From assembly GCA_963575745.1 (NCBI GenBank), contig CAUYUJ010014257.1:82001-146000 (forward strand): a stretch of DNA of 64,000 bases, read 5' to 3'. This DNA is from Prorocentrum cordatum. Taxonomy: Eukaryota > Sar > Dinophyceae > Prorocentrales > Prorocentraceae. The position numbers were made by a program, and so were the translations under genes. The notes beneath the pieces were generated by a model. That model saw only the letters and a list, made by a program, of their open reading frames with translations. It had not been told where the DNA came from and ran no database searches. Positions 1-64,000 of the stretch are shown here, piece after piece (positions within the stretch are counted from its first letter, which is position 1; every line of letters begins with the position of its first letter).

Positions 1-2319
1 CAAGGCCGGCTCGAGGAGCTTGAGTATTTCGGGATGATCTGCTTTGAAGGCGTCCGAGCTGTGCATGTTCTTCAAGAGGTCATAGGGGAAGCACCCAAGC
101 AAGGCTGTCACTGCACGCTGCTGATCTGTAGGGTCTTTCATCGGCGCAGTTGCGCGCCCCGAACTGGTCCGCTGTGGACAGTTGGTGAACTTCTGCTGGA
201 ACGCCTTCAGCATCTCCTCTTTCACTGCGACATCCACCGGGCAGCCTGTCACCACGAAAGGCTCCAGCAAGTCCGGAGAGTTAGCGCTCAGCGCGCTGAA
301 GTTGATGGCCAACGTCTGCTGGCTCTCCTGGTACTCGAAGTTCAAGAGGTCGCCCGTAGCGTCCAGCTTGGGCTTCTTGGCCGCTGGCGGTGGCATATTG
401 GCGGCGACACCCGCGCATGCCTGGGCCCTCCTCTTCTCCCTCTGAGCCTTATCCTCCTCGATCGTCTGAAGCTGCCTAGAGCGGGATTTGAGCAAGGAGT
501 TGGACTCCTTGACGATTGCCTTGTTCGCGCTGATGAGTTGGTTCATCTTGGCCATCTCCGCTTTGCACTGGTTCTCGGCGGTCTTCAACTCCTCGGCGGT
601 AGTCGATGCGGAGATCACGCGCTGCATGTCCTTGAACTGCTCGAGGGACATGATGGTGGCGAAGTCCGGGCATGGCGACTTCCTCTGCCCCGTCTTCACC
701 GCATCTTTCTGGCTAACCTAAACGGGGGTCCAGCGACAAGGGGGTGGTGCAATAGATTTGGTGCAATGCATGTGTGGGGTCGCAATGCATTCGGGGCGTG
801 CAATACACTCCAGGGCGCAAATGTATTGCTGGATTTTCGCGTGCAGTACATTCGTTGCAATACAATGCAATACAATTCTCCAGCGCAATACATTTGCAAT
901 ACAATTGCCCAAAATCTATCGCACCACCCCCTTGCAGCTGGAATCCCTTTTGGGTCACCCAAAATCCTGCATTACGGCCATGCTCGCCTTGCTGTGCAGG
1001 AAGGCGACCAGGGCCTCCTTGCGCACTTGCAAGATGTCCAAGTGTTTCTTGTAGTAGTCCAAGTCGTTCTGAATGGCTGTCTGCTTGATGCTCGTCTCGC
1101 AGGCCACCAACTCGTCCAGCGTCGCATCCGCTAGCCTCCGCACTTTCTCGACGTAGTTCAGGAGCTTGCCTTCTGTGTTGAGGATCTGCGTGTCGCGGTC
1201 GAACTTCTTCTGCTTCTTGTGACCGCCAGCGGCCGTGGGGCGGTAGTCGCCGCCGTCGCCGCCGCCGCTGGAACCCGCTGAGGACGCGACATCAGACATG
1301 CGATCAGCGTCCGATGATGACGCATCCTGGCGAATGCTGGCAATGATATCTGTGACCGACGACCCCGCAGACGGCCTCGCCGAGAAGATGCCCAGGGCTG
1401 GCGGTGCGCTCGAAGATTGGTTTGACGCCCCTTCTTTCTTGTGGTCTGCCACAAGTTCCTCGTCTACGAGACTCCTCAGTTCGTCGAAGGACGAGTGCGA
1501 GTTTGTCAAAGAGCGCTTCATGCCGTCCACTATTCTTTTCGAAGGCCTCTTCTGTTCATTCTCCCGCTCCCGGACCGTCACCTGCTCGCCTATCTTGCTC
1601 AGGTCGTGAACGGTGCCCTTCACTTTCACCTTGATCCGAAGGGCCCCCTCGGGGCCATCGTTGTCGAACTTGGCGCCTGGTAGCTTGTCCTCGCAGGCTG
1701 CCTTTGTCAGTTTGGCCCACTCGGACGCGATCTTGGGGTCTGTCAACTTGCCGCCTCGCGCTGTCCGGCTGTGCTCTTCAAACACTAGGAACGTCATCAT
1801 CTCGCTCTCCACGTCGTCCACGGTCTCGGTGGCTGCGTAGGTGTCCTTGAAGAACGAAGCGAAGTCGAATTGGGCGCGAGCGCGCCCCCGCCCCAAAGAG
1901 GGCGCGTCTGCCTGGAACTTGGCAACGAGGGTCATGAGTTCCGTGTTGTCGCCTGTAGCGGCCTTCTTCTTCAGGGCCATCACGTATTTCTTCTCCTTCT
2001 TGTCCTCCACCTGGGCGAGGAGGGCCTCCCAGTCCCTCGCGTGGCAGGGGCACATGTCCACCTTGCGCTTGCTGTCGAAGGGTTTTTTGTCAACGATGCA
2101 GAACCTCAGCGTGGACTTCTTGTCGCCGTCAGCCTTAGGCGGCGGCGGCGCAGCCGCAGCAGCCGCGGCCGCTGTCGGGGTCGGCGATGGCGACTGTGAC
2201 GCACTTTTCCCCGAGGGGGAAGTCGCATCGAAGATGTCGTCGATGTCCGCCGCCGCCGCCGGTGTAGCCTCCGACGGCAGCGACTCGAACTCCAACTCGA
2301 GGTCACCGGGGCTGGACAT
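1..2319 (-). CDS. Hypothetical protein, two exons, runs off the window edge
   Basis: I do not recognise the family. Exon 1 runs from the ATG at 2319 down to about 976 and exon 2 from about 708 to the edge at 1, where the frame is still open (about 236 codons without a stop). Exon 1 begins with an acidic, Ala/Pro-rich stretch, then a conserved-looking block near residues 75-250 starting LRFCIVDKKPF with a Cys-Pro-Cys-His pair, then a Ser-rich region and a charged helical C-terminal part. Exon 2 is charged and helical (repeated Lys/Glu/Gln) with a basic stretch resembling a nuclear localisation signal (AAKKPKLD). Without splicing, exon 1 would stop just after QDFG at 955; joining GCC at 976 to AAA at 708 keeps phase 0. 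Uniform codon bias and absence of frameshifts make this the most host-like gene here. Its function is unknown. Confidence 0.6.
709..975 (-). mobile_element. Intron with terminal inverted repeats (introner-like)
   Basis: The 267-bp break in the hypothetical gene reads GTAATG...GTTAGCCAG on the minus strand, a GT-AG intron in phase 0. Its ends are inverted repeats of about 50 bp (711-761 against 909-960), sharing TCCAGC, CAAGGGGGTGGTGC and ATAGATTT in the same order. The interior is built from short TGCAATACA-type words. The structure is that of a small non-autonomous DNA transposon acting as an intron. Splice points are inferred from frame only; other pairs inside the repeat (such as GTGACC with TTTAG) look good but break the frame. 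No convincing target-site duplication was found. Confidence 0.6.
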
Positions 2320-2434
2320 CGCGCAACCAAGTTGACCACTTACAGAGTGGAGAACTGAATGTCAGGTAAGTAACGTTGCAGATCCACGAGGCTTGACCCT
2401 TCAGCCAGAACAGCTACGGAAGAGTAGAGGGTAG

Positions 2435-2624
2435 GCGACAGCAGCACACGGGTGGCACTACAGATGAGGAATACTTTGCGACTCAAATGCAACCTCCTTG
2501 TTGCATTTGCTGTTCCCTGCTTTGGCAAGGGGTCCTGGGGCTTGGTGTGCTCGGCATGGTGCAACAAGGAGGTTGCATTTGAGACGCGTTTCATTCCTCA
2601 TATGTAGTGCCACCCCTGTCGCTG
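2435..2624. mobile_element. Foldback / MITE-like inverted repeat
   Basis: Arms at 2435-2505 and 2559-2624 are near-perfect inverted copies sharing GGTGGCACTACA, ATGAGGAAT and CTCAAATGCAACCTCC, around a spacer of about 54 bp. No coding sequence. It lies directly upstream of the hypothetical gene on the minus strand. Confidence 0.6.
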
Positions 2625-2669
2625 AACAGGCCGAGGCGCTAACATGTTTCTATTGCGTTTGAATCATGT

Positions 2670-3022
2670 TGGGGTGTAGCAAGTTCGGCCCGCGGAAGAA
2701 GCCAGCAACCTCGGCCCCAGGGGATTGTAGCAATTTCGGCCCGCGGGGGGTTGTAGCAATTTCAGCCCGCAGGGGATTGTAGCAATTTCGGCCCGCGGGG
2801 GATTGTAGCAATTTAGGCCCGCGGGGGATTGTAGCAATTTCGGCCCCAGGGGATTGTAGCAAATTCGGCCCGCGGGGGATTGTAGCAATGTCGGCCCGCG
2901 GAATAAAGCAGCAACCTCGGCCCCAGGGGATTGTAGCAATGTCGGCCCGCGGGGGATTGTAGCAACCTCGGCCCCAGGGGATTGTAGCAATTTCGGCCCG
3001 TGGGGGATTGCAGCAATCCTGC
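2670..3022. repeat. 27-bp tandem repeat, about 14 units
   Basis: The unit is GGGGATTGTAGCAA followed by a variable TTT/TGT/CCT and CGGCCCGCG or CGGCCCCAG. About fourteen units were counted by eye. Because 27 is a multiple of three and no unit carries a minus-strand stop, all three minus frames stay open and give false Pro/Ala/Leu-rich ORFs. Contiguous units without spacers, so this is a minisatellite. Confidence 0.85.
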
Positions 3023-3070
3023 GCGCCGGGGTCGCAGATAGCAGCCGCTGCTATCTGCGACTTCGGCGCG
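3022..3070. repeat. Perfect hairpin beside the 27-bp array
   Basis: Positions 3031-3045 (GTCGCAGATAGCAGC) are exactly complementary to 3047-3061 with one base between. An outer CGCGCC/GGCGCG pair extends the stem beyond a 3-nt mismatch. It closes the array; it may be an element end or a cruciform-prone site. Confidence 0.7.
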
Positions 3071-3202
3071 AGGGTCAGACGCCTGAAGTTTTTGATCTGA
3101 AATAACAACGCGCCTCAGTAAAGCATGAGATCATCATGACCTGGCGACCGCATCGCCTGGGCCTGGCAACCGCGTTGCCTGGCAAGTGACGAAACGCATC
3201 AA

Positions 3203-4816
3203 TCAGCACGTGCCCCCGCGGGCCGGCTCCAAGCACGCAAGAACGTATAAGACCAAGGGGCCCACAACGCCGATGTGCATGCAATTTCCGGCCAGTGACT
3301 TGACATCATCATGCGACAGAGCCTTTGCTCTGATAAGATCCATGAAGGGGCAGCGGTGCGGAAAATCATCGCCAATCACAGGAATACCTTGCACTAGAAG
3401 GTGCTCCAGCGGAATCATGACTCGCTTCAGAGATAGAGAATACACTAAAGATTTTCGAAGGAGAGTCGGTACTATGCTGATGCATCTCGTAATGTGCTCA
3501 GCGTTGTCTTTCAAGTCCACAATGACTACGTCGCTGTCAGTCTTCCCCATCTCGTTGGCAACGCGTATGTGCCCCTGTAGCCGCGCCCAACTACCTACGT
3601 CTAACACGTCGTCGCAATCCCAAGTGCTTTCCTCCGAGAACTTCCGCTTCTTCGCCATCGCCCTGAAGACCTCCTGTTGGTCCTCGTGCCCAGCGCAGAA
3701 GAACGCGTTCCCGTCCAGCTCCACCGCTCTCCCAAATAGCCCAGCAATGCCATGACTATCCAAAGTGTAGGGGACATTCACCTTGTAGGCAGACTTCTTC
3801 ACCATGATAGTCCATCTCCGGGGCCTTGAGCATGGCCATCCAAATTCTTGCGGCGTGATGAGAAGGCTGAGAATGACGTACTTCTCTCCGAGCCTCTCAC
3901 TCAAACAACTGACTGGGAAGTTGCGCGTACACTCATGTATGATCACGTCTTCTTCCTCAAAGAGCCGTTCGTGCACCCAGCGCTCGAATATCACGGCCGT
4001 TGGCCCATTGAAACCCAACTGTTGACCCATTGCGCTCCAGTCGATGCAAGGCGTGCCAGCTACGTGTAGACGCAGCTTCTCACTCGCGCCTCGCCCGCGG
4101 AGCCGGGGCATGCAGCGACTCCGGAAGGCAGGATGTCGCGCGCACGGCGCTGCTTGATTTTCGGGACGTGGGCACGTCCTAAAATATCTGTGAAGGGTCT
4201 CAGCACATTGGGATTTGAATTGCGCAGCAACAGCATTTCCAGAGGCCTTCTTTTCTAAATCATTTGTACTGACGTCTGCCATGATATCATCATATTTCCC
4301 ACTTGCTCTCTTGCTCAATTGTTTGAGTTCCAGGGAGATGTCTGTAGGGTACCTGTGCAGTATGTCTTTGAAGATGCAGCCTGGGGCATTGGCGTGGCTC
4401 TTGAGAACGGTTTGGCACACTGTGTCCATGTCTGTTGCTGACTCGAAGGTAAAGGGGCTCGCTTCCTCCGAGCAGATTCCCAGACCCCTGGCGGCCTCTT
4501 GGATGAACGAGCAGGCCATCTCGACGCAGCCCATCCCTGAGAAGCATGTGGTGAGGGATATTCCTCTTTCCAAACTAGCCTTGAACGCATCGCCTAAGTC
4601 AATGCCAAGGGCGTTGTCTCTCAATGCTTTGATGCACCAGCTAGGCCAGTCGAACAGGTCCCGCATGTTTGAAAGACCACCCACAAGTGCGCGCGGAGCT
4701 CCGCGGCTCCGCAGAGATCCAACTGACGTTGCTGCCCCCACGCCCAGCACAATGGAACCAGGGGACGCATCGCATTCAAGTTCCAGCTCCATGTCAGAAA
4801 TACGTGACATGTGCAC
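3203..4816 (-). CDS. C5-cytosine DNA methyltransferase
   Basis: A 537-residue reading frame with the ordered motifs of C5-cytosine methyltransferases: motif I TTCFSGMGCVEMA (about 89-101, AdoMet binding), motif IV GTPC (254-257, C257 the expected nucleophile), a motif VI-like HEC (294-296, where most enzymes have ENV), motif VIII SRPRRW (330-335), motif IX LEHLLVQGIP (470-479) and motif X LAGNCMHIG (508-516). It would methylate cytosine at C5 in nuclear DNA. The first ATG is six bases into the frame at about 4810, and the frame is open to about 4875, so the start is uncertain. No frameshift is visible. The long insert between motifs I and IV (about 155 residues) and the missing ENV are unusual. 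The neighbours on the same strand are an unknown protein and a transposase-like gene, so it may be element-borne rather than a host DNMT. Confidence 0.75.
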   Translation of the reverse strand: MHMSRISDMELELECDASPGSIVLGVGAATSVGSLRSRGAPRALVGGLSNMRDLFDWPSWCIKALRDNALGIDLGDAFKASLERGISLTTCFSGMGCVEMACSFIQEAARGLGICSEEASPFTFESATDMDTVCQTVLKSHANAPGCIFKDILHRYPTDISLELKQLSKRASGKYDDIMADVSTNDLEKKASGNAVAAQFKSQCAETLHRYFRTCPRPENQAAPCARHPAFRSRCMPRLRGRGASEKLRLHVAGTPCIDWSAMGQQLGFNGPTAVIFERWVHERLFEEEDVIIHECTRNFPVSCLSERLGEKYVILSLLITPQEFGWPCSRPRRWTIMVKKSAYKVNVPYTLDSHGIAGLFGRAVELDGNAFFCAGHEDQQEVFRAMAKKRKFSEESTWDCDDVLDVGSWARLQGHIRVANEMGKTDSDVVIVDLKDNAEHITRCISIVPTLLRKSLVYSLSLKRVMIPLEHLLVQGIPVIGDDFPHRCPFMDLIRAKALSHDDVKSLAGNCMHIGVVGPLVLYVLACLEPARGGTC

Positions 4817-4994
4817 TGGAGCCCAAATGGCTATGGACGAGGCTGAGGAGGTGAGGGGACTTGCAATAGCTAATCACAACGCACAATATTATTGTCAGTG
4901 GTATTTGAAAGCGTTGAGCAACCATCAGCACCAATGTAGACTTGTTCAGAAATTATTAGATGGATGCCAACGAACATTCCAACACCGCTACTAA

Positions 4995-5803
4995 CGTTAA
5001 ACACATGTAGAAACACCACAACATCATTGAATTCATAGAAATACATCAAACACCACCATCAACACCACTCAAACACAACCAGAAACCATCAACAGCGACC
5101 CACAACCAACAAATCCCTTTAAAAACAATCGAAGCCATCAAAAACTATAACCAAACATCAAAATCATTCAAACACAAACAGAAACAATCAAAAGCTAACC
5201 AAAACCATCAAAACCATTAAAAAACACCCGAATCTATCCAAAAACGCTCAAACAACATCAAAACCATTCAAAAACAGTACGAACCATCATAAACTAACCA
5301 AAACCATCACAAATATTAACATTCAACCAAACAGCCATCAGAAGGCTACCAAACGCATAGGATGTCATCGGTTTTGCGATGGTTTGTGCATGTTTTTTGA
5401 CGATGTTTGGCGTTTGCCCGGAACTGCCCGGAACTGCCCGGAACTGCCCGGAACTGCCCGGAACTGCCCGGAACTGCCCGGAACCTGTTTTTGACGTTTT
5501 TATGTGATTTGTGACGTTTTGACGGTTTTGATGCGTTTTTGATGGTTCTTGATGCGTTGTGATGGTTTTCTAATGAATTTGATGTGTTTTGATGGTTTTT
5601 GATGGTTTACAATGGTTTTATGTCGTGTTTGATGGTTGTTGATGGTTTTTGTTGGTTTGTTATGGTTTTCGATAGTTCTTGAGTGTTGTTGATGGTTTTC
5701 ATGTTTGTTTTGTTGATTTGCCTTGGTATTGATTGGTGTTCACGGTGTTCGAGTGCTGTGTCTTTGGTTTGGGTTGATTTAAGGTGCGTTTGTTGGTGTA
5801 TCG
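4995..5803. repeat. Strand-asymmetric inverted tract
   Basis: No gene. From about 5000 to 5345 the top strand is A/C-rich and made of CATCAAAACCATC-like words; from about 5490 to 5790 it is T/G-rich and made of the complementary GATGGTTTTGATG words. The two halves form a loose inverted repeat of about 300 bp per arm around the GC-rich 10-bp repeat at 5416-5487. Confidence 0.6.
5416..5487. repeat. 10-bp tandem repeat, 7 copies
   Basis: Seven copies of GAACTGCCCG, the last varying to GAACCTG. They sit at the centre of the strand-asymmetric inverted tract, where base skew flips sign. Confidence 0.9.
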
Positions 5804-6194
5804 TTGGTCGTTTGTTTTTTTTGGTCTGTAGGGCGGGTTAGTCCGACGAGCTGCTTCCGCGGGCAGCAGCTCGGCCGCGTGCCCTGCCCCTTCCCCGGGC
5901 CCAGGCCTTCCCCCGCCCTCGCCCTGCCGCAGCAGGGGCGGCCGGGGCCGGAGGGGCTGGGGCGGCCGGCCCAGCTGCTGGCCCAGCGAGAGGGTGGGCG
6001 GCATACCTCATATAGGGGGAGGTTAATGAGCATCTCCCTCCTCCCCCTCCTCTTCCTGCTCCTCTCCCTCCTCCCCCTCCTCTTCCTGCTCCTACTCCTC
6101 CTCCCTCATCCTCGTCGCTTCGCCCCCTGTGGCGCACTCGATGTCGTCGAGCTCAGCATCTGTACGGACAGGTCCAATGGGGCCATCTGTGATC

Positions 6195-8141
6195 TTATTC
6201 TCCGCGAGGAAGGCCTCGTTGGGTGGTGGCACAGGTACAATATATGCGTCTATGAAGCCACTTACGATTGTAATTCTTAGCCTTGTTGCACCAATCCTTC
6301 AAGGACCTCATCACGGCGTCCTCGTCCCCAGGGGAGGCTGAGGTCAGGGTCATGGACCTCGTGCAGCCAGTGACGTCAGAGGAGCGGTGAAAGGGGCAGC
6401 TTGCTCTCCATCCACCAAAAGGTTTGCTTTGACTTACCTTAATAGGGTGAATCGTGAAGCAGCCCCAGCGCTGTACACTTGGCGGAGCATGAGGTGCGAG
6501 GGCTGGCCCCATAGCACCTCCACCTCCGCCAGGGCCTGGAGGCCCATGGGGGCCAACTGGTGGCCCCGGGAGCGGAACTGGCGGGGCTGGTGGCAGCCCC
6601 TCGTGCTGGATTTCGAGCCCATCACGTAGTGCGTCCAGAATTTCTTGCTCAATGCCGTCTTCCAAAGATAACTCCACGTCTTCGTCACAGAGCGGAAGCG
6701 CAGCCCGCGGTCTAGGCATAGGCTTAGGCGCCAGCGCTGGGTCGACATTGTGCAGCATCTCGTTGTAGTAAGATGGTCCTTGGCAGTGCTTGATCTCCGT
6801 ATATCCACGCTCAAAGACCCGATGTTCCACTGCAAGCGTCAACATGTATGGGCGCGCGTACTGCGCCGACTTGAAGGGCGTGTAGAATGTCTTGCATGCT
6901 TGACCCGGCAAATGGAGCAAAGTCTGCGGCTTCGGATGATTGGCGTGGACCCACCCAGCGTTTTGAAGGCTCAGCATGAGTTCATAACATGTCAAATCTT
7001 GGACAGGTATGCCGTCGCGCTTCTGGAAGATAGGGTGGGATGCATGGAGCTCTCTGTGCACTTCTATCCTATGCAGGGCCTCTTTTGTTAGAGACCACGA
7101 GCCATCGGGTGAACATGCGGCAAAGCCGCTCGCAGCAAGCGTCGTTAGCACGCCATGTTCATTGCTGTGCGGTGCTGGAACTAAACCTCGTTCAGAACCT
7201 GGCATTGCACTGCTGTCGATCATCCTCGTGACTAAGTCCAGGTGCTCCTCAGTGCCAGCATGCCCTCGGATGGCATACACCAGTGATGGCTTGACGCTCC
7301 ACTCGCTGGCTTGCCTGATCAGGTCGGCGTGCTTTCCTTCTAACCCTGCCAGGATAGCCACCGGGCTCCCACTCGACGACAATTGATGTGGAGAGCTCTG
7401 AAGTGCAATATTCGCCCCGCTGGTATTTATAGGTTTGTGAATCGTGATTGCCACATCTATATCTGTGAGCCTCCGCCCAACACCGATTGGCAAGCGCATG
7501 GTCTTCTGCGTGGAAGGCTTCTTGTCGATCACTTGGAAGAACATGCGCTGGTGAGGGGCCGCGGCTGGCACGATGGCTTGCGCAGCGGGGGCAGCGGCTG
7601 ACAGCCCGTCGTCGTTTTGCAAGTCGAGATCAGCCCCTGGCCTTGCAGAGGAAACGAGCTCGGCCACTTCCGTGACAGAAAACCGTTTACAATCCATTCC
7701 AAGAGGGGTAATCAAATAGTCGCTCAGAGTATGTAGCTTGATATCTGCACCACCAGGCCCCGTCGCATCGGCTGCTAACCATGAATAAATCTTGGTCGGG
7801 TCTGAAACGTGGCGGAAATGATCTAACGCGAAATTCTGAAGAGCAGACTCAATCGATGTCATCTTTCTCTCTGGCTTGCGGGATAGAGCGTCGCGGGCTT
7901 TGTCATCCATTTGTTTTGCATTTGATTGTTTTGCAGCTGCTCTTTGTTGGGCCATGTACTGCGACGGAGCATCGCAATGATAAACAATATTCTCGACATC
8001 TGAATGAAACTTCGTCGAGTGCTGCGCTGGAGACTTGCTTCGTAAGCCAAAAAGAGCAGGATGATTTTCAAAGCCAAGGGTTACTGCTACTGATAAAGGG
8101 CTCCGCGTCTTCTCCAAGTACCCAGCAACTTCTTCTAGCAT
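6195..8141 (-). CDS. Unknown 648-aa protein with a C-terminal Cys/His motif
   Basis: I do not recognise a characterised family. Visible parts: an N-terminal half rich in charged helices, a Pro/Gly-rich linker (about residues 525-560), and a C-terminal block RWGCFTIHPIK ... GGWRASCPFH...TGC ... WCNKAKNYNR resembling a Cys-x2-His...Cys zinc-binding motif, a kind I associate with abundant dinoflagellate proteins. An in-frame TAA lies 27 nt before the ATG. At about 6232 the frame appears shifted by one base: the next frame continues VPVPPPNEAFLAENKI to a stop at 6092, a better ending than the Thr/Cys-rich tail in frame. Beyond it lies a duplicated CT-rich 33-mer (6026-6090). The methyltransferase gene is downstream and a transposase-like gene upstream, all minus strand. 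Confidence 0.5.
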   Translation of the reverse strand: MLEEVAGYLEKTRSPLSVAVTLGFENHPALFGLRSKSPAQHSTKFHSDVENIVYHCDAPSQYMAQQRAAAKQSNAKQMDDKARDALSRKPERKMTSIESALQNFALDHFRHVSDPTKIYSWLAADATGPGGADIKLHTLSDYLITPLGMDCKRFSVTEVAELVSSARPGADLDLQNDDGLSAAAPAAQAIVPAAAPHQRMFFQVIDKKPSTQKTMRLPIGVGRRLTDIDVAITIHKPINTSGANIALQSSPHQLSSSGSPVAILAGLEGKHADLIRQASEWSVKPSLVYAIRGHAGTEEHLDLVTRMIDSSAMPGSERGLVPAPHSNEHGVLTTLAASGFAACSPDGSWSLTKEALHRIEVHRELHASHPIFQKRDGIPVQDLTCYELMLSLQNAGWVHANHPKPQTLLHLPGQACKTFYTPFKSAQYARPYMLTLAVEHRVFERGYTEIKHCQGPSYYNEMLHNVDPALAPKPMPRPRAALPLCDEDVELSLEDGIEQEILDALRDGLEIQHEGLPPAPPVPLPGPPVGPHGPPGPGGGGGAMGPALAPHAPPSVQRWGCFTIHPIKVSQSKPFGGWRASCPFHRSSDVTGCTRSMTLTSASPGDEDAVMRSLKDWCNKAKNYNRKWLHRRIYCTCATTQRGLPRGE

Positions 8142-8329
8142 AGTGAACCTCGGGTAGCCAATAGTTTACATCTATAGTTAGGATGCACAATGAGGACGCA
8201 AGCACCTTGGACGCCCAAGTGGATCGAATATCAGGATGCAAGGATACCTCTCTGTGAAAGAAACCACTATCACTATGAAGCTATACTGCACGTTGTGGGC
8301 TGATTTTTGAGCCGCCCCTCCCCCCCGCG

Positions 8330-8960
8330 TCAAAACATATCGACACGACACCAATGTGATAATCTCAAACCCAATGCAATGGCCCCCTGGCACCTTTCAT
8401 TAAGCATGCTCTCGAACTCCGGCATGCGGCGAGCATTGCTAACATAAGCGGGACCAACAGTTCGAGATTCTACTCTGTGTTTAATGTGAGCGTGCCCTGC
8501 TTCAACTCTCCGTTCTGCCACGCTGACAAACTTGAAGCAAGCGGCCTCGAATTCTACCTCGGGGAACTCTCTCAGGGGTCTGCCCTCCGCGACCAAATCA
8601 AGGTGACGCCGTCGAGTTCCCTGGAGAAGGAACGATTTTATTTCAGGCTCCTTTCCAGACTTGTCAAAAATCTCACCTCCCTGCTTCTCCTCGCACTCTC
8701 CCTCTTCATCCTCCTCCCCCTCCACGCAGCCCATCCCCCCTCGATTACGGTGTCTTTTCCTACTCCCACCTATCCTCTTCTCCTTCTACTCTACTCCCAT
8801 CGGCCCAAAGAGTCGCCTCAGGGTTCAAGAATCGCACGCTAACTCGGTGGTGTTGTAGAGGGTTTGGCCGTCGATCCCACTGCTGCGCAGCATCTCGAGC
8901 GCACTCTCGAACAACAGCTGGGTCGCTATGTGCCAGGGCGCAAAGCCGCCATGGGATCAC
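8330..8960 (-). pseudogene. C-terminal fragments of the transposase-like gene
   Basis: Two minus-strand pieces look like the end of the protein encoded at 9248-11960. Positions 8960-8760 give VSVRFLNPEATLWADGSRVE; 8734-8330 give FEAACFKFVSVAERRVEAGHAHIKH and a further helix ending in a stop. AERRVEAGHAHIK fits the position of the third acidic residue of an RNase-H-fold transposase, by my reading. The frames differ, so a short intron or a frameshift separates them. The first part of the lower frame is translated CT-repeat and is not meaningful. The remainder of 8142-8329 shows nothing. Confidence 0.35.
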
Positions 8961-9247
8961 TCTCCAAAACGTAAGCTTGACTTCCAGAACAGACCAAGCA
9001 TGAGCCCGTGCAATGCCCGCACATCCCTTCTGACACAGGTCTCAAGCGAGTAGGCCGTGCCCCCCAGAGAGCCCTAAACTTCCCCAGGAAAGCGCCCCAA
9101 GTTGGATCCCCCTGGGCGAACTAAATGGGGTCCTCTTGGGGCCCTCGGGCCCGATATTGGAGCCCCCTCGGGGCCCTCTTAGAGCACCATTGGCCCCTCA
9201 GGGCCATCTTCAAGCCCTAGGAGTGCCCTGCGTGCCCTCTTTGGGCC
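8961..9247. other. No gene; GGGGCCCTC-rich degenerate repeat
   Basis: From about 9060 to 9245 short words of the GGGGCCCTC/CCCCAGG type recur at irregular spacing. The same texture appears at 49660-50110. This is probably old decayed repeat, and it may sit in an intron of the transposase-like gene. Confidence 0.4.
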
Positions 9248-10477
9248 TCAAATGTCAGCCACGTAGGGAAGATGAGCGCAGAGTGGCGGAGTTGGCGCAG
9301 CCATAGAATCGAATTCTTTCAGCACAGACTCCATCTCCATAGGGGGCGCTGTCAATGTGGTCGCGAACACCACAATGCTGCTATATGACTTGTCAGCAAT
9401 CTCATCAAAAACAAGTTTGGCCCGTCCGGCCGCAAGTTCTGGGGCTCTGTTGCCCTTGTTGGGGCAAGTGTGCGCATTGGGGCTGCCAGCTCGAAGTTCT
9501 TCGTTGTAGGCCTTCTCATTGAACCACCGGGTCTTGTGAACGAATAGGGCTTCGTGACATGGGCACCCCTCGGACCAGTCGCTCAATCCATGAATCATTG
9601 CTTCTATTTCTAGCAAAGCATGACCCCAAATCCAAAAATGCGTCCCCTTAATGATCGGAGTTAGAGCTGCTATACTATTGTTTAATTCAGTATCCGCATC
9701 TGTTGTGCGAGTACGCTCCCTCTGGCCATCGCGCGCATGCTGTTGAAACTTGCCTGGGTCCCAGAAAGCTCGCAAAGGTATCATGAAATCATCCAGTAAA
9801 GGCTTCAGCTCCTCAACGATTAATCCCCAACGCCAATCCACATGTTGTTTAATACCATTTCTAAATACACGTTGAAATGGAGCCCCTGGACCACCTTCTA
9901 GACAGAAGTGACTAAACCGTCGCCGAGCATCACCGTTTGCTAAGAATCGCGCGACATGTTTCAATTGCTTCAGCCATTCAGAATAGTGGGGCATCTTGTC
10001 CAGGAGGCCTGATGAGAGGTTGTGGCAAATGTGAGCCATCGCAGGAATGGGCAACATGTTCTCGAACATGAAAGAGCTGGTTTCTGAACCATTATCAGGA
10101 TAGCCGTCATCGTCCACCAGCTCACCGAGGCTCGAAGTTTGTAAGAGTACATGTTGCAAGTCCAAGCTCTGGTGTTCTGCAAGTCCCAGCTCCGTGCCCA
10201 TGTCGAAAGCCCCCGAACGAAACGCACCCATTATGCTACGCAGATGTGCTTCGGACGACGTCTCCAACTTCAGCATGTGCAGCAACACGCTCAGTTTATG
10301 TTGCAGGGAAGATGCCTTCGGAAACGGTGACATGTACTCATATGCACCTGTCCTACCCCCTCCAGCGGCTAGGTGCATGGGCGAGCGACTGATACTTGGA
10401 ATAAAACGGGCGACGGCAGTTTTCTGGCGCAGTGTCCACCGCAGGCGTCGCCAGAAAATGCGAAGCCCCTTGGCCAA
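9248..10477 (-). pseudogene. Putative RNase-H-fold transposase, middle part
   Basis: A 409-codon minus-strand frame in phase with the one upstream, separated only by a TGA at 10478-10480. Recognisable blocks: SSLQHKLSVLLHMLKLE, then GAFDMGTELGL (a candidate second catalytic Asp), PIPAMAHICHNLSSGL, DWRWGLIVEELKPLLD, and WSEGCPCHEALF (a Cys-x-Cys-His signature). I associate this layout with very abundant uncharacterised dinoflagellate proteins. With WADSSPQ upstream and ERRVE downstream, a D-D-E layout is possible, so a transposase is my best guess, not an established assignment. The first codon is not ATG, so this is an internal segment. Confidence 0.4.
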
Positions 10478-11551
10478 TCAGGAGCCGCCGGGGGAGCAGG
10501 ACGGGTGCATATGGATACAAACCACCGTGGCCTTTAGACCCAAACCTCCTGGGGCAAGGCTGTGAACTTGAATGTGTTGGACAATATTCATCCCCAGCTC
10601 GGCTTTCAGATCATCGGACAGAAAATCGGCATCCCTCTCGGTGCGCCCTCGGCACCGCTCCAGTCTGACTACTGCTTTGTACAAGTCTACAATGAGGCTC
10701 TTTGAAATGAAGCGCACGTCGGCGAGGAGCCAATCATGGCCTACTTGAGGAGACGAGTCTGCCCACAAGTACAATATTGAATCCGACAGGCCACCTCTGT
10801 GCGCCCACCACTGCATGATCGCAACATCGAGGAACAACGCATACCGATGAAGCGTAACACCCGATGGGATCTGGATGCTTCGGAGATGCTGGCATGCGAC
10901 ACGTGCTAAATCTGCGGGCAAAGCTATGTTCAAGGCACGTTCAAGGGATAGCCGCACTGAGCCTCTGTCACGCAACATGCCTGCTAACCTCATGCACTCA
11001 ATGATGTGCACCGCCCGGTAGACCCTCAGCCCCCAATGGGACGAATCAATTGCACTAGAATCACGACTCATTGCACTCGAAACCGACCCAATGTCAAGTT
11101 GCCCTGCCAATGTATCGAAGCCGCGCACAAGCTGCACTAGATCTCCCTCTGTGTCTTCAGCTCCTTCGGGGCCGGCTGAAGACATGGATCCGCTTAGTAT
11201 GGCAGGGGCCCATTCACGTAAACGGGAAGCTGCGAAGCAGAAACAATTCGACTTGTTGAATTCGCTCCTGTCGTCGCTGTTGACCTCAGGTTCGTGCTTG
11301 CCCGAGCGTGTGTTTCGCCATTCTGCTGTGGGCCACAACCTGTTGAATAAATCGGGTATATAAGGTCGTGCTTTTGGCTGGAACCATCTTGCCAAGAAGC
11401 CAATCCTAGTCCAGTCACAGCGGCAAGAAAGGGCAGCAATTGGATATGGCAGTTGGACACACAGAGACGGTGCACCGACGCGCCACTCTGATACCAGAGC
11501 ACTCACAGAAGTTGCACGTAGCATCGGTGCTAGCAGTGCCAAGTAAATCAT
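10478..11551 (-). pseudogene. Putative RNase-H-fold transposase, N-terminal half
   Basis: A 357-codon frame containing SLERALNIALPADLARVACQHLRSIQ and, near residue 265, LYLWADSSPQVGHDWLL, the candidate first catalytic Asp. It ends in a TGA after SCSPGGS and continues in phase in the next frame. The stretch around the stop (HMHPSCSPGGS then LAKGLRIFWRRLR) looks unlike the rest and may be retained intron or a short insertion. An upstream Ser/Asp/Glu-rich segment is probably a linker. Confidence 0.4.
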
Positions 11552-11960
11552 CCAAATTGAGAGATGAGAACATCCGATTCAGAACGAACGAACCGCCAAC
11601 AGCACGTGGCCCCTCATCGTCCACTGCGGCAATCGCGGAGATATGGGCAGAGAAAAAGTCAGAAGGACGCCCCCAGAGTTCAAACAAAAAACGCTCTTCC
11701 CTGTTCAATAGTGTCAGCGGCCCCTCCAACGCAGTGCCCGGGGAGAACAAAGCTAATGCTACTATGCGGCAGCTCTCTTCTTCCTGAGGGAACCTATCCA
11801 GCGTGTATGCCAGAGCATGTTTCTCAAGCAGTTCCACTATCCACCCCTGCTTCCAAGGTGTCCCCGATCTTATTCTCTGGTGCCGGTCGGGCCCAGCCGA
11901 ACAATTGATGCAAATATATGCGGCCACGGGCGATGCCATCAAAAAAAGAAGTGCGAACAT
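11415..11960 (-). pseudogene. Putative transposase, extreme N-terminus (frameshifted)
   Basis: A 181-codon frame starting with a hydrophobic Met segment followed by CINCSAGPDRHQ (CxxC pair), then ELLEKHALAYTLDRF. It overlaps the next frame at 11415-11551; the switch to VSEWRVGAPSLCVQLPYP in the neighbouring frame suggests a one-base shift near 11510. It is not a secretion signal in any convincing sense. Probable start region of the transposase-like gene. Confidence 0.35.
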
Positions 11961-12380
11961 GAGTGCTTCTTAGCACCTATAAAAACTTTGGGCCAAGACA
12001 CCCTACGGAACACATGCGTCCAGGTCACACTTGCAAACTTCCACTCGATAGCACGGAATTCAAAAGAGAGGGGCGCGTGATGATTCGAGTCACCTGCCAA
12101 ATCGACTCTGGTAACCCCCAATGTGTTCAGGTGCCCTGGGAATCCTAGAAATGCTATGCTCATGATTGGTTGCGCTTCCGATGTTATCTCATTTTCATTA
12201 AAATTGTACTGGGTGAATACCAGAACCCTGCCCTGTTAGTTTTTTTGCACGCACCCCGCTGCCCCGCGCCATCCTACCCGACATCAGCCTACACGACCCT
12301 CTGGCCCCGCACCTGTGAAATCTACTACCGCGGCGCGCAAGACATGTTCCAAAGCAACTGGATCTCAGAAATTCTCGATT
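11961..12380. other. No gene seen
   Basis: Ordinary mixed sequence upstream of the minus-strand genes. A possible right flank of the 3-12 kb candidate element, but no terminal repeat matching the 3.0-3.2 kb side was found by eye. Confidence 0.4.
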
Positions 12381-12561
12381 TACAGTGGAGGCCCATGCCA
12401 GGAAATACCCTGCTTGCCTCCAGGGTGCCCTGGGCTTCTTGGTTTTCGATGGGCTTGCTACGGACAGCGCGACGTCCCCACACCAAAGGCAATGGACATC
12501 CTGGGGTCTCAGGGCTGGGTTTCTTGCCTAAGGCTTCTGGTGGACTGGTCTCGTCCTGGTC

Positions 12562-12562
<1 letters not shown>
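12381..12562 (+). mobile_element. Small inverted-repeat element, family 1, copy A
   Basis: Begins TACAGTGGAGGCCC and shares most of its about 180 bp with the copy at 14594-14770 (for example CCTGCTTGCCTCCAGGGTGCC and GGGTTTCTTG, in the same order). Its right terminal repeat is degraded and runs directly into the ATC microsatellite. Confidence 0.65.
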
Positions 12563-12629
<67 letters not shown>

Positions 12630-12630
12630 G

Positions 12631-12661
<31 letters not shown>

Positions 12662-12714
12662 ATTCATCATCATACTCATCATCATACTCATCAGCATACT
12701 CATCATCATACTCA

Positions 12715-12768
<54 letters not shown>

Positions 12769-13061
12769 CCATCATCACCATCACCATCATCGTCATCATC
12801 ATCATCCTCATCATCATCCTCATCATAGTCCTCATCATCATCCTCATCATACTCAGCATCATCATCATCAATGCTGTTATTATCAATATTGTCATTATTA
12901 TTATTACTACCATCATCTTTGTTTGTTAAAAAACCATTTTTTGTACCATTATTATCATCATCATTATTATTATCATCATTATTATTATTATTATTATCGT
13001 TATTATTATCATTATATTGTTATTATTATTATTATTTTTATTATTATTATTCCCATCATCA

Positions 13062-13116
<55 letters not shown>

Positions 13117-13195
13117 TACTACCTAGTAATATTATTGTTATTTTTAATCATCATTGTTATTATTATTACTATTAGCATTCTTCTTATTGTCATCA
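12563..13195. repeat. ATC, GTCATC and ATT microsatellite block
   Basis: About 300 bp of ATC/GTCATC repeats (12563-12870) followed by about 300 bp of ATT-rich repeat (12885-13195). The long poly-His, poly-Ile and poly-Tyr frames across it are artefacts of the repeat. Confidence 0.95.
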
Positions 13196-13609
13196 GCATC
13201 ATCCTCATTGCTATCATCATGATCACTGTCCTCGCACTGGCCTCGTCTCGCTCAAGGCTGCAGGTTTTCGGGCGCTCCTGTCGGTTCACGCCAGCCTTCC
13301 AGCCTCGGGGTGCCCTCCAGCGGCCGCGCCTCGACGAGGGAGTTCTCCAGGGAAGGTCCAGCTCGGCCCGCACGGCCCCGGAGGCCCGAGGCAATGACCT
13401 TACGTCGGGCACGTCCCTCTGCGGGAGGAACGTTCAAAAATGGTAGAAGCATAGTCTGAGGACGATTTGTCGAGTATTTTTGGCAATGTGTGAGCATCTT
13501 TCTGATAACTCTTAAATTTTATCTTGCAAGATCCGCCTGTAGGGGGACATGCCCGACCTGAGTATAGCCGTCAGGGGATGCGCTCTGGGGGGATGCATGG
13601 AACCTCATT
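13196..13609. other. No gene seen
   Basis: GC-rich then AT-rich mixed sequence with no convincing frame and no obvious repeat, between the microsatellite and the family 2 element. Confidence 0.4.
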
Positions 13610-13810
13610 CGGCGGCGAGCGAGGGGGGGGAAGTGAGAAGGAGAAGGCCTTCTCGGAAGGCGGCGGGGCTTCTCAGACGGCCTCCGGCCTCCTCGAGAGG
13701 TCTTCTTTGTGCCTTCGGGGGAGGCTGAGAGAAAACTTCTCAGAAGGCCGGGGAACATCCGAGCCCTCTGAGGAGGCCTCCTCTTCGCTTTCCCCCCTCG
13801 CTCGCCGCCG
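13610..13810. mobile_element. Small inverted-repeat element, family 2, copy A
   Basis: A 201-bp block opening CGGCGGCGAGCGAGGGGGG and closing with its inverse complement (CCCCCCTCGCTCGCCGCCG). Inside, further paired words (AAGGCCTTCTC with GAGGCCTCC) make it strongly self-complementary. It matches the 200-bp block at 14934-15133 in length, ends and inner words. No coding capacity. Confidence 0.65.
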
Positions 13811-14147
13811 ACTCACCGAGCGCGTTTCACTTCTCGCAAAGTGCCTACTCGCAAACGTCTGAAAAACACACGCCTGCACCCACGTAGGGTATCGTAAATC
13901 TCCCATGGCGGATCCAGGCCACTTGCGAGCAGTTACTTGCGAGTAGTAGAACGCGCTTGTCTAGACTCAGGGGATGCCCTGGCCCCCTTCGATCGCACTG
14001 GTGGGAGGAGCGAAGGACAGATGGCGCGGAGAGCCGCGGGCGAGCGGGCGCCGCCGCAGCCAGGGGCCCCTCGCCGCCCCCCCTCGGGCGCCGCTCCCTC
14101 TTGGGGCGGCCGCCGCTGGTGCCCATCGGGGGCGGCCTTGGGGGGGG
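13811..14147. other. No gene seen
   Basis: Mixed sequence followed by a GC-rich approach to the CTC repeat. Open frames here continue into the repeat and are not credible. Confidence 0.4.
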
Positions 14148-14393
14148 GCTCCTCCTCCTCCTCCTCCTCCTCCTCCTCCTCCTCCTCCTCCTCCTCCTCC
14201 TCCTCCTCCTCTCCCTCCTCTCCTCCTCCCCTCCTCCTCCTCCTCCCTCCTCCTCCTCCTCCTCTCCTCCCTCCTCTCCTCCTCCCTCTCCTCCTCGCCT
14301 CCTCCTCCTCCTCCTCCTCCTCCTCCTCCTCCTCCCTCCTCTCCTCCTCCTCCTCCTCCTCCTCCTCCTCCTCCTCTTGCTCCTTCTCCTCTG
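14148..14393. repeat. CTC/CCT microsatellite
   Basis: About 245 bp of CTC trinucleotide with occasional CCCTCC interruptions. It gives poly-Ser, poly-Leu and poly-Pro frames on one strand and poly-Glu, poly-Arg and poly-Gly on the other, none real. Confidence 0.95.
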
Positions 14394-14593
14394 GTGTCCG
14401 ACGTTTCTGGGCGTTTTTGGATGTGCGAGCGTCGAGGCTCGAGCTCCGACGCGTTCGGACGTTCTCGAGCGTTCTCGGCGGCGTTTCCTCCTCCGCATGC
14501 GTTCTGGCCGGCTGGGGCGTGTTCTGGGGCTGCCGGGATCGTTCCGCACGGTGGCCCGAGCTGTGCCTCGGAAGCCAGCGACATGCGGGGGAA

Positions 14594-14770
14594 TACAGAG
14601 GAGGCCCATGCCAAGAAAGACCCTGCTTGCCTCCAGGGTGCCCGTGTCTTGGGGTTCTGTGGTTTTGCCATGGAAAGCGCGTCGTTCCCACGCCAAAAAC
14701 CCATGGACGTCCTCGGGTGTCAGGGTTGGGTTTCTTGTGGAAGGTTTCTTGTGGTCGGGCCTCCACTGTA
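14594..14770 (+). mobile_element. Small inverted-repeat element, family 1, copy B
   Basis: Starts TACAGAGGAGGCCC and ends GGGCCTCCACTGTA, so the 14-bp ends are inverted repeats (one mismatch). Its 177 bp match copy A at 12381. No coding sequence; MITE-like. Confidence 0.7.
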
Positions 14771-14933
14771 GGCTAAGGGGGGGGAACGCATCGACCCCCC
14801 GATCGTCCAGTCAGCGCCGGCCAGGGGCCCGAGAGAGCCCGTGCTCCCCAGGAGCGTGCGGTTTCGCCATCGGGGGGCCTGCCGCCGATATCTCTCGGCG
14901 GCGTATCGCCGACCCCAGGTCGATGCGCCCCCT

Positions 14934-15133
14934 CGGCGGCGGGCGAGGGGGGGAAGTGAGTAGGAGAAGGCCTTCTCAGAAGGTTCGGAAGCCCCCCTGC
15001 CGCCTGAGAAGTTTTCGGAGCCCCCCCGCAGGCGAAGCAAAAACTGCCCAGAGGGCGCGAGGGCTGCCGAGAAGCCATGCCGCCTTCCGAGGGGGCCTTC
15101 TCCTTCTCGCTTCCCCCCCCCCGCTCGCCGCCG
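14934..15133. mobile_element. Small inverted-repeat element, family 2, copy B
   Basis: A 200-bp block with the same CGGCGGCG... ends as copy A at 13610. The flanks TCGATGCGCCCCCT (left) and TCGATGTCCCCCC (right) are similar and may be an imperfect target-site duplication. Confidence 0.65.
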
Positions 15134-15750
15134 ATCGATGTCCCCCCCGCTCCCCCGATGAGCCAGCCCCCCCCCTCCCCTCCCACACGCGGCCTCCTGG
15201 CCCCCGCCTCTCGCCGTTCGGGGGGCTCCTCGCCGGGGAACTGCTGCAGCGGCCGCCTCCTCTGGCCGGGGGGGGCCTCTCGTGGTCGTCGTCGGCCGTC
15301 TCGGCGGTGCTTCCGCCCCTCGGGGGGCCTCTTTGATGGTCTGGGCCAAAGCTTTGGGGGCCTCTCGATTCGTCTTGGGGACCTCTTCATATCACCTGGC
15401 GCCACTGCCCAGCATAATGGCTCGCGTGAGTCACCGTCCGAAGGAAATTTGGCTCGCGCCTATGCCTTCCGATCCCCTGTATGCCCCTTCATTGACGCGC
15501 GCCTGCGCAGCGCTGAAGCCACCGAATTCGAATCCGATGGTGTTCTCGTTTCGTGGTTGCCTCCTTGTCAGCATCTTTGGCTGGACGACGGGGTACGGCA
15601 CCAGGCCAGATATTGCGCCGTTAGACTCGCCAACACCGGCCTTCCAAGTCAGTGTCCGTAAATTCCAGCGCCGTGGCATGCCTCTATAGAAGGCGCTTCC
15701 AGAGAGAGACTGCCGCCTCCTACCTTTGGAAGAACCAGTGCGTCACCACT
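15134..15750. other. No gene seen
   Basis: GC-rich sequence with C/G homopolymers to about 15360, then ordinary sequence. Short frames only; nothing supported. Confidence 0.4.
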
Positions 15751-15908
15751 CACCAAACCGGCCCAATGCAACCCGAAAGCCCCGACTTGCCCTCCATTCC
15801 CAGGGGGGGGAGGGCGCAGGAGAACATCGGACAAACAAGTGCGGGACCCGTGCCCCCCAGCCCGAAATCTGGGTCTTCGGGTTAGGTTGGGGCAGTGTGG
15901 TAGGTACA
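15751..15908. mobile_element. Small inverted-repeat element, family 3, copy A
   Basis: About 158 bp with inverted ends: left CACCAAACCGGCCCAATGCA then ACCCGAA; right TTCGGGTTAGGTTGGGGCAG then TGTGGTAGGT. The second copy at 23383-23539 has cleaner ends. The middle holds a G homopolymer and GTGCCCCCCAGCCCGAAAT. Confidence 0.6.
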
Positions 15909-17072
15909 GTCAACCCGCACAGTAAGGATAAGCAACTTTCCAAGGTTATCCTTGCATCCTTGCCCCTTCGGCCCATCCTTGGCCACTTTCGCTGGCCGCG
16001 TTCGCTCGTAAAGTGTCGACACGGCCTTCCAAGGCCCTTGCATCCTTATCGTGCATCCTTATTACACGGTAATTCTCACCATGCGCGAATCTATTCTCCA
16101 TCGGACGGCGTCATGTAGCTTCTGCTCAGCTCGAACATCCATCGAAGGACCGCTATACCCAACCCTGAGAGCCAATCCCTTTCCGGACTGTTTTGCCGAC
16201 CTCACTTCTATCGGCCAGAGGCTGCTAACCTCATGGGCTGTTGTCAGTGTTGTGGAATGTTGAGCGTCCGCGCGGCAATGCCGTTGGTCGCGGCCCCCTC
16301 CGCGCTTCTCGGAGCCGCTGTGGGAGAACAGGCGCGGGGGTTGGCCCCTCCGGAGGGCCCGTCCATGGAACTGCCTGTCGCGGCCTGCCGGCGGCCTCTC
16401 GGGGAGCCTGTCGCGGGCCGCCTGGGGGCAGTCCCAGACCCCGTCGGGTCATGACTAAGATCACGGAAGGTTTTTTTTTTTTTTTTTTTCTTTTCGGTCT
16501 TTGGGGGCCCTTGCCGTGCCTCGGGACCTTCAAAGAACGACCGAGGATGAGAAGCTGGTCCCGGGGAGCAGGCCGAGATCCCCGGGGTCGACGTCGTGAA
16601 ACAATCATGACGTCGGGGGTCTGGGTTCTTGGGGGCCCGTCGGCGCTGCAGAGACTCGCTCCGTCCAGCTTCCCGCCAGGGCGGAAAGAACCAACGCTGG
16701 CACCTCTGGGGGCTGCCCTCCGCGCCGCCACCCCGCGAGGCCGCCTCGTCGGGGACCCCCCAACGGTGTGGTGACCACACCGCGTGGTGAGAGTCAGTGG
16801 GATTTCGGGGTCGCCGCAGCACCGTTTTGAGACTCGGGCCGTCCTCCGAGGTTGTCTTGGGCGACCTGGGCCTCCGAGGTCCCCAACCCGTGCGGTGACG
16901 GACCGCGCGGTGAGGTCGTTGGGGATTCCGAGGTCGCCGCGCGGTCTGTCACCAAACGGTTTTTGGGCCGCTCCCCCCCCCCCCTCCTGCCGCCCTCGCG
17001 TGTGCATGCCGCAAGTGCGACCGCCCCCCCGCGAGGTGAAGGGCCTCATCTCCGACATGACAGCTCCCGCGC
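15909..17072. other. No gene; poly-T tract and GC-rich sequence
   Basis: A 19-base T run at 16471-16489 and, at 16760-16970, two diverged copies of a GGTGACC/CCGCGCGGTGAG-type word around GTCGTTGGGGATTCCGAGG. Frames spanning the region are frame-unspecific and GC-driven. No gene is supported. Confidence 0.45.
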
Positions 17073-17590
17073 CTTTCCTCGTCCTCGTCCTCGTCCTCGT
17101 CCTCCTCCTCGTCCTCGTCCTCCTCTGCGTCCTCCTCCTCATCCTCCAGACCCTCCCCCCCCTCCTCCTCCTCCTCCTCCTCCTCCTCCTCCTCCTCCTC
17201 CTTCCTCCTCCTCCTCCTCCTCCTCCTCCTCCTCCTCCTCCTCCTCCTCCTCCTCCTCCTCCTCCTCCTCCTCCTCCTCCTCCTCCTCCTCCTCCTCCTC
17301 CCTCGCCGCCCCTCCCTCTTCCCTCCTCCTCCTCCTCCTCCTCCTGCATTATTATTCCTCCTCCTCCTCCTCCTCCCTCCTCCTCCTCCTCCTCCTCCTC
17401 TTCGTCGTCCTCGTTCTCCTCCTTGTCCTCGTCCTCGTCCTCGTCCTCGTCATCGTCATCGTCATCGTCATCGTCCTCCTCCGCGTCCTCCTCCTCCTCC
17501 TCCTCCTGCTGCATCCCTCCTCCCACTCTTTCTCGTCCTTCTCCTCTTCCTCCTCCTCCTCGCGCTCCCTCCTCGCCCTCGTCCTCCCCC
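17073..17590. repeat. CTC, CTCGTC and GTCATC microsatellite
   Basis: About 500 bp of CTC with blocks of CTCGTC (start and 17430-17470) and GTCATC. Poly-Pro, poly-Ser and poly-Gly frames here are artefacts. Confidence 0.95.
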
Positions 17591-18889
17591 CCTTCTCTCA
17601 CATTTCAGTTTCCACGTCGCAGCGCGACAGAGGCAGTCCGCACGCGCGTCCAAACGACCTGGGCTATTTGCGAATTGTCCCGCATGCAAGGGGAGGGGAG
17701 AGGACGATGGCTGGCGGCAGAGACAGGAGGAGGGAAAAAAGGGCGCACTCACCCGGCTGGGGCGCGAGGGGGCGCGCGGGGCGGCTGGGCCGCAGGACAG
17801 CCCCTGGCAGCGAGCGTCGCGGGCCCACCCAGGGGAGGAGCCCGCAGCTGCAGTGCAGGGCGGTGCCCAGCAAGTAGGGCGCTGAAGGGGTGACGGGCCG
17901 CCAGGGTGGCGGGCCCGGGGCGCGGTGAGGGTGGCTGGTGGTGGCTGCGCGGGACTGCTGCGGTGGGCTGGGCGCGTAGCCCTGCGCCGGTGCGGCGCGG
18001 CGGAGGCGAAGCGCGACCGCGGTGCGGAGGCGGGAGGCCGGGGGGAGACCGGGAGGCCAGCTGCCGCAGAGCGGCACGTGGAGGCCACGCAAAAGGCCAG
18101 GGGCGCTGGGGGAAGGGCAAGGAGGCAGCGAACCGAGCCCAGGGCCGGTGCGCGCATCGCACCCATGGGCGGGGCGGCGCCCAGCGGGAACGGGAGTTGG
18201 GCGAGGGCTCCCCGCGGGCAGCCAGGAAACAAAAAACGGGAGGGCGACGCGGCGGCGGCGGCGCCCCCCAAGCTGGGGCAGCACGAGCGAGCTGCCAGGC
18301 AGGGGCAAGCGCCAACCTGCTGGGCCCATGGTCACTGGGGCGGCGTGTGCGCCAAACGGGCTTGGGCTGGTGTGGCTCGAGGCAGAGCGCGCGCCGTGGC
18401 GCCCCAGCGTCGGGCGGTGGGAGGGGGCGCGCGGCCAGGGGCGGCTGGCACGCCACGCGCTGAAGCCAGGAGCACGCGGCCATTGTGCGGACAGGCGGCC
18501 GCGAGCTGGGCTAGGCTTCAGCTGGCGCGCGGCGCAGCGCCTAGGCAAGATGCCGCGCCCGCGGGGGTAGAGGGCGCGCCGCCCAAGGCGGATGGCGTGC
18601 GGAGTGAAAGCACTTAGCCTGTGCAAGACAAGTGGAAACCGCTGGAAAGCTGACGGGCGGGAGGCGCTTCACCTGGGCTGGATGACACGCTGGGGGCAGG
18701 GAAGTCGCATATTGAACAGAAGTTGGAGCCAGCCCACGGCAGCCAGGCGCACCGCTTGGGGTGGATTGCGCGCCTGGGGGACGGAGCCCGGCACACCACC
18801 TGGGGTGGGAGGCGCGCCGGGCGAAACGCACCTTACAGGTGCGCAGACAGGTGGATCAGAGAAGCGGGGCGTATCCTGGGGTGTAAGGC
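17591..18889. other. No gene; very GC-rich degenerate repeat
   Basis: About 1 kb of GC-rich sequence open in several frames on both strands at once, which argues against coding. From 18560 to 18850 a degenerate unit of about 60-70 bp recurs (forms of CACCTGGGGTGG followed by a GGCGCGC word). Nothing else is seen. Confidence 0.5.
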
Positions 18890-19613
18890 ACTTCAGTGTG
18901 GTGGGCACCGACAATACACCCAAACAGTTGGATTATATTATTTGCTCTCGTTCCTCCCAGTTGTCTTTGCATGACGCGCAATCTACAAAGTGCTTGGACC
19001 TTGGGTCCGACCACCGAGCTGTTCGTGCGATTTTGCGGGTGTTCCTAGTTGTTGGGGACATGTGTGACGACAAGTGCACGAGGAGTAAATCTGATTACCG
19101 TAAAGATGAATATTTGGAGCGGCTATTACTAATATGTGCGATCCGCAGTTGGAGAGCGGCAGTGTCGAAGATAGACGCTTGGGGCTGGAGGGTGTACTTC
19201 GCAACGCAGCCGCCGAGGCCACCGTGACAAAAACGAAAGCTGTGGGCAAGGATGCGCGTCGAGACGATTACTTGGCAACTCATCTTGGAACGGAAGGCGC
19301 TGGCTACGCACTGCACGTCCGAGAGAGCCGAGATCACCAAGAATATCAAAAGTGGCATTTGCGAATCCAGAGGCGGCGATGGAGGCAGCGCGTTGGGGAT
19401 ATGCTGTTGGAGTTTAAAGGGGTGAGGAACATCCCGAAAGAGAATTCGAATCGGAAGCGTAGCTTTATCGTGGAGGCAATCGACAAAACAGCTGGGAAGC
19501 ACCACCGTGACAGGCAAGCGGTCGCCGACGTATTCGCAGATTTGTTACGAGGATCTCTACCAGGCAACGGAGTAAATATGCTCCTCTCCGCCTCATCTTC
19601 AAATACAACTTAA
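18890..19613 (+). pseudogene. LINE retrotransposon fragment: endonuclease end and linker
   Basis: The first frame (to about 19130) ends with QLDYIICSRSSQLS ... LGSDHRAVRAILRV, the closing LDYI and SDH(R)AV motifs of the apurinic-type (EEP) endonuclease of non-LTR retrotransposons. A one-base shift near 19130 leads into LGLEGVLRNAAAEAT ... RQAVADVFADLLRGSLPGN, typical of the region between endonuclease and reverse transcriptase. No RT follows and the start of the endonuclease is missing, so it is a truncated internal piece. Confidence 0.65.
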
Positions 19614-20182
19614 GTCAACTTGCATGCTGCGCACTGTCTGCTTGAACTAATGCTGCATCCTGTAGCTGTATTGATTGCTCAAGCAAGCTTGTCTTTGCTT
19701 GCAGGAGAGAGAAGGAGCGCGCCAGCCCTCGGCCGTCGCGCGTCGTCGGTCGTGGGCCAGCCGGCCTCCTCCCTACGCATTCCTGATAGAGTAATATTGC
19801 TTACCGGATACTTGTCTTATCGATGTCTCATCCCGTCCCCTCTCTCCCTGAGCAGAGTGAACATGAGATCTTAATTCCTTTGGCATCTCATCCCGACTCT
19901 CAGAGGAAAGACTGGTTATCAGCCGAAACACGGGACTTGGTCGACGCGGGGTCATCTCACCCAGAAGCAAGAACTTCGGATGAACCCCTCGACTTAGTCG
20001 CTGCGGGAATGAGCTGTGATAAGACGGATGACGTGTCCGTCGTTTCGCGAAACGCAGACCAGTATGTTGTGCAACATGACTGACACGACACTAATGAGAG
20101 CGACCCTGGCCAGGGCCGTATTCCTCCTTCCAGTATCGCCACTCGGGTATCTAGGGGTAGGGGCATTGAAGGAGTTGTAGAG

Positions 20183-21511
20183 ATGTCGGTAGACATATCT
20201 CCTTCTGGAAGTCCGATTGGCGATCGGGAACAAACCCCAGGCCCGTATGGGCGAAAGGGCATAACAGCGAGACCTAGGCGAAGCGCGTTCTCGTCTTGGA
20301 GTGCCACATCGACGGAGTCAATCAGCCCGATTCCGAATGCTACACATACAATCGTGCCTGCCACTGGTGAAACCAGTCGGCAAGGGGAAGCCCATGAGAA
20401 CGCAGGCGTGTACCCCAGCGCCCCAGGCGAATGGGCAGGTACGAATAGAGGCGCCCCCGTCCCGATCGCATTAAATGGGCAATTCGGCCACGACAGTGAT
20501 GATCCCATTGATAAAGAGCATGAAATAAGTTCAATGGAGACAGATTTTGATAATATCAACAACGAAATCTCTTTGAGCCGAGAATTGTCCCTGATGGTGG
20601 AAGAATGCCTCCCCGCCCAAGGCGAGAGGTGGTCCCCGGATGGGCCTGGCGAAGATACCAGTATCTTGACGCCTCAGGCGGACAGGACTGAGACTCAGGC
20701 GAAGCATGAGAGGGAGTCCACAGGACGGACTCCTGCACCTCATTTCAAGAAGCAGGGAAACGAGGATTATGACCTAAATGTCTCACCACTGAAAGAAGGT
20801 TTCTTTCGTCCCGCGGTCACCTCATGCGACGGGCAACCCTCGATACCAGCTGTTGCTGAGGATGAGGAAATGGTTGGACAACCAGCTTCGTGCACTGAGC
20901 TAATATAACAGGACGAGAGGGATGAGGAGCTCTTAGACGTACCCAAACCCCCGGAAAGTATTTTTGTTCGCCCCAGATCGAATGCGTCTATAAAGGGAAG
21001 ACCTAACATACCTAGATCAGGAGCATTATCTACTTCAAGGGGCAACAGTACCATCTCTATAATGGAGGCATGCTGGAACCCAAACCTTGACTGCACGCCC
21101 CAGGCGGAAAGCAGATGTCCGGGGAAAGCCTACAGGCCAGAAGGTGCAAGTAGGCATCCAGTTTGTAAGAGTTGCTCTGAAGTATGCTCCAAGTGTAATG
21201 TCCAATGGTTGTGTACCGAGTGCCTTCCTATGGAAGAACACAACTGCACTTATCTTCTCATGCGGGCTATTCAGGATCAGGCTAGGCTAGCTGAGGCTAA
21301 CACCCAGCGAGACTTCCTCGCAAGTGAAGCACAGTTGGCCGAAAGGGCCCGTCTGGATCGAGAGGAGATGACTGCAACCATGGCAGAAATTCGGAGGACG
21401 TTAGAGGCTGAGAGACTCGCCCTAGCTGTGGCCGCTAGAGAGCGAGAACGAGAACTGATGGAACACATGTATCATCAGACCGCGGCCGCCAAGCGGCAAG
21501 CGGAGATATAA
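20183..21511 (+). pseudogene. Gag-region remnant: disordered part and Cys-rich coiled coil
   Basis: Two frames. 20183-20908 encodes a disordered Ser/Pro/Glu-rich stretch. 21062-21511 encodes a Cys-rich motif (CKSCSEVCSKCNVQWLCTEC, B-box-like spacing) followed by a long coiled coil rich in Arg/Glu/Ala. They are separated by a stop at 20908 and a frame change. The coiled coil continues past the stop at 21511 in neighbouring frames to about 21820. Short palindromes such as CGCCTCAGGCG and AAGATACCAGTATCTT are dense here. Position upstream of the fingers and protease suggests a gag-type structural protein. Confidence 0.4.
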
Positions 21512-23382
21512 AGCCGAGAGCAGATGCCATGAGATGCTGGCTTCAGAACGACAGGCCGTCGCGGCGGCAAATGCTCAGTCTGTTAATGTCGAAGCGGTCA
21601 CCGCGGCCGTTGCGGTGGCTAGAGTAGAAGGATAACAAATCGCTACAGTCAGGGCGGAGCGAGAAAAGCAGACCTTACAAGAAGAGCTTAGAAACGCAAG
21701 GCTGGAAGCGGTTAACATCCAGGCAGTAGCTGCGAAGATAGCCGACCAGAACAATCAAGATTTGGAAGAACTTAGATCGCATGAAGGAGCCAGAACATCC
21801 CTGCAGCGCGTGCAATCGAACAATGCTAAATGCCAGCCGGCCAGGCCGACTGGGGCGGACATACATCTATTGTCAGCGGCTTAGTCGTCTGGCACTGTGT
21901 CCGTTCCATTACAGTTCGACTTGACAAATGTGGCAAACGCGGGAATGTCAACCCTGCTGATAAGAGAGGGGGCGCAGTCTCCACCCGCGGAACGGGGAGA
22001 AACTCAAGCAGAGAGTTCTATAGTCGCTCAGTTTTGTTCGGCTTGCTTTCGCCCGAGGACGGGTACTTGCGCTGGCTGTGGCCGGTCGGCTTGTGAAGAT
22101 CATTTCGATGCGAGCACTAGAAGATGTTCTAAATGTGTTTTTCGGGGGGTCAAAGGTCGGCCGCCAACGTGCGAGAAGCAGAGGCCATGGCGAACGCAGC
22201 TGAGACAGAGAAAGGATTGATGAGGGCCAAAGCCATCATCACGAATCCAACTCCGTATACTGAACATAAACAAGGAAAGGGCTCACTTTGGGCTCATTTG
22301 ATTTGCCGTTACTATCACGAGACACTCCTGTGAGGCCGTTGTTGCGCGATAACTTTACTATCCCCGGTCCTGCCCTAGAGGGTCCAGCTAAGCCGAGTAT
22401 CCCTGAGAATGGATTTCCAACTAACATTAAACTGACGAGGTCTAGTGACGACAACATACTCGCAAACTACCGCCATCCGCAAAGGATGGCCCTATGGGAC
22501 CGACGGCGGCTAAGTCGTCGGGCGGTGAAGGACAGGGCGGGGACGGAGACGATAAGAGTGACGCTCCGAATTCCGAGAGCACGTCAATGCGGGGCGATGA
22601 TCGTGGCAAACGACCGCATAAATCGCCTCCAGGAAGCCCAGGGGGTTCAGATCCTCGGATGGCGGAGGCAGCCGCGGGGGACCTCAGGGCCCTCGCGGGC
22701 CGCAGGATCCAGGTGTTAATGATGAAAGTACGCCGCTAGATCAATGGAGACAGGTTGGTAATAATCAGAAAATCGACCTAATGGATACCCCCCAATGTTG
22801 CAAACATAAGGGAGTGGCAAATTCATGCGATCGGCGATCGCCGGATCGTCGCCTGAGAGTCAGGCAGCGCATCGCTGGATCGCGGAAGCTATGGACCCAG
22901 CCGTGGACGATGAGCAGCTGAAAGATGCAGGGCGCTTTCAGCGTCTTGATCTTATGAATGCTACTAATATGATTGCCAAAATTCAACAAAATGCGAAGAA
23001 ATCGCAGCCAGCATTGTCATCATATCCATTTCCTTCAACAGATCCAACGGATGGAATACAGCGCCCAGAATGAGGGAAGGCTCTTAACTGGACGCGAGAT
23101 GGTACGAGCCATTTGCCAGTGGTGCTCTGTCAGATCGGAGTTGGGCCAATATTCCATTTCGCGTGATATCTTTAAGGTAGTTATTGACCCCACAGGCCAG
23201 ATGCTGACCTGTATCATTTCTATAATGAATGGACAGACGTATACCAACGGCTCTGCGGCGCCCGACCTCCGTCTGATGAAATGAGGGCCTCAATTCATGC
23301 ACACTTCATTGAGCAATGCAGAAAACCGAGCAAGCTGAACTTTGCGTGCCAACTATACGACATGTCAAGAGACAAATCACCA
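21512..23382 (+). other. Broken coding remnant of the gag region
   Basis: Short plus-strand pieces with coding-like composition but no frame longer than about 140 codons. One (about 22030-22130) gives CSACFRPRTGTCAGCGRSACEDHFD, a second Cys-rich finger. Another (23084-23280) gives MVRAICQWCSVRSELGQYSISRDIFKV split across frames. Probably continuous gag sequence damaged by indels. Confidence 0.4.
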
Positions 23383-23539
23383 CCCACCAAACCACCCCAA
23401 CCCAACCCGAAGACTCAGATTTACCCTCGATTTCTAGTGGGGGGGGGTCCGGGAACGTCGAAAAAACACGTATGGAACCCTTGCCCCCCCAACCCGAAAT
23501 TCGGGCCTTCGGGTTGGGTTGGGGTGGTCTGGTAGGTAG
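23383..23539. mobile_element. Small inverted-repeat element, family 3, copy B
   Basis: About 157 bp with inverted ends: ACCACCCCAACCCAACCCGA on the left against TCGGGTTGGGTTGGGGTGGT on the right. Same family as 15751-15908. It sits inside the retroelement's gag region, so it inserted after, or travels with, that element. Confidence 0.7.
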
Positions 23540-23739
23540 TCAACAAAATGGGACATGGCGTGAAGAGCTATGAATGGCTGATGGAGCAGATTGAGGAAAT
23601 GATGTTGCGAGAAAAAGAAGAATGGAACATCAGCGTGCATGAGGGTACCTTGAAACCAACGTGCTAGGCAGGCACGATTAGGCGGAGGTGGGGTAATGAC
23701 AACCGAAGGAATGCCGGCGGCAAAGCCGCTCCGGCAGAA

Positions 23740-24462
23740 GTGGCAGCTAAGCTGGGGAAATCCACTGATGTCATGAAAAGCGGATTGACTAAGGGCGAGA
23801 CGACGTGTAAGTACGTGCGTAAGGGCGAAACCTGCCCATATGCAGGGAAAGGTTGTCCGTTTAATCATAAGAAGCCCAAGAGTGCCGCGCCGGCTCAGCC
23901 GTGCACGGGAAAGAAGTCGAATGCCGCTCCTGCCCAGGATAAGGGCACCAGAGGGAGATCAAAGGACCGAAGCCGAAAAGGGCAGGGCCGATCCCAGATC
24001 CCGACAGGCGGACGTAGAAAAGGAGCGCAACAGAAAAACAGGAGTCAATCCAATCAATCGCGCGGAAAAGAGAGCACTATTCCATGTTACGCGTATTCCC
24101 GAGATCCCAAGAATTGTCGAGGGCCAGCAGATGGTTGCAATAAGGCCCACAGAGGGCTGAGTGACGCTGAGAAGCTTAAACGCGACAAGTGGGATCAGTC
24201 GAAGCTTGACGCGGGGCAATCTTTGGGATGCGAGCGTGCGACTAAACAAGCCAATGCCGCCGCTGCCAATGTCTCATCGACAGGAGGTAACAGTGGCTCA
24301 AGAGCCTCTAGCACTAACTCTGAAAAACGTAGAAAGGATGGGGACAAGAGCAAAGGCAAAGGCAAAAGCAAAGACATGGTCTGCCGATCCTACAGGGAGA
24401 CAGGTAAGTGCTCGCGCGGCAAAGAGTGCTGGTTTGCCCAGACCACGGACGGTCATCCGTGA
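23740..24462 (+). CDS. CCCH-type zinc-finger protein (gag/nucleocapsid-like)
   Basis: A 240-codon frame with three fingers: CKYVRKGETCPYAGKGCPFNH, CYAYSRDPKNCRG...CNKAH and CRSYRETGKCSRGKECWF (last ligand lost or changed to Gln/Asp in FAQT). They are joined by long Lys/Arg/Ser/Gln-rich linkers. CCCH fingers bind RNA; in this position, before protease and integrase, they would serve as the nucleocapsid of the retroelement. A perfect 13-bp hairpin (23717-23729) lies just upstream. The frame is intact for its length, although upstream sequence is not. Confidence 0.6.
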   Translation: MAAKLGKSTDVMKSGLTKGETTCKYVRKGETCPYAGKGCPFNHKKPKSAAPAQPCTGKKSNAAPAQDKGTRGRSKDRSRKGQGRSQIPTGGRRKGAQQKNRSQSNQSRGKESTIPCYAYSRDPKNCRGPADGCNKAHRGLSDAEKLKRDKWDQSKLDAGQSLGCERATKQANAAAANVSSTGGNSGSRASSTNSEKRRKDGDKSKGKGKSKDMVCRSYRETGKCSRGKECWFAQTTDGHP

Positions 24463-24547
24463 CAATGGCTCCGCACTGGCGGCTCAGCCGTCAGTGCTTG
24501 AGGAATGATACATATAATTTTGTTAAGGGCATACTTCCTTATCTTCC

Positions 24548-25717
24548 TTGCTCGATGGATGTGGCGAAGCCTGCGTCGGTCAAACGGCAAGCGCGGGGGT
24601 CAGAAAAAGACCCACTGACCAAGACAGTTTGGGTGCCATAGCGTGCCCTGCTCCGTTGTTTCGGGGCCTCCCTGGGCAGAAACAAACCAGCCCTAAGTTT
24701 TTGAAAGCTGTTGCTGATGCCGGCGGAGGAGACTACTGGAATCCCTCCGGCGATGAGTTTCACCAGGAAAGCCGGAAACAGGTCGAGAGTCTCGTCAATG
24801 TCCTTGCGACTTTCCTGTACCCCCTTTCTCGGGGCGCGATCAAGAAGTACTGGTGCGTCCCCCTAGTAAGAGTTGCATCCGACATCAGAACAGCGACAGA
24901 GGCAATCTCCGTGTCCGTTTTCACCCCTCTACTGAGGAAGCCACTATCACTTGGAGAAAGGCGCGTCGCCACGACTTGAAAGAGTTGCCTTCGAGTAGCG
25001 AAGCTAGATGGAGGTTCCAAGGAAAAGTGCGCAGACAGATATCTACTCAGTCGAGGGCATCTACTGCAGAAGCTGTGATCAGAGCGTCGGACCTGCAAGA
25101 TGAAGTCTGGCAGCTCTGGTTGAAAACTAAGGAGGGGGAAGAGAGCCCGCACGGCGCAGCCGCTGCTGGATGCACAGACAAAGATGCTGCGTATCTTGGC
25201 GCGCTGAGCTCCATCATTGACACTGGATGTGGGTATAACCTCGTAGCGGAGAAATAGAAGTGCAGGTGCAATGATATTGTTTCGAAAGCTTCCGCGATCG
25301 ATCACTCTGAATACTGCTGGGGGTGAATCCAAGGCCCTCGGTTCAGTTCGCATCGCATGTCCTAAATTTAAGGGTGGTAGTTTTAACGCTTCAGTCATGC
25401 CGGAGACTCCGTGCGTGATTTCGGTCGGAGAGCGGTGCATGGATCGCGGCTTTAGCTTCTTTTGGCCAGCAGGCCAAAGACCCTACCTGCTAGTGCCCAA
25501 TGGCCAAAGAGTGGACCTGGCTGTTGAGGGTAAATACCATACTTGGCCCTATCAGGCAAAGAGGCGCTGGGTCAGTGGATGTGCGCGGTTGCCGCCGGAG
25601 GGGTTGAAGCCCCCGAGCGGTGGTGTTGCGTGGCGCCAGGCGCCAAGGCATTCCTGGACAATGTGGAATCGGCGGGGGGCCCTCCGCCCCATGCTGCCCA
25701 GACTCGCGTTACCATAG
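24548..25717 (+). pseudogene. Retroelement aspartic protease
   Basis: The frame at 24853-25257 ends in SSIIDTGCGYNLVAEK, where IIDTG is the catalytic Asp-Thr-Gly of retropepsins. A TAG follows, and the next frame (25271 on) continues ITLNTAGGESKALGSVRIACP ... CVISVGERCMDRGFSFFWPAG, the rest of a copia-type protease fold. At least one stop and one frame change interrupt it. It would have cleaved the gag-pol polyprotein. Confidence 0.6.
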
Positions 25718-27003
25718 ACCTGCATGCACATGAGTTGATTGGAACCCACAGCTACGCTGATGGGCGGCCGACTGAGATCGCGCCCGCCTCTCCATCTTCG
25801 ATAGACCCTCCGGATACCATTACCTACTTCTACTATTCGCTTCAAAAGGCTTGTGAAAGCGGTTGGAATCGGACGCCGACCGGTATCGCTGCTTTCAAAA
25901 GTCTCTCAGCTTTGCCTGACCACTGTCAAGCCGTCGGTCAGTGCGACGAGCAGCCCGGCAAAGCCGAGGCCTGCGTCGCCGCATACAGGCGCCCACGTAG
26001 GTACGGAGTTTCAGGATACCTTCCTTACGATATAAACCGAGGACTGGACTCATATGTGTGCAACGTGGCCCCAGGACCCGGGGAGGGTGAAGTTGGAGAC
26101 GCTGACTGTGTCGATTTAGTCGACGTCGACGCACCGCCAGATTTAGACCCAGACGTTGCGGAGGTTGAGGTGTCGGATAGCCTTGCCGAGCGGCTAAAGA
26201 AGGCCGCGGCCCCCCTGCCGCACCTTCTAACTCATGCTCCTAAGATCCCATATTGTTCAGTGTGCAATTGGGCCTAAGCTACCAGAAAGCAACAGCGCAA
26301 AGCGCAAAGCAAAGGGCTAAAGGTTCCCCGCCCATGCGCGAACCCCAATTCGTTCGGACACCTGACGACGACGGACCATTGGTTTGCGATGGATGAACTA
26401 TCGCGGGGGCTCCACGATGAGACCGCGTGTGTGACTTTTCGCGACCGAGCTACGGATTTTCTTGCCGCTCAGGGTGTACTCAACAAGTCTGCGGTTCACG
26501 TCTGCAACTTTTTAGTAAACCTGAGAGCCCCGCAGGAAAAGTTTTACTATTGTTATACAGATGGTGCAAGAGAGCTTGCGAGGGAATGTTACGAGCTCAA
26601 TATTGCCCATGATCCCACCATCCCAGGAAACAAGAAACATATCGCTGTTGCAGAGCGTGCAAATGGCGTGGTGCAGATGGGGGCCAGAGCCTTACTCATG
26701 CAGGCTGATCTTCCGCCACCGTTTTGGACCTACGCGGTCCGTTACTTTTGTTTATGCTACAATACTCGAACCCCAGCAGAGGGACAGTCAAGTTGGGAAC
26801 GACGCTCTGGGTGTAGATTCGATGCTCCGCTCCTCCCCTTTGGGTCCCTCATGCGCTATGTGTCTCCACCTGAGTCCAGATTTCGGACCACCAAGACTGG
26901 CGCAACGATGATTCCAGGGGTTTACTTGGGGTATGTGCACAGAGCGGGGGGGCTGGTTGGACCGGACAGCTACGTCGTCCCTCTGGACAATTGGACGGAC
27001 TGA
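25543..27003 (+). pseudogene. Copia-type integrase (HHCC and catalytic core)
   Basis: The first frame ends (26200-26277) with PHLLTHAPKIPYCSVCNWA, the His-Cys zinc-binding box before the integrase core; a stop follows. In 26350-27003 the core reads HWFAMDELSRGLH, then YYCYTDGARELARECYEL (second catalytic Asp) and KHIAVAERANGVVQMGARALLMQADLPPPFW (catalytic Glu), ending with a chromatin-proximal region MIPGVYLGYVHRAGG. The enzyme would insert the cDNA copy into the genome. The stop between HHCC and core makes this copy defective. Confidence 0.75.
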
Positions 27004-28557
27004 ACATGGAAACAGGGCGTACCCCAGAGGGAAAACGACCCACCATTGAGAAGTCTGACCAGGTGTACAGCAACATCTTAGATGGTACTGCTGATGACCA
27101 GTCGCCTCAATCCCCTTTGCGAAAAGCGTACGAGAAAGCGGCAACAGAGGTGCGATCCGTCACAATCCCTACAGAAACAGGAGAAGCTGCGGCCGTCCCA
27201 GACGGACCTCAACCAGCCACAGGGATAAGACCGGACAGTATGTTTAATGCTGATGATCCTGCTATTTCTATGCCACCGCCTTCTCAAGGAGGCGAGGGCT
27301 CTCCTCACTTCGACTCAGAGGCCGATCTAGAAGACGACGGCCTAGGTGGTTTGTGTGTGGATGACGAGCCTATTGTAGTTGACGGTGGGGATCCTCAGCG
27401 CGGTTCCCATCCAGCAGACAAGAATCAAAAGCTGGGACTCGCACAACTCGAGTATCGTCTGGACAGACAGTCCACCTTCTCAGCGGCTAAGCCGCGTGAG
27501 AAGGTTCCCGGGAGAGGACGGTTTCTTGATCGAACAACCCAAAACCTGGACACGATGGGAATACTTCGAGGACAGACGAATCGTCGTGGGACTTACAAAA
27601 GAGGAGTTGACACATAAACTTCCATTGGCAGGTCGTCGAAAGACATGTAGCATTCGAGTTGTTCTTTACTATGATCCCGATTGCGTGCCTATAACTCGAG
27701 TGTGGGTAACAGACCCAGACCCGAAGTACGGTGCCCAATGGCTGAAGAAGCTGCCTGAATCCACCAATCCTGGGATACATCCGGGACGATGGTTTCACGT
27801 GAATCAGGCACAACGTCGACAGGCTGTGGAACAATACACGGCAGAAAAGAGAGGATTCTTCGGTGTCGAAGATCCTGGCCCCTGCCTCGGCCTTCTGCGT
27901 GACATTGGCCTGGATGTGGGCGATCCACCGACTCCGCCCGAACCCGCAGAGGCTCAGCCACTTGCGGCTCTCCCTGAGGCCAGGCTACCAGTAACTAAGG
28001 TGGCTGAGCGGCTGCGCCGCTTTAAGAAAAACGGCCTGTGCTACACTCCTGGCAGCGGATGCGGGGCGGCGTCGCGACTTACCCAGGGTGGTCGAGCCGC
28101 GCCTGCGACTGATGAGTCCTCGGAGGAAGATGATTCGGTAGGACATCTTTCGGATGATGAGGATATTTGGTGGAAGCAGACATGGTCTGGGGGCGCTATT
28201 GCACGAGATGGGCTTCCCTCCGGCTCAGCCGGTGGGGATCCTTTGTCCGATGATGACGATGACGAGCCTGAGGACAACCGTGAGGCAAGCCAGACCCCGA
28301 GTCCGGCGGCCGCCGCGTCGCGGCGAAGTGTGCCTCGGATGCCGCTACAGCATAACTTGGAGGCAGATCCCAGTCATCGTGAAAAGGAACAGTTTGATTT
28401 GCAGTACTTCTACAATCCTTTTACTGACCTTATTTCAATCGTCGATGAACCCTTCCAACTTCCCAACGATTGGCAACGCGCCCGCATAGATGCCGCGGTA
28501 GCCAGATCTGTCTCAAAAGACGAGGCCAAGGCGAATCAGATGCCCAAGCTGCCTTGA
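26991..28557 (+). pseudogene. Linker between integrase and reverse transcriptase
   Basis: Two overlapping frames: 26991-27617 (acidic, Pro/Ser-rich) and 27379-28557 (391 codons). The second contains TQNLDTMGILRG-adjacent sequence in one frame and, in the other, the coherent stretch VWVTDPDPKYGAQWLKKLPESTNPGIHPGRWFHVNQ, then an acidic linker and FQLPNDWQRARIDAAVARSVSKDEAKA at the end. A frame shift near 27600 is implied. No enzyme motif is present; the position is that of the copia integrase-RT tether. GCGGCTAAGCCGC (27483) and CCGGCTCAGCCGG (28220) lie in frame. Confidence 0.45.
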
Positions 28558-29290
28558 GAAAAGAATGGGACACTTTGCGAGCTATAGGCACATGGATAGA
28601 GGATGGCGTCAGAGAATACTCCGATGTAGTTGCCGAACTCAAGGGGAGGTCGGCTCATTTTGGCCGGCTCTCTGCGATCCTCGTTGAAAAGAACTCGGGG
28701 TTGCCGTTCGGACATGCAGATCGCAAGTATAAAGGTGGGTAGTCTTCGATGGTTCGAGTGTTAGAGATCAAAATAAGGATGTGGCATTATTCCAGGAACT
28801 TTCCAGCGGCCCCGCTACGATGCAGGCTAGCAAAGCAGCTGACACCTACGGGCTATTCGAAGGTCATAGCATCGAGCAAGCGGACGCCCGCCTTGCCTAC
28901 ACTCAGTCGAAGCTAGGGGGCACCCCCACATGGGTTTTCTTGCCTCGAGACGAATGGCCTAAAGCATGGTCGCACATGCGTAACCCTGTATGACCGCAGT
29001 ATCTCTCATTGTACGGGCACCCTGATTCAGGTGGATATTGGGGGCGGCATTGTGAAGGACATGTTACGGCAAGAGGCTTTGTGAAGTGTAGTCCGTGGCG
29101 CAGCTGTTACTTCCATAAAGAGTTACACATCTTTCTGATTATATGTTGTTGATTTCAAGCTGTCGGGGCCTGCCAGCAAGCTTGCTGAGGGCTGGAAGTT
29201 ACTTCAAGAACCCTCTGATAACTGTCCCAAGGGAATAGAGATAGACCCTCCAACTGCTGTTGGAAGATACTTGGGATCATAGAGTATGAC
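28470..29290 (+). pseudogene. Copia-type reverse transcriptase, inactivated
   Basis: Segments in different frames give EWDTLRAIGTWIEDGVREYSDVV, FGRLSAILVEKNSGLP, then VRDQNKDVALFQELSSGPATMQASKAADTYGLFEGHSIEQADARLAYTQSKLGG (printed here only to show order: KDVALFQELSS, YGLFEG, ADARLAY) and LPRDEWPKAW, followed by QYLSLYGHPDSGGYW and CYFHKELHIFL. These match copia RT blocks. The active site near 29140 reads YVVD in place of YVDD and sits behind a 2-base deletion relative to the preceding frame. Polymerase activity is therefore lost. Confidence 0.7.
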
Positions 29291-30300
29291 ATGCCAGAGT
29301 TCTTTGAATCCTGTGTTGCATTATATGCTCAACTAACGGACACCGACCCAGCCACTTATCCGGCCGCGGGTGCCCCGTTTGGCTTTGAACTCACTGATCC
29401 CGAAGATGGCCAGGGCGGCCCACGAGGCGAGATATACTGCCCAGCTGAGGAGGCAATAGCGTCAGACTTGCGAATCAATGTTGATTCCGGCCCCCCTGAT
29501 CGAAACGTAGAAGTTATTGGCCTTGACGCCGCAGTAGCAAGTCCTGACGACCCCGAGCCACCGACTCAGTCGGGTGTGCTTCAACCTATTGCCGCAACAG
29601 TATCGATGAAGATATTTTATGGTGCGAGACTGGCAAGATGCGATCTGCTCCGTGCCGTCAAACCGCCAGTTGCATTACAAAATGGATAGAACAACAAGGC
29701 ATGGATTTATTCCGCCTCATATGTTATATCATATGTACCCCCCCATTGCCGCATGACCTCGTGGGTAGGCGACAAAAAGGAGGACGTTCTGTTAAAGCAG
29801 TATCTGATGCAGACTTGGCAAGTGACATTCGCACGCATCGGAGCACGAGTGCCAGTTATCAAGCTATTTGGGGCCCATGCACTAGAGCTGGGCAGTCTAT
29901 GGGATCGCAAAGACGCGTGTGTTTCCCATAGTACACTCAGGCTGAGATTGTCGCGGCTGACCTGGCGTTATGCAAGGAGCTGCTCGCGGCGCTACCGCTT
30001 TGGGAAATGCTGCTTGACAGACCAGTGCGATGTCTATTTTTGGAAGATAACCAAGCGGTTTGTAAAGTCATCAAGGCAGGTGGGTCAATGAAGCTAATGC
30101 ATCTCCCGAGAACGCATAGATTTGATGCTGCAGCTGTGTCCGAACAATTTTCTCGTGGCCTTGTTGAGCTCCAATATGAAAGAACTCAAAGAGAGGCTGC
30201 CGACATTGGAACCATAAGATTGGTTGACCCTTTGGCTTGGGTTAAGGTTCTATATATTGTCAACATTGTTACACCTAAATTCTGGGCCGCTAAGCGGTAG
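29291..30300 (+). pseudogene. RT C-terminus and RNase H, broken
   Basis: 29291-29689 encodes the connection (MPEFFESCVALYAQLTD ... SMKIFYGARLARCDLLRAV). 29700-30090 holds SWVGDKKEDVL. 30007-30300 encodes CLFLEDNQAVCKVIKAGGSM, LPRTHRFDAAAVSEQF and QREAADIGTIRLVDPLAW, the end of a copia RNase H (EDN, RTHR, ADI blocks). Several frame changes separate them. RNase H would remove RNA from the hybrid during reverse transcription. The frame stops at 30300 right after a CCGCTAAGCGG hairpin. Confidence 0.7.
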
Positions 30301-30377
30301 CAAGATTATCTAAACTCGATGATTTCAGACGGACTTCCCTTGAAACCTGGGGGGATTCTGAAGCCCCGCTTGGGCCC

Positions 30378-31850
30378 TTGTTCGGCCTTGCGGAGAGGAG
30401 CTGTTGTACCAAGCAAAAAGATGAACATAAAGAAAAGCGCCCCAACAAGGGTATACCCGTTGTGGCCGCCCCCGGCAAAGCCGCGGAGGCATGCGCTCCC
30501 GGCGCAGCGGCGATTGCGGATGCATCCGGCTTCGCCGAAGATGCAGGTAATATCATTTTTCTAATGACTAAAGAAGGTTACAGCAGAAGCTCCGAGAAAA
30601 CGAGAGCGATGGATACTATAACCAAGAAATGTTCTGATCGCGAAATGAAAACAATGATTGACATGACGGATCGTGAAAATGAGTCAGATACTTCCATGGC
30701 GCCGGAAAGCGTGGAATATATTCCCAGTGACAACCGTTTTCTTCCTCATCCTCCACCTGCTGCGGCTGCCAGTTTCTTGGGCAAAAAGGACACATGGGTG
30801 CAACAAGGACAGAGTTTGAAACGATGGCATTCTGTTCCGAGACTTGTTACGTTCATACCTGCAATCGGTGATTGTCCCGTCGACCCCGAAAAATTAGATG
30901 ATAAGCGCCGCGCCTATGCTGTTAATATCCAGCAAGGTTTGACGATTGACCGCATTGACAATTGGCGCGACGAAGAGAGTAGTTATCATCACCCATTTGA
31001 ACATGTCTCGAATGGTGATTCCAGCGATGGCGACTATTGCCCGAGTAGATGGACCGGATACACAGAGTTCTGGATCCGAGAAGATTGCGCCCCGGCCACT
31101 CAGTGGACCAGGGAAAGGCTTTTATTATAGTACTGTTGTGGCCCTCAAAGCAGGATAGGAGACCCAAAGAATTCCGCCGACAACTCATGTAAGGTGATTC
31201 GATACACCGAGAAGGAAGACATGAGGACGGATGAGGGACTTAGAATAGCACTGAACGACATTACTACGTTCAAGGGAAAACATATCATGCGGTGGGGTTC
31301 TATGCCTTGCACGGGGGGCTCTCCCTGGCAATATGTGAATGAAGCGCATTATTTCCGTGTTGGAAATCATAGAGCGATGCGTAGGCTTCGTGGTATTAGG
31401 ACTGATTTCAGATACCTGTTTTGGAATTTTCAGGAGATTACCCGCGCTGTGCGCAAAGCGGGGGGCATTGTTTGTATTGAATGGCCTAACTGGTACAATT
31501 ATTGGAGGGGCCCTCAGGTAAAAGGTTTCATGAGAGAGCTAGAGTTTTTCTAAGACGGCGTTGCGCGGCTGTGCGTATGGGTTAAAGGATAGCAAGGGCA
31601 ATTTCATGTAAAACCCCTGGGCGATAGCTACTACCTCTTCTGTTGTTGCGGAGGGGCTGGAGCGCAGATGCGATGGCGCGCGCGAGTATGTCGAGGCTAG
31701 AGGGCGAGAATCCAAGAGCGCAGAAGATTACACGGAAATTTTTGCTAAGCAGGTCCATATTGTCATTGCTCGTGCTGCAGAGAAATGTTTGTCGTCTCGT
31801 CGTCCTCCTATCTCCTCCTCCACTCATGTTTGTGCCGCGGCCGTTTCGTC
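30378..31850 (+). pseudogene. Atypical methyltransferase-like protein of the retroelement
   Basis: 30378-31130 ends at a TAG after RERLLL, but the same frame goes straight on to YCCGPQSRIGDP, then KVIRYTEKEDMRTDEGL (31194-31553 frame), WGSMPCTGGSPWQYVNE, and GGIVCIEWPNWYNYW. Glycine-rich CCG-x2-S-x-IG, an acidic second strand, PC followed by TGGSPW, and a later EWP resemble motifs I, II, IV and VI of C5-type methyltransferases. Past a TAA at about 31552 the frame resumes with GCAYGLKDSKGNFM, another stop, then NPWAIATTSSVVAEGLERRCDG and REYVEARGRESKSAEDYTEIF. I associate this set with dinoflagellate retroelements; function as a methyltransferase is inference. At least three in-frame stops make this copy inactive. 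Confidence 0.45.
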
Positions 31851-33279
31851 TCTAGAGCTTGCGCGGGCTGCCCCGCGGCCGGCCCCCCCCGGGGTCGAGC
31901 TGTTGCCTTGCGGCGACTGCTCGAGCCTTGCCTGCCGCGCCCCCCGCGCGTCTGAGAGAGCATCGACCGAACCCATGTGCCGACCGTTGAGAGACTCAGC
32001 GGTTAAGCCGCCGGGGGAGGGCGTTGTTTCGATCTGCTCAGATGATATTGTAGATGATTTCGACTCCGGCTCAGTCGGAGAAGAAAATCAGGGGAGAGAG
32101 ATTCGAGACGAAGCTTCTCCCAAAACAATGCGAAAATCCACGCCACCGGCTCGGCCGAGAGGGGAGGCTTGCCCACCGGCTCAGCCGGGCGGGACAAAAG
32201 ACAACGACTTCAGCCCGAACAATGTCGTTTCCGAGGTGGACGTCGAGATGGAGGCTGGTGTTGAGATCCGTGGCGAAGAAATAACTGCTCGCAAAAGGGC
32301 AGCAGAGGCAGCCTTCCGAGACAGTCAGCACACAGAGAAATCAGCCAACTCTAATACTGAGGACATCGATTCCTGGAAGAACAAACCGATCTTCATATGT
32401 TTCCCCGACAAGTTGAGGGAATGGTCCCGACCGGGACCTACTGGGGAGATCAAATTCGCACCCGCGAAAGGATGGGGTTGGCGATGCGCAATGTGGAGGC
32501 ATGACATACTCCATATGCGGAGCGACGAAGTCGTGACCGCGTTGAAGGCAGACCTGGAATCAACGTCACAGACGATATTTCAGCGTTTATATTCCCAGTT
32601 TTCGCAAGATCCATGGGCGGTACATTGGACGATGTTCGAGCGGAAGGCTACTTGCCGTTTCGATTGCGCCCCTCCTGACCTGGACATGATCCTTCTTGGT
32701 GCGTTCTGTGCGTTCTTTCAGGCGTATCCTGACGAAAAGACGAAGTTGGTCAGTAAGGTGTCTGCGAAACCTCCTGGGGGGTACCGTGGCATAGTTCGAC
32801 CGCTCGAACCGGGAGAAGTCATTGGTCCTACTGTCGGCTCAGCCGTTCGGTATGAGACTCCCTTTGGAAACTATGTGAGCGTGCCAGTGGTTGACCACTG
32901 GACAGAGGGCCCCCCGCATGTCGGGGTTGACATTTGGGCGCCTTCTCCCCGAAAGCCTCCCCAGGGCTCAGCCACTGGGGGTCGCTGGGGGGCGATGTTC
33001 GCTCTTCCAGTGGTCAAAGGCTTATACCATGCGCCAGTGCACGTTGTCGAGGAGGCCCTTACCGCCACTGCAAAAGCAGCATATTTCGAGGCTTCTCCTC
33101 AGCAGGCGGTACGTTGGCGGAAAAGACAGCGCCCGTGGAAAAGACCGCAGGATCTTGAAGAATGGCTTGCTAGGGATGGCCTCGATCCAGGGGCCGATGA
33201 ATACCCGCCGCAGAAGCAGCCGAGAACTGCAGCAGAGGCACCGGACGACACAGCCCGTGCGGCAATCAGTCCTCATTGA
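31789..33279 (+). CDS. Unknown retroelement-associated protein (496 aa)
   Basis: The longest intact frame of the retroelement's 3' half. About residues 1-170 are disordered and Pro/Arg/Ser-rich. Residues about 195-440 look folded: FICFPDKLREWSRPG, GWGWRCAMWRHDILHMRSDEVVTALKADLE, LGAFCAFFQAYPDEKTKL, FGNYVSVPVVDHWTEGPPHVGVDIW, VVKGLYHAPVHVVEEALTATAKAAYF. I do not recognise it. Several in-frame CGGCTCAGCCG-type hairpins encode Gly-Ser-Ala in otherwise conserved-looking positions. Its first 60 codons overlap the end of the methyltransferase-like region in another frame, so the true start is probably further down. Confidence 0.45.
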   Translation: MSSRRPPISSSTHVCAAAVSSLELARAAPRPAPPGVELLPCGDCSSLACRAPRASERASTEPMCRPLRDSAVKPPGEGVVSICSDDIVDDFDSGSVGEENQGREIRDEASPKTMRKSTPPARPRGEACPPAQPGGTKDNDFSPNNVVSEVDVEMEAGVEIRGEEITARKRAAEAAFRDSQHTEKSANSNTEDIDSWKNKPIFICFPDKLREWSRPGPTGEIKFAPAKGWGWRCAMWRHDILHMRSDEVVTALKADLESTSQTIFQRLYSQFSQDPWAVHWTMFERKATCRFDCAPPDLDMILLGAFCAFFQAYPDEKTKLVSKVSAKPPGGYRGIVRPLEPGEVIGPTVGSAVRYETPFGNYVSVPVVDHWTEGPPHVGVDIWAPSPRKPPQGSATGGRWGAMFALPVVKGLYHAPVHVVEEALTATAKAAYFEASPQQAVRWRKRQRPWKRPQDLEEWLARDGLDPGADEYPPQKQPRTAAEAPDDTARAAISPH

Positions 33280-35049
33280 GCAGCCCTGGAGCCGGACGAC
33301 AGGTGGCCGGCGATTCATCCGCCGGCCAATCGCCCGGCAATAATAACCCCCCCGGCTCAGCCGGTGGGGGCACTGGTGGCGGACCGCCCCACGGCTCAGC
33401 CGGTGGAGGTGGAGCTCCACCGACATCCGGCGGATCCTCTTCAGGAAACAATCCACCCTCTCACCCCTCCTCAGGAGGTGGTGAAGGGAGAGGGCCGCCC
33501 GACTCAGGACCAGCAGCAGCTGAAGCTGAGTCTGATGATCAGCCTTGCATCGGGCGTGGCCCCTGGAACGTCCTAGAGTATCTACGAGCGCGGGGAATCT
33601 TGGGGGGTGATCCCAGACCCCCCGCGAACGATTGGCGGGCAAAGGTGGGCGAAATTTTAGACCTATATTGGGGTCACGGATCCAAAAATGAAAGACTGGT
33701 CGACCAAACTGACCTTCATTAAGGAACGTCAGGCCATTTCTCAGATCGCCAAAGTTAACGGACATTCATGGATCCCGTTTATAGGAGAGGACCTCGCTGC
33801 TATGTCGTCCACGGGGAAACCCGTGGCGGGTTTCTTTCGCCCGCTGAGCCAGATGAGGAACGGGTCGAACCATGCTTGGTCTTGCTCTATCCACATTGTC
33901 TCGGATTCTATAATTGTGTTCAAAGACAGGGCAGGGAAACCGAAGCCTAGCCTGTGCCCTGAATTTAACCTGCGTGAGAAGGTGTTTGGAAGTATACAGC
34001 AAGCCATGAGTGGATAACAGGTTTCGAACATCCTTGAGGCCTCTTCAAAATTTCGGTGGGACCAGACCAGGTATTACATAAAAGGGACTCACACTCCGAT
34101 CCATTTTACGTTCTGGAACTTCAATGACATTTTCGATAACTCATCTAAGCTAAACGGAGTTGGGAGTGGGCCCAAAAGAAATGAGAACCCGCTCGCGTTC
34201 GCTGGAAGCCTCAGGTTCATGATAAGAGACGCTGTTCAGTTGATTGACGACGCGATGTGTCGTTCACCCGAGGGGGCGATTGACATCATGTATATTGGTG
34301 GGGACCACAAGTGCTGGCAGAACGATGAAGATGGCGTTGGCCCGATGTGGGGCGACCTTGCCACCCTAGTTCGAGCCAGAATGAACCGTCGGATAGAACA
34401 CTACAAAGCAATCGGAATGTTTCCTAGAACACTGAGTCTTGACGGAGTGAGCCTCTACCGACAGCTTAGGCACCGCCCAGGAGACGTTTTCCATTGCGGT
34501 GCCAGCCACCCGGACCACAAACGAAACAATGGAGGGCGTATTGAAAGCGCGAACGCTGGCCAGTTATGTGCGGATTACATGATCAATGCGGCCAAGCTAG
34601 CCGTATTATTTTTCTGTCAGCTTTCCGGCGGGTCAGCCGTTCGGGATGGTCATATAACGTGCGCAACGAGAGAAGGCGGATATGCCAGACAGGAGGCGGA
34701 CGTTAAAGACCTTGTCCTGTACTGGCAGGACTGGGCTCCTGCTGTAGGCAATATACCCACGTCGATATTTGGCGCGCGCCCATTCAGGGCACCTTTGACC
34801 AGCGTTGATTTCCCAGCCGTTTCAAACGGATCTGGAGGTGGTGCAATACACTCATTTTACTCAGAGGAGTTTATGAATTTTCTTGAAAGAGGAGCCGCAT
34901 ACAGTGACTTTTTCCCATGGACGGATGATGCCTACTGCCGCGCGGAGAAATTTTCTGTCCTGGGATGCCGCCAAAAGGAAAGAGTCAGAGATCGGAGAAT
35001 GAGGGCGTGCAAAGTGATGAGCCTATGCGTGCAGCACTCAACGAGTTGA
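33276..35049 (+). pseudogene. Unknown retroelement-associated protein, frameshifted
   Basis: 33276-33690 encodes a Gly/Ser/Pro-rich linker then WNVLEYLRARGILGG and GEILDLYWGHG; a shift leads to LTFIKERQAISQIAKVNGHSWIPFIGEDLAAM and a TAA at about 34016. The same frame resumes with FRWDQTRYYIKGTHTPIHFTFWNFNDIF and continues through 34219-35049: IDIMYIGGDHKCW, VRARMNRRIEHYKAIGMFP, SLYRQLRHRPGDVFHCGASH, HKRNNGGRIESANAGQLCADYM. The GD-x-FH and GGD patterns recall SGNH-type hydrolases only weakly. Unassigned; damaged. Confidence 0.35.
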
Positions 35050-35717
35050 ACAAGGCAGCGCCAGCGGCTGCACCGAGCGGCTTAGCCGTCTCGGTGAGTG
35101 GCGCGACGCTGGGTGACATAGCTGTCCCCGTTCCCGCCGCGTCATCGGCTCGTGCTGCTGCTCCGGCTGGGGATGCCAGGCCCGGCGGCTCAGCCGCTGC
35201 GGGCTCTGGTTCCAGCGCGCGAACGGCTCCGTCGCCTCGCGCTCCCCCTTTGGCGCCACCGTCTATTGTCAAAGAAATCGAGGCGCCTGGTGAAGCAGCA
35301 GAAAGATACATCCGTGAAAAGTGCCTGGAAGGAAAATGAACCTGACTCAGCGGCAGTTGCAAGTTTCCGAGGCCAAAAGGAGGTAATCCGGCAGAGGAAG
35401 AACCTTTCTGGCCGCATTGTCTTCCATATCAGCAGACAAAGAAGTTGCCTTTCCAGAAATCATCGGCGACAGAGATCACTCATTATGATTTTCTTTGTCC
35501 ATTCACGGTTGCTCGCCAGAACCTCCATCGGGGCATGGTGCCTATGAGCGCCTATCCGGGCGAAGAAGGCCGCCTTGCAGAAGTCGCTCGAGGGATGGGC
35601 CCAGCTAGAAGCAGGGAAACGAAAATGGTTCTAAAAGCAACTAACAGTGAAGCGTGCTTGCCTTCCAATTGCTTCAGGAGACGACGAAAGTCCTGCCTGC
35701 GACTCCACATAGCATAA
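34965..35717 (+). pseudogene. Low-complexity linker and short conserved piece
   Basis: 34965-35339 is Ala/Pro/Ser-rich (with hairpins at 35073-35094 and 35185-35197) ending ERYIREKCLEGK. 35400-35717 contains KLPFQKSSATEITHYDFLCPFTVARQNLHRGMVPMSAYPG in one frame. It probably belongs to the same long accessory protein as its neighbours. No function can be given. Confidence 0.3.
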
Positions 35718-35870
35718 TTCGAATTGGGCGCGTTTCTTGAGAATCAAAGCCGACAGGTCGATAGCAAGCCCGACAGCCACTGTGGCTGACCGCTTGAATT
35801 GGGCTAAGTTGAGGACGAGTGCCCACAAGGTGGGCAGGGCCCACTGCGTTGAACTTTAATTGCCTTTCTC

Positions 35871-36656
35871 GTGACAGATGCAAAGATTGCGGAAGTCTCA
35901 GACTCATCCGCAGGTTGGACAAAACAGTCACACGGCACGTCTGTGACTGCCCTTCATTCGATACTGGAGGGTCATCAGTTGCTCCCATCAAATCCCAAAT
36001 TCGGAGGGAATGTGAAAACACATGCGGTTGGGGTATATTCCTTCCGCCGGGCAGCACAGCCTGCCCGGAACCAGCGTGGCGGCATAGAATCGCGGATCGC
36101 GGCCCCAGCACGAAGGAGGGCTCGGCGCTCCTCGGTGCCGTGCTACCCGGGGCCGCGAGGCGCGAGGCGTGGCTCGCGCGCGGCCTCGCCCGGGCAGCTT
36201 CTGCGCGCTACGACCTTCCCATGTACCGATAACCCCAACACTCACACCACATGCTCTGTTGCGGAGGAGACTTTCGGAGATGCTATTTGGGTAACTGCTG
36301 AGATTGTTTACTATGCCAAAAAGCCAAGGTCCATTGAAGGATCACCGCCCCAGTATGTGAGTGATCCGATGAGCGATGTATTGTATGAGTTGCGACTCTA
36401 CCATTGGACCGCGGCAGCCTTGTGCGTTGCTGACGCGTGGTCACATTTGCTGCATGTTGCTAAATTAGCCTTGCGAAGGACCCAACCATACGTAGTTGTG
36501 AATACCGCAATTGTGAATATCTTCTTCGGTGGCGCTCCCTATGGGGCCACCAACCGTATAAGGGGCGTGCCGGACTGTGGCGGGGTACACAACGCGAAGG
36601 AATACGATAAGTCGAGTTACGAGAGACTGAACGCGGGTGAGTCAGAGCGCGAGTGA
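35871..36656 (+). pseudogene. Possible ADP-ribosyltransferase-like domain at the retroelement 3' end
   Basis: The frame reads QSHGTSVTALHSILEGHQLLPSN ... THAVGVYSFRRAA, then, after a GC-rich segment (36047-36235), ETFGDAIWVTAEIVYYAKKP and further folded-looking sequence to 36656. HGT, a helix ending in ILEG, and GVYSF are spaced like the HGT and GxGVY blocks of PARP/ART folds. This is my inference; the third (Glu) site is not clear. The GC-rich segment starts and ends with CCGGGCAGC and begins with an 8-bp hairpin, so it may be a later insertion that kept the frame open. Confidence 0.3.
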
Positions 36657-37215
36657 GTCTGAGTGTGGATGAATCTGAGTGCGTGTGAGTATATTTGCGT
36701 GGATGCGATCATGGTTACGCCTAGTGTAAATGTATATGAATGTGAATGGTTCGGGCATGCCTGTCCGAACACTCGTGACAATGAGCGTGGCCGCCGCAGG
36801 CAGCTTCCGCGGGAACCCCGACGGCAGCGCCCGCGCGCCGCGACGCCCATGTCCGCACGCCCCTCACGAGCATCGCACCCGCTTCCGTCCATTCTTTTCC
36901 TCTCTCTTTGCCTGCGCACTCCAAGAATCCAAGGCTGCGGGCGCAGCGCAGCGCGGAGTCCCAGCGACGCGCGCGGGTCGTCCGCTGCGCGGAGCAAAGA
37001 GAGCTAGCCGGCTAGCTGACAACCGGCAAGGCTCTGGTCGCCAGGCAGAGCGACGACGGGCGAGCGAGGCGCCGGGCAGGACGCAGCACAGAGTTCCCAC
37101 GACGCGCGCCGGTCGCCCCGGGAGGGTCCCAGCGACGCGCGCGGGTCGTCCGCAGCGCGAAGCCAGACAAGTAGTTGGACAGTCGAGAGACGGCGCGGCT
37201 CGGGCGAGACGCTCC
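36657..37215. other. No gene; junction between retroelement and Helitron
   Basis: GAGTCTGAGTG-like words (36655-36700), a GC-rich stretch, and a direct repeat of about 36 bp (from 36958 and from 37126, both with CCCAGCGACGCGCGCGGGTC). A perfect 16-bp palindrome AGCTAGCCGGCTAGCT lies at 37002-37017. The Helitron 3' terminus should be in or near this interval, but its end could not be fixed. Confidence 0.4.
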
Positions 37216-38938
37216 TCAGGTCAGGCCTCGCGGATAAACTCGATGAAGCCGAGCTCTCTGGCGAGGGCCGTCGCCTCCCTCCTGCTCCGCTTCATGTGCG
37301 CCGCGCTCCAGCTTGCGGAAGCAGCTAGCTGCTTCCGCAAGCCCTCCGGCGGCCCTGCCAGGAAGAACTCGATGCGCGGCGCCCGCACGAGCAGGAGGTC
37401 CTCGTGGCGCGTGGCGCGCGAGAGCAGCACGTAGAGCTCCAGCCACCAGTCGTCGTCCTCCTTCTTGCCGTTCCCGACCTCGTGGCGGCCGCAGTCCAGG
37501 ATCACGCCTGGGCGACGTCGGTCGACGGAGCGGTGCGCCGGGCAGCCGACGGCCCAGGGCGAGAGTCCACAGGACCAAAGGATGGCTGCGGACTGCTCGC
37601 GCCCCGGAGGTCTGGCCGTCCCCGGAGCGCCGTTCCCCCGCCCCGTCGCCTTCTCGCATGGTGCGCCGCTGGCGCGCCACCGTGGTGATGACCCTGCCGT
37701 GCAAGAACGGGAAGCCCGTCCGGGTGACCTTGGAGCTGCGGAAGGTGAACGGCTCCGACGCGCGGGGCTCGATGAACACCAGCGGGCCCGCGAGGTCCCC
37801 CGTGAGGCTGTCGTCGTGGCGTTTCAGGTCGTCCACGAAGGGCGCGCTCGCGTACTTCTCCATGCGCACCCAGAACCCCAGCGGCAAGCGCTTCAGGTAT
37901 ATCCTCTTCTCCCCCTCTCTCTCGGCTCTCTCGACGTCGTCCCGATCCCGAGGGTCCACGACGATGTGCACGATCTGCCCCTCGGCGTCCTTGACGAGGC
38001 CGTTCCTGAGGTCGAGCGCCTCCAGGAGCCGGATCCGCACGCCCACGTGCACCGGGAGCAGTCCGTGCATGCCACCGGTGTTCTTCGGGTTGGCACAGTT
38101 CATCATCTTAGCCGCATACTTGACGTTCATCGTCGGGGCAGACCTGTCGGCGGCCTGCACAAGGAATAGGGGCTTCTTCAGAACGTCGGCGTCCCGCTGG
38201 GCACGCATGTTCATCCACCGCGCCACGGTGTCCCAGTAGGGCCCGATCATGTGGCCGTTCTGGAACCTCTCCTCCCGGAGCCGTCGATCATCGGGTTTCA
38301 GCTGCATTGCGTTCCACGTGGCCCGGATGGCCGCAGGGACCTGCTTCCCCGGTTTGCGCAGGAACGCCATGAGATCCCGGAGCTTCGTGTCCTTGAAGCG
38401 GTTGGACGCCTGGAGCTCGAAGCACAGCGGCGTGTTGCAGAACATCTTCATCACGGCCTGGTACTCTGGAGCGAGGTTGATGCCCCCCGTCGCGAGTTCC
38501 TCGAAGCTGGAGATGAGGGACACTTTGCCTCCCGTCGGCTTCAGCTGCAGGAAGTCTCCCAGGTGGATCACGATGGGCATCCGGCCGAAGGCGCCGCCGA
38601 CCTGGTCGTACTCCCGCCCCTCCGCGACCCACTCGGCCTTGCGTCCCAGGTAGGACCGGGATGCCAGCCAGCATGTTGTACAGGCTGGGCGAGATCATGC
38701 TCACCTTGTCCAGGATAAAGCACCTGACAGCCTCCCACGTGTCCTGCAGCGCTTTCAGCTTGCCCCCCGCGGGTATGTCCTTGTTCCTGAAGGACTGCAC
38801 TCCTATGACTCCCGCCCGGTGGCAACTGACGGCCTTGTGAGCGTCCGTGGAGATGTTCGCGGCCTGGGACCACTTCGCGCAGACTATCAGCGTGGACGTG
38901 TTCGCCTTGCCCGGTTCCACAGGGAACAGCGCGTCCAT
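37216..38938 (-). pseudogene. PIF1-type helicase domain of the Helitron
   Basis: Three overlapping frames. 38938-38640: VEPGKANTSTLIV at the Walker A position (no canonical GxGKS/T) and CFILDKVSMISPSLYNML (Walker B, where DE is expected and DK is found). 38580-37216: IHLGDFLQLKPT (motif III), LCFELQASNRFKD (motif IV-like), TRTGFPFLHGRVITTVA. 37505-37221: WLELYVLLSRATRHEDLLLV (motif VI). Order and motifs are those of the Helitron helicase that unwinds the displaced strand. The Walker A loss, Asp-Lys Walker B and two frameshifts predict no ATPase activity. Confidence 0.7.
37311..37342. repeat. Perfect 32-bp palindrome
   Basis: GCTTGCGGAAGCAGCT followed immediately by its exact inverse complement, with no spacer. 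It lies within the helicase C-terminal frame, where it encodes LRKQLAASAS on the minus strand, about 100 bp before that frame's stop. Confidence 0.9.
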
Positions 38939-40700
38939 GCTTCCGCTTCGCGTGCTTGGCCATGCTTCCGTCCTCGATCTTCTGCTCCTCGTCCCACGCC
39001 ACGTTGCAGGCGTTCGCGAACGCCGTGACGAACAAGGCCTGGTCGGGCTTCAGAGGGCGGCGCTCCCGCTTCCCCGTGCTCGGGTTGACCACGCCGTCCT
39101 CGAACTTTTTGACGAGGCGCTTGACGAGGTCGCTGGGCCGCTGCAACTCCTCCGACGGCTCCCACCGCGCCTGCGCCGCCTCGGCCGGCAACGCGCCAGC
39201 GCCCGCTGCCCCGACGTCGTCCCGCGCGGGGGCGTCGTCCACGGGCACGTCCGCGTCCTTCGTGCCACCCTTGGCGAACCTCTTCCGCTGGGTCTCCACC
39301 AAGTCCTTCAGCTCGTCTGCGTCGAGGTCGCGCAGGGCCCTGAACGGAGCGAGGACGTCCTCCCTCAGGGCGCGGGCAGCGCGCCGCGGCGCGTCGGCGT
39401 CGTTCGGCCCGGGCAGTGCGCAGTTCTCCATCATCGTGGCGGCCTTCTTGAGCCCCTTCACGAAGGCCTGCGCGCGATCGGCGGTGTCGAAGCGCAAGAT
39501 CTGCCCGAGCGTCTCTGGGTCGAAGTGATGCTCCAGGACCGCGTTGGCGCCCAGCTTCGCGAAGCCGTCCTGAGGGCGGATGCCCTGAGCCTCCACCTGC
39601 GCGGCGCCTGCCCCCGAGTCCTCGGCGCCCTCCCGGAACACGGGGGCCTCCGCGACCTGCACGTCGTCCTTCTGCGGCCTCTTCGGCTTCGAAGCCTTCG
39701 CCTTGGAGATGCCGTCGAAGTTGGCCGCGGTCTTCGTGGTCTCCAGGGCCAGGTACTCCTGCACCGTCAGCATGCTGTCCAGCCAGTTGCCCAGCTCCAT
39801 GCACTGGGCGCACTGGCAAGGAGGCTGCACGTCCTCGCGGCGGTCGCTGCGCTTCTCGCGCAGCGCGGACTCGACCTCCTCCGTGTTCCAGATGCTGGGG
39901 GTCGCCCAAGACCCGACGTCGTTCCTGAGGCACTTAGCCCGGGCCGTCTTCGCCAATTGCTCCTGGGCGGTGGCGAACGACTCCCCGCCGCGCTGGAACG
40001 GGCCCGAGACGCCTTCTCCCGCCGGCTGCGCCGGCCACTCCGGCTCGCCCTCCGGCGCCGCGCACAGGTGCTCGTACGCGCGGAGGTAGCGCAGCTCCTT
40101 CGTGTCGTTGGGCCCGTCGGCGTCCAGCAGGTGCACTGGCCGGAGCAGCACCGACTTCATGAGGTAGTGCGTCTCCACGTTCGACTCCGCGCTGACGAAC
40201 TGGAAGCCGTCGGCCTTCGGGATGCGCGGCTCGACGGCCAGCCTCTGCGTCCAGTTGCGCGCCGCCGAGTAGGACGAGTCGAAGGCGATGTCGACGTGCA
40301 GGGTGCGACCCCCGCTGCCCTCGGGATCCAGCTCCCCGGCCGGAAGGGCATGCAGCGGCAGTTCCACGCGGTGCACCCAGATGCTGTAGACGTACAAGCT
40401 CATGTCTCGGACAATAGGGTGGTCTCCGCGGTGCATCCAGTCGTCGTGCTGGCTCAACACTGCGCCCCTGAACTTGCCCTGCGCGAGGCCCTCGACAGTC
40501 GGCCCCGGAGCCTCAGGCACCTCTTCGGCCTCGCCTTCCCGCATTTTGTTCAACGCCTTCGTCACGTCGCGCATCGAGCCGCCGCTGGCGTTCGCGATCT
40601 GGAACGCCTGGTGCGCGTAGTCGATCGTGTCGAACTCCTCGCCGTCGGGGCTGGCGTACACCTTCTCGCCCTCGCGCTGCACCTCGCGCCACCCCGGCAT
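38568..40700 (-). CDS. Helitron linker between Rep and helicase
   Basis: A 710-codon frame. Coherent protein runs to about residue 590: VHRVELPLHALPAGELD, QFVSAESNVETHYLMKSVLLRPVHLLDAD, ELRYLRAYEHLCA, then a Cys pair (PCQCAQC), Lys/Ala-rich linker, and LKPDQALFVTAFANACNVAWDEEQKIED, which resembles the helix leading into a PIF1 helicase. After that the helicase continues in another frame, so the last 110 residues here are probably out of frame. The first 60 residues overlap the end of the Rep frame. It has no catalytic motif of its own. Confidence 0.5.
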   Translation of the reverse strand: MPGWREVQREGEKVYASPDGEEFDTIDYAHQAFQIANASGGSMRDVTKALNKMREGEAEEVPEAPGPTVEGLAQGKFRGAVLSQHDDWMHRGDHPIVRDMSLYVYSIWVHRVELPLHALPAGELDPEGSGGRTLHVDIAFDSSYSAARNWTQRLAVEPRIPKADGFQFVSAESNVETHYLMKSVLLRPVHLLDADGPNDTKELRYLRAYEHLCAAPEGEPEWPAQPAGEGVSGPFQRGGESFATAQEQLAKTARAKCLRNDVGSWATPSIWNTEEVESALREKRSDRREDVQPPCQCAQCMELGNWLDSMLTVQEYLALETTKTAANFDGISKAKASKPKRPQKDDVQVAEAPVFREGAEDSGAGAAQVEAQGIRPQDGFAKLGANAVLEHHFDPETLGQILRFDTADRAQAFVKGLKKAATMMENCALPGPNDADAPRRAARALREDVLAPFRALRDLDADELKDLVETQRKRFAKGGTKDADVPVDDAPARDDVGAAGAGALPAEAAQARWEPSEELQRPSDLVKRLVKKFEDGVVNPSTGKRERRPLKPDQALFVTAFANACNVAWDEEQKIEDGSMAKHAKRKHGRAVPCGTGQGEHVHADSLREVVPGREHLHGRSQGRQLPPGGSHRSAVLQEQGHTRGGQAESAAGHVGGCQVLYPGQGEHDLAQPVQHAGWHPGPTWDARPSGSRRGGSTTRSAAPSAGCPS

Positions 40701-42039
40701 CGCGACCTGCTGTCCAATGCCAGGGACCGCGTACGGGTGCGCTTTCCGCAGTGTCGGCCTGGCCGTATCGCCTGCGCCAGGACTCCGCGGCGAGGTGGAT
40801 GGATTTCCGCATGAATACCTTCCAGCAACGGTGCGTCATGAAAGAGAGGTACCCGAAGAGCATGGGGAAGACCATTTCGCTGCCGCTTTTCCAGGAGGCT
40901 CTGCGGAAGCAGGTCTCGAAGCGGGCCAGCACCTGCAGCGTGCGCTTGAAATCCTCCTTTCGCTTTCCTGCGGCGGTCGACTGGGCCTCGTCGCCGGCGC
41001 CGCCCGCGGCCTGCGCCCCCCTGTCGTCCCACTGGCTCTTCAGGCGGCGCACGCCGTCGAGCTTGCAGAGCACGTCGTCCATGTTGGGGTTGACCTTCGT
41101 GGTGTACGAATTCACATAGTAGCTCGTGTTGTGGCCGTCCACGAAGGTGGCCAGCGCGCGTCGCTCCAGGTCGCGTTGGAGATCGGCGCGCACAGCGTCG
41201 TCACCGTCCACGGCGGGGCTGTCGCTGTTCGCGAGCTCCCTGAAGATCTCGTGCCAGTCGGTGACTACGACGAGGTCCCACTTCTCCGCGGAAGTGGTGT
41301 TCAGATGCTGGAGCCATCCCCAGTCCGCCCGTGCGCCCACCGAGAAGTCGGCGTAGCGCTGGGGGTAGAGGCCATGGTTGTAGCTCTTTCGGTCCTCCTC
41401 GTTCGCCAGCGGTTCCAGCTCCGACGCCTCCATCCACAGGCGCGGGGGCAGCACCCGTCTCATGTTCTGCACGTCCACGTTGCACCGCGCCGAGACGACT
41501 GCCGCGTACTTCGTGGAGGTCTCCCCAGGGTGGAGCTGGAAGGTGACGATGCGCCCGGCCATGCCGTAGTCCGTCTCCCGGAAGATGCCGATGCAGCCGC
41601 GCAGAGCCTTCCCGCGCGTGCGGAGCCGGCACTCTTGGGAGTCCCCCCCCTCGGGCCACGTGCACAATGTCACCAGGTTGTAGAAGTTGTGGCGGCAGAT
41701 CTGCGAGCCGCGCGTCTTGTTGGAATGGTACTTGTAGCACGAGGGGCTGCAGACGTGGATGCCGCAGCCGATGACGAGCTCGCGCGCGTCGCGGCACATC
41801 TCGCGAATCCACTCGTCGTTTGGGAGAGACTCCGCCAGGGTGCCCCCGCCGCGGTACCTCGGGAGGGTGCCGGAGGCGCTGCTGGAGAGCGGCCGCCGCC
41901 AGTACCCCTTGTTCTCCGCGGCCCTCTGCTCTGTCCACGCGCCGCATCGTCGTCCACGGCCTCGCCGTCGTTGTTGCGTAGCGGCAGATCGGGGCGAAAC
42001 GCCCTGTTGTAGTCGTCTACCTTGGGCTCGTAGAGCCAC
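40513..42039 (-). CDS. Helitron Rep, C-terminal part with catalytic tyrosine
   Basis: The frame contains MCRDARELVIGCGIHVCSPSCYKYH and ICRHNFYN (Helitron Cys/His motif), EIFRELANSD, and TSYYVNSYTTKVNPNMDDVL near 41130-41081, matching the Y-x3-Y-x-K tyrosine motif that forms the covalent DNA link in rolling-circle Rep proteins. It ends with FPMLFGYLSFMTHRCWKVFMRKS. The first 25 residues and the Arg-rich tail look out of frame. Joined to the HUH part upstream it makes the nickase/ligase of the element. Confidence 0.65.
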   Translation of the reverse strand: MALRAQGRRLQQGVSPRSAATQQRRRGRGRRCGAWTEQRAAENKGYWRRPLSSSASGTLPRYRGGGTLAESLPNDEWIREMCRDARELVIGCGIHVCSPSCYKYHSNKTRGSQICRHNFYNLVTLCTWPEGGDSQECRLRTRGKALRGCIGIFRETDYGMAGRIVTFQLHPGETSTKYAAVVSARCNVDVQNMRRVLPPRLWMEASELEPLANEEDRKSYNHGLYPQRYADFSVGARADWGWLQHLNTTSAEKWDLVVVTDWHEIFRELANSDSPAVDGDDAVRADLQRDLERRALATFVDGHNTSYYVNSYTTKVNPNMDDVLCKLDGVRRLKSQWDDRGAQAAGGAGDEAQSTAAGKRKEDFKRTLQVLARFETCFRRASWKSGSEMVFPMLFGYLSFMTHRCWKVFMRKSIHLAAESWRRRYGQADTAESAPVRGPWHWTAGRDAGVARGAARGREGVRQPRRRGVRHDRLRAPGVPDRERQRRLDARRDEGVEQNAGRRGRRGA

Positions 42040-42757
42040 AGCTCCTGCGGCTCCGTCTCGCCTTCGACCCCGAGCTTCTCTGCAGTCGCCATCTCCGCGC
42101 CCCCGTCGGCTCTGAAGTGCCGCTTATCGCTTCTCGTTGGGCCCGAACGGCAGTGGCGGCGCCGCGACCCCGCACTTGTTCTCGCCCCCCTGCAGCTGCA
42201 GGGGCAGCAGCTCCACGGCGCTCTGCTGAGTGGCGACCACGGCCTGCACCACCTGCCGCATCCACAGGTTCAAGTGCTCCTGGAAGCGCGCCTCGTCGTG
42301 CTGCAGCATGTCCCAGAGCACCGCGCAGCTGACCCTGCAGCAGCCAGACGAGGATGTGCGGGTGCAGCGAGCCGCGGCCCTGAGCCTCGACCGGACCGAA
42401 GGCCGCCGCCAGGGGGCCGAACGCCGTGGGCACGCCCATGAGGTCGGCCGCCACGCCGTCGGAGATCCAGTGTCAGTGTTCCGCAGCCTTTCGAACTTCT
42501 CCTCGCCGCCACCCGACGGTCTCCGGGCGCAGGCCGAGGACGTGGACGAAGAGCAGCCTCATCATCAGCTCGAACACCACGGCCTGGCCCACGGGGTCCG
42601 CGGCGATGCGCTGCGACATCTCGCTGAACGTGACTTGCTCTGCCTCGGTCAGGCCGTTGCCGAAGGTGTACTCCTCCCCCTGCACGATGAGGATCAGGGG
42701 CTGCTTGGTGTCTGCCAGATTCGGGGTTTCGAATTGGACGGGCGGGCCGAAGCGCAA
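42017..42757 (-). pseudogene. Helitron Rep, HUH part (one in-frame stop)
   Basis: 42757-42473 reads RFGPPVQFETPNLADTKQPL ... MSQRIAADPVGQAVVFELM ... FVHVLGLRPETVGWRRGEV, ends in a TGA, and the same frame resumes HWISDGVAADLMGVPTAFGPL, then VEAQGRGSLHPHILVWLLQG. HPH is the metal-binding His pair of HUH nucleases. After GQLRGAL the sequence makes sense in the next frame (WDMLQHDEARFQEHLNLWMRQVVQAV to about 42124). This is the Helitron-like N domain. One TGA and one shift interrupt it. Confidence 0.7.
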
Positions 42758-44064
42758 GGTAACGCCTCGCCCTCTCCACGCAGCTCCCGCCTGTGTCCGT
42801 CGGACCCGACTTGACTGGCGGTGGCCTGGCCCAGGGTGGCGAAGGCCAAGCGCACCTCGTTCGGGGTGTCCTTGTCCTTGAGGATGCCGTGCAGCGTGGC
42901 CTTCCCGCCCGTCTGCTGCGCCCTGAGCTGCACCTCCTCGATCATATCCGGCGTGATGTCCGCGCAGGCGCGAGCGGCCCCGAACGCCCCGGGCGTCTTC
43001 ATGAAGGTGTAGGTGCTGTTGGTCGTCTCCGTGACTCTCCAGAAGGAAGACAGCAGGTGCACGTCGTACCTGGAGCTCCGGAAACGACTGATGGGCCTGG
43101 ACTTCTCCTCGTCGGCAGACACGTCGTACTCCATCTCCTCCCGAGTGTGAAAACTATTGATGAAGTGCGCCACGCTGAAGCAGAGCCGACCCTCCTTCTG
43201 CTTCTGCGGGTCCTCGTCTCCGTCCGGGGGCAGCTGGCCGAGGCCCCAGGCGCAGTCCTCGTAGCAAAAGTCCGTGGGCCTGGCAGTGGACCAGTACTTC
43301 GGATTCCACCAGCTCTCCGCCTTCCTCGAAGTGGGCAGCCGAAGCCTCGCCTTTCGCTGGCCGTTGGGGCCGGGCGGTCCCTGCAAGGAGCGCGGGTCGT
43401 CCTCGGCGGGAGTCCCCGCGACTCCTGCAGGTCGCGCCAGGTCGGCCGCGCCCTCCTCCGCCTGGCAGTTGTTCGTCTCCAGCGCCTGGACGCGCCAGTG
43501 CAGCTTCGCAATGTCCTCCCCGGGGGAGATCTTCTGACAGCGCGCGTGAAACTCCTGGCAGAGGGCCCGCAGGCGGTGACGCCCGATCTCGTCCAGCGGC
43601 AGCGCCCTATCCTCGCCCCCCTGTTCCTCGAGCCTGGACATCAGCTCGTTGGCCACCACGCGCCCCGCCTGATTCTCCATCCTCTCGAGCATGCCCTGGA
43701 GCGCCGGCAGGGACGTGAGCTCGCTGACGTCGTCCATGTGGTCCTCAAGGACGGACAGCCACTTGGTCAGCTCCTGCGCGTCCTCGGCGGCCGCACTCAT
43801 CTCTGCCTGCGCGCCAGTGGTGGCCGACGCGGGCCCCTGCGCCTGCGCGACGTCGTCCAACGCCGCGTCCGTGGGGACATACTTCGCGCAGGCCAGCATG
43901 AAGTCGGGCACGTCCGGCTGCGGGGGAAACCGGTCCACGAGGTCCGATCGGCACTGCACGCCCGGGTCATTGTACACGTAGTTGTGCTGCTTCAACAACC
44001 GCGCCTGGGCGTCGTACTCCGCCTGGTCGACGTGCAGCGCCACCTCCTCCCTCATGGCTCTCAA
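42694..44064 (-). CDS. Helitron protein, region upstream of the HUH domain
   Basis: A 456-codon frame: LHVDQAEYDAQARLLKQHNYVYND, a long Ala/Glu helical linker, WWNPKYWSTARPTDFCYEDCAWGLGQLPP, FHTREEMEYDV, SRYDVHLLSSFWRVTETTNSTYTFMK, and NEVRLAFATLGQAT before the frame slips. The WSxARPTDFxYGDxxWGL-like piece is, as I recall, a Helitron N-terminal hallmark. It connects by one-base shifts to the frames on both sides. Confidence 0.55.
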   Translation of the reverse strand: MRAMREEVALHVDQAEYDAQARLLKQHNYVYNDPGVQCRSDLVDRFPPQPDVPDFMLACAKYVPTDAALDDVAQAQGPASATTGAQAEMSAAAEDAQELTKWLSVLEDHMDDVSELTSLPALQGMLERMENQAGRVVANELMSRLEEQGGEDRALPLDEIGRHRLRALCQEFHARCQKISPGEDIAKLHWRVQALETNNCQAEEGAADLARPAGVAGTPAEDDPRSLQGPPGPNGQRKARLRLPTSRKAESWWNPKYWSTARPTDFCYEDCAWGLGQLPPDGDEDPQKQKEGRLCFSVAHFINSFHTREEMEYDVSADEEKSRPISRFRSSRYDVHLLSSFWRVTETTNSTYTFMKTPGAFGAARACADITPDMIEEVQLRAQQTGGKATLHGILKDKDTPNEVRLAFATLGQATASQVGSDGHRRELRGEGEALPCASARPSNSKPRIWQTPSSP

Positions 44065-45091
44065 AGCCCTCTCCTGCTTCTGCTCCTCGGTCAGGGGGAT
44101 GCCCTCCTCGTCGATCGTCGTCGGCGCCCGCGAAGACGGCCGCGAACGTGTCCCTGAGCATGTCGGGCTCCGGCGGGAAGCTCCGCGTCGCGTGGTCCAC
44201 GTTCCCGTTCCCGAACACGATGGCGGTGCCCTGCATGGCGTACTGCAAGAACTTCTGCCTCCACGACTGCTGCTCCTGCCGGACGGCCTTGTCGGCGCCC
44301 TTGCTGGACAGGTAGATCTTCGTGGACGCGACGCGGCCGAGCGCGAGCAGCATTTGGTGCGCGAGAGCGGCCTTCCTGAGCAGTGGGTGGTGGCGTCCCA
44401 GCCAGAGGTCGTTAACCAGCGCCATCAGCGGCACCTTGGGGTGATCAGACCACAGATCTCTCCGGCAATCGTCGCGCACTTTCACCGGCACCTTCCCTTC
44501 GAGCGCCTCAGGCGGCACGCGCCTCTTGTGCAAGAGTATCTTCGTGGACGTCGGCGAGCCCTCGCAGTCGTGGTGGGGAAAGTGCACGGCCGACGACATC
44601 AGCTCGTCGCGCGGTATGAGGGGCCATCGTCGGTGATGCCACTCGGCCGACAGGCAGTCCGCGAATTGGGCCCGGTCCTTTATGGTGCACTTATCGCCGA
44701 CGAGGTACTCCGAGTGGAGGTTCTCGGGCCACTGCTGCATGGCGCAGCAGACGCAGGCCTGGAAAGCGCGGGGCTCCCTCGCCTGACATGCCGCCTGAGC
44801 GCGGGCTGCCGACTCCGCCGCGCCAGCCGCCTGCAAGGAGATCTCCTCCGCGGGCCCCCCCTGCCCGATCTTGCCGATGATCCTGCCGATGACTTCCGCG
44901 TGGAGCAGCTGCTTCTGCACCTCTGGCTCGGGCTTCGGGACGAAGGGCTCGTCCACGGGGTCGACGGTGGCGCAGCACTGGGAAATGTGGAACCTGGCAA
45001 CCACCTGCAGCGACGGCGGGGAGCACCGCCCTACCCCCAGCGCTCCCGATGCCCTTGCCGCTGGCGCTGGGGGCGCCAGCGCTAAGGGCAC
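43967..45091 (-). CDS. Helitron Cys-rich N region (DUF6570-like)
   Basis: A 374-codon frame. Residues about 100-310 contain AFQACVCCAMQQWPENLH, GDKCTIKDRAQFADCLSAEWHHRRWPLIPRDELM, ILLHKRRVPPEA, VRDDCRRDLWSDHPKVPLMALVNDLWLGRHHPLL, HQMLLALGRVASTKIYL and QGTAIVFGNGNVDHA. Paired cysteines and LANGLWLG-like sequence (here LVNDLWLG) are typical of the region before the Helitron nickase; the DUF6570 label is from memory. A one-base shift at about 44125 carries the protein into the next frame (TIDEEGIPLTEEQKQE). The first residues look like intron or linker. Confidence 0.55.
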   Translation of the reverse strand: MPLALAPPAPAARASGALGVGRCSPPSLQVVARFHISQCCATVDPVDEPFVPKPEPEVQKQLLHAEVIGRIIGKIGQGGPAEEISLQAAGAAESAARAQAACQAREPRAFQACVCCAMQQWPENLHSEYLVGDKCTIKDRAQFADCLSAEWHHRRWPLIPRDELMSSAVHFPHHDCEGSPTSTKILLHKRRVPPEALEGKVPVKVRDDCRRDLWSDHPKVPLMALVNDLWLGRHHPLLRKAALAHQMLLALGRVASTKIYLSSKGADKAVRQEQQSWRQKFLQYAMQGTAIVFGNGNVDHATRSFPPEPDMLRDTFAAVFAGADDDRRGGHPPDRGAEAGEGFESHEGGGGAARRPGGVRRPGAVVEAAQLRVQ

Positions 45092-45092
45092 G

Positions 45093-45317
45093 TCACCGGG
45101 GGCTGGGCGCAGTTCCCCGCCGCCCGCTCACCTGGCGCTCCTCGGTCGGCGACGGCTGGTAGGGCTCCAGCTCGCACCGCGCCACATACTGCGACTGGTA
45201 CCACCGCTGCCCCCCGTGCACTCTGCCCTGGTGCGCCTGGAAGGCCTCCCTGTTGGGGAACTCGGCCTCGCACATGCGGCAGCGTGATGCAGCGCAGGCG
45301 CGGGGCACTGGAACCAT
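45093..45317 (-). CDS. C2H2 zinc finger exon of the Helitron
   Basis: CRMCEAEFPNREAFQAHQGRVH is a classical Cys-x2-Cys-x12-His-x4-His finger, followed by YQSQYVARCELEPYQPSPTEERQ. Directly after TEERQ the DNA reads CAG|GTGAGC, a good splice donor, so the remaining codons are probably intron and the protein would resume in the 45091-43967 frame. A DNA- or RNA-binding role is inferred from the fold. Confidence 0.5.
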   Translation of the reverse strand: MVPVPRACAASRCRMCEAEFPNREAFQAHQGRVHGGQRWYQSQYVARCELEPYQPSPTEERQVSGRRGTAPSPR

Positions 45318-45411
45318 TCAGAGCGATCCCGAAGGCGCGCAGGCATGGCCGAGTGCCGGGGCGGGCCGCGGTTGCAGGGTCTGCGCTGCCACGCATCGGC
45401 CAGGTGTGCCC

Positions 45412-46341
45412 TCAGCGGGTTGCCGTCGTCCTCGCGCCCGGCCCGTCGCCCACCGCCAAGCGGGCCGCGGCCGCGACGGAGTGGGCGCTGTGGGCGGAGT
45501 TCAGACGCTCGTCCAGGAGCTCCGCGACGTGTTGCATGTGCCACTCCCCGTTCTCCAGTCGGCGCTTGGCGTCGGAAATCTCCTCCTCCGTCACCCCGAG
45601 CGCCTCCCGCAGCCTGCCGGCCAACTTGACAGGCCGATCGGGGGCGCGCAGGAACGTCGCCCATCGGTGGGCGCAATCGTCGCAGGCGTAGACGAAGAAG
45701 TCCGGGTAGTGCTTCAGCAGGACATCGGTAGTGGCCAGCGGCTCCAGTAAGTGCAAGAGCAGGAAGAGGTCGCCGCACTCCCGGCGCGCGTCGCAGGCCG
45801 TCTGCAGACATTTCGCCTCCCTGCTGCTTCGCTTAACTTGTGCGGCCGCGTTGTTCTGGGCGTCCTGCCTGGACCCGTCGGCGTTGTCGCCCTTGCTCTT
45901 CGGCTTCCGCCCCTGCCGGAGCACCTCCTCCGGCTTGCAGCCGCGCTGCTTATCCTCCTGCTGCCTCCCGGCACGGCTCCGGCCGTCCTGCCTCCCAGCG
46001 CGGTGCTGCTGCCTCCCGGCGCGGCTCCGGCCGTCGCGCCTGCCAGCCGCGCTCTGCTTCCCCCGGAGGCGGAGCCGCTTCTTGGGAGGGGCGCCGCTCC
46101 TCGCAGACGCCGCGGGCCGCTTCCGCGCGCCCGACAGGCTGGCATCGCCGGCCCCGTCCTCCTCCCCGCGCTCCCCGTCGAGGCCGGGGCTGTCCTCACC
46201 GTCGGCGCTCGCGTCACCGTCGTCGCCCGCCGCCCGCGCCCCCCGCGCTGTCAACGACCTGCCCGGGCGGCCGCGGGCACTCCGCGGCGCGGGCCGCTCT
46301 GGAGTCCACCGGCTCAAGGAAGACCAGCACGGGCATCGCAT
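45412..46341 (-). CDS. Basic linker region of the Helitron protein
   Basis: Overlaps the end of the protease frame and continues it: acidic Asp/Glu/Gly stretch, then Lys/Arg/Gly/Gln repeats (APPKKRLRLRGK, RDGRSRAGRQQ three times), then a folded-looking segment LFLLLHLLEPLATTDVLLKHYPDFFVYACDDCAHRWATFL and SDAKRRLENGEWHMQHVAELL. The Arg-rich repeats suggest nucleic-acid or nuclear targeting. No enzyme motif. Confidence 0.45.
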   Translation of the reverse strand: MRCPCWSSLSRWTPERPAPRSARGRPGRSLTARGARAAGDDGDASADGEDSPGLDGERGEEDGAGDASLSGARKRPAASARSGAPPKKRLRLRGKQSAAGRRDGRSRAGRQQHRAGRQDGRSRAGRQQEDKQRGCKPEEVLRQGRKPKSKGDNADGSRQDAQNNAAAQVKRSSREAKCLQTACDARRECGDLFLLLHLLEPLATTDVLLKHYPDFFVYACDDCAHRWATFLRAPDRPVKLAGRLREALGVTEEEISDAKRRLENGEWHMQHVAELLDERLNSAHSAHSVAAAARLAVGDGPGARTTATR

Positions 46342-47560
46342 GCTGGGTGCCGGGCGGCCGCTGGGCCACGTGCGGGCGATCGCCCAGGTCGTCGGCAGCG
46401 TACCGCTCGTCGCCCTCCTCGAAGTGGGCCACGTAGTGGCCCTCGGGGTCCGTCAGGAGGCCAGCAGGGGCAATGCTTTTTTCTTCGGGCAGCTTGTACT
46501 GAACGTAAGAGCGCAGACGGTGCACTACATCTTCCCCGCCCACCTGCAGAGCCACCTCGGGCACGTCGCCCCGCTCGGAGAGAATGCCGATGCAGCTCAT
46601 GTAGAACAACGTGTCGCCACGCCTCCATCTCGGATCCACGTAGACGGCCAGCACCTCTGGCCTGGTTACCAGTGCCCCCATGGAGGTGCCGCGGCGGATC
46701 ATCTCTCGCATGTTGAATTTCTGCGTGCCCTCGACGATGCTCACGAACTCCTGAGGCGATATGGCGTCGTCGCCGTCGCCTGCCCCGTCCACGAAATACG
46801 GGGGCCGCATCGCGACCTCCTCCTCGCCGTTGGACGAGACGAAGTGGAAGAGACGGTGGAGACACGGCGCGTCCTGTATCATGTCCACCAGCGCCCCGCT
46901 CGCGTCCGCGCATCTCCCCCGCTTGTACCCGAGACGGTGCTTCGCAATGAACGCTTCCTCGAGGGCGTGCGGAGACCAACGGTCCACGCGGAGGCGCGCG
47001 CACGCCTCGCCGCCGTCGCCCTCCGCCAGGCTGGGCGGCACTCCGCGCGCGCAGTTGCCCGCCAGGTCGCGCAGCTCCTCGGGGGGCTCATCAAACTCAC
47101 TCTCTGCACCTTCGCGTCCCCCTGGCCCCTCTCTGCGGCCCCGTCTCTCACTCACTCTATCTCTCTCTCTCTCTCTTTCTATTTTTTTTCTCTCTCTCTC
47201 TCTCTTTCCCTCTCCCTCTCCCTCTCCCTCTCCCTCTCTCTCTCTCTCTACCTCTCTATATGTCTCTGTGTCTGCTTCTCCTGGACGCGGGTGGGCCCCG
47301 GCGCCCGCCAGCGCTGTCTCGGATGGGGGGGGGGGCCAGCGCCCGCAAGATACAAAGCGAGAGATTAGCACGAAAGAGATTGCTCCCCGCACCGCGTCCT
47401 GCACCACCAGCGGCTCGCCCTCGCCCCCCTGCTCCAAGAGCGCGGCGCGCGTGGCGGGGCAGTGGGGCAGGCGCTGCAGGGGCGCGTTGAGGTAGCAAGT
47501 GTTCAGAAGGTTCGAAAGTTCGGGTACGGGTGCCGGCCGCCGCGAGACCGATGCAAGGCT
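46214..47560 (-). CDS. Ubiquitin-specific-protease-like (C19) domain at the Helitron N-terminus
   Basis: Two hallmark boxes of USP deubiquitinases lie in one minus-strand frame. The Cys box LSNLLNTCYLNAPLQRL (Cys codon 47497-47495) corresponds to GLxNLGNTCYxNAxLQ. The His box is GHYVAHFEEGDERYAADD near 46440-46390, with a trailing VLVFLEP. Between them are KFNMREMIRR and EEVALQVGGEDVVHRLR, consistent with the palm/fingers. The frame has no ATG before the Cys box within easy reach. The Glu/Arg-rich piece at 47400-47110 comes from a CT microsatellite and is probably an intron. Such proteases remove ubiquitin from substrates; OTU-type cysteine proteases are known in some Helitrons, a USP is to my knowledge unusual. 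Confidence 0.6.
   Translation of the reverse strand, partial: SLASVSRRPAPVPELSNLLNTCYLNAPLQRLPHCPATRAALLEQGGEGEPLVVQDAVRGAISFVLISRFVSCGRWPPPPSETALAGAGAHPRPGEADTETYREVEREREGEGEGEGEGKRERERKKIERERERDRVSERRGRREGPGGREGAESEFDEPPEELRDLAGNCARGVPPSLAEGDGGEACARLRVDRWSPHALEEAFIAKHRLGYKRGRCADASGALVDMIQDAPCLHRLFHFVSSNGEEEVAMRPPYFVDGAGDGDDAISPQEFVSIVEGTQKFNMREMIRRGTSMGALVTRPEVLAVYVDPRWRRGDTLFYMSCIGILSERGDVPEVALQVGGEDVVHRLRSYVQYKLPEEKSIAPAGLLTDPEGHYVAHFEEGDERYAADDLGDRPHVAQRPPGTQHAMPVLVFLEPVDSRAARAAECPRPPGQVVDSAGGAGGGRRR
47156..47270. repeat. CT/CTCTCC microsatellite inside the protease gene
   Basis: About 115 bp of CT dinucleotide and CCCTCT hexamers. On the minus strand it encodes an Arg/Glu repeat between the Cys and His boxes; likely part of an intron of about 290 bp. 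Confidence 0.9.
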
Positions 47561-48579
47561 GGCCGCCTCCGCCAGTCGTCGTCGTGGACGTCATTATCCT
47601 CGCGCCAGTGCTGCTGCTGCGCACGCAGCGCCTGCTCTGCGCGCGCAGCGCGACGATCATCCTGCATTGCTGCCTCCGACTGCGCCGCCAGCGCCTCGAT
47701 GCGCATCTTCAGGCCCCGCGCGGCCGGCGCCAGCCGCGCGGAAGTTTTCCACCTGCGCCACTTCCGCGCGAGCTCATCTTCAGGCCCGTCATGAGTGCGC
47801 AGGGGCATGCGGCGGTGCTGCCAAGACATCGCGGAACGCCATGGCAGCCCGATCCTGTCGGCCTCCCGCCGCCCGGGGAGTCGGCCCCTGGCTGCGCGCC
47901 GACCCGGGAGGCCTCCGGCCGCGCGCGCCCGCGGCAGGAGGGCCTGGCGTCTGTAGAGCCGTTTTCAAGGGGGCGCCGGGCGTCGGGGGCGGGCGCGGCG
48001 ACGCCGCGCGCTTCCCCGTCATCCTGCGCCGAATTGGGCCCTCCCGAAGGCGCTGCGGCGTCTGCGGGCCGCCCTCCAGGACCTGCGCGGGCTCTTGTTT
48101 CAGACGACGGAGCTCCGCGTGCCGATCTGGGGCGCGCTCGATCCGCCTCCGGTCCGCCGCGGCCGCGTGCTCGGTGTCCCGCAAGGGCCCATGCACATAT
48201 GATCCTTGGCTCGATATCAGGCGGACTTGGAACTTCAGGCCCGCGGCACGTGTCTTCTGGACAACATCGACCCTGCATTGGGCCCCGCTGCCCTTCGGGG
48301 GCATCTGCGCGGCGCCCTCCGCAGCGCGCCGCAGGGGCCCCGCCGCCGGGAATCCCCCGGACTCGCGCCCGTCGTCCTGGGCGGGGAGTTCGGGCCTCGA
48401 GCGGGGGTTGTCCGCGGCGACGCGCGCCAGGCGTGTGCCCGCGGGCCAACAGCGCCAGCTTGAGCCGCAACGCGCGCGGGCAGCACGGGGGAGAACGAAC
48501 GCATTTCGAAGGGCGCAGTGGCGGAGCAACGGGCGGGGGCCCCAGCATGCCCCAATATGGGCCCTGGAGAGCAGGATGC
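47561..48579. other. No gene; GC-rich sequence upstream of the Helitron
   Basis: Open frames exist on both strands but are compositional (Arg/Ala/Gly/Pro) with no recognisable block. It may hold the Helitron 5' end; nothing is defined. Confidence 0.4.
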
Positions 48580-49660
48580 CGCGGGCCCCGCATAAGTCCC
48601 TACCAACCGATGTGACAACATTTACAATCCGGGCGGCCCCAGGGAGCAGGCGGCCTCGGCGAGGCCCACAATGCCAACTATTGGTTCCAATGCACCCCCT
48701 GATGGCCCACAAGAGCATGGCGCCGCCGGTCCCGCATAAGTCCCTAGGGACCGACGTAGCCGAATTTACTTTTCGAGCAGCCCCCGCTGCCAAACGGCCT
48801 CGTGGACGATGTACCCCAGGATTGCAAGGCGCCGCCAGGGCCGGGGAGATTTCCTGCGGCCCCAGAGGTCGGACGATCTCGACGACGCCCAAGAGGCCCC
48901 AGGAAAGGTTCCAATGCACCCCGAGATGGCCCCGAGGAGCAATATGCCGCTGGTCCCGCATAAGTCCCATGACACCGACGTGACCGAACTTGCGGTTCGG
49001 GTGTCGGGCGGCCCCAAGTGTCGGACGGCCTCCAGGACGCCCGAGGTGCCCCAGAATCGGTTCCAATGTCCCCCGAGATGGCCCCAGAGAGCAAGATGCC
49101 GCTGGTCCCGCATAAAATCTCTGAGACCGACGTCGCCAAATTTGCGCGTCGAGCGGCCCGGGGTGTCGGGCGACCTCGACGACGCCAAAAATTTGCCACA
49201 TATGTTCCGCTGCACCCCGAGAGTGCCCCTGAGAACAAAATGCCGCTGGTCCCGCATATTTCCCATGACGCCGACGTGCAGAACTTACGGTTCGGGCGGG
49301 CCCGACTGTCGGGCGGCCTCGAAGACGCCCGAGATGCCCCGGAGAGGGTTCCAGTGTCCACCAGGATGGCCCCAGAGAGCAAGATCCAGATGGCCCCAGA
49401 GAGCAAGATGCCGCTGGTCCCGCATAAATCCTCTAAGGCCGACGCCGCCGAATTTGCGTGTCGGGCGGCCCCGGGTGTTGGGCGATCTCGACGACGCCTA
49501 AGATGTCCCAAAGATGTTCCACTAAACCCCGAGTGCGCCCCTGAGAATAATATGCCGCTGGTCCCGCATAGGTCCCATGACAGCGACGTGACCGAACTTG
49601 CGGTTCGGGCGGTCCCGAGCGTCGGGGGGCCTCAGGCACGTGTTAGACTGTCCTCAGGCC
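48580..49660. repeat. Satellite of about 150-bp monomers, alternating A and B types
   Basis: Seven monomers share CCGCTGGTCCCGCATAA near 48585, 48722, 48945, 49098, 49240, 49410 and 49553. Types alternate: A (48945, 49240, 49553) continues CCCATGACnCCGACGTG and GAACTTGCGGTTCGGG; B (48722, 49098, 49410) continues CCGACG and AATTTGCG then GGGCGACCTCGACGACGCC. The A-A spacings are about 295 and 313 bp. Both strands are open over long distances but the protein-level repeats follow the DNA unit. Confidence 0.75.
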
Positions 49661-50150
49661 CCTTTAAACTCCTGAATCCATGGCCTAAGAGGGGCCCAAA
49701 ACGCACCCGGACGGCCCAACAGAACCCGAAGAGCCCTGGGGGCCTCCAAAACAGCCCAAGAGGACCCCAAGAACGCCTCAACAGGGCCCCCAGAGAATAA
49801 ATTCGAACCGACATTGCGAGCCTACGCCCCCCGGAAACCCAGAAAAAGGCTCCCTAGAACGCCCCGAGAGGCCCCCCACGAGGCTCCCAAGTTGCCTCAA
49901 ACCTCACCTCCAAAAACCACCGAAAGCTTTCCGAAAAAACTTCGAGATACATCCATCAAGATCGTGACCCACAGTCCAAGCAAGATGGCCCGAATCTGGC
50001 CAGGCCTGCTTCGAACACGCCGCCAAGATGGCCCGAATGAGTTCCAAGAGGGGTGCAAGAGGGCACCGATGCGGATCGAAGAGCGCCCAAGACCACCTAA
50101 GATGGCCTAGTAGGCCGCCCGGTTGAAAAGGCAGAGAAGAGGCAGAGCCG
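49661..50150. other. No gene; GGGGCC/CCCAAGA-rich decayed repeat
   Basis: Short CCCAAGAGG and GGGCCTCC words recur irregularly, similar in texture to 9060-9245. No frame is supported. Confidence 0.4.
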
Positions 50151-51440
50151 ACACATGTATCGACGTTGTACTGATTCGGACACTTTTTCTGAACGGTGGC
50201 GCCTTTTATTTGTGGTCGTTGCTGTAGGAAGGCCGCGTCGTTGGTGTTACATCGAGGCGCGTTTTCGCGGCGCGCCCAGAAGGAATTTCAAAACAACGCC
50301 ACGCGAAGATTTATGCTAACGTCCTTTTGGTTTGGAGGATCTGGCTCGCCGGACGCAGCTGCCTTTACTGTTGCTTTTTGTGTTTCCCGGGGAAACTGGA
50401 AGTAACACCAGTAGTCTTCGACAGCCCGGAACCCCCAAAAAACCGAGACGTCTACACGGACCCGCAAACGTTGAACGGCAGGGGGGAATACATAGTCCGA
50501 CAGCTTGGCCAAGCTGGGGTCCAACGTTTGGCCACAGAGGCGCTTCCGACAAAAGCAGAGGCGGCGGTGATTCGCCGCAGGCGTCTTCGATCATATCAAC
50601 ACCGGGGCCCCTCTTCATCTTCATCTTCCTCCTCCACCCCCTCCTCCGTCCCCTCTTCATCTTCGTCCTCATTCCCTCTCCTCCTCCTCCCCCCATCCTC
50701 CGGGCGACTCGCGCGCCGTCATGCCAGGGCGACGTGCGCGAGAGCAGCAGGACGAGGAGGAGCAGAACGAGGAGGAAGGAGGAGGAGGAGGAGGAGGAGG
50801 AAGAGGAACAGGAGGAAGCAGAGGATAACGCAGGAAAGTTGCAACAGCTGCACGATGCGTGCTGGCGCACCCGAACACTTGGCGCACTTGGCGCACGCGA
50901 AGCCCGCTGCTTTCAGAGTAACGAGCCATCGGTTGAGACATGTTGCGTTCCACTCGGGCGTGCTGGGGTGTAGTTTCGGGGGCCTTAATTTTTGTCATGC
51001 GACGCGTCGCCGCGACATTATCTCTGACGTCCTATGGATCGAAGCAACTGCGCAAGTCGCATGCGCGACGATTTTTTTCACGCCGCCATAGAAACCTCAT
51101 GAAAAAGCAGGAGACTTCCAGGATTTTATGGTCAAAATCCTGGAGGTGTCCCTGCAACGTTTTCGCAGTGAGTTCGAAACAAATCAATGGAACGTCCGCA
51201 TCAAAACCTCAGCGCGCGGATTTTTCCCCAAGTGGGTTTTGTTCTGACACGCCACGCGCGCCGGCGCGCAGACGGGGAAGCAAACAAGGCGGTGTACAAA
51301 ACAGAACAAATCGACATGGGAACCACATTTACAACATAGAGGTGGTCGGTAATAACGCCCATATCACGAAACAGACCAGAAGACATGGTGAGCCGATTTG
51401 GGAAACCAAATTGCAAGCCGAACCACGTTTTTGAACATGT
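50151..51440. other. No gene seen
   Basis: Mixed sequence including a GTTTCCC/GGGAAAC hairpin near 50385, TCTTCATC/TCCTCC repeats at 50610-50700 and GAGGAG repeats at 50740-50830. Frames across these are artefacts. No protein family was recognised. Confidence 0.4.
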
Positions 51441-51454
51441 GCGATAGTAACCAC

Positions 51455-51910
51455 ACAGACGGGAAAGGCGAACACCCAACGATCCCCAAAAATCATTTTC
51501 AAAAAAAAACCGCGATGGTCTTGTCCTTCTACGCATTCGAAAACTCTCCACGCACGCACGGCGAACCCCATCTACCTGGCAGGGCGCGGAATTGAAAAAT
51601 CGGCGTTAGTGACGCCGCAAGGCGAACACTCCAACGACCCCCAAAAAACAATTTTCAAACATTCGCGATGGTATTGTCCTTCTACGCATTCGAAGCTCTC
51701 CACGCACGTACGGCGAACCCCATTTACCTGGCAGGACGCGGAATTGAAAAATCGGCGTTAGTGACGCCGCAAGGCGAACACTCCAACGACCCCCGAAAAA
51801 CAATTTTCAGAAATTCGCGATGGTCTTGTCCTTCTACGCACTCGAAAACTCTCCACGCACGCGCGGCGAGCAGGGCGCGGAATTGAAAAATCGGCGTTAG
51901 TGACGCCCAT
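51455..51910. repeat. Tandem repeat of about 140-152 bp, three units
   Basis: Each unit runs GGCGAACACnCCAACGA, TTTTCA, CGCGATGGTCTTGTCCTTCT, CTCTCCACGCACG, GGAATTGAAAAATCGGCGTT. The last word recurs at about 51589, 51741 and 51880 (152- and 139-bp steps; the last unit lacks a short piece near its end). Confidence 0.85.
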
Positions 51911-51961
51911 GAAAGCAAACACACGACTTGCAACACACCCCATCAGAACGCGCTCTTATGA

Positions 51962-52122
51962 ATGACGACGACGGCGGCGGCGGCGTCGGCGTCGACAGCG
52001 ACGACGACGACGTCGACGACTTCGGCGACAGCGATGACGGCGACGGCGACGACAGAAGCGACGACAGCGACGACGGCGACGGCGATGGGGACGGCGACGA
52101 CGACGGCGACGGCGACGGCCAT

Positions 52123-52156
<34 letters not shown>

Positions 52157-52162
52157 GCGATG
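51962..52162. repeat. GACGGC/GACGAC microsatellite
   Basis: About 200 bp of GAC/GGC trinucleotides producing Asp/Gly, Thr/Ala and Arg repeats in the three frames. No gene. Confidence 0.95.
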
Positions 52163-52397
52163 CCCCGGAAGCGTCACGCACGCGGGCCCGAACGCTTCAA
52201 CATTTGAAAGCATTTACAATTTCTCAACGCTTCCAAAGTTTCGATGCCGACAACATATCCCATTTCTTCAGCACATAATCCCCGTTCCGCGCAAGGGGCC
52301 CCAGATACCTCCAGAGACCTACCAGACAAATTAGAGCTTCTCTTCACGCACAAATCAAGAAACTTCAGAATTACGAGACCGAGCACTGTCAAAGTTC

Positions 52398-52489
52398 CAT
52401 GGATGTGCGTTGCACGTGATTGCTTTGAGGTTCTTTATAGGTTGCAGCCCTCCAGCAGCCCCCATATCGCTGCTGGGGCTCAGGCTTTC
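52398..52489 (+). repeat. Split direct repeat A1 (left end)
   Basis: 92 bp from CATGG through CTTTC, including TGCGTTGCACGTGATTGC and CATATCGCTGCTGGGGCTCA. Repeated as A2 at 59165-59256. Confidence 0.9.
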
Positions 52490-52916
52490 AGCGGGTATGC
52501 GAGCCTACCCGACCAGCGCGGTAGGCGGCGCCGTGGCCACGTTCCTGGCAGGGTTTTTGGCGCACGACGTGCTGGGGCCCGCGCTGGTGCACGAGGCGGG
52601 CGGCCTACCACCGCGCAGCGGGCCAGGCCACGAGCTGGAAGACAGCTCGACCAGCAGCACCTCTACGAGCACCAGCGCCGCGCTGGCTTGCTTGTGCCCG
52701 GCGCCGCCGGCGCCGAAGGAGCCCGAGCCGTCGCCGCTACGAGTGGCGGGCACGGGGCTCGATTCGACCGTGGAGGTGCCGCTTGCCGTGGCGCTGGGTG
52801 TCGGGGCGCTGGTGACGCTGGCCGCCGCAGCTCGCTGCTGGAGCCGAGTGGAGGACCAGGCCTTAGCACGGAAGGTGCTCGAGCCGATAGGTGAATCACG
52901 GATCCAGTTGGCCTAG
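52410..52916 (+). CDS. First frame of the YR retrotransposon, unknown
   Basis: 168 codons starting inside A1. Middle part is Ser/Thr/Pro-rich (STSSTSTSTS), with two hydrophobic segments: VGGAVATFLAGFLAHDVL (about 37-54) and VPLAVALGVGALVTLAAAA (about 123-141), which could be membrane-spanning. No family recognised. Position suggests an accessory or leader protein of the element. Confidence 0.4.
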   Translation: MHVIALRFFIGCSPPAAPISLLGLRLSAGMRAYPTSAVGGAVATFLAGFLAHDVLGPALVHEAGGLPPRSGPGHELEDSSTSSTSTSTSAALACLCPAPPAPKEPEPSPLRVAGTGLDSTVEVPLAVALGVGALVTLAAAARCWSRVEDQALARKVLEPIGESRIQLA

Positions 52917-52921
52917 TCCCA

Positions 52922-53557
52922 GTGATGATGGCTGACAACAGTTGCCCTGGGCTCAGGGTGCTAGTGACGTACAGTGACGACCCGGGCTGGACGCGCGAAC
53001 GAGTGCTACTGTGGCCGCGCAATGAGGCTCGCACAAGCTGGCAGATTTACACGCCTGGCAACGAGTTATATGCTGAGGACTTCGGAGACTACGCCTCGCT
53101 CATCCCCATCACGGGGCGGAGGCGTTACCCACCGGGCGTCAGGAACGTGGTTGCGTTCAACAGGAGCCTGCAGGCAGCCGAGCTGGTCTCGCTCATCAGG
53201 CGCGGTCGAGGAGAGGCCGTCCTCGAGCACGGACCGCTAGCGAACGGCTGGTGGGCCGGCTCGGGGCAGGACTGGCTCGGAGGCAGGTTGGACATCCCCG
53301 CGCCGACGGCTGTGGAGGTGCCTCGCGCGCGGCGTCGCTTGCACAGGAAGGGCGCGGAGGTCCAGGCCGATCTTCCTGTGCTCGGTGACGGGAGCCCCCT
53401 CCCCCGCCGCCGCCTTCGGAGAGGCCGCCAGGGTCGTGGGTTCGCTGCTCCTTCGAGGACAGCGATTTCGGACAGATGGTGCCCTTCTCAGCTGCTGCCA
53501 TCCTGCGAGGCCGCTACGGGCTCGACAAGGATGAGATGGGTGAGCGGCGCCCCATAG
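52922..53557 (+). CDS. Gag-like N-terminal frame of the YR retrotransposon
   Basis: Folded-looking sequence to about residue 145 (LRVLVTYSDDPGWTRERVLLWP, ELYAEDFGDYASLIPITGRRRYPPGVRNVVAF, AAELVSLIRRGRGEAVLEHG), then Arg-rich sequence that is probably out of frame. The protein appears to continue in the overlapping frame at 53476 (MVPFSAAAILRGRYGL) after a shift near 53400-53470. It starts 3 nt after the previous stop. Unassigned; gag by position. Confidence 0.45.
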   Translation: MMMADNSCPGLRVLVTYSDDPGWTRERVLLWPRNEARTSWQIYTPGNELYAEDFGDYASLIPITGRRRYPPGVRNVVAFNRSLQAAELVSLIRRGRGEAVLEHGPLANGWWAGSGQDWLGGRLDIPAPTAVEVPRARRRLHRKGAEVQADLPVLGDGSPLPRRRLRRGRQGRGFAAPSRTAISDRWCPSQLLPSCEAATGSTRMRWVSGAP

Positions 53558-54528
53558 AGTACGTGCTGGACGATCAGGCCGACAGCTGGCGAGATGACAA
53601 GTTGGTGGCGGCGGATCGGCAGCGACCACCACGAAGCGCCCTTGACGATCGGCTCTTCGGCAACGGCGGGGGCGGTGCCGCCTCGCCCCCTGGGGGGCCC
53701 ACGGTTGCGGCTGTCGCGGCGGGCACTGGCGAAGAGCAGGCCGAAGATCTGCGCGCGTGCTGGATCGACGTCGACGAGACAGGTTCGAGGTTCAAGGAGG
53801 GGCGCAAGGTAGTGCAGGAGAGTATGCAGGAGGTGTTCTCTGACTCGAGCCTGCGCGGGCCGCCTGCCTGCCTGGAGGTGTGCCGCAAGATGTATCGGCA
53901 CGGCGGCGCGCCCAAGATCTGGTTCCAGGAGTGGTGCGAGGAGACAGGGATCTCTCGACGGGATCGTGCTTACCACGAGGTGCAGACGCTCATCGAGCGC
54001 CTGTGCCTCGCGGGCACCTATGACCAGGTGAACGTGGGAGCTCTGGCATCGCTGGTGGTGATCGCCCGCCGGCTGCTGCAGTGCACGGAGGCATGCGCGC
54101 ACGGGGCGGACCACGCGAACTGGGCGGCGGCGAAGCACCTGGCGGGGACGACGAATCCTCTGGACCTGGTGCCCGAGGCGCTGCGGAGCTACGCCGGCCG
54201 CCTGAGCAAGGAGGAGCACGAGCTGGGGGCGCTGCGGGCGCGGGCAAAGACGCCAGCGGCCTTCTCGGCTGAGGGCGGTCGCGGCGCTGCGGCTGCCGCG
54301 GTGGGCGCTGGCGGCTCGCCGATCGGAGGCGGCGCTGGAGGTGGCGGGGCTGGGGGCGGTGCCGATGCAGGCCGTGGCCGTGGCCGCGGCCGAGGCCGAG
54401 GCGGGCGGGGTCGAGGCCCCCGCCCGCCGTGCTCATGGCGTCCTTGGCGGAGGGGGGCGGGCGCCCGACCGCTCCCTGCAGATCGAAGGGCTCCAGAGGG
54501 CTACGCGGCGCTTCCTTCTTGCCGTTGA
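53476..54528 (+). CDS. Gag-like protein of the YR retrotransposon
   Basis: 350 codons. Residues about 90-260 are helical (CWIDVDETGSRFKEGRKVVQESM, CLEVCRKMYRHGGAPKIWFQEW, HEVQTLIERLCLAGTYDQVNVGALASLVVIARRLLQ), followed by a Gly/Ala linker and an RG-rich box (RGRGRGRGRGGRGRG, about 303-317) that would bind RNA. It overlaps the RT frame by 100 bp, the usual gag-pol arrangement. The capsid-like helical part plus RG box fits gag; no zinc knuckle. Confidence 0.5.
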   Translation: MVPFSAAAILRGRYGLDKDEMGERRPIEYVLDDQADSWRDDKLVAADRQRPPRSALDDRLFGNGGGGAASPPGGPTVAAVAAGTGEEQAEDLRACWIDVDETGSRFKEGRKVVQESMQEVFSDSSLRGPPACLEVCRKMYRHGGAPKIWFQEWCEETGISRRDRAYHEVQTLIERLCLAGTYDQVNVGALASLVVIARRLLQCTEACAHGADHANWAAAKHLAGTTNPLDLVPEALRSYAGRLSKEEHELGALRARAKTPAAFSAEGGRGAAAAAVGAGGSPIGGGAGGGGAGGGADAGRGRGRGRGRGGRGRGPRPPCSWRPWRRGAGARPLPADRRAPEGYAALPSCR

Positions 54529-57056
54529 CCCCCCTGAGCGGGTTGCCTCCCGAGTGGTGCGAGGGGCTCAGCGCGGCGCAGCGCCGTCGCTGGCTTCGGG
54601 GCGGCAGCGCTGCTTGCGAAAGCTTGATTTACTTGCATGGGGGCATCCACCGAGGCGATCGGGCACCAGCGAGCCTGACAAGCCATATGAAGATGGATGC
54701 CATTTCGGCGGACGTGCAGCAGCGCGTTTTCTCGGCGGCTCGCCGGTGGATAGACGTTGACAGCGCCGTCAGTGAGGAGGGGGCCCTTGCCAGGCTTCTC
54801 AAGGGCAAGGCGGGGTATGCCCCCCTTGGCTCGACCAGCATGGGCTCCTACGAGTACTCGCGGGTGAGCTTGCCAGATAGTGTCGTCGACGCGCCGCCCC
54901 TGGCCGCCATGCCCCCCGCGCAGGCGCAGCAATACCTCGAGGAGTTTGCTTCCAGGGTGCTGCCGCCGCCTCAGGAGGCAGCACTAATGCGAGAACTTGA
55001 TGGGCTTCCTGGTTGTCACGCCGACCCTCTGCTGCTGCAACGGCCGCGGAGCTATGGGAAGTTCGTGCGGCGAGCGCTTTCGATAGGCTTAGTCACTTTG
55101 ACACAGAGGCCTAAGAGCGTATTTGGATTATTCTTAGTGAAGAAGAGGGATGGGGCTCGTCTTCGCCTCATCGTCGACTGCAGGCGGAGCAACGCCTTGT
55201 TCCGCCCTTCTCCCGGGGTCGACTTGTTGTCGGGCGAGGGGCTCGGCCGCGTAGAGATGCCCGTCATGGAGGACTCCAGCTTTGCCGGGCTCGGCGCGGT
55301 GCTTGGCGTGGGCGACGTGGCCGACTGTTTCCACAGGATGAAGCTGCAGGGCGACATCAGGCACTACTTCTGCTGGCCGCCACTGGATGCTGCTCTGGCT
55401 GGAGAGACATTGGTCGAAGGGCGCCCTGTGCGCGCCGGCGAGCAGGTTTGGCCGATGAGCCAGAGCCTGCCAATGGGCTTTCCGTGGTCCCTGTACTTCG
55501 CCCAGGCCGCCAACCAGCGCAGGCTCGACCGACAGCCGTCGTTGGCGGGCAGCCTGCGTTTGAGCGATCGCGGGCCGCCGCATGTCCTTGGACGAGGTAC
55601 CGTGGGGTCGGAACTGGGCCACTACATGTACGTCGACAATGCAGGCGTGATCGGGTTCGACGCAGCGCGTGTGACCTGCGCGCTGCAGGAGGCCCAGCGC
55701 GACTTCGATGGGGATCATCTGAAGTTCCACGTGGTGGAGGTGATGCCTGAGGGAGGTCGCACCCTGGGCTGCTATCTCGACGGCAGGCACCGTGCGACCC
55801 GCCCTACTGACGAGAGGTTCGCCATGGTGCGGAAGGGGTTGAGGTGCTTGCTGAGGAGGCGCAAGGTTGCCGGCTGGCAGCTGGAGATGGTGCTGGGCCA
55901 CATGACCTTCATGGCCCTGGTTCGCCGCGATGTGTTGTCCATCTTCCACTCGGTCTACGCCTTTGTGGCGCAGAACTACCATGCCTTCTCCGAGCTGTGG
56001 CCCACCGTGCGTGAGGAGTTGAACTGCCTGGGCATCATGTTGCTGCTGGAGTCGACCTGGACCAGGCCGTGGATGCCAGTGGTCTACTCCTCCGACGCCA
56101 GCCTGTACGGCCACGGGGTGGCGGAGGCCTGCTTCGGGACCGAGACGGTGGCAAAGATCGGCCGCGTATCGGAGCTGGCGCGGTGGCGGCTGGGAGCTGG
56201 GCTAGCGAGACAGCATGCCTTCGAGTGCGCTGGTTTTCTTGGACAGCGAGACCGGCGAGGTCGTCCGAGATGAGGCGGGGGCCCCGAAGCGGCTGGACGC
56301 CGAGCTCCAGCGCGCGCTGGCCAGAGACGCTGGGAGCTGGACCCGAGCTTCCCCGAGGTGCCCAGCTGGCTCCTGCATGACTCGCATTGGGCCACGGTCA
56401 TGGCCGACCGCTGGGCCTTCGCCGATGATATCCTCAGACTTGAGGCACGAGCGTTGGTGAAGGCTGCAGCTCGTGCCGCGCAGTGTCAGCCTGTAAAAAA
56501 ATGCCGCACCCTTTTGTTAGGAGATAATCTCGCTGTCGTGTTGTGTTTTTGCAGGTTCAGGTCCAGGGATTTACGGCTTCTAATTCAGGTCCGCCGCTTC
56601 GCTGCCCTGTGCCTTGCTAGAGACATCAAGTTTGTTGTTCGTTGGGTTCCGTCTGAGTTCAAGTCTGGCGACGAGGGAAGTCGAATATTCGTTCCTGCTT
56701 ATGATGCACAAAAGACCCTCGTTGCCCATCTTGGCTCAAACTCGTTGCCACCCCAGGTTCCTGCGGACCCTGTCGATGCTTCCGCAGCGGAGGCCCGTGG
56801 CGGCAGAGAGCAGTCGGCGGCGGACGCTGAGCCGCACTGCGGCGCCGACGCCAGCCGCCCCGCTCGAGGCAGGCCGCAGGCGCACGCGGGCGCTGAGCAG
56901 CCCTGGTCGCCGGCTGGATTCAGGAGGGCCGCCGCCAGCGCAGAGGTCCCGCACGCTGGACCAGAGGCGCGGGCTGGCCGCGAGGCTGGTGCTGGAGGGC
57001 GCCGCCCGACCGCCGCTGCAGAGCTCAGTGGAAGCTTGCTTGCAGCTGAGCCCTAG
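54429..57056 (+). CDS. Reverse transcriptase and RNase H of the YR retrotransposon
   Basis: The frame to 56273 contains RT blocks FLVKKRDGARLRLIVDCRRSN, GVGDVADCFHRMKL (catalytic Asp about 298), SQSLPMGFPWSLYFAQ, and YMYVDNAGVIG (about 399-409), where the usual YxDD is YVDN. RNase H follows: VVYSSDASLYGHGV (first Asp), then after a local double shift (56230-56335) the same frame resumes with FPEVPSWLLHDSHW, CRTLLLGDNLAVVL and VVRWVPSEFKSGDEGSR. The RT copies element RNA into cDNA. YVDN keeps the first Asp; whether it is active is unclear. The first 60 residues overlap gag. The two compensating shifts may be assembly errors. Confidence 0.75.
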
Positions 57057-58245
57057 CGGACCACACCTGGCCGACCAGGCCGTCGCCGGCCACGGGGTTG
57101 CCGAGGTCGCGGCGGAGAGCGAGAGCATCGAGAGCAGCGACGTCGAGGAGCCGCCGGCTGCCGCGCGCTCCCGCAGGCGTCTGGAGACGCGCGGGGAGGC
57201 TCGGGTCAGGAAGGCGATCGAGGTGCTGGAGACCACAGAGGCGGGCAAGGGCGACGCGAAGCTGTGCATCAGCTACCTCGAGAAGAGGACGGTGGGCGCA
57301 GGCGCCCTGGAGACCTACCGCCAGTGCGTGCTCGCATTCTGCGTCTGGGCCCGCTGCTGCCTCACAGCCCTGCCCGAGCTCAAGGAGCTGGACGGCCAGC
57401 TGGTCGAATATATGAACGAAGAGTTTTTGAAGGGCGTCAAGGCCTTGCGGGGCGAGAAGCTGCTCGCTGGGCTGATGTTCTTCCACCCGGACTTCGGCCG
57501 CCTGGGCGGTTTGCATCTCCCGAGGTCTTTGCGCTGCCTGAAAGGGTGGAAGAAGCTTTCGCCATCTCGATCTCGGAAGCCCTTGGTGTTCGCGATCTGG
57601 GCGGCGCTGGCAGTGGAGCTCTGCCGCCTGGGGGCGCCTCTGGTAGGCGCAATGGTGCTAATCATGGTGGAGTGCTACCTTCGGCCGGGGGAGATGCTGA
57701 GCCTCACGAGCGATTCATTTCTGGCACCGGCGGAGCATGCAGTACAGATCTGGGTCGTATGGCTTTTTCCAGAAGCTGGGGTGGCTCGGAGCAAGGTGGG
57801 GTCAGCAGACGATACCATTCCTTGCGACTCAGGACGGTGCCCGTGGATGTGTCACATCTTCAAAGCTCTGAAGGACCGCCAGTCATCCCGGCCCCTCCTG
57901 GATTTGAGCTACCCGCAGTTCCTGTGCCTCTTCCGGAGAGCGGCCACGAACATCGGAGTCGACGTCGTCCCATACCAAGGCCGTCACAGCGGAGCATCGC
58001 TGGATCGGGCCACGGGGCGACGCTTTCTGGAAGAGGTTCAGAAAAGAGGGCGATGGGCTGCGATGAGTTCGGTGAAAAGATACGAAAAGTCAGGACGACT
58101 GAACGAGAGCTGGGAGAAGCTGAGCGACGCCTCCAAGGCGCACTGCGCTGCAGCGGCCAACCTCCTGCAAGAGGTATTGCTGCTGGGGCGCCCCGCGCTT
58201 GCGCCGCCGTTCGGCGGCCGAGAGGGCTGTCGCGGGCTCCGCTGA
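56614..58245 (+). CDS. Tyrosine recombinase of the YR retrotransposon
   Basis: The folded part starts near residue 190 (VRKAIEVLETTEAGKGDAKL, YLEKRTVGAGALETYRQCV, the SAM-like DNA-binding domain), earlier residues being out of frame with RNase H. Catalytic residues: R357 in ECYLRPGEMLSL, R457-H458 in PYQGRHSGASLD, W481 in RGRW and Y490 in VKRYEKSGR. This matches the R...HxxR/RH...H/W...Y set of tyrosine recombinases and would integrate the circular cDNA. It lies one frame from RT-RNase H and one from the methyltransferase that follows. Confidence 0.8.
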   Translation: MLETSSLLFVGFRLSSSLATREVEYSFLLMMHKRPSLPILAQTRCHPRFLRTLSMLPQRRPVAAESSRRRTLSRTAAPTPAAPLEAGRRRTRALSSPGRRLDSGGPPPAQRSRTLDQRRGLAARLVLEGAARPPLQSSVEACLQLSPSGPHLADQAVAGHGVAEVAAESESIESSDVEEPPAAARSRRRLETRGEARVRKAIEVLETTEAGKGDAKLCISYLEKRTVGAGALETYRQCVLAFCVWARCCLTALPELKELDGQLVEYMNEEFLKGVKALRGEKLLAGLMFFHPDFGRLGGLHLPRSLRCLKGWKKLSPSRSRKPLVFAIWAALAVELCRLGAPLVGAMVLIMVECYLRPGEMLSLTSDSFLAPAEHAVQIWVVWLFPEAGVARSKVGSADDTIPCDSGRCPWMCHIFKALKDRQSSRPLLDLSYPQFLCLFRRAATNIGVDVVPYQGRHSGASLDRATGRRFLEEVQKRGRWAAMSSVKRYEKSGRLNESWEKLSDASKAHCAAAANLLQEVLLLGRPALAPPFGGREGCRGLR

Positions 58246-58964
58246 GCTCGCAGCTGGCCGCGGCTTCCGCACCGTATCAGCTGGATCTTTTTTCTGGTGG
58301 AGGCGGGATTGGAGGCTTCGCCAAGCGACTTGGTTTCAATTCAGTGTCTTTGGACCTGCGAAATGGGGGGGACCAGGATGTGTGCAGCGCCAATAATCTA
58401 GATGCGATTCTCGCCCACTTTAAGGCCGGGCTCATCAGAGCAGTTACGCTGGCACCTCCCTGTTCTTCTTTCCCTCTTGCTCGTAACAGGTATCCTGTCA
58501 GAAGTGCGCAATGCCCAGAGGGTCTGCCATCCCTGCGTCCAAACGACCAGACCGCAGTCAGCATAGGTAACCTCTGTAAGCGTGTGGCCGTGTACATCGT
58601 TCGGTTGTGCCATGTCTCCGGAGTCCCGTTCGCGTTGGAGAACCCTCAGACCTCTTACATGTGGCGATGCCAAGATATCGTGAAGTATGTTTTGAGCCGT
58701 AGCCGTACTCTGGATTTGCACCAGTGCGCCGTCGGATCCAGGTGGCGAAAGGCGACCAAGCTGGCCCTGGGATGTGTCACGGAGGCAGGGGACTTCGTCC
58801 TTGCCTACCCGGGAGCCGTACGTTGCCGAGGCAAACACGGATACTGTTCCTTCAGGCCTGGTCATAAGCACGTCGTCCTAGAGGGAAAGGCTATGACCTT
58901 GAGAGCCGCTGCGTACCCTTCTCGCTTCGCTCGGTGGCTGTGCACTGTCTTGCTCGACCTGTGA
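58246..58964 (+). CDS. C5-type methyltransferase domain of the YR retrotransposon
   Basis: In the frame one base behind the recombinase, open throughout the overlap. Motif I YQLDLFSGGGGIGGFA (about 58275-58320), motif II VSLDL, motif IV TLAPPCSSFPLARN (Pro-Pro-Cys, candidate nucleophile Cys), motif VI PFALENPQTSYMW (Glu-Asn-Pro), then a short region with Cys and WRKATKLALG, and a final AAYPSRFARWL. Length (about 235 aa) suggests a compact enzyme with a small target-recognition part. It ends 120 bp before B1. Expression would need a -1 shift from the recombinase or internal initiation. It is distinct in sequence from the enzyme at 3203-4816. Substrate is unknown. Confidence 0.7.
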
Positions 58965-59083
58965 ACAAAGGTGATCCGTATGTGGCAGTAATATTTTTCA
59001 CATACTGAGGTTGACGCCTTCCCCAACGCCGGTGAAGGGTCTATACCGCTACGCTGAGAACTTCGGCTTTGCGAATATGTTGG

Positions 59084-59167
59084 AGTGGTTTCGCCGTTTG
59101 CACGACTCGATTATCTGGTCGCGACCATATGGTAACAGGGTTCACCACTGAAAAGACGTCAGAGCAT
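59084..59167 (+). repeat. Split direct repeat B1
   Basis: 84 bp from AGTGGTTTCGCCGTTTGCAC to CAGAGCAT, repeated as B2 at 59335-59418. It directly abuts A2, sharing CAT. Confidence 0.9.
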
Positions 59168-59256
59168 GGTTATGCGTTGCACGTGATTGCTTTGAGGTTC
59201 TTTATATGTTGCAGCCCTCCAGCAGCCCCCATATCGCTGCTGGGGCTCAAGCTTTC
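59165..59256 (+). repeat. Split direct repeat A2
   Basis: 92 bp matching A1 at 52398-52489 with about four differences. Followed by an 78-bp spacer with CCCTATATAGCGCGCG, a possible core promoter-like TATA stretch. Confidence 0.9.
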
Positions 59257-59334
59257 CCACCCTCAGCCACCCTGGACCTGCCCTATATAGCGCGCGCCCC
59301 TTTTTAACCTTCTTCACTCCCTCCTCTCGTACAG

Positions 59335-59418
59335 AGTGGTTTCGCCGTTTGCACGACTCGATAACCTGGTCGCGACCATATGGTATCAGAGTTCACCACT
59401 GAAAATACGTCAGAGCAT
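59335..59418 (+). repeat. Split direct repeat B2 (right end)
   Basis: 84 bp matching B1 at 59084-59167 with about five differences. Marks the right end of the element. Confidence 0.9.
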
Positions 59419-60609
59419 AGCATTTCCGCCCTTGTTCAACAAACACTTCTCTTACAGGCAAGCAAGCGCCCTCCCTATCTTCCCTCCTCCGTATCATCCC
59501 TTGCCATTGCCTGTTCATTCACAAAGAGTTCTCTTGGAGCCTGGGGACTTCCGGGGACCTATGGGGACCCTGGAGGCGTCAAAAATGTGGCTCCGGAAAT
59601 TTCTCAATTCGATAGCATTCCCTTTTGTCTCAACGCAGATTTCGTTTGGAGACAGGCAAATGTCCTCTCCCTCGCCGCTCTGCGCTGGGGCTTCCGGGGA
59701 CGACAGGAAACTACCAAAACGAGGAAAACAATCGAACGACCGAACAAGATCTGCCTTCTCCGAGCAAATGAGCCCTTCGGCACCACCCAGAAATCGCCGC
59801 AGGCTCCAGACATGCGAGACCCCACAATTCAAAATTCAACTGCATTTCCAAATTTTCCGGCCCAGAATGTACAACTCCCCCCTGTCTTCCCTTGAGTGGA
59901 CGTCCCCTATTATTCTCCCTCCTCAATCCCTGCTGGGGCCGGGGCCTCCTTGCAGGTAAGCAAGGAGGTTGTGGACGGGGTGGCCAGACGGGAGAAAGTG
60001 CGGGGGGGAAGAAAAGGAATGGACGGATAAGGACAAGAGAATAGGGAGGGGGACGAGGACGAGAACGAAGAGGAGAAAACAGGACGACGATGACAGCGAC
60101 GAAGACGGCGGCGGCGACGACGACAACGACACGAAATGATATTGTCACATTCGCAACGCAGAAAACATCGATGTGTATGACTTGTCGAGTCCGTCCCGGT
60201 TCAAGACCATGCCCCTGAGGACACCCCTCGCTTAGTAATCCTGGACACCGGTCGGGGCCAGGCCACCGCCGCGGTGGTTCAGATTACTTGCAACGGATGG
60301 CTTCAGCGCAAAATGGACTCAACTGTCATATACATCCCACTACTCGGGCGAACATGACGAGAAGGAGGAAGAAAAGGAGGACAGGGGAAGAGGCAAACGC
60401 AGCACTGGAAGGGAGTTGGACGGAGAGGAGGACCATGCCCTCTACCTCCGGCTTGTGCCCTTATCGTGGTGCGGAGGCGCGGCCTGCTCGCCCCCTTGAG
60501 CCTCATCCTCCACCTCCTCATCATCGTATTTGTTTGTCCTCCTGGTCCCCCGTCCTGATCCGAACAGCCTGGAGATCTCCGGGAGCCTCCGTCCACAGGA
60601 GGCGTATGT
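59419..60609. other. No gene seen; hairpin with a splice-like centre
   Basis: Mixed sequence with C-rich runs, and GAC/GGC-rich repeats at 60050-60130. A 9-bp stem (CCTCCTTGC / GCAAGGAGG) at 59945-59968 encloses AGGTAA. No frame is convincing. Confidence 0.4.
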
Positions 60610-60868
60610 GACGCCCCCTCGAGGGCGCGATCTGCGCGAGGGGCGCCCCGAAATCGACAAGGCGCCGCCGTGTGAACCCATCCACTGGGGCCGTCGGTGA
60701 GGCTCCCTGTGGGGCCACGAATCGTGCGAGGGGTGTGCCGAAATGGGGCGGAACCGCGATGCGGACACTGCCACTGGCGCCCTCGGTGGAGCTACCCATG
60801 GGGCCACGAAGCGTGTGAGGGGTGTGCCGAAATGGGGGTGGAACCGCATGCGGACACTGCCACTGGGG
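60610..60868 (+). repeat. Tandem repeat of about 105 bp, cut by an assembly gap
   Basis: Two clear units share GGGGCCACGAA, GAGGGGTGTGCCGAAATGG, GGAACCGC and GCGGACACTGCCACTGG, and a more diverged one precedes them. The last unit stops at the N run. Confidence 0.8.
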
Positions 60869-60968
60869 NNNNNNNNNNNNNNNNNNNNNNNNNNNNNNNN
60901 NNNNNNNNNNNNNNNNNNNNNNNNNNNNNNNNNNNNNNNNNNNNNNNNNNNNNNNNNNNNNNNNNNNN
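60869..60968. other. Assembly gap, 100 N
   Basis: Exactly 100 N, the conventional placeholder for a gap of unknown length. It falls inside a tandem repeat, so the real array may be much longer. Confidence 0.95.
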
Positions 60969-61103
60969 GACCCCCCCCCCGCGCTGGAGCGTTCACTGAA
61001 TTGCGTGGATAATTCGCCGGATCCCGACCCCCTTAGAGCGAAGCTTGAGCGAGCTCAAGCCCACGCTTTCAGAAACTCACACGCCGGATCGGCGGATTCG
61101 TCA

Positions 61104-61690
<587 letters not shown>

Positions 61691-61737
61691 GCGCCAGTGG
61701 ATGGCCCTTAATACACAAAAGGAGGGCGTGCTCGCAG

Positions 61738-61965
61738 AACCCCCCCCCCCTCCCCCCCTTCAAAGGGGGAGTGAGATTTTCGACCCCTCCCCTCCCCCCC
61801 TTTAGGAAGGGGGTCCGAACCCCCCCCCCCCTCCCCCTCTTGAACGGGGGGGGGGTTCCGGACCTCCCCCCCCCTCCCCCCCTTGGCGCTGGAGGGGGGG
61901 GGGTTCGACCCCCCCCCCCCTCCCCCCTTTGCGCCGAACAAGGGGCTGGGGAGGGGGCCCATCAG
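61738..61965. repeat. C/G homopolymer palindromic array
   Basis: Four to five units of a C run, CTCCCCCCTT, a short centre, AAGGGGGG and TTCGGAC or TTCGACC. Each unit is self-complementary, and the runs could form quadruplex or i-motif structures. It resembles 63490-63640. Confidence 0.85.
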
Positions 61966-61967
61966 TT

Positions 61968-63393
61968 AGCGAGTGGGGAGTAGAGTGTTCGGAGTAGCGA
62001 TTGGTGAGTTGTGGGTATTTGATAGTGAGTTGTGCGCAGCGAGACGTGAGTGGTGAGTAGTGAGTAGTGGATCATGGGTAGTGGTAGTAGTGAGTAGCGC
62101 GTAGAGACTAGTGAGTAGTGAGTAGTGCGTAGTGGGTAGTGAGTAGTGGAAAGGAAGTAGTGAGTAAGGAATTGTGAGTAGTGAGTAGGGACGAGTGAGT
62201 AGTGTGTAGTGAGAAGTGCATAGTGAGTAGTAAGCAGGGAGTAGGGATGAGGGAGTAGACAGTAGCGAATAAGAAGGAGTGAGTTGTGAGTGGTGAATAG
62301 TGGGTATTGCGCAGTGAGTACAGAGTAGTGAGTGGTGGGTGGTGAGTAGCGAGTAGCGAGTAGCGATTAGGGAGTAGCGAGTAGGGAGTAGCGAGTAGTG
62401 AGTAGCGAGTAGCGAGTAGGGCGTTGTAAGTAGTGAGGAGGGAGTAGTCAGGAGTCACTAGTGAGATAGTGAGTAGGGAGTAGTGCGCAGCGAGTCGGGA
62501 GTAGCGAGTAGTGAGTAGTGAATAGTGAGTAGTGAGTTGTGAGTAGTGGTTAGGGAGGTAGTGAGTAGTGAGTAATGAGTAGTGAGTTGGGAGTGTGAGT
62601 AAGGAGCAGGTCGTATTGAGTAGTGAAAAGAGGGAGCGCAGTGAGTAGTGAGTAGTGGGTAGCGAGTCGGGCGTAGTGAGTAGTGAGTAGTGAGTACTTT
62701 GTAGGGAATAGGGAGTAGCGAGTAGCGAGTGAGTAGCGAGGAGGGAGTAGTCAGGAGTCACTAGTGAGTAGTGAGTAGGGAGTAGTGCGCAGCGAGTCGG
62801 GAGTAGCGAATAGTGAGTAGTGAATAATGAATAGTGAGTTGTGAGTAGTGATTAGGGAGTTAGTGAGTAGTGAGTAATGAGTAGTGAGTTGGGAGTGTGC
62901 GTAAGGAGTAGGTCGTAGTGAGTAGTGAATAGAGGGAGCGTTGTGAGTAGTGAGTAGTGGGTAGCGAGTCGGGCGTAGTGAGTAGTGAGTAGTGAGTACT
63001 GTGTAGGGAGTAGGGAGTCGCGAGTAGCGAGTAGTAGATTGTGAGTAGTGAGTTGTGGGCAGTGAGCAGTGAGTAGTGAAGTGTGAGCAGTGAGTAATGG
63101 ATAGTGGTTAGTGGATAGTGAGTAATGATCTGTGATCTAGTGAGTAGTGGGTAGTGAGTTGTGTTTATTGAGTAGTGAGTTTTGAGTAGTGGGTAGTGAG
63201 TAGTGAATAGTTTGTAGTGAGAAGCGAGCATGGAGTAGAGAGTAGGGAGCAGAGGGTAGTGCGTCGTGGGTAGTGAGTCGTGGGTAGTGAGTCGTGAGTC
63301 GTGAGTAGTGAGTAGTGAATAGTGAGAAGTGACTAGTGAGTAGCGAGTAGTGAATTGTGGGTAGTGAGTAGTGTGTAATGAATAGTGAGTGCT
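61968..63393. repeat. Degenerate heptamer array (GAGTAGT)n with a 304-bp duplication
   Basis: About 1.4 kb of GAGTAGT/GAGTAGC/GAGTAGG heptamers. Within it a segment is repeated at an offset of about 304 bp (for example GAGGAGGGAGTAGTCAGGAG at 62435 and 62739), giving a higher-order duplication. No coding value. Confidence 0.9.
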
Positions 63394-63440
63394 GTTTGGG
63401 GCTAGAGTTTGGGTTTGGGTTTAGAATTGGGGGTTAGGGT
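63394..63440 (+). repeat. Short telomere-like stretch
   Basis: GAGTTTGGGTTTGGGTTTAG then GGGGGTTAGGGT: degenerate forms of the TTTAGGG heptamer used by plants and, as I recall, dinoflagellates. Only a few units. Confidence 0.5.
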
Positions 63441-63489
63441 AAAGGTGAATATTAGTGTTAGGGGTGGTAGGGGTCGGGTTCCGGAGACC

Positions 63490-63640
63490 GGGGGCGCCGT
63501 GGCGAAACGGGGGGGAGGAGGGGGGGTCGAATTTGGCGGCCAATGGGGGGAGGGGGGGGGTCGGACCCCCCCTCCCGTTTAAAAGGGGGGGAGGGAGGGT
63601 TCCCTGACGACGGACTGGGAAGGGGGGGGGGGTCCGTGAT
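63490..63640. repeat. G/C homopolymer palindromic units
   Basis: G runs, TCGAATTTGG, further G runs, and GGACCCCCCCTCCCGTTTAA then AAGGGGGGGAGGGAGGG: the same style of unit as at 61738-61965, in opposite sense, on the other side of the heptamer array. Confidence 0.75.
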
Positions 63641-64000
63641 GTTTCGGATCCATTACCATTTTGTTTGTTCATCTTTTTCGGTATATGTATTGTTACACAT
63701 ACTTGGGTCGTTCTAATTGCGCCATACCCCCTCCCTCCTCACCCTTTCCCCGGTGGTATCGGCCTCGTGGCTGGGACAAAGCTAGGGGTGATTCGAGCAT
63801 TGCCAACTCCCTCCTGGCATTGGTGTTCCTATCCTTATCATCTTCGCCTGTCCTGTTATGCTCCCTCATTATTCCTTGCTTGCTCTTCGACGTCCCCTCC
63901 TGATGCTTCTCCTCTTCTTGCCTCACTATCTTCGTCTTTCCTACACTTCCCCATCTTGTTCAATCACTTCTTTCGAACGCTGCCATCCTCCAGGGGGCGT
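63641..64000. other. No gene seen
   Basis: AT-richer then CT-rich sequence to the window edge. Nothing recognised. Confidence 0.4.

Follow-up and report, generated by a model that had tools for sequence, protein, structure and literature searches.

Retrotransposons that combine C5 enzymes with A-B-A-B repeats have already been published, and the comparisons made here follow the accessible parts of the papers cited. SymbioDIRS-Dnmt3 is described as a dinoflagellate DIRS-type element with A-coding-B-A-B repeats, a tyrosine recombinase (YR) in an ORF of its own, and a Dnmt3-class enzyme, sought via PF00145, in the ORF of a reverse transcriptase (RT) that is itself divergent and poorly matched by Pfam (PMC5890265). 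Two domain orders are given for this element. The same source describes C5 enzymes in retrotransposons of other classes, Gypsy (KnitGypsy-Dnmt3) and LINE (SymbioLINE-Dnmt), shows de novo CG methylation for retrotransposon enzymes, and has already put the idea of self-methylation into print. DIRS1-like elements have a pol of RT, RNase H (RH), and methyltransferase, inverted terminal repeats with ICRs, and a long ORF overlap in half of 28 annotated elements, but the catalytic part of their YR is said to lie outside the overlap, in the non-overlapped 3' end (PMC3266345). Their methyltransferase is Dam-like (PMC5890265). In YR elements generally, extensive overlap between the YR ORF and the RT/RH ORF is frequent (PMC6681497). 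Ngaro elements encode RT, RH, and YR within split direct repeats of the order A1-ORFs-B1-A2-B2 (PMC8547959, PMC3266345, PMC6681497), and their YR contains an HxxR motif (PMC8547959). PAT and VIPER have the Ngaro-type repeat pattern too, and reverse-transcription models are named for Ngaro and PAT (PMC6681497). In the accessible text, Ngaro and VIPER are described without a methyltransferase and usually without ORF overlap (PMC3266345).

The window analysed here is a stretch of 64,000 nucleotides from the dinoflagellate Prorocentrum cordatum. Its positions 52398-59418 contain one worn copy of a YR retrotransposon with RT, RH, YR, and a methyltransferase-like domain (MT), whose features are listed in Table 1. 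All domains of the initial annotation, namely the RT with its YVDN box, RH, YR, and the frame with the motifs LDLFSGGGGIG, PPC, and ENP, were found in the window. The MT frame had been called overlapping; it is indeed -1 relative to YR and, beyond mere overlap, it is the same frame as that of RT and RH.

Table 1. Features of the YR retrotransposon copy in the window (positions count from the first letter of the window)
Feature	Position	Strand	Remarks
A1 repeat	52398..52489	+	5' end of the element, starts with CAT; A1 also at the 5' end in C16906, C221, and C13322
5' ORF	52410..52916	+	gag-side, function unassigned; conserved, 79-95% in three close copies and 39% in C15573
gag-like region	52922..54528	+	two ORFs, 52922-53557 and 53476-54528; recurs in other copies
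pol frame, reverse transcriptase	54429..56273	+	YVDN box at 55629-55640; frame broken at about 56230-56340 in the window copy
pol frame, RNase H	56358..57056	+	ended in the window copy by a stop at 57054-57056
tyrosine recombinase (YR)	56614..58245	+	+1 relative to the pol frame; ATG probably at 56701 or 56776
pol-frame linker	57057..58256	+	passes through the YR gene; no stops
C5-fold methyltransferase domain (MT, predicted)	58257..58961	+	same frame as RT/RH
B1 repeat	59083..59167	+	from repeat comparison
A2 repeat	59165..59256	+	shares CAT with the end of B1
B2 repeat	59334..59418	+	3' end of the element, last letters CAT

The annotated order A1-genes-B1-A2-B2 and the 92 nt of the A repeats are correct, while the B repeats are 85 nt long and not 84. 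In the window the two A repeats are 96% and the two B repeats 94% identical, and the trinucleotide CAT opens A1, closes B2, and marks the junction of B1 with A2. The window copy must be regarded as worn, with repeat pairs that have diverged by 4-6%, an RT frame that is broken, and a stop that closes RH. The gag-like ORFs did not match any family in a Pfam scan of the window ORFs. In addition, Rfam at gathering scores and a tRNA scan were without a match.

The assembly of the host was searched for relatives (4.13 Gb in 21,875 contigs). The dinoflagellate spliced leader is present there in 14,218 exact copies, the reversed control in none. A supposed spliced-leader remnant ahead of YR was dropped since it shows about six mismatches by eye. 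Four more copies are contiguous from end to end and again have the order A1-gag-like-RT-RH-YR-MT-B1-A2-B2. In C221 the middle of RT is missing, C16906 contains about 0.8 kb extra within RT, and C221 and C13322 show frame shifts. In C15573, A1 and A2 (93 nt) as well as B1 and B2 (106 nt) are 100% identical, and this copy is thus young. Its left end carries an A repeat of its own type, with CTT at that end and CAT at the other two sites. Five more divergent loci (L055-L059) have kept the order gag-RT-RH-YR-MT. Between families, RT is 30-45%, YR 32-42%, and MT 30-45% alike, except for the window and C15573, which share 74% (RT), 68% (YR), and 60% (MT). The trees of RT and MT are small, weakly supported, and too weak for testing whether MT has been swapped: L058 is placed with the window group by RT (0.999) and with L055 by MT (0.52), and the MT tree joins L056 to the window group (0.80). 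Outside the assembly, the metagenome proteins P0002-P0005 are relatives of 45-60% identity, and a profile search, in which the best 8000 candidates were scored, found at least 19 environmental proteins. A single one is organism-labelled, a piece of 98 aa assigned to Pyramimonas in EukProt that is possibly a contamination. Neither phages searched by tblastn nor one viral-contig scan yielded a relative. The window element is a decayed copy of a multicopy retrotransposon of the DIRS order in a dinoflagellate.

The combination of RT and RH with a tyrosine recombinase and split direct repeats places the element in this order. The residues Arg357, Lys394, Arg457, Trp481, and Tyr490 of YR (numbering of the YR ORF) are invariant in five aligned families, and YR matches a PHROG integrase with an E-value of 3.7e-4. 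Of the catalytic residues named initially, Arg357, Arg457, and Tyr490 are thus confirmed, but His458 is not invariant. The HxxR position reads Y-Q-x-R or C-Q-x-R in all five families. RT is much less well recognised. RVT_1 matches are weak (E-values of 0.049-0.084 in three relatives), the window RT ORF has no RVT_1 match in Pfam, and the predicted model is poor (pLDDT 46), so that RT is identified by its motifs together with the weak Pfam matches.

Compared with the described systems, the element resembles SymbioDIRS-Dnmt3 in its host group, its repeats, the separate YR ORF, the C5 enzyme in the RT frame, and the divergent RT (PMC5890265). Two of these traits, a C5 enzyme in the RT frame and A-B-A-B repeats, are seen together in C15573. 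In the accessible text on SymbioDIRS-Dnmt3 no YR is placed wholly inside the stretch from RH to the methyltransferase, and the enzyme there was sought via PF00145 (PMC5890265), which no MT member reaches. With DIRS1-like elements it shares the RT-RH-MT order of pol, whereas its termini are split direct repeats, its whole YR is overlapped (PMC3266345), and its MT is predicted to have the C5 instead of a Dam-like fold (PMC5890265). The element has the split direct repeats of Ngaro and also of PAT-like elements, the latter being further defined by an RT/RH sister to that of DIRS1-like elements. Beyond this repeat pattern, which PAT and VIPER also have, the assignment to Ngaro in the initial annotation is unsupported: MT and an ORF overlap are present, unlike in Ngaro as described (PMC3266345), and the histidine of HxxR is replaced, a distinction drawn from descriptions (PMC8547959). 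Apparently new are the nested YR and the divergent MT. In the openly accessible literature searched, neither a wholly nested YR nor this MT family was found described.

As a whole, we explain the locus as a decayed copy of a DIRS-order element that would encode an RT-RH-linker-MT polyprotein, a separate nested YR, and an MT methylating the cDNA, and give this explanation a probability of roughly 0.62. Based on the frame data, RT, RH, linker, and MT would be made as a single polyprotein, with YR as a separate product that starts at an ATG of its own shortly after RH. Models for Ngaro and PAT have the cDNA closed into a circle via the A/B repeats before YR inserts it. The element might proceed likewise, with YR using a short core for the insertion of the circular cDNA. 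The tethered MT would methylate cytosines of the new cDNA, or might act on the host copy, and cDNA methylated in this way could be mistaken for the host's own within a methylated genome.

The MT was modelled with a pLDDT of 88, and the best fold matches are C5 cytosine methyltransferases. The nearest folds belong to DNA enzymes including DNMT3A/3B, and Dnmt2, a tRNA enzyme, is also among the matches. MT is thus predicted to have the C5 fold. The catalytic Cys (motif IV), Glu (motif VI), and Arg (motif VIII) are present in 78 of 81, 72 of 80, and 74 of 85 MT pieces, respectively. Judged from the aligned pieces, MT seems to have mostly kept the cysteine of PPC, the glutamate of ENP, and the arginine of motif VIII, and some members have IDC, IEC, or TPC in place of PPC. 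At the sequence level the domain is far from known families. None of 30 MT members matched PF00145 at E<=1, while Dcm and two phage C5 enzymes, used as controls, match at 5.4e-55 or better. Pfam revealed no significant methyltransferase family in the window ORFs and the 30 members. No adenine methylase (Dam) family was listed, and N6_N4_Mtase was reached by two of the 30 members with a best, not significant E-value of 0.094. PDB sequence searches gave nothing significant (in one of them, DNMT2 at E 0.79 and METTL21D at E 0.12), and hhalign of MT against Dcm and three phage C5 enzymes aligned motif I alone with a probability of 53%. Given this divergence, the C5 fold could in principle serve another job, for example methylating RNA, binding nucleic acids, or modifying DNA of the host instead of the element's cDNA. 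This would suit the very short recognition region with its conserved set of Cys and His, the missing PF00145 match, and the presence of Dnmt2 among the fold matches. In addition, a LINE-borne enzyme is described as lacking de novo DNA methylation in yeast, and an RNA target was suggested for it (PMC5890265). However, the catalytic residues of C5 enzymes are mostly kept, the nearest folds are DNA enzymes, and the place in pol together with RT suits a cDNA substrate. Another job therefore seems rather unlikely, and we infer that MT may methylate the cDNA of the element.

The frames lead to the second question, how MT is made. In the families examined MT is in the frame of RH and YR is +1 to RH, indels in C13322 and C221 aside. 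C15573, L055, L056, and L057 have one RT-RH-MT open frame of 1536, 1651, 1662, and 1472 aa, respectively, and nested open YR stretches of 503, 536, 460, and 489 aa, of which the last few codons fall beyond or beside the start of MT. In seven of seven families, the YR frame has an ATG no more than about 90 nt away from where the RH match ends. When synonymous codons of YR were shuffled in eight lineages, 56.7 stops were expected in the pol frame over YR but only 2 are observed, while the third frame contains 117 stops at an expectation of 107.4. Eighteen non-overlapped control stretches have 203 stops versus 260.5 expected (ratio 0.78), with single low values for RT-RH of C15573 (P 0.037), RT of L056 (0.0055), and MT of L057 (0.019); in a separate run, the control RT of C13322 was low as well (0.025). 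Because the controls are also below expectation, part of the deficit is a general codon-pair bias. The corrected expectation is still 44.2 stops versus 2 (Poisson P about 6e-17, binomial share test 3e-15, for lineages sharing ancestry). C15573, L055, L056, and L057 were picked partly for their long open frames, but the window, L022, L058, and L059, picked otherwise, contain 2 stops versus 31.5 expected. A frame open by chance is rejected by this test even after removing the control bias. The 15 loci of close kin, which were not pooled, have no stop in 12 cases and one stop each in L010, L022, and L027, of which L022 alone is part of the eight-lineage pool.

The RT-RH frame has therefore been maintained open across YR and continues into MT. 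Divergence at codon positions 1, 2, and 3 in eight copies of the window family is 0.076, 0.091, and 0.110 for YR and 0.068, 0.057, and 0.187 for MT. In YR, third-position change is thus depressed and second-position change raised, as expected if a second frame is read, in a comparison that lacks a non-overlapped YR. The amino acid sequence of the linker itself is poorly conserved between families: window and C15573 share 35% in the pol frame versus 67% in the YR frame. Alternatively, as the initial annotation had considered, a -1 frameshift close to the YR stop might yield MT as a fusion to YR. In the examined families MT is -1 relative to YR, the end of YR overlaps the MT frame, and the window copy lacks a Met from the start of P0001 up to motif I. 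The metagenome protein P0012 further combines the C-terminus of YR with MT in a single frame, though perhaps through an indel. Such frameshifting would leave unexplained why the MT frame is nearly stop-free across all of YR (about 400-500 codons) and why it is continuous with RT-RH in C15573, L055, L056, and L057. Also, no conserved slippery heptamer is evident by eye in the overlap alignment. A frameshift is thus quite improbable, and an RT-RH-linker-MT polyprotein fits the shared frame and the stop deficit better.

MT is not an accident of the window copy. The genome search with MT gave at least 142 scored matches (9830 first-look candidates). In the closest loci (L001-L021, at least 79% alike) MT is always followed by B1 and A2, and by a second B in all except L021 (20 of 21). 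Other A/B repeat pairs were also searched for independently of MT: with the DNA of B1-A2-B2, 40 matches were scored of 115 candidates, and these comprise 28 repeat ends, one of them lacking the second B (C17299), and 12 lone A copies. An MT match is located at most 1.5 kb upstream in 28 of 28 ends. Eight of the lone A copies are 6.6-7.5 kb, one 9.4 kb, and one 30 kb ahead of a repeat end, and two are without any repeat end ahead. A search with YR resulted in at least 119 matches in 112 loci (116 of 10,768 candidates scored). In 82 of these loci an MT match is listed within 2.5 kb downstream. MT is present in both of the two remaining loci that were taken whole and in 26 of the 28 that were read as 1.3-kb pieces. 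MT is therefore found in 110 of 112 scored YR loci, some being fragmentary and several partial or frame-broken (e.g. L066, L070, L082). C18544 and C19203 have no MT in the 1.3-kb piece read. Copies without MT, which would speak against an element-borne domain, thus amount to at most two of 112. The median dN/dS of MT is 0.21 (range 0.09-0.78; 78 pairs from 13 copies of the window family, 8 of 21 close copies being excluded for a broken frame or length), and MT is under purifying selection. MT is accordingly a fixed and selected part of the element, which together with the predicted fold supports the annotated claim of an own C5-type methyltransferase. The claim that C5 enzymes occur in dinoflagellate retrotransposons is also in print, with SymbioDIRS-Dnmt3 (PMC5890265). 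That a host methyltransferase gene just happens to sit inside the window copy is rejected, and practically without any chance, by the counts at repeat ends and YR loci, not by phylogeny.

The element might belong to a superfamily of its own among YR retrotransposons, where the whole YR, including its catalytic domain, is dual-coded within pol and a compact, divergent C5 MT with a Cys/His-rich stub instead of a recognition domain marks the own cDNA; we see even chances for this proposal. If the nested reading is true, a complete integration enzyme has been kept inside the linker of a polyprotein across lineages that are only 30-45% alike in RT. Because the MT family would escape surveys based on PF00145, retroelements carrying C5-type enzymes may outnumber the current view. 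The question of elements marking their own cDNA may thus reach wider than thought, and young copies with identical repeats render both the nested reading and the cDNA marking testable.

The reverse transcriptase (RT) of the element carries the active-site box YVDN in all five aligned families (the window copy, L032, L055, L056 and L057), and differs from the usual YxDD by an asparagine in place of the second aspartate. L059, a locus outside this alignment, has YVGD at the same box. A short way upstream of the element lies a 152-nt unit, present as two head-to-tail copies (94% identity) and a third, partial one.

The C5-fold methyltransferase-like domain (MT) was not found in the 1.3 kb downstream of the tyrosine recombinase (YR) at two loci of the host assembly G000. 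At one of these, on contig C19203, the YR frame is open over 533 aa, and this locus is a candidate case of MT loss. Elsewhere in the window, the MT profile matched weakly (E 3e-4), which may represent a remnant or chance. Two further G000 contigs contain A repeats with no B-A-B end among the matches listed on either contig; these are possibly solo repeats or truncated element copies.

Positions of features in the window and in contigs of G000
Feature	Sequence	Position	Strand
YR retrotransposon copy	window	52398..59418	+
152-nt unit, all copies	window	51541-51907	
RT box	window	55629-55640	
MT-profile match (frame r2, reverse-complement start 36017)	window	~27,980 and below	minus
YR locus	C18544	1232859	
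YR locus	C19203	33698	
A repeat	C2240	18144	
A repeat	C468	87622	

The spliced-leader 21-mer occurs in 14,218 exact copies across the whole G000 genome, perhaps made up of spliced-leader genes together with relicts inside retroposed cDNAs. The MT profile search also retrieved protein P0020, which covers part of the MT and for which EukProt gives the label Pyramimonas sp. Either the MT family may reach into the green algae or this transcriptome may contain dinoflagellate RNA.
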